A DNA stretch of 32,879 nt from Longimicrobium sp. GTDB taxonomy: Bacteria > Gemmatimonadota > Gemmatimonadetes > Longimicrobiales > Longimicrobiaceae. The translations under genes were made by a program, and so were the position numbers. The DNA lies in NCBI GenBank assembly GCA_036389795.1, contig DASVWD010000016.1, forward strand, positions 1-32,879. Reading direction: 5' to 3'. The first letter of the stretch is position 1. Each line of letters opens with the position of its first letter. Under the pieces are notes generated by a model. It saw only the letters and a program-made list of their open reading frames with translations, searched no databases and was not told the DNA's origin. This document shows, one piece after another, positions 1 to 32,879 of the stretch.

Positions 1-80
1 CCTCGCCCGGATGGCCGAAGGCCATCACGCGGCGACATGCCCGGCCCGCTTCGACGAACTTTGACGTTGCAACTGGCAGC

Positions 81-100
81 GGGCGAGGCATGCCTCGCCC
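81..100. repeat. 20-bp perfect palindrome, copy 1
   Basis: GGGCGAGGCATGCCTCGCCC is its own reverse complement and is followed by CTACGAG. The same 20 bases plus CTACGAG occur at 9446-9465, and a degenerate relative reads on the minus strand around 12345-12360. It is a dispersed intergenic element end; function unknown. Confidence 0.75.
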
Positions 101-227
101 CTACGAGCCCGATTACCGGATCAGATTCTCAATCGGCATAAATCCGCCGCTACAAAGCGCAAAGTCCGCCTGCGCGGACTCCCACCAGAAGATCCAGCCG
201 CATAAACGAGCGTCGCTCTCGGCCGTT

Positions 228-314
228 GCGGTTGAAGCCTCGCCGAGCGGAAGCTCGAGTTGCGACCGGAGGCGGGCGAGGCTTTCCGTGGTTCCAGCGG
301 GCGGGTTCACCCGC
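228..314 (+). repeat. Two-hairpin dispersed repeat, copy 1
   Basis: The first stem pairs AAGCCTCGC (235-243) with GCGAGGCTT (276-284) across a 32-base loop. The second stem pairs GCGGG (301-305) with CCCGC (310-314) around a TTCA loop. The flanks GCGGTTGAAGCCTCGC and GCGAGGCTTTCCGTGGTTCC recur at 29401-29482, and a shorter version lies at 3571-3628. Confidence 0.8.
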
Positions 315-429
315 TCGTGCCGTGCGGCGAGTCCTGCCCGGTCCGGTCCGTGGCGGACGCCCTCGCGCGGGGCGGCTCTCCGCATCTCTTTGCCGCCGTG
401 CGCTTTGTCCACTTGGATCGCGCAAGCTG

Positions 430-458
430 TTGCCACGGCGGGGCGAAGGGTATTAGAT
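430..458 (+). promoter_or_regulatory. Weak candidate promoter for mutS
   Basis: TTGCCA at 430-435 (5 of 6 to the -35 consensus) lies 17 bases before TTAGAT at 453-458, a poor -10 match. A start near 465 would give a leader of about 50 bases. This rests on pattern alone. Confidence 0.3.
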
Positions 459-515
459 TCCGGCCCTCTCGCGCAGCACCGCAGCCCTCTCGCAGGCCTC
501 CCCTCTCGCGTTTCG

Positions 516-3091
<2,576 letters not shown>

Positions 3092-3095
<4 letters not shown>

Positions 3096-3265
3096 AACCG
3101 GAGTCGTACTTCCACCGGTCGCTTGATCGGAAGGAGCGCCGACGGCTGCGTCGCGAGCGCATTCTGCGGTCTTACGACATCGCCGCGCAGGATCCGGATT
3201 TCCTGCGCGAGCGGGACGAGATCGTTCGTGCGTTCGACGCGACCATTGCGGACGGCTTGAGGTGA
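3092..3265 (+). CDS. Small basic protein upstream of a HicB-like antitoxin, function unknown
   Basis: A 57-residue frame starts at a GTG overlapping the mutS stop and ends one base before the hicB-like ATG, so both gaps are minimal and coupling is likely. The N-terminal half is very basic (RSLDRKERRRLRRERILRSY). The C-terminal half (DPDFLRERDEIVRAFDATIADGL) looks like short proteins that I have seen next to HicB-type genes, but I can name no domain. It has no HicA-type double-stranded RNA-binding fold with catalytic His, so it is not an evident HicA toxin. It could be a DNA-binding or antitoxin-like partner. The frame is real by spacing and its lower GC bias compared with mutS; the function is open. 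Confidence 0.7.
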
Positions 3266-3266
3266 G

Positions 3267-3515
3267 ATGGAACAGTACAGCCCCGCCGTCCAGTGGTCTG
3301 ATGAGGACGATGCGTACATCGCCGTCTGCCCGGACCTCGGCGGAATATCCGCGTTCGGCGATACTCCGGCGGAAGCGCTCGCCGAGCTGGAGGTGGCCGT
3401 TCGGCTCGCGGTCGAAGCGTATCAGGAGAAAGGCTGGCCGCTGCCTCCCAGATTCGAATGGAAGGTGGCGCCAGGGAATATGCTCGACACGCCATCCACC
3501 AGAACGGGTGAGTAG
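3267..3515 (+). CDS. HicB-like antitoxin family protein
   Basis: This 82-residue protein has the HicB core: a strand with QWSDEDDAYIAVCPDLGGISAFGDT, then an amphipathic helix PAEALAELEVAVRLAVEAY and a short W-P-P-containing tail. HicB proteins neutralise HicA mRNA interferases and many bind DNA through an added C-terminal domain, which is absent here. A GAGGTGAG stretch lies just upstream of the ATG. No HicA gene lies on either side; the only partner is the 57-residue gene that ends one base earlier. It is therefore either an orphan or paired with a non-standard partner. Copy 2 of the two-hairpin repeat follows about 55 bases after the stop and could serve as terminator. Confidence 0.85.
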   Translation: MEQYSPAVQWSDEDDAYIAVCPDLGGISAFGDTPAEALAELEVAVRLAVEAYQEKGWPLPPRFEWKVAPGNMLDTPSTRTGE

Positions 3516-3570
3516 ATCCCTCGGGTCGCTACCGCTCCCCTCGGGATGACAACGGTTCGGGGCTGTAGCA

Positions 3571-3628
3571 GTTGAAGCCTCGCGGGGTTTGCGAGGCTTT
3601 CTGCCGTTGTAGCCGCGGCTTCAGCCGC
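3571..3628 (+). repeat. Two-hairpin dispersed repeat, copy 2 (terminator-like)
   Basis: Stem one pairs AAGCCTCGC (3575-3583) with GCGAGGCTT (3591-3599) around a 7-base loop and is followed by TCTG. Stem two pairs GCGGC (3615-3619) with GCCGC (3624-3628) around TTCA. It lies after the hicB-like gene and may stop its transcript. Sequence is shared with 228-314 and 29401-29482. Confidence 0.75.
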
Positions 3629-3752
3629 CCGCGGCCCGGGCGGCGCACCGCCGCGAGGGGTGGCCCGGGTCCGGGTGCGTCGGTATCTTGCCGGGCTTCC
3701 GCCCCGCCCCGGGGGCTGGTAGACTTCACCGAGCGCAAAGCCCACGGAGCCG

Positions 3753-4139
3753 ATGCCCCGACGCCGCACCCCGACCGCCGCCCTCCTGGCCGCGCTCGTC
3801 CTGCTCGCCGCCTGCGAGCGCGAGCCGGTGCCCGAGACGCCGCCCCGGCAGATCTCCCGGACGCCGTTCCAGTACCCCGAGGAGCTGTGGGACGCGCAGG
3901 TGGAGGGGGAGACCACGCTGCGGCTCTACATCAGCGAGCGCGGCACCGTGGACTCGGCGCGGGTGGAGCAGGGGAGCGGCTACCCGGCGTTCGACTCGGC
4001 CGCCCTGGCCGGGAGCCACGAGCTGCGCTTCCAGCCGGCCACGCGCGACGGCAGGCCCGTGGCCGCGTGGTTCCTCCTTCCCGTCAAGTTCGAGCTGGAC
4101 CCGGCCGACACCACCGTGGTCCCCAAGCAGAGTCCATGA
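3753..4139 (+). CDS. Lipoprotein with TonB C-terminal domain
   Basis: The 128-residue protein begins with a basic n-region and hydrophobic stretch ending in a lipobox (LLAAC, Cys20), so it is probably lipidated. Residues about 40-118 match the TonB C-terminal domain: YPEELWDAQVEGETTLRLYISERGTVDSARV, then GYPAFDSAAL and FQPATRDGRPVAAWFLLPVKFEL. TonB domains contact outer-membrane transporters and pass on energy from ExbBD. Here the usual N-terminal transmembrane helix and Pro-rich spanning region are missing, so classical energy transduction is doubtful; many such small TonB-domain proteins have unknown roles. A GGAG lies just before the ATG. The stop overlaps the start of the cystathionine synthase gene by ATGA, implying coupled translation. 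Confidence 0.88.
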   Translation: MPRRRTPTAALLAALVLLAACEREPVPETPPRQISRTPFQYPEELWDAQVEGETTLRLYISERGTVDSARVEQGSGYPAFDSAALAGSHELRFQPATRDGRPVAAWFLLPVKFELDPADTTVVPKQSP

Positions 4140-5557
4140 GCAGCGCCGAAAGCTCGCCCGACACCGCGGCCCGAATGCGCCACGAGAGGCCGTACGCCAG
4201 CATCGTGGAGACGATCGGGTGGACGCCGCTCGTCCGCCTGAACCGCCTGGCGCAGGGGATCCGCACCCCCGTCTACGGCAAGGCCGAGTTCATGAACCCG
4301 GGCGGGAGCCTCAAGGACCGCATCGGGCCCGCCATCATCGAGGCCGCCGAGCGCGAGGGGCGCCTCAAGCCCGGCGGCACCATCGTGGAGGGCACCAGCG
4401 GGAACACCGGGGTGGGGCTGGCGCTGGCCGCGGCGATCAGGGGGTACCGCTGCATCTTCACCCTCTCCGACAAGTTCAGCCAGGAGAAGGTGCGCCTCCT
4501 CAGGGCGTTCGGGGCCGAGGTGATCGTGACCTCGGCGGCGCTCCCGCCCGACCACCCCGACACCTACGTGAACCTGGCCAAGCGCATCGCCGAGGAGACC
4601 CCCAACGCCATCCTGGCCGACCAGTTCTACAACCAGGCCAACCCCGAGGCGCACTACCGCACCACCGGCCCCGAGATCTGGGAGCAGACGCAGGGGCGCG
4701 TCACCCACTTCGTCTCCGCGGCGGGGACGGGCGGCAACCTCACCGGCGTGGGCCGCTACCTGAAGGAGCGGAACCCGGCCGTGCGGGTGATCGGCGGCGA
4801 CCCGGTGGGCTCGATCCTGCGCAACCTGGCCGAGACGGGCGAGAAGGGCGAGGGGGCGCCGTACAAGGTGGAGGGGATCGGGCAGGACAAGCTCCCGGGG
4901 ACGCTGGACCTCGCGGTGGTCGACGAGTGGCGCTCGGTGGACGACCGCACCGCGATGACGCTGGCGCGTCGGCTCACCCGCGAGGAGGGGCTGTTCGTGG
5001 GCGGCTCGACGGGGCTGATCGCGCACGTGGCGCTGGAGGTGGCGCGCGAGGTGGACGACCCCGGGGCGTGCGTGGTGTTCCTCCTCTGCGACACCGGCGA
5101 GCGGTACCTGAGCAAGGTGTACAGCGACGAGTGGATGCGCGAGAACCGGCTGCTGGAGCCGGCGCGCGTCTCGGCGCTCGACGTGGTGCGCGGCAAGGCG
5201 GGCGACGCGCCGCCCCGGCTGGTGGCGGTGGCCCCCGAGACGCCGGTGCGCCAGGCGCTCTCGTTCATCACCCAGCACGACATCTCGCAGCTCCCCGTGG
5301 TGGCCGAGGGCGACTGCGTGGGGAGCGTGGCCGAGGCCAACCTGATGTCGCGGGTGCTGGAGGACACGGAGGTGCTCGACCAGTCGGTGCAGCACCTGAT
5401 GGACCCGCCGCTGCCGGTGATCGACGCGCACGTGGACCTGCCGACCGTCACCCGGCTCCTGGCCAAGAACCCCGCCGTGCTGGTGCGGCAGGACGGCGTG
5501 CTGGGCGGGATCGTCACCCGGCACGACGTGCTGCGGTACGTGACGAACGGGGCGTGA
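4136..5557 (+). CDS. cbs: Cystathionine beta-synthase (PLP fold plus CBS-domain pair)
   Basis: This 473-residue enzyme probably condenses serine or acetylserine with homocysteine to make cystathionine in the cytoplasm, using pyridoxal phosphate. The PLP lysine is Lys60 in GGSLKDR, the substrate loop TSGNTG is at 87-92, and the phosphate-binding AAGTGG at 195-200. The C-terminal third (about 340-470) has two CBS motifs (HDISQLPVV and DGVLGGIVTRHDVL) that in relatives bind adenosyl ligands. There is no N-terminal heme-binding segment. Length and architecture match bacterial cystathionine beta-synthases rather than CysK/CysM, which lack the CBS pair; a cysteine synthase activity cannot be excluded. 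It overlaps the TonB-domain lipoprotein gene by four bases. An alternative ATG lies at codon 14. Confidence 0.93.
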   Translation: MSSAESSPDTAARMRHERPYASIVETIGWTPLVRLNRLAQGIRTPVYGKAEFMNPGGSLKDRIGPAIIEAAEREGRLKPGGTIVEGTSGNTGVGLALAAAIRGYRCIFTLSDKFSQEKVRLLRAFGAEVIVTSAALPPDHPDTYVNLAKRIAEETPNAILADQFYNQANPEAHYRTTGPEIWEQTQGRVTHFVSAAGTGGNLTGVGRYLKERNPAVRVIGGDPVGSILRNLAETGEKGEGAPYKVEGIGQDKLPGTLDLAVVDEWRSVDDRTAMTLARRLTREEGLFVGGSTGLIAHVALEVAREVDDPGACVVFLLCDTGERYLSKVYSDEWMRENRLLEPARVSALDVVRGKAGDAPPRLVAVAPETPVRQALSFITQHDISQLPVVAEGDCVGSVAEANLMSRVLEDTEVLDQSVQHLMDPPLPVIDAHVDLPTVTRLLAKNPAVLVRQDGVLGGIVTRHDVLRYVTNGA

Positions 5558-5636
5558 GGGAAAGTGCACTTCCGCACCTGGTCCGGGGTCCGAAAGCGTC
5601 CGGTTTCCGGGGGGTGAACGCACGTTCCAACGCATT

Positions 5637-5663
5637 GCGGCGGCGCCATTTGCGCGCCGCCGC
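5637..5663 (+). terminator. Stem-loop after cystathionine beta-synthase gene
   Basis: A perfect 10-bp GC stem pairs GCGGCGGCGC (5637-5646) with GCGCCGCCGC (5654-5663) around CATTTGC, about 80 bases after the stop. No T tract follows, so it may stop transcription only weakly or protect the 3' end. Confidence 0.45.
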
Positions 5664-5694
5664 CGATGTTGGGGCCGGAGCGGCACGAATCCCT

Positions 5695-5722
5695 TTGATC
5701 CGCGTGGCGGAAGTGTTACATT
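5695..5722 (+). promoter_or_regulatory. Candidate promoter of the first TonB-dependent receptor
   Basis: TTGATC at 5695-5700 and TACATT at 5717-5722 are separated by 16 bases, each 4 of 6 to the sigma-70 consensus. The site lies about 90 bases before the chosen TTG start, in the only AT-richer patch of this gap. Confidence 0.45.
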
Positions 5723-5815
5723 GAGCGCGTCTCCGCGGTACGCTGCTACGCTATCATGGCGCACGCTCCGTCACCCGGCGGGGTCTCTCTCCCAACACCT
5801 TCCCCCAGAGGTATC

Positions 5816-8800
5816 TTGAAGAAACCACGTACGCAAACGGCGGCCCTGCTGCTGTGGGCGATGCTGCTGGCGCTGGGCGCCGCCGGCACCGCCCGGGCGC
5901 AGGGCGTCACCACGTCCGCCATCACCGGACGGGTGAGCACGGAGGCGGGGGAGCCGGCGGCGGGCGCGCAGGTGACGGCCACCAACACCGCCACCGGCGC
6001 CGTGTCGCGGGCCGTGACGCGCGGCGACGGCCGCTACCTGGTCCCGGGGCTCCAGCCCGGGACCTACAACATCGCGGCCACGCGGCTGGGCTCCACCACG
6101 GCGCGGCAGAACGGCGTGACGCTCACGCTGGGGCAGACCGCCGAGTTCAACTTCACGCTCGCGGCGGCCGCCGTGGCGCTGGAGGGGATCACGGCCACCG
6201 CCGAGCGGAACTCCGTGCTCTCGCGCGAGCACACGGGGGTGACGACCACGGTGAGCGACAGCACGCTGCGGCGCGCGCCCACCATCACCCGCGACCTGCA
6301 GGACTTCACCCGCCTGGTGCCGCAGATCGCGGTGGTGAACACCACCACCGGCGCGGTGAGCGCGGGCGGGCGCAACAACCGCTACAACCAGCTGCAGATC
6401 GACGGCACCGCCAGCAACGACCTCTTCGGCCTCTCGGCGAGCGGCGCCCCCAGCGGCCAGGCCGGCGGCAAGGCGATCACGCTGGAGGCGGTGCAGGAGT
6501 TCCAGGTGGTGCTGGCGCCCTTCGACGTGCGCCAGAACGGCTTCACCGGCGCCAGCGTGAACGCCATCACCAAGAGCGGGACCAACCGCTTCACCGGCAC
6601 CATCTCGGCGTTCCACCGCAACGAGGGCCTCGCCGGGCGCTACCTCACCTCGGCCGACACCTTCTCCAGCTCGCTCGACGAGTTCAAGAACACCGAGATC
6701 GCCGGCTCGTTCGGCGGCCCGATCCTCCGCAACAAGGCGTTCTTCTTCTTCGCGGGCGAGCGCACCGACCGCTCGCAGCCGCCCAACTTCATCGCCGGCG
6801 ACAACCCGGCGCTGGGGGTGACGTCCGCGCAGGCCGAGCAGGTGCGCGCCTTCCTGGAGTCGCTGGGCTACGACGCGGGCGGGGTCTCGGGGCGCACCAT
6901 CGAGCGGGGGAGCACCAACCTGTTCGGCCGGCTCGACGTGAACCTGTCGCAGAACAACCGGCTGACGCTGCGCCACAACTTCATCGACGGCGCACGCGAC
7001 GACTTCGCGAGCGGCTCGCGCTCGTACTACCTGTCGAACGCCGGCTACTCGCAGGTCAACACCACCAACAGCACCCTGCTGCAGCTGAACTCCGGCTTCG
7101 GCGGCGGGTTCTTCAACGAGCTGCGCGTGGGGTGGAACCGGGTGCGCGACCACCGCGACTTCGAGGGCGACCCCTTCCCGCGCGTGGCGGTGACGGTGGC
7201 CTCGGGGACGGTGGTGAACGCGGGGACGGAGAACTTCTCCGGGCGCAACGAGCTGGACCAGGACGCGCTGGAGATCACCAACGACCTGATGTTCTCGCTG
7301 GGGTCGCACAACCTCACGGTGGGCACCAACAACGAGTTCTCCAAGTTCCGCAACCTGTTCGTCCGCAACCCGTTCGGCACCTACACCTTCCAGTCGTTCG
7401 CCGACCTGCAGGCCGGGCGGGCGTCGCGCTACGAGTTCAGCTACCTGGTCCCCGACGTGGACCCCGCCACCCCGGGCGACCAGCCGGGCGAGCCCGAGGC
7501 GCGCTTCAAGGTGAACCGGTACTCGCTGTACGCGCAGGACCGCTGGGACGCGAGCGACAACCTGCAGCTCACCTTCGGGCTGCGCCTCGAGCGGCCCACG
7601 CTCCCCGAGGACCCGGTCTACAACCCGGCCGTCGAGAACCTGTACGGCCGCCGCACCGACAAGGTGGCCAGCGGCTACACGCTGGTGAACCCGCGCTTCG
7701 GCTTCAACTGGGACATCACCGGTGACGGGACCACCCAGCTGCGCGGCGGCGGCGGCACCTTCAGCGGCCGCACCCCGTTCGTGTGGATCTCCAACGCCTA
7801 CGGCAACACGGGGCTGGAGTACGTCCGCTTCACCTGCGACCGCACCAACACCAACAACAACGACGACCCGCCGCCGTTCGTTACCGACCCCACCGCCCAG
7901 CCGCGCGGCTGCGTGACCTCGGCGGGCGTGCCGGTTCCCCCGTCGGCGGCCCCCAACGAGATCAACCTGATCAACCCGAGCTTCAAGATGCCGCAGGTGG
8001 CCCGCTTCGCGCTGGGCATCGACCGGCAGCTGCCGTTCGGGCTGGTGGGCACGCTGGAGGGGCTCTACACCCGGACCATCCACGACGTGCTGTACCAGAA
8101 CCTGCGCGTGCAGCCCGACTCGCTGGGCCGCACGGTGGAGGGGCGCCCGCGCTACCAGACGCGCGGCAACACCCCGGGGCTCGGCGACGTGATCGACATC
8201 ACCAACACCGACAAGGGGTACGCGTACAACCTCACGGCGCAGGTGCAGCGCCCGTTCCGCGACGGGTGGGACTTCTCGCTGGCGTACACGTTCAGCCGCT
8301 CGCGCGACGTGAACCCGGTGACGTCGAGCCAGGCGATCTCGAACTGGCGCTTCAACCTCACCCAGGACGACCCCAACAACCCGGGGCTCGGGGTGGCGGA
8401 CAACGACATCCCGCACCGCATCGTGGGCCAGGTGTCGCGCCGGCTGAACTGGTGGCGGCGCGGCCCCACCGACCTGTCGCTGGTGTACATCGGCCAGAGC
8501 GGGCAGCCCTACTCGTACCGGTACAACGACGACATCAACTTCGACGGCAGCTTCGGCAACGACCTGCTGTACGTGCCGCGCGACGTCAACGACATCCGCT
8601 TCCTGACGGGCGTCGTGGCGGGGCAGACGGTCACCCCGCTGCAGTCGTGGCAGAACCTGAACGACTTCATCAACCGGGTGGAGTGCCTGCGCGAGAACCG
8701 CGGCCAGGTGCTGGAGCGCAACTCCTGCCGCACGCCGTGGCAGAGCCGCTTCGACTTCCGCCTGGCGCAGAACCTCACGCCCACGCGGGGGTCCACGCTG

Positions 8801-9046
8801 CAGGTGACGCTCGACATCCTGAACGTGGCCAACCTGCTCAACAACGAGTGGGGGCTCAGCCAGTTCATCGGCAACCAGGCCGAGAGCCTGCTGGCCCTGG
8901 CCACGGGCACGGGGGTGAACAACCAGCCCGACGCCAACGGCCGCCGCCTGTACCGGGCGTTCGGCGAGCGGCAGGACATCTTCACCACCTCGAACCTGGA
9001 CTCGCGCTACCAGATCCAGCTCGGGGTGCGGTACCTGTTCCAGTAA
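5816..9046 (+). CDS. TonB-dependent receptor with carboxypeptidase-regulatory-like domain
   Basis: This 1076-residue outer-membrane protein likely imports a large or scarce ligand with energy from TonB; the ligand is unknown. A signal peptide (KKPRTQ, then a hydrophobic run ending ARAQ near residue 29) is followed by a carboxypeptidase-regulatory-like beta-sandwich (ITGRVSTEAGEPAAGAQV, about 35-115). After it come a plug (TITRDLQDFTRLVPQ, GGRNNRYNQLQIDG, EFQVVLAPFDVRQNGFTGASVNAITKSGTN) and a beta-barrel ending in GVRYLFQ. I chose the TTG at 5816 because AGAGG precedes it by four bases and KKPR then forms the signal n-region; an in-frame ATG at 5756 would add 20 Pro/Ser-rich residues. It is paralogous to the broken receptor at 29639-32877, and both carry RNSCR-PW before the last strands. 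A strong terminator follows. Confidence 0.93.
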   Translation: MKKPRTQTAALLLWAMLLALGAAGTARAQGVTTSAITGRVSTEAGEPAAGAQVTATNTATGAVSRAVTRGDGRYLVPGLQPGTYNIAATRLGSTTARQNGVTLTLGQTAEFNFTLAAAAVALEGITATAERNSVLSREHTGVTTTVSDSTLRRAPTITRDLQDFTRLVPQIAVVNTTTGAVSAGGRNNRYNQLQIDGTASNDLFGLSASGAPSGQAGGKAITLEAVQEFQVVLAPFDVRQNGFTGASVNAITKSGTNRFTGTISAFHRNEGLAGRYLTSADTFSSSLDEFKNTEIAGSFGGPILRNKAFFFFAGERTDRSQPPNFIAGDNPALGVTSAQAEQVRAFLESLGYDAGGVSGRTIERGSTNLFGRLDVNLSQNNRLTLRHNFIDGARDDFASGSRSYYLSNAGYSQVNTTNSTLLQLNSGFGGGFFNELRVGWNRVRDHRDFEGDPFPRVAVTVASGTVVNAGTENFSGRNELDQDALEITNDLMFSLGSHNLTVGTNNEFSKFRNLFVRNPFGTYTFQSFADLQAGRASRYEFSYLVPDVDPATPGDQPGEPEARFKVNRYSLYAQDRWDASDNLQLTFGLRLERPTLPEDPVYNPAVENLYGRRTDKVASGYTLVNPRFGFNWDITGDGTTQLRGGGGTFSGRTPFVWISNAYGNTGLEYVRFTCDRTNTNNNDDPPPFVTDPTAQPRGCVTSAGVPVPPSAAPNEINLINPSFKMPQVARFALGIDRQLPFGLVGTLEGLYTRTIHDVLYQNLRVQPDSLGRTVEGRPRYQTRGNTPGLGDVIDITNTDKGYAYNLTAQVQRPFRDGWDFSLAYTFSRSRDVNPVTSSQAISNWRFNLTQDDPNNPGLGVADNDIPHRIVGQVSRRLNWWRRGPTDLSLVYIGQSGQPYSYRYNDDINFDGSFGNDLLYVPRDVNDIRFLTGVVAGQTVTPLQSWQNLNDFINRVECLRENRGQVLERNSCRTPWQSRFDFRLAQNLTPTRGSTLQVTLDILNVANLLNNEWGLSQFIGNQAESLLALATGTGVNNQPDANGRRLYRAFGERQDIFTTSNLDSRYQIQLGVRYLFQ

Positions 9047-9070
9047 GCCGCTTTCGCGGTTCGGACGTGG

Positions 9071-9106
9071 CGGAGGGCGGGCAGCGATGCCCGCCCTCCG
9101 TCTTTT
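9071..9106 (+). terminator. Intrinsic terminator of the first TonB-dependent receptor
   Basis: A perfect 12-bp stem pairs CGGAGGGCGGGC (9071-9082) with GCCCGCCCTCCG (9089-9100) around AGCGAT, followed at once by TCTTTT. It lies 25 bases after the stop codon. Confidence 0.93.
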
Positions 9107-9183
9107 AGTGCGAGAGTGCGAGAGTGCGAAGTGCTTCAATCGCAGTTTACTTTCGCACTTTCGCACTCAGCACTTTCGCACTG
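9107..9183. repeat. GTGCGA-type short tandem repeats in inverted arrangement
   Basis: AGTGCGAG units repeat at 9107-9134, and complementary CGCACTTT/CGCACTCA units fill 9151-9183, giving an imperfect hairpin of about 25 bp per arm. A related GTAC-based pattern (CGTACCTCGTACC, CGTACTTTCGTAC) is at 25180-25206. Confidence 0.7.
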
Positions 9184-9190
9184 CGTTTCC

Positions 9191-9336
9191 GGGCGTGTCC
9201 CTCCGCTGCGCTCCGGGCCGGGCTGCGCGCGCGGTAGGGCACGATACGACTGTGCCCAACCGCGCCGGGCCACCGCCGCGACGATACCCCGTGTCGCGGC
9301 GGCGTCCCGGCCCTGTCGGGCGCGCATCCCTCACGC
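9191..9336 (+). repeat. Dispersed mosaic repeat, copy 1 (with 88-base insert)
   Basis: Bases 9191-9228 (38 bp) and 9317-9336 (20 bp) recur exactly, in inverted orientation, at 12443-12480 and 12419-12438. In the other copy the two blocks are 4 bases apart; here 88 bases separate them and include a perfect 10-bp hairpin, CCGCCGCGAC (9273-9282) with GTCGCGGCGG (9293-9302). Nothing here looks like a gene. Confidence 0.8.
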
Positions 9337-9445
9337 GGATTTCGTTGCGCGGAGCGCCTTGGGTCGTAGGGGCGAGCATGCGAGTCCGAGCACAGGTGGC
9401 ATCGGCGCAAGAGGCTGCCTACCGCGCATGGACTGGGCATCCGCC

Positions 9446-9465
9446 GGGCGAGGCATGCCTCGCCC
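9446..9465. repeat. 20-bp perfect palindrome, copy 2
   Basis: Identical to 81-100 and again followed by CTACGAG. It sits between the mosaic repeat and the CTCTCCCG hairpin element, so three repeat families are stacked in this gap. Confidence 0.75.
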
Positions 9466-9496
9466 CTACGAGGATCCCGCTCCCGCACCGGCCGTG

Positions 9497-9557
9497 AAGT
9501 CCACCCTCTCCCGAAGTCGGGAGAGGGTTGCCGCTCCAAGGCGGCGGGTGAGGGCCC
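9497..9557 (+). repeat. CTCTCCCG hairpin element, copy 1
   Basis: A stem of CTCTCCCG and CGGGAGAG with an AAGT loop is followed by GGTTGCCGCTCC, GGCGGCGGGTGAGGGC. The 61-base unit recurs at 23941-24001 with only two clear substitutions. It resembles REP-like hairpins common in GC-rich genomes. Confidence 0.8.
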
Positions 9558-9670
9558 CGCCGCCGCGCCGGTCCACGCACTCACGCACCGGGGTTCGGCC
9601 GCTTGCCGATCGGGCGGCGCGGCGGCATGTTGGCGCCGCGGCGGGAGGGACGTCCACGGCACGAGGAGCG

Positions 9671-10324
9671 ATGAAGCCGTTCCTGATCGGGATCGCGGGG
9701 GGAAGCGGGTCGGGGAAGACCACCGTGGCGCGGCGGCTCTACGAGTCGCTGCACCTGGACTCGGCGGCGTTCCTGGACCACGACGCGTACTACAGGGAGC
9801 TGGGGCACCTCTCGCTCCAGGAGCGGGCGCAGATCAACTTCGACCACCCCGACTCGCTCGACAACGACCTGTTCGTGGAGCACCTGCGGCGGCTGATCGC
9901 GCGCGAGCCGATCGAGAAGCCGGTGTACGACTTCACCGCGCACACCCGCGCCCCCGAGACCGTGCGCGTGGAGCCGCGCGACGTGGTGCTGGTGGACGGC
10001 ATCCTCCTCTTCGCCGAGCCGCGCCTGCGCGAGCTGTTCGACCTCAAGATCTTCGTCGACACCGAGGCCGACGTGCGCTTCATCCGCCGCCTGAAGCGCG
10101 ACATCAAGAAGCGCGGGCGCGCCCTGGACGCGGTGATCGACCAGTACCTGACCACCGTGCGCCCCATGCACTTCGAGTTCGTGGAGCCCTCCAAGCGCTG
10201 GGCCGACATCATCCTCCCGCGCGGCGGCCAGAACACCGCGGGGATCGAGGTGATCGCCGCCAGCATCCGCGAGCGGCTGGCCGCCAAGGCGCGCTCCGAG
10301 CCGCCCGCGGCGGTGGTGGGGTGA
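9671..10324 (+). CDS. udk: Uridine kinase
   Basis: Uridine kinase phosphorylates uridine and cytidine to UMP and CMP with ATP or GTP in pyrimidine salvage. The 217-residue protein has Walker A GGSGSGKTT at 10-18, the uridine-kinase DHDAYYREL region near 38-46 and FDHPDSLDNDLF near 57-68. Further matches are VYDFTAHTR, the Walker-B-like VLVDGILLF, and the lid segment RFIRRLKRDIKKRGR. Length and motif order match Udk rather than phosphoribulokinase. The ATG at 9671 has AGGAG close upstream; the frame's upstream extension runs through repeat DNA and is not coding. With adenosine deaminase and the BMP-type importer it forms a loose nucleoside salvage neighbourhood. A secreted hydrolase gene follows about 110 bases later. 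Confidence 0.96.
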   Translation: MKPFLIGIAGGSGSGKTTVARRLYESLHLDSAAFLDHDAYYRELGHLSLQERAQINFDHPDSLDNDLFVEHLRRLIAREPIEKPVYDFTAHTRAPETVRVEPRDVVLVDGILLFAEPRLRELFDLKIFVDTEADVRFIRRLKRDIKKRGRALDAVIDQYLTTVRPMHFEFVEPSKRWADIILPRGGQNTAGIEVIAASIRERLAAKARSEPPAAVVG

Positions 10325-10435
10325 GGTGGCGCGGCGCCGCCGGCCAACCCTTCCCGCGGCCCCGGCGTCGAACGGCACGCCGGCCGGCGCCGCGCCCGCG
10401 GCGCCCACCGCCCCCTTCGACCCTGGAAAGGTCCC

Positions 10436-11422
10436 GTGCCTCCTCGCCCGCTCTCCCGCCGCCGCGCGGCGCTCGCCGCGGCGGTCCTGGCGCTCGCTCC
10501 CGCCCGCGGCGGGGCGCAGCCGTCCACGCGGGCCGACTCGCTCCCGCTGCACCTGTTCGCCTACGACCGCTCGGCGCCGCTGGAGCTCAGCGACTCGGTG
10601 ATCGGCTCGCGGGACGGCGTCGCCATCCACGCCGTCTCTTTCGTGAGCCCCCGGGGCGGGCGCGCCACGGGGCGGCTGTTCGTCCCCCCGGGGGCGGGGC
10701 CGTTCGCGGGGGTGGTGCTGGCGCACGGGATGCCCGGCAGCGCCGAGGCGTTCACCGGGCGCGGCGTCTACATCGCCCGCCACGGGGCGGTGGTGATCGC
10801 CATCGACGCGCCGTGGGCGCGGCGCGGCGGGCCGCCGCTCTCCTTCACTCCCGCCGACAGCGCCGACCAGGTGCAGCTCATCGTGGACCTGCAGCGCGCG
10901 GTGGACGTGCTGCTGGCGCGGCCGGACGTGGACCCGGAGCGGCTGGCCTACGTGGGGCGCAGCTACGGCGGGGCCATGGGCGCGCTGCTGGCCGGCGTGG
11001 AGCGGCGGCTGAAGACGTACGTGCTGGCGGTGGCCGACGCCGGGCTGGTGGCGCACATGGTGGAGGGGAGCGGCGAAGACCCGCCGCAGGGCGCGCCGGA
11101 AGAGCAGTGGCGGCGCTGGCTGGCCGCGATGAAGCCGATCGAGCCGGTCCGCTTCGTGGGGCGGGCCGCGCCGGCCTCGCTCTTCTTCCAGTCGGCGCTC
11201 CGCGACCGCGCCGTGGCGCGCGACGACGCCGAGGCCGTGCAGACGGCCGCCAGCGAGCCCAGGACGGTGAAGTGGTACGACACCGACCACCCGCTGAACG
11301 CCGAGGCCCACGTGGACCAGCTCCGCTGGCTGCACGAGCACGTCGGCACCACGGCGCCCGGGCCCCGCGACCAGGCCGGGCCGGAGATCCCGCCCCCTCC
11401 CGCGCCGCGGCGGCGGCCCTGA
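10436..11422 (+). CDS. Secreted alpha/beta hydrolase (dienelactone-hydrolase-like)
   Basis: The 328-residue protein starts at a GTG with GGAAAGG upstream and has an Arg-rich n-region (SRRRAAL) and hydrophobic segment ending GGAQ, so export by Sec or possibly Tat is likely. The hydrolase core has an oxyanion-type HGMPGSAEAF, the nucleophile elbow GRSYGG, and a late DTDHPLN with the probable catalytic His; an Asp in the preceding RDRAVARDDAE stretch is a possible acid. Enzymes of this fold cleave esters or related bonds; the substrate cannot be read from sequence. The C-terminus is Pro/Arg-rich (PEIPPPPAPRRRP) and probably disordered. No partner gene is evident; the uridine kinase upstream may share the transcript by proximity only. 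Confidence 0.88.
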   Translation: MPPRPLSRRRAALAAAVLALAPARGGAQPSTRADSLPLHLFAYDRSAPLELSDSVIGSRDGVAIHAVSFVSPRGGRATGRLFVPPGAGPFAGVVLAHGMPGSAEAFTGRGVYIARHGAVVIAIDAPWARRGGPPLSFTPADSADQVQLIVDLQRAVDVLLARPDVDPERLAYVGRSYGGAMGALLAGVERRLKTYVLAVADAGLVAHMVEGSGEDPPQGAPEEQWRRWLAAMKPIEPVRFVGRAAPASLFFQSALRDRAVARDDAEAVQTAASEPRTVKWYDTDHPLNAEAHVDQLRWLHEHVGTTAPGPRDQAGPEIPPPPAPRRRP

Positions 11423-11552
11423 GGCGCGCTCCGCCGGGGTGAGGCGAGGGAGGCGCGGAGCGCCGGAACGCGCCTTCTCCGTTCCGTCGCTGGCGCGTTT
11501 GATGCGGCCGGCGGAGGGCGCGTCCGCCGCCCGCCTTCCGTGGCCGCGGCGG

Positions 11553-11600
11553 GCGCGGGGAGCCTGCCCCGCATCCACCCGGAACCCCCCGGAGGCCCCG
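11553..11600 (+). promoter_or_regulatory. Conserved hairpin and ribosome-binding leader of peptide gene 1
   Basis: GCGGGG, AGCCTG, CCCCGC forms a hairpin, followed by CATCCACCC, GAACCCC and a GGAGG 5 bases before the ATG. The same block, with only small indels, precedes the second peptide gene at 11796-11841, so it belongs to the duplicated unit. Confidence 0.65.
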
Positions 11601-11744
11601 ATGCAGAAGCTGTCGCTGAACGTGGAGACGCTGCGCGTGGAGTCGTTCGACGCGTTGCCGGTGGCGGAATTCCTCGACGTCGTCGAAATGACCCGCCCGG
11701 CGCTCTGCGACAACTTCACCATCGTCGGTCCGCGCTGTCCGTAG
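11601..11744 (+). CDS. Short Cys-tail peptide 1 with pinensin-type leader
   Basis: A 47-residue peptide with strong GGAGG upstream. Residues 1-13, MQKLSLNVETLRV, are identical to peptide 2, and with ESF that follows match the leader style of pinensin-family lanthipeptide precursors (a KLxLxxxxLxVESF pattern). The middle is variable; then EMTRP (29-33) is shared and a short tail follows: ALCDNFTIVGPRCP, with two Cys and one Thr. Ribosomally made, modified peptides often show such a constant leader with a variable Cys/Thr-rich tail. No LanB/LanC, LanM, radical-SAM or peptidase/ABC export gene is in the window, so modification is unproven. It may alternatively be an unmodified small protein of a multi-copy family. 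Confidence 0.75.
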   Translation: MQKLSLNVETLRVESFDALPVAEFLDVVEMTRPALCDNFTIVGPRCP

Positions 11745-11795
11745 TCCTTCCGGAGGACGATCGGACCGGATTGCCCCGCGCCCGCTGGTCCGCGT

Positions 11796-11841
11796 GCGCG
11801 GGGAGCCGCCCCGCATCCACCCCGAACCCCTGGAGGCCCCG
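11796..11841 (+). promoter_or_regulatory. Conserved hairpin and ribosome-binding leader of peptide gene 2
   Basis: Second copy of the block at 11553-11600: GCGGGG, AGCCG, CCCCGC hairpin, CATCCACCCC, then TGGAGG five bases before ATG. Conservation outside the coding part suggests either a recent duplication or a functional 5' leader. Confidence 0.65.
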
Positions 11842-11967
11842 ATGCAGAAGCTGTCGCTGAACGTGGAGACGCTGCGCGTGCAGACGTTCGTCGTGTCGCC
11901 GGAGACCCTGGTCGCGGTCGAAATGACCCGCCCGCAGGTCTGTGACCCCTTCACCCTGAGGTGCTGA
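11842..11967 (+). CDS. Short Cys-tail peptide 2 with pinensin-type leader
   Basis: A 41-residue paralogue starting 241 bases after peptide 1. The leader (residues 1-13) is identical in protein and DNA. The middle diverges and is six residues shorter, then EMTRP returns and the tail is QVCDPFTLRC, again C-D-x-F-T followed by R-C. Both tails thus keep Cys, Asp, Phe-Thr and a final Arg-Cys while spacing changes. The stop at 11965 overlaps the GTG at 11961 of the next gene, which suggests translational coupling. The peptide could be a RiPP precursor or a small unmodified peptide; the missing modification genes would have to lie elsewhere. Confidence 0.75.
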   Translation: MQKLSLNVETLRVQTFVVSPETLVAVEMTRPQVCDPFTLRC

Positions 11968-12347
11968 GGGCCTTCCGCGACGCGGTCGGCCGCGTCCGCG
12001 CCCGGAGCGCGCCGGAGTCCATGCGGCTCCGGGTGACGGACGGCGGGTTCGCGCTCCACCGCCCCGGCGGGCCGCCCGCAGCGGTCGAGTGGGCGTCGGT
12101 GGAGCGGATCGTGGCCTGCAAGCGCGACCTGCTCACCGAAGACCGGGTCTGCCTGGACTTCGAGCTGCGGGGCGCGGACTTCGCCTTCACCATCCACGAA
12201 GACGTCCCCGGGTTCCCCGACGTGGCCGCGGCGATGGCGCGCCGCTTCCCGCTGCGCGACCCGGACTGGCTCGCCCACGTGAGGCTCCCGCCGTTCGCGC
12301 CGAACGTGGCGGTGATCTACGAGGCTCCCGGGCCGGGTGGTCCGTAG
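11961..12347 (+). CDS. Uncharacterised 128-residue protein coupled to the Cys-tail peptides
   Basis: The frame starts at a GTG inside the end of peptide 2; an alternative ATG at 12021 with GGAG before it would give 108 residues (MRLRVTDGGF). The protein is soluble, mostly beta-strand by look, with VEWASVERIVACKRDLLTEDRVCLDFEL, then FTIHEDVPGFPDVAAAMARRF, and near the end LPPFAPNVAVIYE. I recall similar small proteins in other bacteria but no named function. It has no signal peptide, membrane segment or catalytic motif. Being coupled to the peptide genes it could be a peptide-binding, immunity-like or regulatory partner; that is inference from position only. Confidence 0.75.
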   Translation: MLRAFRDAVGRVRARSAPESMRLRVTDGGFALHRPGGPPAAVEWASVERIVACKRDLLTEDRVCLDFELRGADFAFTIHEDVPGFPDVAAAMARRFPLRDPDWLAHVRLPPFAPNVAVIYEAPGPGGP

Positions 12348-12418
12348 GGGCGAGGCGTGCCTCAGGCAGGCCTCAGGCAGGCCTCGGCCCTGCGGTGCGT
12401 CGTTCCAGCGGGCGACGT

Positions 12419-12480
12419 GCGTGAGGGATGCGCGCCCGGAGGGCGCAGCCCGGCCCGGAGCGCAGCGGAGGGACACGCCC
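12419..12480 (-). repeat. Dispersed mosaic repeat, copy 2 (compact form)
   Basis: Reverse-complement copy of the blocks at 9191-9228 and 9317-9336, here only 4 bases apart. On its far side (12345-12385) the minus strand reads CCTCGCCCCTACGG preceded by GAGGCCTGCCT direct repeats, related to the palindrome end seen at 9446-9472. Confidence 0.8.
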
Positions 12481-12498
12481 GAACCGCGGTGCGACGTG

Positions 12499-12535
12499 CG
12501 AAGGGCCGGCTCTCCATGCGGGAGCCGGCCCTTCG
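12499..12535 (-). terminator. Terminator hairpin of adenosine deaminase
   Basis: A perfect 14-bp stem, CGAAGGGCCGGCTC with GAGCCGGCCCTTCG, has a 9-base loop and lies 20 bases after the add stop. There is no T tract; strength is inferred from the stem alone. The 128-residue gene on the other strand ends about 150 bases away and may use it too. Confidence 0.65.
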
Positions 12536-12555
12536 ATCGTGAGCGGGGGCGACGC

Positions 12556-13596
12556 TCACACCGGCGCGGCGGCGAGGGAGTCGATCTCCTCCCTGACCTT
12601 CTCGATCAGCTGCAGCTTCTCGGGGCGGTGCAGGAAGGCGCTGTCGAAGCTCATCAGCGTGATGTCCACCAGCTCGTCCCAGGTGAAGCCCAGGTGCCGG
12701 TGCGCCCGCCAGTACTCCTCGGTCACCGTGGTGGCGCTCATCAGCCGGTTGTCGGTGTTGAGGGAGAGCACGAGCCCCTGGTCGTAGTACAGCCGCACGG
12801 GGTGCGTGTCGAAGCCCTGCACCGCGCGCGTCTGCACGTTGCTGGTCAGGCAGATCTCCAGCGGGATGCGGAAGTCGTTGATGAAGCGCATCAGGTCGGG
12901 GTCTTCGAAGAGCCGCGTCCCGTGGCCGATGCGGTTGGCCCGGCAGTAGTGCAGCGCCTGGTGGATGCTCTCGGGCCCGTACGCCTCGCCAGCGTGGATG
13001 GTGGCCGCCATGTTCTTGTTGATGACGGTGTAGAAGGCGTCCTTGTGCTTCTTGGCCGGGTAGTTGTACTCGGCGCCCGCCAGGTCGAACGCCACCACGC
13101 CGCGGTCCTTGTACGCCACCGTGAGGTCCGCCAGGTCGCGCGAGGTGGCGGGCTCCATGTTGCGGATCCCGCAGATGATGATGGCCGTCCTGATCCCGAA
13201 CTCGGCCTCGGCGCGGCGCAGGCCCCTGAGCGGCGCGTCGACCGCCTCGGTGAGCGGGAGCCCGTCGCGCGTGTTCAGGATCGGCGAGTAGCGGATCTCG
13301 GCGTAGCGGACGTTCTCGGCGGCCAGGTCCTCGGCCAGCTCGTAGGCGATCCTCTCCAGGGCGTCGGCGGTCTGCATCACCGACAGGGTGATCTCGAAGC
13401 GCGCCAGGTACTCCACCAGGTTGCGCGCGTCCTGCACGTGCATGTAGTCGGCCAGGTGCGCGGGGTCGTGCGCGGGCATCTTCTTCCCGTACTCGGCCGC
13501 CAGCTCCAGCATGGTCTCGGGGCGCAGGGACCCGTCCAGGTGCACGTGCAGCTCGGCCTTGGGCAGCCGGTGCAGCAGCTCTCGCGTGACTTCCAT
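12556..13596 (-). CDS. add: Adenosine deaminase
   Basis: This cytoplasmic zinc enzyme converts adenosine and deoxyadenosine to inosine forms in purine salvage. The 346-residue length is typical. Zinc ligands sit in HVHLDG (His17, His19), the catalytic HAGE is at 201-204, GHG at 224-226 contains the conserved His, and the metal Asp is in LNTDNR (Asp282). A related adenine deaminase is possible, since the two families share these motifs, but overall pattern and length favour adenosine deaminase. The gene is transcribed alone, between the rhomboid terminator hairpin upstream and its own hairpin at 12499-12535. No strong Shine-Dalgarno is visible before the ATG. Confidence 0.95.
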   Translation of the reverse strand: MEVTRELLHRLPKAELHVHLDGSLRPETMLELAAEYGKKMPAHDPAHLADYMHVQDARNLVEYLARFEITLSVMQTADALERIAYELAEDLAAENVRYAEIRYSPILNTRDGLPLTEAVDAPLRGLRRAEAEFGIRTAIIICGIRNMEPATSRDLADLTVAYKDRGVVAFDLAGAEYNYPAKKHKDAFYTVINKNMAATIHAGEAYGPESIHQALHYCRANRIGHGTRLFEDPDLMRFINDFRIPLEICLTSNVQTRAVQGFDTHPVRLYYDQGLVLSLNTDNRLMSATTVTEEYWRAHRHLGFTWDELVDITLMSFDSAFLHRPEKLQLIEKVREEIDSLAAAPV

Positions 13597-13637
13597 CGTA
13601 GGCTCGCGGTGGGGCGTGGATTCTCCCGGGTACGCGA

Positions 13638-13670
13638 ACGGGTGGCGCGCCCGTGAGGCACGCCACCCGT
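13638..13670 (-). terminator. Hairpin after rhomboid gene
   Basis: ACGGGTGGCG (13638-13647) pairs perfectly with CGCCACCCGT (13661-13670) around a 13-base loop, between the rhomboid stop and the add start. A terminator is likely though no T tract follows. Confidence 0.6.
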
Positions 13671-13707
13671 GTCGGGACGGTCTCGCCCGCCGACCCGGTG
13701 GGATATT

Positions 13708-14436
13708 CTACCAGCCGATCCCGCGGCGCGCCAGTTCCTCGCGCGAGAGCTTGATCCCGTGCTTGCGCGCCTCCACCAGCTCGCGGTTCTCGAAGAGCTT
13801 CACCAGCACCAGCCCCGCCACGAAGCCGCCCACGTGCGCCCACACCGCCACGCCGCCCCCCTCGCCGGCCTCGGGGCCGAAGGTGGCGGCGCCCATCAGC
13901 AGCTGCAGGACGAACCAGTAGCCCAGGAAGAAGAGCGCGCGCAGGTTCACCACGAAGAGCGGGGGGATCCAGGTCTGCACGCGGGCGTGCGGGTAGAGCA
14001 GGACGTAGGCGCCCATGATGCCGCTGATGGCGCCGCTGGCGCCCACCATCGGCAGCTGGCTGCCGGGGCTCAGGTACACGTGCGCGAGCGCGGCCGCCAC
14101 CCCGCAGAGGAGGTAGAAGAGCAGGAAGCGCGCGTGCCCCATCGAGTCTTCGATGTTGTTCCCGAACACCCACAGGAACAGCATGTTGCCGATGATGTGC
14201 TCCCAGCTCCCGTGCATGAACATCGAGGTGACGAGCGCGCCCCAGCGCAGTCCCTCCACCGGGCAGGCACCGGTCAGCTCGCACGGCCTGGCGCCGTAGC
14301 TGACCACCGAGGCCTCCAGCGCCGCCTCGCTGCCGCCGCCCTGCACCAGGAGCCAGACGGCGGCGTTCACGGCGATCAGCAGCACGGTGACGACCGGCGT
14401 GAGCTCGGTGGGGTTCTCGTCGCGAAGCGGGATCAC
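13708..14436 (-). CDS. Rhomboid family intramembrane serine protease
   Basis: Rhomboids cut transmembrane helices of other membrane proteins. The 242-residue protein has about six hydrophobic segments. It keeps HGSWEHIIGN (His75, His80, Asn84), the nucleophile Ser134 in GASGAISG, and the catalytic His201 in WAHVGG, so it should be active. A cytoplasmic basic tail follows. I chose the GTG at 14436 because GGGAG lies five bases upstream and the product then starts MIPLRDENPT, the usual N-terminus of this subgroup; the frame extends 30 codons further up without support. The insertion between helix 1 and 2 contains two Cys (PCELTGACP) that could form a disulphide. The substrate is unknown. Confidence 0.93.
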   Translation of the reverse strand: MIPLRDENPTELTPVVTVLLIAVNAAVWLLVQGGGSEAALEASVVSYGARPCELTGACPVEGLRWGALVTSMFMHGSWEHIIGNMLFLWVFGNNIEDSMGHARFLLFYLLCGVAAALAHVYLSPGSQLPMVGASGAISGIMGAYVLLYPHARVQTWIPPLFVVNLRALFFLGYWFVLQLLMGAATFGPEAGEGGGVAVWAHVGGFVAGLVLVKLFENRELVEARKHGIKLSREELARRGIGW

Positions 14437-14559
14437 GGGCGCTCCCGGGGTAGGGGTCGGGGCCGAATCGTGGGGCCGCCCGGCGCGGGGCGCAAGGGCG
14501 GAGCCGCGCGCACTACGCTCCGGCAACCCGCGCGGATTCGTCCGGCCGGTCCGGCGCGG

Positions 14560-14970
14560 CTACTCCGGGCGGATGAGGGAGAGGCGGACCTTGTGCTCGG
14601 AGAGCGTCACCACCAGGGTGTCGCCCGGGCGCACCTGCTCCAGCGGCTGTGCGTCGATGAACTCGCAGAACGGCTCGCCGCCCACCTGCACGTCGGCCTG
14701 GTAGCCGCGGGCGTAGGCCACGCGCTCGCCGGGGCGGTCCTTCGCGTTGCTGCGCAGGTACACGCCGCGGTCGTTCGCCAGCCACAGGCCCGGGGGCGCG
14801 CCGGTGCCGGGGTGGTCGACGTCGCCCGGCAGCTCGGCATGGTCGGCGTGGAGGTCGACGCCGGCGGCCACGTAGCGCTGCGCCTCGGTCATCAGGCGCT
14901 CCCCGGCCGCGCGCGACTCTTCCACCAGCGCGCGCACCTCCGCGCCGTCGAACTCGTACCGCTGCTCCAT
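14560..14970 (-). CDS. DUF3085-like protein of unknown function
   Basis: The 136-residue soluble protein starts at an ATG with a GGAGGGGAG upstream. Its first half is helical (EVRALVEESRAAGERLMTEAQRY); the second half contains LWLANDRGVYLRSN, VAYARGYQ and GGEPFCEFID, which recall the DUF3085 family. There is no signal peptide or obvious catalytic motif. It precedes the rhomboid gene by about 120 bases on the same strand and may be cotranscribed, without an evident functional tie. Confidence is high that it is a gene and modest for the family name. Confidence 0.75.
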   Translation of the reverse strand: MEQRYEFDGAEVRALVEESRAAGERLMTEAQRYVAAGVDLHADHAELPGDVDHPGTGAPPGLWLANDRGVYLRSNAKDRPGERVAYARGYQADVQVGGEPFCEFIDAQPLEQVRPGDTLVVTLSEHKVRLSLIRPE

Positions 14971-15341
14971 CGCTCCCCTCCCGAATTCCGTTCCCGGCCG
15001 GACTCCGCTTCGTGGACGACGCGAGATGGGTGCCGGATTCCGCGAGCGCGCCGAGAAAGAATGAACAGCCTGGCCTCACGCAGAGTCAGCAGAGTTAGCA
15101 GAGAACCCCTTGTCGTCCTCTGCTAACTCTGCTGACTCTGCGTGAGAAAATGCGGTATCAGTCCCACCGTCACCGACCGGGGGCGCTGCTGCCCGCCGTG
15201 ATTTCGCGCTCTCGCCTGCGCAAGCTGACGCGCGCGGAACACACCGTCCGCGTTGGATGATCCGCGGGGGCGGTGAGCGTTGCACAGGCAGCCGAGCGGG
15301 ACGGCAGCCGCGGCGTCGAGCACGCTGTGACGATGAGGAGA
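14971..15341. other. Gene-free gap with a perfect long inverted repeat
   Basis: I see no supported gene. The main content is the 29-bp-arm inverted repeat at 15075-15146. The remaining bases are GC-rich and show no promoter I trust, although the DUF3085-like gene must be served from here or from the upstream toxin gene. Confidence 0.6.
15075..15146. repeat. CTCACGCAGAG inverted repeat, site 1 (perfect 29-bp arms)
   Basis: The arm at 15075-15103 (starting CTCACGCAGAGTCAGCAGAG) is the exact reverse complement of 15118-15146, with a 14-base loop. The arms are built of AGCAGAGTT/AGCAGAGTC-like 9-mers. Related sites are at 16784-16836, 21793-21952, 22584-22673 and 25030-25111, always between genes. 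Confidence 0.9.
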
Positions 15342-15743
15342 CTACTTCGAGAACTGCTCGGGGGTCGTCGCGATCTGAGGAAAATCCTTCAGTATGCGGC
15401 TGTCCGAGGTAACCAGCGGCACCCCCAGCTCTTCGGCCAGCGCCACGAACTCGCAGTCGTACGCCGAGCACGTGGAGCGGCGCACCAGGTCGAGCACGCG
15501 CGGCGTTCGGCTGGCGAACTCCCGCCCGTCGACCAGCGCCTCGGCTTGCTGGAAGGCATCGAGCGCTTCGTTGATCGGGAGCAACCCCTTGCGCAGGTAG
15601 AGCGCGAGGACGTTGCGAAACTCGCTGCGCCACAGGAGCGGGACCCACCACTCGGGGTCCCGCTTCAGGACTGCTTCCGCGGCTGGCGTGTGGGGACCCG
15701 GCAAGAAGAGGTAGACGAGCAGGTTGGTGTCCGCGACGATCAC
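15342..15743 (-). CDS. PIN-domain toxin (VapC-type ribonuclease)
   Basis: VapC-like toxins are Mg-dependent RNases that cut tRNA or rRNA and are held inactive by their antitoxin. The 133-residue protein has the four PIN acidic residues: Asp5 (VADTN), Glu41 (RSEFRN), Asp96 (AYDCEF) and Asp114 (TSDSRIL), so it should be active. The subgroup with SAYDCEFVALAEELGVPLVTSD is common in paired systems. It starts with a GTG overlapping the antitoxin stop by four bases (GTGA), the usual coupled arrangement. Confidence 0.93.
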   Translation of the reverse strand: MIVADTNLLVYLFLPGPHTPAAEAVLKRDPEWWVPLLWRSEFRNVLALYLRKGLLPINEALDAFQQAEALVDGREFASRTPRVLDLVRRSTCSAYDCEFVALAEELGVPLVTSDSRILKDFPQIATTPEQFSK

Positions 15744-15982
15744 GGCCGCCCCTCGTCGCGGGCGGCGCGCAGGTCCTCATCGTCGACGAACAGGCCGCCC
15801 ATCCGGCCGCGCAACTCACGGGCGCGCGCGAGGACGCTGGCAGCATCGACGGAAGTGCCCCGCAGCGCGCGCTCGAGACACACGATCGCCTCGCTGTTGA
15901 TGCTGCGCCGGTTCCGCTCGGCGCTCGTCTTGAGCTGCTCGTACAACGCGTCGGGTACGTTCTTGAGTGTCATCGTGGCCAT
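15740..15982 (-). CDS. Ribbon-helix-helix antitoxin (FitA/VapB-like)
   Basis: The 80-residue protein begins MATMTLKNVPDALYEQLK, the strand and first helix of Arc/FitA-type ribbon-helix-helix DNA-binding proteins, followed by NRRSINSEAIVCLERAL. Its C-terminal part (about 45-80) is acidic and probably threads onto the PIN toxin. Such antitoxins repress their own promoter as the toxin complex. GGAGGT lies seven bases before the ATG at 15982; the frame extends upstream from a TTG but without support, and ATG at 15973 is an alternative. It is followed directly by the toxin gene. Confidence 0.92.
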   Translation of the reverse strand: MATMTLKNVPDALYEQLKTSAERNRRSINSEAIVCLERALRGTSVDAASVLARARELRGRMGGLFVDDEDLRAARDEGRP

Positions 15983-16067
15983 CGTAGCGCACCTCCGTGC
16001 ATCCAAAATGGAATCAAAACGGAAGCTACCAGGTGCGCGCGATCCGGTCAAGCGTCGGGGGGAGGCG

Positions 16068-16637
16068 TCAGCCTTCGAGCGGAGAGATCTTGCGGCGCGC
16101 GCTCCAGAGGAGCCGCGAGCGGTGGGGCGCCAGCGTGGGCGCCGCCTTCCAGGGGATGCGGCGGCCGAACGAGCGCACGGGGTGGGAGAGGAGCTGGCTG
16201 ACGGGCGTCTCGTGGACGAACCAGCCGCCGGGCGCCAGGACGCGGGCGATCTCCGCCAGCGCGGCTTCCGGGCGCGAGATGTGGTAGCAGGTGCCGAAGT
16301 CGATCACCACGTCGAACGAGGCGTCCGGGAGCGGCATCGCCCGCATGTCTTCTTCAAGCAGGTCGGCCGCGACCCCCTGCGCGTCCAGGTGCCGGCGCGC
16401 CTCCGCGAGCGCCTCGCCGTCGACGTCCAGCCCCACCAGCCGCGACGGCGCGCAGAGCCGGGCGAGCGGCCCCAGCGCGAACCCCTGCCCGCAGCCGACC
16501 TCCAGCATCCGCCCGCCGCGCGGCAGCCCGAGCGCCCGCACCAGCGCGGGCACCTCGAGCAGCTCCTGCATGAGGTTGCGCCGCGCGACGCTGGCGAACG
16601 GCTGGTACCGCTCCGGCGGAAGGGTCGTCTGCTGCAT
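16068..16637 (-). CDS. Class I SAM-dependent methyltransferase
   Basis: The 189-residue protein has motif I LEVGCGQG at 45-52, motif II acidic LVGLDVDGEAL, motif III near EEDMRAMPLPDASFDVVIDFGTCYHI, and the post-motif RVLAPGGWFVHE typical of small-molecule methyltransferases of the UbiE/Methyltransf_11 type. The tail (GRRIPWKAAPTLAPHRSRLLWSARRK) is basic. The methyl acceptor cannot be told. It stands alone; the antitoxin gene starts about 85 bases downstream on the same strand, with its own ribosome site. Confidence 0.9.
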   Translation of the reverse strand: MQQTTLPPERYQPFASVARRNLMQELLEVPALVRALGLPRGGRMLEVGCGQGFALGPLARLCAPSRLVGLDVDGEALAEARRHLDAQGVAADLLEEDMRAMPLPDASFDVVIDFGTCYHISRPEAALAEIARVLAPGGWFVHETPVSQLLSHPVRSFGRRIPWKAAPTLAPHRSRLLWSARRKISPLEG

Positions 16638-16783
16638 GGATCCCTCCGGGTGCGAGGGAAGAGAGGCTGTCGAGTAGAACCGCGCGAGCCGGGCGGATTC
16701 GGACCGACCCGGGTGCGGGGAGGGATTTCAGGAGATCATACCACTTTGCAGAGGATCTTTTGCGTAGCGGATCTCAAGAATCT

Positions 16784-16836
16784 CACACGGAGAAACAGAG
16801 AAGCAGAGGTTCTCTGTTCCTCTGTTTCTCTGTGTG
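16784..16836. repeat. CTCACGCAGAG-family inverted repeat, site 2 (CACAGAG variant)
   Basis: The 17-base arm at 16784-16800 (CACACGGAGAAACAGAG) pairs with 16820-16836 with one mismatch; the centre also contains GCAGAGG. It uses the same AGAG-rich vocabulary as site 1. It lies upstream of the methyltransferase gene, whose start is at 16637. Confidence 0.8.
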
Positions 16837-16929
16837 ATCCTGATCAGTTCGGAACCAGCACGACGTTCGGCAACGTGGTATCACACGGATATCCCGGCCG
16901 GTCGGCGCGCGGGCGGCCTGCGTGAGCGG

Positions 16930-17079
16930 CTAACGGAGCGCCCGGATGCAGAGGAAGAACATCGCCAGTGCGATCACGCCGGCCACCGCGGCGTTGAACC
17001 ACTCGCCCTCCAGGAGCATCCGCACCGTGATGTAGCTGAAGAGGAGCCCGAACAGGCCTCCGGCCACGGCACGAAGCAT
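16930..17079 (-). CDS. Small two-helix membrane protein at the end of the BMP-type importer operon
   Basis: A 49-residue frame starts seven bases after the stop of the second permease, with AAGGG four bases upstream. The product has two hydrophobic helices (VAGGLFGLLFSYITVRMLL and AAVAGVIALAMFFLCIRAL) separated by EGEWFN. I recognise no family. Placement suggests it is made with the importer and might assist or regulate it; alternatively it is an unrelated small membrane protein. It is shorter than common gene-finder cut-offs and may be missed in automatic annotation. Confidence 0.65.
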   Translation of the reverse strand: MLRAVAGGLFGLLFSYITVRMLLEGEWFNAAVAGVIALAMFFLCIRALR

Positions 17080-17086
17080 CGCGCCC

Positions 17087-17962
17087 TTACCCCTCCGCCT
17101 TCCCCAGCGCGGCGGGCGGCACCGAGCGGCCCACCAGCCCGGCGAGGGCGACGATGGTGAGCAGGTAGGGGATCATCGCCACGAACTGCGAGGGGATCGC
17201 CTGCATCCCCTGCAGCTGGATCTGCAGCGTCTCGGCCGCGGCGAAGAAGAGGCAGGCGATGCCGGCGCGCACCGGGTCCCACCGCCCGAAGATCACCGCC
17301 GCCAGGGCGATGAAGCCGCGCCCCGCCGTCATCTGGTCGGTGAACTGGTGCTGGTCGAGCGCCAGGTACACGCCCCCCAGCGACGCCAGCACCCCCGAGA
17401 GCGCCACCGCCAGGTAGCGCACCCGCGCCACCGGCACGCCCACCGACGTGGCCGCCAGCGGGTGCTCGCCCACGGCCCGCACGCGGAGTCCGAAGGGGGT
17501 GCGGTAGACCAGCCACCCCATCACCGGCACCAGCGCCAGGCCGATCCACACCAGCGGGTTCGCCACCAGCGCCCCCACCCCCGAACCCGCCCCCTCGCCC
17601 CCGAAGCCCGGGACGCGCGGGGAGTTCGACGAGCTGTCGAAGGCCAGGTGCAGGAAGAACCTCGTCAGCCCGACGACCAGGAGGTTGATGGCGATGCCGA
17701 CTACGATCTGGTCCGCCCTGTAGCGGATCGACGCCACGGCGTGCAGCAGGCCCATCACCAGCCCGCCGGCCACGCCGCAGAGCACGCCCACCCAGGCGCT
17801 GCCGCTGTAGTAGCTCCCCAGCGCCGCGCAGAACGCCCCGGAGAGCATGAAGCCCTCCAGCGTGAGCGACACCACGCCCGCGCGCTCGGCGACGACCCCG
17901 CCCGACGCGGCGAACAGGTAGGGGATGGCGATGCGGACCGTCTGCAGGAGGAAGGCGATCAC
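17087..17962 (-). CDS. ABC importer permease 2, BMP/nucleoside type
   Basis: One of two inner-membrane subunits of an importer of the BranchedChain-permease (BPD_transp_2) family, here of the kind that takes up nucleosides. The 291-residue protein has about eight hydrophobic helices. It contains FAASGGVVAERAGVVSLTLEGFML near the N-terminus and the RAVGEHPLAATSVGVPVARVRYLAVALSG coupling-helix region that touches the ATPase. It starts at a GTG that overlaps the stop of permease 1 (GTGA), so the pair is translationally coupled. Relatives in characterised systems include the NupQ/YufQ-type subunits. Confidence 0.92.
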   Translation of the reverse strand: MIAFLLQTVRIAIPYLFAASGGVVAERAGVVSLTLEGFMLSGAFCAALGSYYSGSAWVGVLCGVAGGLVMGLLHAVASIRYRADQIVVGIAINLLVVGLTRFFLHLAFDSSSNSPRVPGFGGEGAGSGVGALVANPLVWIGLALVPVMGWLVYRTPFGLRVRAVGEHPLAATSVGVPVARVRYLAVALSGVLASLGGVYLALDQHQFTDQMTAGRGFIALAAVIFGRWDPVRAGIACLFFAAAETLQIQLQGMQAIPSQFVAMIPYLLTIVALAGLVGRSVPPAALGKAEG

Positions 17963-19068
17963 GCGGCCCTCCTCTCGCGCAGGAGCCGGCGCACCTCGGG
18001 GACCGAGACGGCCACGGCCAGGATCACCACGCCCTGCAGCACCTCCACCATCTGCTTGGGCACCACCGCGTTGATGGCCAGGCCGCCCTGCGAGAGGGTG
18101 GCGAAGAAGAGCGCCGCCAGCACCACGCCCACGGGGTCGTTGCGCCCCACCAGCGCCACGGCGATCCCCAGGAACCCGGCGCCGCCCGCGAAGCCGTCCT
18201 CGTAGTAGAGCTTGTAGCCGAGCACGTAGTTCACCCCGCCGAGCCCCGCCAGCGCGCCGGAGAGCGCCATCGCCCGCAGCCACACGCGGCCCACCTTCAC
18301 CCCGCCGTACTCGGCCGCCTCGGGCTGCAGCCCCACCGCGCGCAGCTCGTAGCCGCGCCGCGTGCGGTACAGGTACCACCACGCCGCGGCCGCCGCCACG
18401 AGCGCCAGCAGGATCGTCCAGTTGGCCGCCGAGCCGGTGAAGGGCCCGCCCAGGCGGGGGACGGCGCCGGCGTGGATCTCGGGGGTGTGCAGCGTCTCGG
18501 GGACGTGCAGGTGCGCCGCGACGACGTAGTTCAAGAGCGCCAGCACGACGAAGTTGAGCATGATGGTGACGATCACCTCGTGCGCGCCGAAGCGGGCCTT
18601 GAGCGCCCCCGGCACCGCGCCCACCATCCCCCCGCCCAGCGCCGCGGCCAGGATGCAGAGCGGGACCGCGAAGACGGCCGGCGTCCCCTCCGGGAGCACC
18701 AGCCCCAGCAGCGCCGCCGCGAAGCCGCCCGCCGCCAGCTGCCCCTCCGCGCCGATGTTGAAGAGCCCCGCGCGCAGAGCGAGGGCGACGGCTAGGCCGG
18801 TGAAGGCGAGCGTCGTCGCCTTGTACAGCACCTGGCCGAAGCCGTAGGCGTTCCCCCAGGTCCCCTCCAGCAGCAGCCCGTACACCTCGGCGGGCGACTG
18901 GCCGAAGGAGAGGATCAGCACGTCGCCCACCACCATCGCCGCCAGCACGGCCACCAGCGGGGGAAGGAGCGACTCCTCCAGCCGCGTCTTCCAGGCGCCG
19001 GCGGCCGCGGAGCGGCGCGCGGCGGGCGGCCCGGTCTCGGGCGCGCGGGTCTCCACGGCGGTGCTCAC
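17959..19068 (-). CDS. ABC importer permease 1, BMP/nucleoside type
   Basis: The larger permease (369 residues) has an Ala/Pro-rich cytoplasmic N-terminus and about nine or ten helices. Diagnostic stretches are LRAGLFNIGAEGQLAAGGFAAA and the coupling region RAVGLQPEAAEYGGVKVGRVWLRAMALSGALAGLGG, matching the NupP/YufP-like subunit. It pairs with permease 2 to form the channel. The GTG start overlaps the ATPase stop by four bases. With the ATPase and binding protein it makes a complete importer. Confidence 0.93.
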   Translation of the reverse strand: MSTAVETRAPETGPPAARRSAAAGAWKTRLEESLLPPLVAVLAAMVVGDVLILSFGQSPAEVYGLLLEGTWGNAYGFGQVLYKATTLAFTGLAVALALRAGLFNIGAEGQLAAGGFAAALLGLVLPEGTPAVFAVPLCILAAALGGGMVGAVPGALKARFGAHEVIVTIMLNFVVLALLNYVVAAHLHVPETLHTPEIHAGAVPRLGGPFTGSAANWTILLALVAAAAAWWYLYRTRRGYELRAVGLQPEAAEYGGVKVGRVWLRAMALSGALAGLGGVNYVLGYKLYYEDGFAGGAGFLGIAVALVGRNDPVGVVLAALFFATLSQGGLAINAVVPKQMVEVLQGVVILAVAVSVPEVRRLLRERRAA

Positions 19069-20621
19069 GCGGCCTCCTGGCGCGCGGCGCCGGTCATGTA
19101 GGGCCCCAGCACCTCCTCGCTGGCCCCGGCGCGCGGGAGCACCGCGGCGAAGCGGCCGGCGTACATCACCGCCACGCGGTCGGCCAGCGCCAGCACCTCG
19201 TTGAGCTCGGCGGAGACCAGGAGCACCGCCTTGCCGGCGTCGCGCGCGGCACGCAGGCGGTCGTGGATCAGCTCCACGGCGCCCACGTCCACCCCGCGCG
19301 TGGGCTGGGCGGCCAGCAGCACGGTGAAGTCGCGCGCCATCTCCCGCGCCACCACCACCTTCTGCTGGTTGCCGCCGGAGAGGGCGCGCGCGGGGAGCGC
19401 GGGGTCGGGCGGGCGCACGTCGTAGGCGTGCACCTGCTCCTCGGCGTTGCGCTCGATGCTGGCGCGGTCGAGCGAGAACGTCTTCGCGAAGCGGTGCTGG
19501 CGGCCCAGGATCAGGTTGTCGGCCAGCGAGTAGTCCAGCAGCAGGCCCCGGCGGTGGCGGTCCTCGGGGACGTGGCTGAGCCCCGCGTCGCCGCGCGCGC
19601 GCACGTCCGTCCCGGTCACGTCCGTCCCGCCGAGCCGGATCGTCCCGGAGACGGGCTCCACCAGCCCGGCGATCGCCTCGATCAGCTCCGTCTGCCCGTT
19701 CCCCTCCACCCCGGCGATCCCCAGGATCTCGCCCGGCGCCACGGTGAAGCTCACCCCGTCCACCGCCCGCGGCCGGCCGTGGGCGGAGACCACCAGGTCG
19801 CGCACCTCCAGCGCGGGGGGTGCTTCAGGGATGTCGCGCGGGACGTACGCCGTCTCTTCCGCGAACGCGGCCAGCGCCACGTCGCGCCCCACCATCGCCC
19901 GCGCGATCGCGGCCGGGGTGGTGTCGGCGGTGCGGATGCGGTCGACCGTGCGGCCGGCGCGCATCACCGTGATGTGGTCGGAGACCTCCATCACCTCGTC
20001 GAGCCGGTGGGTGATGAGGACGACCGTCGCGCCCTCGGCCCGCAGTCCCCGCAGCACCTTCCACAGCTCCTGCACCTCGGGGGGCGAGAGGACGGCGGTG
20101 GGCTCGTCCAGGATCAGCACCTTGGCGCCGCGGTAGAGCGCCTTGAGGATCTCCACCCGCTGCGCCTCGCCCACGGAGAGGCGCGAGACCTGGCGCCCGG
20201 CGTCCACCGCGAGGCCCGTCCGGCGGGAGAGTTCCTCGACGTCGCGCCGCGCCTTCTCGCGGTCGAGGACCAGGCCGCGCTTCGGCTCGGTCCCCAGGAT
20301 CAGGTTCTCGGCCACGGAGAGGGTGGGCACGAGCATGAAGTGCTGGTGCACCATCCCCACCCCGGCGGCGATGGCGCGGGCCGTGTCCCACCCGGTGACG
20401 TCCCCGCCGAACACCTCCACGGTGCCGGCGTCGGGGGCGTACATCCCGCTCAGGATGCGCATCAGCGTGGACTTGCCGGCGCCGTTCTCGCCCACCAGGG
20501 CGTGGATCTCGCCGGCGCCCACTTCCAGGCTCGCCCCGCGGTTGGCCAGCACCGGGCCGAACGACTTCTCGATCCCGGCCATCCGGATCACGGGGGCGCC
20601 TGCGGGGGCGGTGTCTGTCAC
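19065..20621 (-). CDS. ABC importer ATPase, double-domain, BMP/nucleoside type
   Basis: The 518-residue ATPase powers the importer. Domain 1 has a full Walker A (GENGAGKST, about 44-52), signature LSVGEAQR, and Walker B LILDEPTAVL. Domain 2 has GVEGNGQTE in place of Walker A, lacking the lysine, signature LSGGNQQK and Walker B LLAAQPTRGVD. The asymmetric second site is typical of sugar and nucleoside (RbsA/YufO-type) ATPases. It starts at a GTG, 36 bases after the binding-protein stop, across a pyrimidine-rich spacer with no clear Shine-Dalgarno. The stop overlaps permease 1. Confidence 0.95.
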   Translation of the reverse strand: MTDTAPAGAPVIRMAGIEKSFGPVLANRGASLEVGAGEIHALVGENGAGKSTLMRILSGMYAPDAGTVEVFGGDVTGWDTARAIAAGVGMVHQHFMLVPTLSVAENLILGTEPKRGLVLDREKARRDVEELSRRTGLAVDAGRQVSRLSVGEAQRVEILKALYRGAKVLILDEPTAVLSPPEVQELWKVLRGLRAEGATVVLITHRLDEVMEVSDHITVMRAGRTVDRIRTADTTPAAIARAMVGRDVALAAFAEETAYVPRDIPEAPPALEVRDLVVSAHGRPRAVDGVSFTVAPGEILGIAGVEGNGQTELIEAIAGLVEPVSGTIRLGGTDVTGTDVRARGDAGLSHVPEDRHRRGLLLDYSLADNLILGRQHRFAKTFSLDRASIERNAEEQVHAYDVRPPDPALPARALSGGNQQKVVVAREMARDFTVLLAAQPTRGVDVGAVELIHDRLRAARDAGKAVLLVSAELNEVLALADRVAVMYAGRFAAVLPRAGASEEVLGPYMTGAARQEAA

Positions 20622-20657
20622 GGTCGCTCGGGCGAGGGGGAGGGGTAGGGGAGGGGG

Positions 20658-21695
20658 CTAGCGGGTGCTGGGCACCTGGATGCGGCCGGCGATGATCTCC
20701 TGCTCGAGCTGCCGCACGCGCTGGATGACGGGGTCGGGGATCAGCGCCCGGTTGTTCTGGTCGTACACGTAGCGGACGCCGCCCTCCTTGAGGCCGAACT
20801 CGTAGACGCCGCCGCGGAAGGTGCCGTCGCGCACGCGCCGCACCGCGTCGAACACCGCGTTGTCGACGCCCTTCACCATCGAGGTGAGCACGTAGCCCGG
20901 CGCCTCGGCGTACTGGTCGGCGTCCACGCCGATGGCCTTCTTCCCCGTGGCGCGCGCGGCCTCGAAGACGCCGAGGCCGGTGGAGCCCGAGGCGTGGAAG
21001 ATGACGTCGACCCCGGAGTTGTACTGGCTGAGCGCCAGCTCCTTCCCCTTCCCCGGGTTGCGGAACGCCTCGGGCGTTACGCCCGCGTACTGCGCGACCA
21101 CGCGGCAGTCGGGGCACACCTGCCTGACGCCGGCGCGGTAGCCCGCCTCGAACTTGTGGATGAGGGGGATGTCCATCCCGCCGACGAAGCCGACCTCCTT
21201 CGTCTTCGAGGTCAGCGCGGCGATGGCGCCCACCAGGAAGGAGCCCTGCTCCTCGCGGAACTTGAGCGCGGCCAGGTTGGGCGGCGGGGGGATGACGTTG
21301 CCCGCCTCGTCGGTCTGCAGCGCGTAGTCGACGCCCGCGAAGTGGACGTCCGGGTACTCCTTGGCGAGCGCGGTGAGGTCGTCGGTGAAGATGAAGCCGA
21401 CGCCGACGACGAGGTCCATCCCCTGCGCGGCGAGGAGCCTGAGCCCCGCCTCGCGGTCGGACCCTTCGCCGGGCTCCACCAGGCGGACGTTGGCGCCCAG
21501 CTCGCGCGCGGCGCGCAGGGCGCCCGCGTAGGCGCCGTCGTTGAAGCTCTTGTCGCCGCGGCCGCCCACGTCGAAGACGATGCCGACGTCGAGGCCGCTG
21601 CCGTCGCTCTCGGCGCGGACGCCGCCGGGGCGGACGAAGAGGAGGGCGGCGTGCGCGGCCAGGAGCACGCCAATCACGATGAGGAGCTTGCGCAT
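20658..21695 (-). CDS. BMP-family (nucleoside-type) periplasmic binding protein
   Basis: The 345-residue protein has a signal peptide ending near VRAES, then the BMP (PnrA-like) fold: VGIVFDVGGRGDKSFNDGAYAGA, the ligand-loop SKTKEVGFVGGMDIPLIHKFEAGYRAG, FHASGSTGLGVFEAA, and IGVDADQYAEAPGYVLTSMVKGVDNAV. PnrA-like proteins bind purine nucleosides, which is the expected ligand here. It has no lipobox, so it should be free in the periplasm, as expected for a Gram-negative. It leads the operon with the ATPase, two permeases and a small membrane protein. The ATG lacks a Shine-Dalgarno and lies close to a -10-like site, so the mRNA may be leaderless. Confidence 0.94.
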   Translation of the reverse strand: MRKLLIVIGVLLAAHAALLFVRPGGVRAESDGSGLDVGIVFDVGGRGDKSFNDGAYAGALRAARELGANVRLVEPGEGSDREAGLRLLAAQGMDLVVGVGFIFTDDLTALAKEYPDVHFAGVDYALQTDEAGNVIPPPPNLAALKFREEQGSFLVGAIAALTSKTKEVGFVGGMDIPLIHKFEAGYRAGVRQVCPDCRVVAQYAGVTPEAFRNPGKGKELALSQYNSGVDVIFHASGSTGLGVFEAARATGKKAIGVDADQYAEAPGYVLTSMVKGVDNAVFDAVRRVRDGTFRGGVYEFGLKEGGVRYVYDQNNRALIPDPVIQRVRQLEQEIIAGRIQVPSTR

Positions 21696-21703
21696 GGGGC
21701 TAT

Positions 21704-21732
21704 AGAATCGTTCGGCTCCCGCCTGCCGTCAA
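21704..21732 (-). promoter_or_regulatory. Candidate promoter of the BMP importer operon (possibly leaderless)
   Basis: On the minus strand TTGACG (5 of 6, at 21732-21727) is 17 bases before GATTCT (21709-21704), which runs into TATAGC. Transcription would begin within a few bases of the ATG at 21695. The -10 match is weak. Confidence 0.4.
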
Positions 21733-21792
21733 GCAAACCGCTTCCCTGAGACCAGCTCCCGCGCTTCTCCCCGATATCGTCAACTGCAGGGC

Positions 21793-21952
21793 CTCACACA
21801 GAGGACACAGAGGGCACAGAGAACAAAAGGCCTCACGCAGAGGGAGCAGAGGCAGCAGAGGAAAACCAGACGAGCGAAGTGTTCTCTGCTAACTCTGCTG
21901 ACTCTGCGTGAGACATGCAGTTCCTCTGTGTTCTCTGTGTCCTCTGTGTGAG
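21793..21952. repeat. CTCACGCAGAG-family inverted repeats, site 3 (nested pair)
   Basis: An outer perfect 20-bp pair, CTCACACAGAGGACACAGAG at 21793-21812 with its complement at 21933-21952, encloses an inner pair with CTCACGCAGAG at 21832-21842 and CTCTGCGTGAG at 21902-21912. Two variants of the family are thus nested, one inside the other, between the aspartyl protease and BMP genes. Confidence 0.88.
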
Positions 21953-21973
21953 CCCAGGCAGTTTGTCGGTTCG

Positions 21974-22504
21974 TCAATTCGCCGAGGCGGAGTCGGGGTC
22001 CTGGAGGAGGAGCACGCCGCGCTCGAAGTCGAGCGTCACGCGGAAGGAGCGCAGGAAGTTGAGGCCCAGGAGCCCGTCCGTCTCCAGCCCCACCGAGCGG
22101 ACGTGGCGCAGGTCGAGCGCGCAGGCCACCATCTCCTCCGCCCGCGCCGCGCCGATGCGCAGCGAGTCGATCTCCACGATGCGCACCTGCCCCGCCATCC
22201 CCACCCCCGCGCCGACGCCGACCTGGCCGCGCTTCTCGGGGAGGCCCAGGCTGTCGGCGAGCGCCTGGTCGATGCAGGTGAAGGTGGCGCCGGTGTCCAG
22301 GATGAAATCGAACGGCCCCTTTCCGTTGACGTGGACGGGGACGGTGAGCGCCGCGCCGCCCGGCCCCTCCAGTGTGAAGCCGATCTCGCCCGCCGCGCTG
22401 TCCGGCGGCGCCTGCACGCGCTCCGGCCGCCCCGAGCCCCCCAGGCACCCCTCCAGCACCGCCGCCGCCGCGAGCAGTGCGAGACAACGCGCGGGAACGC
22501 GCAC
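21974..22504 (-). CDS. Retropepsin-like aspartyl protease lipoprotein
   Basis: The 176-residue protein has a signal peptide with a lipobox at LEGC (Cys20), so it is probably a membrane-tethered lipoprotein. The domain from about 40 to 170 is of the retropepsin/gag-asp type with the active-site DTGA at 70-73 (FILDTGATFTCID) and a later GLLGLNFLRSF, which matches the flap/dimer end of bacterial single-domain aspartyl proteases. These act as homodimers. It starts at a GTG with GGGAGG seven bases upstream. No substrate is suggested by neighbours. Confidence 0.88.
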   Translation of the reverse strand: MRVPARCLALLAAAAVLEGCLGGSGRPERVQAPPDSAAGEIGFTLEGPGGAALTVPVHVNGKGPFDFILDTGATFTCIDQALADSLGLPEKRGQVGVGAGVGMAGQVRIVEIDSLRIGAARAEEMVACALDLRHVRSVGLETDGLLGLNFLRSFRVTLDFERGVLLLQDPDSASAN

Positions 22505-22583
22505 CGGCCCACCTCCCTGTCAGGGGTTCGGAAGCGAGGCGGCAATTCGCGGACCCCGAGCCAGATCCGGCAAAAAGATTTGT

Positions 22584-22673
22584 CTCACGCAGAGTCAGCA
22601 GAGTCAGCAGAGTCAGCAGAGAACACACCGCACTCGTGGTTTTCCTCTGCTACCTCTGCTTCCTCTGCGTGAG
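22584..22673. repeat. CTCACGCAGAG inverted repeat, site 4
   Basis: CTCACGCAGAG (22584-22594) followed by three TCAGCAGAG units pairs, with mismatches in the inner part, with TCTGCTACCTCTGCTTCCT and CTCTGCGTGAG (22663-22673). Its right half is nearly identical to the right half at 25084-25111. Confidence 0.85.
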
Positions 22674-22704
22674 GCTTTGATGTTTTTTGATCCACCGGAA
22701 AAGA

Positions 22705-22739
22705 AGAGAGCCGGTCCCGAAGCTCGGGACCGGCTCTCT
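22705..22739 (-). terminator. Intrinsic terminator of the unknown exported protein gene
   Basis: A perfect 16-bp stem pairs AGAGAGCCGGTCCCGA (22705-22720) with 22724-22739 around a 3-base loop. Read on the minus strand it is followed by TCTTTTCC. It lies about 30 bases after the stop at 22770. Confidence 0.85.
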
Positions 22740-22769
22740 CTGCCGATCGATGATCCGCCGGGGCGGCGC

Positions 22770-23747
22770 TCAGCTCTGCTGGTGGGCGCGGCCGGACTGC
22801 ACCAGGCGCTGGCGGGCGGTGTTGCCCGGCACGGCGATGTGCGTGGCCGGGTCGTACTCCTTGCCCACGGCGGGGCTGCCCTGCGGCACCCAGATCTGCG
22901 TGACCGTGTAGCTGTAGCCCTGCGGGATGTAGCGCACGTAGTAGCCGTCGGGGTGCAGGCTCCAGCGGCCGCTGGGCACCTGGCGGCTCCCCTCGCCCAG
23001 CGGGGCCATCCCGGCGAGGACCGCCACGCGCTCCATCTGCTCGAAGGTGGTGCCCGGCTGGGTCAGCATCTGCCGGAGCTGCGCCTCGGCCTGCACGATC
23101 TGCCTCACCAGCGGCGGCAGGCTGTTGGTGGCCTGGTCGAGCGCCGGCCCGGGGACGAAGTCCAGCGCCGTGCGGTTGAGCGAGGCCAGCTGGCGCGGCG
23201 TCAGCAGCCGCGAGGCGGTCGCCTTGTGCTCGGTGCTGAGGTCCTCGAACTTGGCGCGGGCGATGATGGCCCACAGCAGCGTCTGCACGTCGTGCTGGTG
23301 GATCTCGGGGTGGTTCACCGAGTTGCGCAGGATGGTCATCACCGCGTCCTCGGCGGGGCCCTTGGTGGGGGCGAAGATGTACCCGTCGCCGCCGCCGGGG
23401 CCGTGCGTGCCGGCCTTCAGGCAGTAGCTCTGGGTGTGCATCTCGTAGTAGCCCGGCTGCAGCACGAAGCCGCCGTTCGGCGTGCGCTGCAGCTGGAGCA
23501 TGGAGCGCTTGGCCTCGCGCGGCGTGAAGTTGTCGAGCGAGTCCACCGCCCAGCGCGCGTCGGGGAGGCTGGTGGTGATCGGCGGGTCGCCCCGCAGCAC
23601 CGCGTCCAGGTTCATGCGCCCGGCCGCCCGCCCGATGGCGCGGCCGATGCCGCCGATCTGCGCGTTCGCGCCGTCGGCGTAGACGCCGCCCAGCACCAGC
23701 GTGGCGGCCACGAGTCCGAAGGTACGTCGGGACATCAGGTTGGACAT
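22770..23747 (-). CDS. Uncharacterised exported protein
   Basis: The 325-residue protein has an N-terminal signal sequence (MSRRTFGLVAATLVLGG, ending ANAQ near residue 30). Visible conserved-looking stretches are FVLQPGYYEMHTQSYCLKAGTHG, GPGGGDGYIFAPTKGPAEDAV, NHPEIHQHDVQTLLWAIIARAKFEDL, and a C-terminal beta-rich segment GYYVRYIPQGYSYTVTQIWVP. I have a recollection of similar unnamed proteins in Bacteroidota but cannot assign a domain or activity. I chose the ATG at 23747 since GAGG lies five bases upstream; ATG at 23735 is an alternative, and the longer frame continues into repeat DNA. It has its own strong terminator and appears monocistronic. Confidence 0.85.
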   Translation of the reverse strand: MSNLMSRRTFGLVAATLVLGGVYADGANAQIGGIGRAIGRAAGRMNLDAVLRGDPPITTSLPDARWAVDSLDNFTPREAKRSMLQLQRTPNGGFVLQPGYYEMHTQSYCLKAGTHGPGGGDGYIFAPTKGPAEDAVMTILRNSVNHPEIHQHDVQTLLWAIIARAKFEDLSTEHKATASRLLTPRQLASLNRTALDFVPGPALDQATNSLPPLVRQIVQAEAQLRQMLTQPGTTFEQMERVAVLAGMAPLGEGSRQVPSGRWSLHPDGYYVRYIPQGYSYTVTQIWVPQGSPAVGKEYDPATHIAVPGNTARQRLVQSGRAHQQS

Positions 23748-23940
23748 GGAAGCCTCACGGAGTGGGGACTGCGGAGGGAGTCTCGGCAAACCGCCGAGGC
23801 CATTCATGTTACAAGGGTTTCGCGATCCACGCCAGCCCTCACCTGTTTCCGCCGCCTTTCGGTCCGGACGACGGCGGGGAACGGGGGACAGGGTACGGGG
23901 ACAGCCGGCACATCGGTCCCGACCCATGCACCGGAGCGTA

Positions 23941-24001
23941 AAGTCCACCCTCTCCCGAAGTTGGGAGAGGGTTGCCGCTCCCAGGCGGCGGGTGAGGGCC
24001 C
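23941..24001 (+). repeat. CTCTCCCG hairpin element, copy 2
   Basis: Near-identical to 9497-9557: AAGTCCACC, CTCTCCCG, AAGT loop, TGGGAGAG, then GGTTGCCGCTCC and GGCGGCGGGTGAGGGC. The one stem change (C to T) leaves a G-T pair, so the fold is kept. Confidence 0.82.
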
Positions 24002-24067
24002 CCGCGCCGACGCATGTCGGCGCGCGCGGGACCATCTCGTTGCGCCGCAAGCACTAACAGAAGAATC

Positions 24068-24096
24068 TGGACGCTCCTTCTGTTTCGGCTTATCTT
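24068..24096 (+). promoter_or_regulatory. Candidate promoter of VOC protein gene
   Basis: TGGACG (24068-24073) and TATCTT (24091-24096) are 17 bases apart, each 4 of 6 to consensus, about 90 bases before the ATG. A perfect 8-bp stem (24056-24063 with 24077-24084) overlaps the -35 and could be an operator. Confidence 0.4.
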
Positions 24097-24184
24097 TGGT
24101 GCCCCGTGAACATCCACGGTGTGCACGGGGCCGGCGGGAAGGCGTCCCGGCCGGCAGCCGACCACCCCGTTCCCCAGAGGCCCG

Positions 24185-24976
24185 ATGACCGTCACCGCCA
24201 CCCACGCGCCCGGCACCTTCTGCTGGGTGGACCTGTCCGCCCACGACGCGGCGGCCGCGAAGCGCTTCTACCCCGCGCTCCTCGGCTGGAGCGTGAACGA
24301 CATGAAGTACGGAGAGGCGGAGCACGAAGTCTACACCATGTACGAGGTCGACGGGCGCCAGGTGGCCGCCTCGGCCGCCATGGGCGAAGACCAGAAGGGG
24401 ATGGGGGTGCCGCCGTTCTGGCTGTCGTACGTGGCCGTCGAGAACGCCGACGAGACCGCCGCCCGCGCGGCCGAGCTGGGCGGCACCGTGATGGCGGGGC
24501 CCTTCGACGTGCTGGACGCCGGGCGCATGGCGATCGTGCAGGACCCCACCGGCGCCGTGTTCGCCCTCTGGCAGGCGGGAAGGCACCAGGGCGCGGGGCT
24601 GCTCGGCCAGCCCGGCGCGCTCTGCTGGAACGAGCTGGGCACCGCCGACCCCGCCCGGGCGCGCGACTTCTACACCTCGCTCTTCGGCTGGGGCGCGCAG
24701 GAGATGGAGACCGTGGCGCCGTACACCATGTTCGCGCAGGGCGAGCAGATGGTGGGCGGGATGTATCAGCTCTCCCCCGACATGCAGATGCCGCCCTGCT
24801 GGCTCCCCTACTTCGCCGTGGACGACGCCGACGCCACCGCCGAGCGGGTGCGCGAGTTGGGCGGTCAGGTGCTGATGGGCCCGGAGGACATCCCCGGCAT
24901 CGGCCGCTTCGTGCTGATCCAGGACCCGCAGGGCGCGTTCTTCTACGTCATCAAGCTGGCCCAGAGCGGGTCGTGA
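24185..24976 (+). CDS. VOC-superfamily protein with two glyoxalase-like domains
   Basis: The 263-residue cytoplasmic protein is two repeated VOC modules: residues about 9-130 (FCWVDLSAHDAAAAKRFYPALLGW to MAIVQDPTGAVFALWQ) and about 143-260 (LCWNELGTADPARARDFYTSLFGW to FVLIQDPQGAFFYVIK). The layout resembles the CFP30B/27-kDa antigen group, often annotated as glyoxalase or bleomycin-resistance-like proteins; actual activity is unproven. Classical metal ligands are not obvious in each half, so binding without catalysis is possible. The ATG at 24185 has AGG nearby; longer frames upstream lack similarity. It is monocistronic. Confidence 0.92.
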   Translation: MTVTATHAPGTFCWVDLSAHDAAAAKRFYPALLGWSVNDMKYGEAEHEVYTMYEVDGRQVAASAAMGEDQKGMGVPPFWLSYVAVENADETAARAAELGGTVMAGPFDVLDAGRMAIVQDPTGAVFALWQAGRHQGAGLLGQPGALCWNELGTADPARARDFYTSLFGWGAQEMETVAPYTMFAQGEQMVGGMYQLSPDMQMPPCWLPYFAVDDADATAERVRELGGQVLMGPEDIPGIGRFVLIQDPQGAFFYVIKLAQSGS

Positions 24977-25029
24977 GGCCGAGGGTGGGGGTCCGCCCGG
25001 CAGGGTGACCCCAACGGAAAACATCAGGC

Positions 25030-25111
25030 CTCACGCAGAGTCAGCAGAGTCAGCAGAGAAACTCGCCGCTCCCGTGATTTTTCTCTGCTACCTCTGCTTC
25101 CTCTGCGTGAG
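25030..25111. repeat. CTCACGCAGAG inverted repeat, site 5
   Basis: CTCACGCAGAG (25030-25040) with TCAGCAGAG units pairs imperfectly with the AG-poor right arm ending CTCTGCGTGAG (25101-25111). The site lies between the convergent VOC and HEAT-protein genes. Confidence 0.85.
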
Positions 25112-25140
25112 ACGAGTCTTTTTGGCGCTGCGCGAAGACG

Positions 25141-25175
25141 AAGGGCCCCGCCGCGATCGCTCGCGACGGGGCCTT
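25141..25175 (-). terminator. Terminator hairpin of the BlaI/M56/HEAT operon
   Basis: AAGGGCCCCGCCGCGA pairs with TCGCGACGGGGCCTT with one bulge and one G-T pair. It lies about 35 bases after the operon's last stop, between convergent genes, so it may serve both directions. A run of GTAC-based short repeats (25180-25206) lies between it and the stop. Confidence 0.65.
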
Positions 25176-25207
25176 CATTCGTACCTCGTACCCCGTACTT
25201 TCGTACT

Positions 25208-26017
25208 TTACTCGATCTTCCCCAGCGCCCACGCCGCCGCCCGGCGCACGGTGGGGTCGGCGTCGGCGCCCAGGAGCTGGGCGAGCGCGGGGATGGCGGC
25301 GGGGTCTTCCAGGCGGCCCAGCGCGCGGGCGGCGCTCCGGCGCACGCGCGCCTCCCGGTCGTCCAGGATGCCCAGCAGGGGGCGCGTGGCCTCGCGGCTG
25401 CCCACGTGGCCCAGCGTCCAGGCCGCCCCGCCGCGCAGCTCCGGGTCCTGCTCGTCCAGCAGGTCCACCAGCGGGCCCACGGAGCGCTGGTCCTCGGCGT
25501 GGGCCAGCCCCAGCATGGCGGCCTCGCGGCGGCCGCGGTCGTCGGAGCGCAGGGCCTCCAGCAGCGCGTCGGTGGCCGCGGGGATGCGCAGCCGCCCCAG
25601 CAGCCGCGCCGAGGCGCGCCGCACGCAGGGGTCGGCGTCGGCCAGGCCCTCGCGGAGCGGCGCCACGTCCACCCCCTCCATCCGCCCGTCGAGCACGGCG
25701 AGGACCCGCCGCGTCTCCTCGGCCACCTGCGCCGAGGCGGGGGCGTCTTCCCACTCGCCGCTGCCGAAGCCCCACTGGTTGCCGAAGTTGCGCGTGGCCA
25801 GCTCGCAGAGCACCGGGTTGGCCCCGCGCACCGCCGCCAGCAGCTCGCGCACGCTGGCCTCCTGCTCGGCGCGGGTGACGGTGGCGCGCACGGCGGGCTC
25901 CTCGCCGCGGTGGCCGGGGCGCGGCAGGAGGGTGGCCGGGACCAGGAGAAGGGCGGCGCCGGCCAGGGCGGCGGCCCCCAGGGGGTGCCGCCGCACGAAG
26001 CGTTCGATCCGGTTCAT
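25208..26017 (-). CDS. Membrane-anchored HEAT-repeat protein
   Basis: The 269-residue protein starts with a basic tip and one hydrophobic helix (about 12-32), likely an uncleaved anchor or a signal peptide. After a linker (about 35-110) come five or so HEAT/PBS-lyase-type repeats of about 31 residues, such as DPELRGGAAWTLGHVGSREATRPLLGIL and DPTVRRAAAWALGKIE at the C-terminus. HEAT repeats make a curved binding surface. It begins 22 bases after the M56-HEAT stop with GGAG upstream, so it is the last gene of that operon. Its repeats resemble those of the M56 protein (AAWALG-IE), suggesting a common origin and perhaps a shared partner or direct contact. Confidence 0.88.
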   Translation of the reverse strand: MNRIERFVRRHPLGAAALAGAALLLVPATLLPRPGHRGEEPAVRATVTRAEQEASVRELLAAVRGANPVLCELATRNFGNQWGFGSGEWEDAPASAQVAEETRRVLAVLDGRMEGVDVAPLREGLADADPCVRRASARLLGRLRIPAATDALLEALRSDDRGRREAAMLGLAHAEDQRSVGPLVDLLDEQDPELRGGAAWTLGHVGSREATRPLLGILDDREARVRRSAARALGRLEDPAAIPALAQLLGADADPTVRRAAAWALGKIE

Positions 26018-26039
26018 GTGAGGTCGCTCCTCGGGCCGG

Positions 26040-28673
26040 TCAGGGGCGCGGGTCCGGACGGGGATCCGGGCGCGGGTCGGGGCGCGGGTCCGGCTGCGGG
26101 TCGGGAGAGGAGCCGTGCCGGCCGGCCAGCGCCGCGGCGGCCGCCCGGCGCACCTGCGGATCGGAGTCTTCCAGCATCTCGGCGATCACCTGCGCCGAGG
26201 CCTCGCTCCCCACCTGCATCAGGGCCCACAGCGCGGTGGACTTGACCTGCGGGTCCTGGTCGCGCAGCGCCGCCCGGAGCGCGGACACCGAGGCCCCGTC
26301 CTCGATCTGCCCCAGCGCCCAGGCGGCGGTGCGGCGCACGCCCGGGTTCTGGTCGCGCAGGGCGTCCAGCAGCCCCTGCGGGGCCGAGGCCGGCTCGATC
26401 TGCCCCAGCGCCCAGGCCGCCTTGGCGCGCACCCCGGGCGAGGGGTCGCGCAGCGCCGCCGTGAGCGCGGGGACGGCGTCGGGGCTCTCGATCTGCCCCA
26501 GCGCCCACGCCGCCATCTCGCGGATCTCGGCCGAGTCGTCGTCGCGCAGCACGCCGCTGAGACCCGAGACCGCCTCGCGGCTCTCGATCTCGCCGAGCGC
26601 CCACACCGCCTGCTTGCGCACCCGCGGGCTGCCGTCGCGCAGGAGCCCCACCAGCGCGGGCACCGCCTGCGGCGCCTCGATCTGGCCCAGCGCCCAGATC
26701 GCCGTCTCGCGCACCTCGGGCTCGCGGTCGCGCAGCGCCGCGGCGAGCGCGGGGACGGCCTCGGCGCTCTCGATCTGCCCCAGCGCCCAGGCGGCCTGCT
26801 TGCGCGTCCGGGCGTCGCCGTCGCGCAGCGCCTCGGAGAGCGCGGGGACGGCGCGGCGGTCCTCGATCTGCCCCAGCGCCCACACGGCCGTCGCGCGCAC
26901 CTCGGCGTCGGCGTCGCGCATGGCGCGCGCGAGGCCCTCCACCGCCCCTCCGTCCTCGATCTGCCCCAGCGCCCAGGCGGAGGTCCTGCGCACCTCCACG
27001 TCGCGGTCGGAGAGCGCCTCCACCAGCGCGGGGACGGCGCGCGCGTCCTCGATCTGCCCCAGCGCCCAGGCGGCGGTCTTGCGCACCTCGGCGTCGCGGT
27101 CGCCGCGCAGCGCCCGCATCAGCGCCTCCACCGCGCGCGGGTCCTCCAGCGAGCCCAGCGACTGCACCGCCGCGAGGCGCACCTCGCGGTCGGCGTCGCC
27201 CATCGAGCGCACCAGCGCGCCCACGATCCGCGCCTTCGCGTCGCCGCCCTCCTGGGCCTGCGCCGCGCTCACCTGCTGCCGGAGCGCGTCGACGGTGGCG
27301 GCGGCCTGGGGCGAGGTGGGCTCGGCGCCCTCGAGCACCGCCGCCACCCCGGCCAGCGCGTCCGCCGTCACCGCGTTCTCCACCGCGTCCGCCCGCTCCC
27401 GCGCCGCGCCGGTCGACGAGCGGGTGAGGGCGTCCGCGGCCGCCTTGCCCGCGTCCGGGGACCCCTGCTCGCCGTCGAAGGAGAACAGCGAGGAGCCGGG
27501 GACTTCGGACGCGGTGCCGGCCCCGGCGGTGCTGGCCGCGGCGCTCGCCGGGCCGACGGCGGCCAGGAGGGCGGAGAGCGCCAGGGCGCCCACGGCGGTG
27601 AGCGCGGCCTGCGAGCGGCGCACCACGGCCCGGTCGACCCCGGGCTCCAGGATGGCCAGGAGCCGCCCCTCGAAGGTGGAGCGCTGCGCCATCGGCAGGG
27701 CGAGCGCGGCGGGGACGCGGGCGCGGCCCACCGTGCGCACCATCGACAGCAGGTGGTCGGCGTAGGTGGAGGCGCGCGTCCCCGAGCGCAGCACCCAGTC
27801 GTCGCAGCAGCGCTCGGCCTCGGCGCGCAGGTTCTTGAGCGCGATCCAGGAGAGCGGGTTGAACCAGTGCAGCGCGCACACCACCTGCCCCAGCGCCAGC
27901 GTCAGCACGTCGGCGCGGGCGATGTGGGCCAGCTCGTGGGTGAGCACCACCTCGCGCCGCTCCTGCGGCCACTCGTCGGCGCCCATGGGGAGGATCACGA
28001 CGGGGCGCAGGATGCCGAAGGTCATCGGCATCTCGGTCCAGTCGCTCTGGATCAGCCGGATCCCGGTGCGCACGCCGAAGCGCCGCTCCAGCCGGGCGAT
28101 CAGCGAGGTCCACTCGGGGTCGTCGACGCGCTCGCCGCGGCGCGACAGCCACCACACGGTGCCGAAGCCCGTGGCCAGCCGCGCCAGCAGCAGCGCCGTG
28201 CCCACGAGCCAGAGGATCCCCAGCAGCCGCCAGACGTCGACGTCGACGTGGAGCCGGATGACGCCCTCCCGCGGCCCTTCCGCCGGGGCCGTGGTCGGAG
28301 TGCCCGGCGCCGGCGCCGCGGCGGCCGGCGCGCCGAGCGTCGACGGCGTACCCGCGTCGGCGATCGGGGCCGTCGACGCCACGGGCACCTCCGCGACGGG
28401 CGTCGGGCGCGGGGCCACCGTCACCGGCGCGGGGCCGGCGAGCGACGGGAGCACCGGGAGGCGCCAGGGGAGGAAGTGCGAGAAGAGCGGCAGCGACAGC
28501 ACGGCGGCGATGGCCGCCACCCAGACGAAGTGGCGCGCGGCGGCCGACGCGTTGCGCAGGGTCACCGCCAGGAGCGTGGCGGCGCCCAGCAGGAGCGCGG
28601 CCTTCAGGAAGAGCGCCGGGACCGGGTCGGAGCCCAGCACCAGCGTCGAGAGCTGCGGGACGGCGGCGGTCAT
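26040..28673 (-). CDS. BlaR1/MecR1-like M56 metallopeptidase with C-terminal HEAT-repeat array
   Basis: In BlaR1-type systems an M56 zinc protease in the inner membrane responds to an outside signal and causes loss of the BlaI repressor. This 877-residue protein has N-terminal helices (about 17-68), a Pro/Ala-rich loop, another helix near 150-170, and the zinc motif HELAH at 246-250 with a downstream ERCCDDW acidic stretch (287-293). A helix near 356-380 follows. Instead of the penicillin-binding sensor of BlaR1, residues about 480-860 form some 12 HEAT units of 31 residues with a near-constant WALGQIE. The tail is (DPRP)n. The ATG overlaps the stop of the repressor gene by four bases. The sensed signal is unknown; a protein ligand is a fair guess given HEAT repeats. 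Confidence 0.93.
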   Translation of the reverse strand: MTAAVPQLSTLVLGSDPVPALFLKAALLLGAATLLAVTLRNASAAARHFVWVAAIAAVLSLPLFSHFLPWRLPVLPSLAGPAPVTVAPRPTPVAEVPVASTAPIADAGTPSTLGAPAAAAPAPGTPTTAPAEGPREGVIRLHVDVDVWRLLGILWLVGTALLLARLATGFGTVWWLSRRGERVDDPEWTSLIARLERRFGVRTGIRLIQSDWTEMPMTFGILRPVVILPMGADEWPQERREVVLTHELAHIARADVLTLALGQVVCALHWFNPLSWIALKNLRAEAERCCDDWVLRSGTRASTYADHLLSMVRTVGRARVPAALALPMAQRSTFEGRLLAILEPGVDRAVVRRSQAALTAVGALALSALLAAVGPASAAASTAGAGTASEVPGSSLFSFDGEQGSPDAGKAAADALTRSSTGAARERADAVENAVTADALAGVAAVLEGAEPTSPQAAATVDALRQQVSAAQAQEGGDAKARIVGALVRSMGDADREVRLAAVQSLGSLEDPRAVEALMRALRGDRDAEVRKTAAWALGQIEDARAVPALVEALSDRDVEVRRTSAWALGQIEDGGAVEGLARAMRDADAEVRATAVWALGQIEDRRAVPALSEALRDGDARTRKQAAWALGQIESAEAVPALAAALRDREPEVRETAIWALGQIEAPQAVPALVGLLRDGSPRVRKQAVWALGEIESREAVSGLSGVLRDDDSAEIREMAAWALGQIESPDAVPALTAALRDPSPGVRAKAAWALGQIEPASAPQGLLDALRDQNPGVRRTAAWALGQIEDGASVSALRAALRDQDPQVKSTALWALMQVGSEASAQVIAEMLEDSDPQVRRAAAAALAGRHGSSPDPQPDPRPDPRPDPRPDPRP
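26120..27230 (-). repeat. 93-bp-period coding repeats of the HEAT array
   Basis: The DNA of the HEAT units repeats about every 93 bases with a conserved core CTCGATCTGCCCCAGCGCCC (plus-strand reading) occurring in most units. It is protein-coding, not a CRISPR or minisatellite, but such identity makes unit gain or loss by recombination likely. Confidence 0.85.
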
Positions 28674-29059
28674 CTCCCCTCCTCGCGGGCGCGGTTGACC
28701 TGCTGGGTGAGGCGCACCAGGGTGTCGCCGTCGACGTGCGTGTCGCTCATCCCCAGGAGCGCGGCCGCCGCCTGCTCGGCCGAGCCGCCGAAGAAGGTGC
28801 GCACCAGGTGCTTGAGCGCCGCGGTGCGGGCGCTGTCCTGCTCCACGGTGGGCTTGTAGACGTAGCGCGGGCCGTCCTGGAGGTGGATCACGTGGCCCTT
28901 GTCCTCCAGCGTGCGCATGGTGGCGCGCACGGCGGAGTAGCTGGGCGGGTCGGGAATGCGCTCGAGGACATCGCCCACCGTGGCGCTGCCCATGGCGTAG
29001 AGCACGTCCATGATCTGGCGCTCGCGGCGCGAGAGGTCGGTCTGCAGCTCGGGACCCAT
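28670..29059 (-). CDS. BlaI/MecI-family transcriptional repressor
   Basis: The 129-residue winged-helix repressor has LSRRERQIMDVLYAMGSATVGDVLERI (helices 1-2), the recognition helix in SYSAVRATMRTLEDKG, and the wing HVIHLQDGPRYVYKP. The C-terminal helices dimerise. Family members bind dyads at their own promoter and are inactivated when the linked M56 protease is triggered. Two dyads overlap the -10 and start region just upstream (29121-29157). I chose the ATG at 29059 because AGGAGA lies four bases upstream and homology begins there; longer frames have no support. It is the first gene of a three-gene operon with the M56-HEAT and HEAT proteins. Confidence 0.95.
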   Translation of the reverse strand: MGPELQTDLSRRERQIMDVLYAMGSATVGDVLERIPDPPSYSAVRATMRTLEDKGHVIHLQDGPRYVYKPTVEQDSARTAALKHLVRTFFGGSAEQAAAALLGMSDTHVDGDTLVRLTQQVNRAREEGR

Positions 29060-29120
29060 CGGGTCTCCTGTGCGAAGAGGTGGGGTGCGAAAGGTGGAAG
29101 GGCTGCCGGCCTCCAGTGGC

Positions 29121-29138
29121 CTGCTGGAAATCCAGCAG
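29121..29138. promoter_or_regulatory. Putative BlaI-type operator 1
   Basis: CTGCTGGA, AA, TCCAGCAG is a perfect 8-bp dyad located just downstream of the -10 site of the repressor operon, around or after the start of transcription. Its GCTGG core differs from the classical TACA/TGTA operators of staphylococci and Bacillus. Confidence 0.7.
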
Positions 29139-29139
29139 C

Positions 29140-29157
29140 GTGCTGGAATTCTAGCAG
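29140..29157. promoter_or_regulatory. Putative BlaI-type operator 2, overlapping the -10
   Basis: GTGCTGGAATTCTAGCAG is a near-dyad with GCTGGAATTC matching operator 1 and one mismatched pair. Its centre-to-centre distance from operator 1 is 19 bases, about two helical turns, so two dimers could bind one face. It covers the -10 hexamer. Confidence 0.65.
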
Positions 29158-29176
29158 AGGGTAGCACCGGTGTCAA
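29148..29176 (-). promoter_or_regulatory. Near-consensus promoter of the BlaI/M56/HEAT operon
   Basis: On the minus strand TTGACA (29176-29171, perfect) is 17 bases before TAGAAT (29153-29148, 5 of 6). This is the best sigma-70-type promoter in the window. Both dyads sit on it or just after it, as expected for strong repression and release. Confidence 0.85.
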
Positions 29177-29638
29177 CGTTCTTGTTTTCGGGAGATGCAA
29201 GTGGTTGGATGCACGTCGTTTGGAGAATCGGGGCATCCGCGGCTCCCCGGCGGCTGCGCCGCAGGGGCCCCCCTCCCCGCGCGACCCGCGGCTGCTCGTT
29301 CCTCGCAGCCAGAGGGCGCGCTCCCTCCCCCGCTGCGCGGTGGAGGGGAAACACCTCGGCGCTTCGCACAACGAAACCAGGTGCCGGGCGGATGGGGTGC
29401 GCGGTTGAAGCCTCGCTCACCCGAACCTCGCTGCGGCGCCGATGGCCGGCGAGGCTTTCCGTGGTTCCAGCGAGTGTCTTCAGGCACTCGCGACACCGGC
29501 GGCCGCGACGAGACCCGTCCCACGGGAATTCGTCCCGACGCGCTTCCGCGCCCGCGCGGTTCATCCTACTTTGGTGTCGACCCACGGGCCAGGCCGCTCC
29601 CCGGCCTCATCCTTACCTCCTGCCCTGTGAGGACCACG
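29177..29638. other. Divergent gap between repressor operon and second receptor
   Basis: No gene is supported. The right part has copy 3 of the two-hairpin repeat (29401-29482). The left part is GC-rich with a short palindrome-like stretch (CGGCGGCTGCGCCGC). A weak TTCCGC/TACTTT pair (17-base spacing) near 29545-29575 is the only promoter-like site I see for the receptor. Confidence 0.55.
29401..29482 (+). repeat. Two-hairpin dispersed repeat, copy 3
   Basis: Stem one pairs AAGCCTCGC (29408-29416) with GCGAGGCTT (29449-29457) across 32 bases, the same loop length as copy 1. Stem two, GAGTGTC with GGCACTC, has a TTCA loop, with a T-G pair. The stems of hairpin two differ in sequence among the copies but keep pairing and the TTCA loop. 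Confidence 0.82.
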
Positions 29639-32600
29639 ATGCGGTTCCGACGTACGCTCCCGGCGCTCTGCCTCGCGCTCGCCTGCGCGCTGGCGGGCGC
29701 CCCGTCCGTGCTGGCGCAGGGCGCCACCACGGGCACCATCCGCGGCCAGGCCACCACCGGCGCCGACAACACGGCCGTCCCCGGCGCGCAGGTGGCGGCG
29801 GTGAGCGCCGAGACCGGCTTCCGGCGCGCGGCGGTGACCGACGCCCGCGGCTTCTACACCATCCCGCTGCTGCCGCCCGGCACCTACCGGGTGGAGGCGC
29901 GCGGCCTGGGCTACGGCCAGGTGACCGTCCCCGACGTCGCCGTGCGCGCCAACCAGGCCTCGACGGTGGACCTGCGGCTGGCGGCCGAGGCGGTGGCGCT
30001 CACCGGGATCACCGCCACGGCGGCGCGCGCGGGGATCGACGCCACCCAGGCCGGCGTGGTGCAGACGGTGACCAGCGAGCAGGTGGAGAACCTCCCCACC
30101 CAGGGGCGGGACTTCACCGACTTCCTGAACCTCTCGCCGCTGGTGAGCCCGGCGCAGGGGATCGGCACCGGCGGGCAGTTCTCGGTGGCGGGGGCGCGCA
30201 CCTCGGCGACCAACGTGCAGGTGGACGGCGCCGACGCCAACAACCAGTTCTTCGGCGAGAACCGCGGCTCGTCGCGCACCCCGTTCGCCTTCAGCCTGGA
30301 GTCGATCAAGGAGTTCCAGCTGATCACCAACGGCTTCGACGTGGAGTACGGCAGCTACCAGGGCGGGGTGGTGAACGCGGTCACCAAGGGCGGCACCAAC
30401 CAGTTCCGCGGCAACGCCTTCGTCTTCGTGCGCGACCAGTCGCTGACCGGCGACGACTTCACCGGCGTGCCGCCCACCGACTACACCGTGCAGCAGTACG
30501 GCTTCAGCCTGTCGGGCCCGGTGCTGCGCGACCGGCTGCACTTCTTCGTCTCGGTCGACGCGCAGAACAAGAACCAGCCGGTGTACGCGCTGGCGCCCAG
30601 CGTGGTGCAGATCCGCCCCGACACCGTCACGAAGATCGTCAACACCCTGAACGCGCTGGGCTTCCCCGAAGCGCAGTCGACGGTGGGGACGCTCGACCAG
30701 CAGGAGGACAACCTGGTGGTGTTCGGGCGGCTGGACTGGACGATCAGCGACCGGCACCGGCTGACGCTCCGGCAGAACTACTCCGACTTCGAGCAGACCA
30801 ACGACCGCCTGAGCACCAGCGGCAACGAGAACAGCACGCGCGGCGGGCCGTTCGTCAACACGGCGTGGTCCACCGTGGGCGAGCTGAACTCGGTGTTCGG
30901 CGACGCCTACAACACCCTGCGCGTGCAGGTCTCCGACGAGGACCGGCCGCGCAACCCCAACACGCCGGGCGGCTACCTCCCGGAGCTGCGCATCGACAAC
31001 GTGCCGTCGTACCGGCTGAACGAGAACGGCGACACGGTGGCCGCCACCACCAGCATCTTCCTGGGCGGCGACGGGGTGATCTTCCGCAACCGGCTGGTGG
31101 AGGACAAGGTCCAGCTGATCGACAACTTCACCTGGAAGGCGGGGCGCACACGCTGAAGGCGGGGACCAACAACATCCTCTCCAGCACCGAGAACACCTTC
31201 TTCCTGCTGGGCAACGGGGCGTACCGCTTCGGCAACCTGGCCGACTTCGCGGCGGGGCGCCCCAACCGCTACACCCGGAACGTGCGCGCCTGCCCCTCGC
31301 CGCTCCAGAACAACGCGGCGGGGCAGCCGGTGATCTGCCCCGAGATGGACGTGCCGGTGGCGAAGTTCCAGGCGCTGGAGTGGAGCCTGTACGCGCAGGA
31401 CGAGTGGCAGGTGACCGACCGCCTGCTGGTGACGCCGGGCGTGCGCTTCGGCGGCACCGACTTCCGCGACGACCCGGCCGAGGTCCCCGCGGTGGAGACG
31501 GCGTTCGGGGTGGCCACGGGGGTCTCGCCCGACCTCACCGGCATCTCGCCCCGCCTCTCCTTCGTCTACGAGTTCCCCGGCGAGCAGGCGCAGGTGGTGC
31601 GCGGCGGGGTGGGGCTGCTGATCGGCCGCGTCCCCAACGTGCTGGTGGGGAACGTCTTCCAGGCGGAGCGCCCGCTGCTGTCGGTGACGTGCACGGGGGC
31701 GAACATCCCCACCTTCAACCTGAATGAGCTGCTGTCCTCGCCCACGGGCGAGAACAACCCGGCGGCGTGCGCGGGGGGCCAGGCGCCCACCGGACGCCCC
31801 GAGGTCGCGGTGTTCGACGAGGACTTCGAGCTGCCGAGGACGCTCAAGGCCAACCTGGGCTTCGAGCGGGCGTTCGCCAGCGGCACGCAGGTGGGGGTGG
31901 ACCTCATCTACAGCCGCACCTGGGAGAACTTCAACGTCTTCGACCTGAACCTGCGGCCGGCGCAGTTCAACCTGGGCGTCGAGGGCCGGCCGGTGTTCGT
32001 GCCGGCGGGCGCGTTCAACCCCGTCTTCACCGCGGGGGCGGACCGCCTGGCGAACAACGCGTTCGACCGCGTGTTCCTGAACGCGTCGGAGGCCGAGGCG
32101 CGCGCCTTCAGCGTGGTGCTGGAGCTGGACCAGCGCGTCCGCGACGTGCTGCAGGTGGGGGCGCGCTACGCCTACACGCGCGCCAGCGACAACAGCTCGT
32201 TCTTCTGCTGCACCAGCGCCGAGGGGTTCAACGTGCCCACCTCGGGGAACCCGAACGACCTGGGCGGCCCGGGCGACGAGGACCGCGGCACCTGGGGCCC
32301 GTCGGACTTCGACCGGCGGCACACCTTCGTGTTCAACGCGCTGTGGGACGCGCCGCTCGGCTTCCGGGTGAGCGGGATCTGGCGCTCGACCTCGGGGACG
32401 CCGTGGACGCCGATCGTGGACGGCGACGTCAACGGCGACGGGGTGGAGAACGACCGCGCCTTCGTGGGTGCCAACCTGCAGTTCACCAACGCCGCCGAGG
32501 CCGCGCAGATGGCGGATCTCCTGGCCGAGCACGAGTGCCTGGCCGGGCAGGAGGGCCGCATCGCGCGGCGCAACAGCTGCCGCAACCCATGGTTCCACTC

Positions 32601-32877
32601 GCTGGACCTGCGGCTGTCGAAGGAGATCCGCACCGTGGGCCGCCAGCGCGCGGAGCTGATCGCCGACGTGTTCAACGTGCTCAACGGGCTGAACGACAAA
32701 TGGGGCCGGCTGGTGGGCGTCTTCGGCGACCAGCGCAACCTGCTGATCGCGCGCGGCTTCACGGCCGCGAACGGGCAGGTGACCTACGAGGTGAACGACC
32801 GCTTCGCCGAGGAGCTGCCGCTGGGCTTCGACCCGTTCCAGTTCCAGGTGCAGCTCGGGCTGCGCTACAGCTTCTGA
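29639..32877 (+). pseudogene. TonB-dependent receptor with one-base frameshift
   Basis: An ATG with GAGG six bases upstream starts a signal peptide (MRFRRTLPALCLALACALAG, ending LAQ), a carboxypeptidase-regulatory-like domain (IRGQATTGADNTAVPGAQV), a plug (FSVAGARTSATNVQVDG, EFQLITNGFDVEYGSYQGG) and barrel strands. The frame stops at 31154-31156 after FTWKAGRTR, but homology resumes at once in the next frame as AHTLKAGTNN and runs to a normal end, LGLRYSF, at 32877. Adding one G to the run at 31141-31144 gives KAGAHTLKAG and a complete protein of about 1079 residues, close to its paralogue at 5816-9046. The rest is intact, so this is a fresh mutation, a phase-variable run or a sequencing error. 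As read, it yields a 505-residue fragment that cannot form the barrel. Confidence 0.9.
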
Positions 32878-32879
32878 GC

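Follow-up and report, generated by a model that had tools for sequence, protein, structure and literature searches.

Two adjacent small genes, P1 and P2, in a Longimicrobium sp. genome most probably encode class I lanthipeptide precursors which would be modified in trans, with two rings in each peptide, by a LanB/LanC enzyme set located on another contig; we put the chance that this reading is correct at roughly three in four. The window, that is, the whole stretch of DNA analysed (32,879 nucleotides), is all of contig C16 of the host assembly (7.5 Mb, 285 contigs, 98% complete). The earlier note on this DNA had described peptides of 47 and 41 residues with identical first 13 residues, a common EMTRP and the tails ALCDNFTIVGPRCP (P1) and QVCDPFTLRC (P2), and a re-reading of the open reading frames found all of these as quoted.

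P1 occupies an ATG-initiated open reading frame for a leader and core of 47 aa at 11601-11744 on the forward strand, and P2 (41 aa, also ATG-initiated, 11842-11967, forward strand) is its tandem duplicate, the duplicated unit being approximately 241 bases. A GGAGG ribosome-binding site precedes each gene, at 11591-11595 for P1 and 11832-11836 for P2 (both +). All 39 nucleotides encoding residues 1-13 are identical between the copies, as are 51 of 56 aligned upstream bases and 46 of the 48 leader bases, the leaders being MQKLSLNVETLRVESF in P1 (11601-11648, +) and MQKLSLNVETLRVQTF in P2 (11842-11889, +). Over the 25 aligned codons which follow the leader, pS is 0.36 and pN 0.26; as synonymous sites are also raised, this fits with block replacement, or with gene conversion of the front part, and positive selection on the cores is not claimed.

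The first 16 residues of P1 and P2 follow the pattern K-L-x-L-x4-L-x-V-x-[ST]-F, which a leader HMM found in approximately 140 peptides on 59 contigs of the host genome. The largest groups are on C259 (14), C206 (13), C75 (9) and C112 (8), with single members on 35 contigs. This count derives from 417 kb of the 7.5 Mb (the window included), mostly near model matches, in which every short open reading frame was scored and members were accepted at about 7 bits or more; the list was then edited by eye, with the weaker C106, C259:24131 and C159 peptides added and C259:20117 dropped. At least one of the 140, a 31 aa peptide on C84, is truncated. As a further family precursor on C72, with the GTV motif and a different core, was missed by the model-based list, the count is not exhaustive, and several precursors are situated no more than about 1.5 kb from the ends of C1, C69, C120, C198 and C202 (loci L098, L105, L120, L087 and L116), so that the assembly may be breaking at repeats within the arrays and the family may be larger than counted. 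Two members on C197 (10606 and 11390) are identical at 60 of 60 upstream and 47 of 48 leader bases with largely different cores, and are a case of core replacement.

The assignment of P1 and P2 to this family does not depend on their own contribution to the model, as an HMM rebuilt without the two leaders still recovered them at E 2.6e-6 (P1) and 3.2e-5 (P2) with the database size set to 11,474. Among 11,474 candidate N-termini there were 176 real matches at 8 bits or more (nested starts counted), against 0, 1 and 0 in three shuffled sets and 0 in the reversed set. P1 scored 26.3 and P2 22.8 bits with the HMM that includes their leaders, and 26.6 and 23.1 bits without them; two precursors situated beside enzyme cassettes scored 21.8 and 21.1. 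A search of the host genome with P1 returned 19 matches at E 10, 17 of them besides P1 and P2, and the NCBIfam pinensin model NF038180 gave 117. The earlier note had called for the genome and its relatives to be searched for more such peptides and for LanB/LanC genes; it is from this search that the approximately 140 leader peptides, a single LanB gene and the LanB/LanC cassettes described below have come.

GGAG, GAGG or AGGA lies within 20 bases upstream of the start in 133 of the 140, and k-mer counts against a crude pair-shuffled background gave no further clear promoter or operator motif before these genes, the upstream k-mers being ribosome-binding sites together with apparent coding spill-over from neighbouring precursors. 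The cores are hypervariable and rich in Thr and Cys (12.8 and 14.3%, respectively, after residue 24). A Ser or Thr is found three to seven residues upstream of 93.6% of core Cys, compared with 61.9% (sd 1.5) when residues are shuffled within cores, and the position five before a Cys holds Ser or Thr in 41% of cases versus 18.9% overall, a comparison in which the paralogues are not independent.

The predicted cores of the window pair, TRPALCDNFTIVGPRCP (11691-11741, +) in P1 and TRPQVCDPFTLRC (11926-11964, +) in P2, share with each other and with a homologue in another species (genome G004) the motif T-R-P-x-x-C-D-x-x-T-x(2 or 5)-C. Each of the three sequences holds two Thr-to-Cys pairs, in which the first Thr stands five residues before its Cys and the second is spaced six (P1), three (P2) and three (G004) residues from the last Cys, so that Ser/Thr are placed for pairing with Cys, as in class I precursors. 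The earlier note had remarked that the cores of pinensin-like precursors are usually longer and richer in Ser/Thr; with two Thr and two Cys each, in Thr-to-Cys order, there is no shortage for their size. Since EMTRP supplies the first Thr of these pairs, it probably belongs to the core rather than the leader, the border being a predicted one. The candidate rings would be Thr31-Cys36 and Thr40-Cys46 in P1, and Thr29-Cys34 and Thr38-Cys41 in P2, with a connectivity suggested by residue order. Synonymous codon differences occur at five of the seven kept core residues among P1, P2 and the G004 homologue, and in their alignment no residue is kept between Phe16 and the core; these two observations together indicate that the core is conserved through constraint at the protein level, as judged from three sequences. 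The earlier note had proposed to give up its reading if no homologous peptides were found in relatives or if substitutions showed no such constraint; both were looked for, and the reading survived.

A search with the P1/P2 motif among 298 genomes of the phylum, a sample which evidently left out G004, gave matches in six genomes at E 0.01. Besides P1 and P2, the matches listed are mostly to the leader only, in five genomes belonging to the same family, and one, on C72 of the host, spans motif positions 1-40. A match in G042 (E 0.008, positions 21-40 only) was taken as chance.

It is possible that P1 and P2 are produced and yet are not lanthipeptides, being instead linear peptides, peptides with a single disulphide, or silent side products of the dispersal of the family. 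Three features would fit with this: both peptides fail the pinensin model and lack the GTV motif present in 119 of the 140 siblings, their cores hold just two Cys where the family averages 7.6, and their contig carries no modifying enzyme. However, the leader has kept the family pattern, the ribosome-binding site is intact, the core Thr and Cys are kept in another species despite synonymous change, and a Cys pair alone would leave the retention of both Thr unexplained; we thus regard this alternative as unlikely. Within the favoured lanthipeptide reading, the missing GTV and the lack of a match to NF038180 mean that P1 and P2 could represent an atypical or unprocessed branch of the family.

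The enzymes to which the lanthipeptide reading points are found on contig C225, where consecutive genes encode a LanB protein (PF04738, E 3.5e-46), a separate elimination protein (Lant_dehydr_C, PF14028, E 5.5e-41) and a LanC-like protein (PF05147, E 4.2e-49). The same genome therefore holds both the LanB-type dehydratase and the LanC cyclase of a class I system, and a search with PF04738 found this LanB gene to be the only one in the assembly. The C225 LanC takes its best scores from LanM models, a LanM-like trait which was reported for the LanCs of the pinensin group by Walker et al. (PMC7268733). The earlier note had seen no modifying enzyme near the two peptides and had suggested that enzymes would act in trans, or else that the peptides form a disulphide or act unmodified; whole-assembly searches placed no LanB or LanC domain on C16, which is the entire window, and with the sole LanB on C225 the trans route is supported as the likely one. 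The 15.4 kb of C225 contain no precursor of the leader family, and since the contig ends 335 bases past LanC, neighbouring precursors may be missing from the assembly.

Precursors are usually, although not obligatorily, clustered with their enzymes. P1 and P2 are not, and such clustering is seen only for their siblings in relatives, seven of which carry orthologous cassettes with LanB proteins 57-71% identical to that of the host. LanC has one to three leader peptides around it in G004, G009, G010 and G016, the closest being no more than approximately 0.4 kb away, and the leader is thus common to the cassette-side precursors in all four cassettes with a readable downstream flank. No leader peptide was seen near the cassettes of G001, G003 and G007, where the contig breaks 189 bases after LanC (G001) or inside LanB (G003 and G007). 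Near more distant LanB cassettes, G004 has two weak leader-like peptides (14.8 and 9.3 bits) and G006 has one, with none in the 6.9 kb examined in G013.

Enzyme and leader also occur together at the level of whole genomes. Among 21 genomes of the family, LanB is present in all nine with at least five NF038180 matches and in one of the 12 others (Fisher p 3.4e-5, for genomes which are related and hence not independent), the leader counts of the relatives being NF038180 matches at E 10, a level at which eight of 14 control genomes also match, none above the cut-off; for G003 and G004 the first 150 candidates were scored. The sole exception among the 12 is G006, in which LanB accompanies a single leader match.

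Modification of P1 and P2 by a different enzyme set of the same genome was also considered, as LanC-like domains occur on C28 and C285 as well as on C225. The C28 region (locus L165, 6000-24000) is a separate class II region with two LanM synthetases and several peptides with VAGG or VSGG leaders, and C285 (locus L166, approximately 5896-9594) encodes a LanC-like protein together with a HopA1-family member and a 375-aa product lacking any Pfam match, a set which we take to resemble that of class V lanthipeptides. However, the leaders beside the LanM genes end, by eye, unlike those of P1 and P2, and no leader peptide of at least 5 bits was present in the 18 kb (C28) and 13 kb (C285) read around these sets. 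Moreover, G002, G005 and G008 carry LanC-like genes with 0, 0 and 1 leader matches, so such genes do not track the leaders. The C28 LanM and C285 HopA1-LanC sets are poorer candidates than C225, and that either acts on P1 and P2 is very unlikely.

With regard to export under the C225 reading, the cassette of G009 is flanked by an ABC exporter and an HlyD protein. The best host counterpart of this exporter (74% identical, C206:15236-16978) adjoins the array of 13 precursors on C206, together with an HlyD protein and an S8 peptidase (subtilase); a second, partial counterpart (63% identical) is present on C271, and a subtilase is also found near the more distant cassette of G006. One leader protease and one exporter may serve the whole precursor set, as far as gene neighbourhoods can indicate.

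The pathway which we propose for P1 and P2 would begin with residues 1-16, common to the approximately 140 peptides, acting as the recognition leader to which the C225 LanB, the elimination protein and the LanM-like LanC would bind. The two core Thr would then be dehydrated by the glutamyl-tRNA route of LanB enzymes, the mechanism of which is described as tRNA-dependent (PMC9993889), and two methyllanthionine rings would close from each Thr to the next Cys, with an offset of five residues followed by one of six in P1 or three in P2. The leader would finally be removed and the product exported by the subtilase, HlyD protein and ABC exporter of C206. What the computation itself shows is the leader homology, where enzymes and precursors occur, their adjacency in relatives and the retention of the Thr/Cys core; we infer recognition in trans, the formation and connectivity of the rings, the cleavage site, the export route and the activity of the products.

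Immediately downstream, a gene for a 128-residue protein (11961-12347, +) starts with a GTG which overlaps the TGA of P2; no earlier start codon follows the preceding in-frame stop. AlphaFold predicts a structure with a mean pLDDT of 81.6 and a pTM of 0.74, residues 1-17 being below 50, and PH, PTB and FERM domains account for a good part of the structural matches, the best of which, at Z 6.7, is below the level of a safe match; the protein thus looks PH-like from the predicted fold and this middling list of matches. Foldseek with the model returned nothing at E 0.001 or better, no NCBIfam family matched the sequence at E 1, the best Pfam match was at E 0.29, no solved relative was found at E 1, and the protein bears no enzyme signature.

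The earlier note had viewed this protein as a partner coupled to the peptides and had proposed a co-occurrence check. The overlap with the P2 stop is real, but the check went against the proposal: relatives of the protein are sparse (four of 10 genus genomes and five of 298 sampled phylum genomes, the host counted in both, and one relative among 135 candidate stretches in a contig scan), and no leader peptide of at least 5 bits lies in the 3-8 kb around those of G002, G006 (a weak, partial match), G007, G207, G266 and G268. Conversely, the 12 kb around the P1/P2 homologue of G004 hold no relative of the 128-residue protein (best tblastn E 0.71). A dedicated partner is therefore rejected as the leading view; the protein is probably not one, and its coupling to P2 looks incidental. 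That P1, P2 and this protein work together as a module, such as a peptide with an immunity or carrier protein, is the least credible of the alternatives, for although the overlapping stop and start and the absence of the whole segment between the same neighbours in G009 would be in keeping with it, the sparse relatives without precursors, the G004 homologue without the protein and a predicted PH-like fold without an enzyme signature all speak against it.

G009 keeps udk, a hydrolase and adenosine deaminase in the order and orientation of the window, an additional gene separating udk from the hydrolase, and its hydrolase-deaminase gap is 115 bases, compared with 1,133 in the window, where it holds P1, P2 and the 128-residue protein gene. 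An inverted repeat found by eye immediately beyond the deaminase gene's 3' end (12500-12534), to which a similar one corresponds in G009, marks the right side of this presence/absence difference. Further downstream the order differs, as a rhomboid gene which adjoins the deaminase in the window is more distant from it in G009. At the deaminase loci read in G003, G004, G005, G006 and G008 there is neither the hydrolase nor a match to P1, P2 or the 128-residue protein, and in G003 a different precursor flanks the deaminase on its opposite side. Single precursors appear and disappear between stable genes, here through a gain in the host or a loss in G009.

Other genes of the window are recorded here for completeness. 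At 26043-29059 (-) is a gene in which a BlaR1-type M56 peptidase is joined to an extended HEAT-repeat array; its neighbours, that at 25211-26017 (-) among them, code for a further HEAT-repeat protein and a repressor resembling BlaI (Penicillinase_R). The product of 15342-15982 (-) looks by eye like a PIN-domain protein and could, with its small upstream partner, form a VapBC-type toxin-antitoxin pair. Also by eye, two genes (5861-9046 and 29639-32877, both +) resemble carboxypeptidase-regulatory/TonB-receptor genes, the second of which appears to be split between two frames near 31156-31282 by a frameshift or an assembly error.

The closest known relatives of this system are the pinensins, class I lanthipeptides from Bacteroidota, the gene cluster of which has a split LanB. 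In the host cassette, likewise, the elimination protein is encoded apart from LanB and the LanC is LanM-like, and NF038180 recognises 15 of the 20 family members scanned at E 10 or better; Pfam gave no match for the 20 at E 10. However, the host precursors are far more numerous and are dispersed rather than clustered, the cores of P1 and P2 are short with two Cys, and the host is a Longimicrobium-group genome. Of the earlier note's assignment of the leader to the pinensin kind, the leader type has stood, whereas P1 and P2 themselves miss the NCBIfam model (cut-off 24 bits) at E 1, P1 having no match even at E 10, and they were rejected as members of NF038180.

In its organisation the family resembles the prochlorosins and synechococsins of marine picocyanobacteria, in which one enzyme (ProcM or SyncM) acts on many precursors with a constant leader and a variable core. 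Twenty-nine precursors are given for the prochlorosins (PMC12328550), and 79, with genes scattered over the genome, for SyncM of Synechococcus MIT9509 (PMC10783134). The host shares with these systems its dispersed precursors, constant leader, variable cores and one candidate synthetase set. However, those systems employ a class II LanM on Nif11-type leaders, which the host leader family does not have, and the host combines a class I LanB/LanC set with a short leader and approximately 140 precursors, on all of which the C225 set may act. For L. terrae, three lanthipeptide regions are included in an antiSMASH list (PMC7291104). In the literature searched, which lay mostly outside subscription journals, we found no account of the Longimicrobium repertoire or of a class I system this large.

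We consider it somewhat better than an even chance that one class I LanB/LanC set modifies well over 100 dispersed precursors with hypervariable cores in trans, P1 and P2 included, and that copies arise by tandem duplication, preserve their leader and 5' region, have their core replaced and settle between housekeeping genes. As no enzyme lies near P1 and P2, genome mining confined to the surroundings of modifying enzymes can be expected to overlook precursors of this kind. If the proposal is true, the system would be a class I counterpart of that of the prochlorosins, larger than the 79 precursors of SyncM, and bacteria would have evolved libraries of one enzyme and many substrates on two or more occasions, with LanM in one case and the tRNA-dependent LanB in another. 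A LanB/LanC set which accepts cores of approximately 13 to approximately 100 residues would be valuable for the production of cyclic peptides, and the purpose of such peptide libraries would become testable in a second, unrelated lineage.
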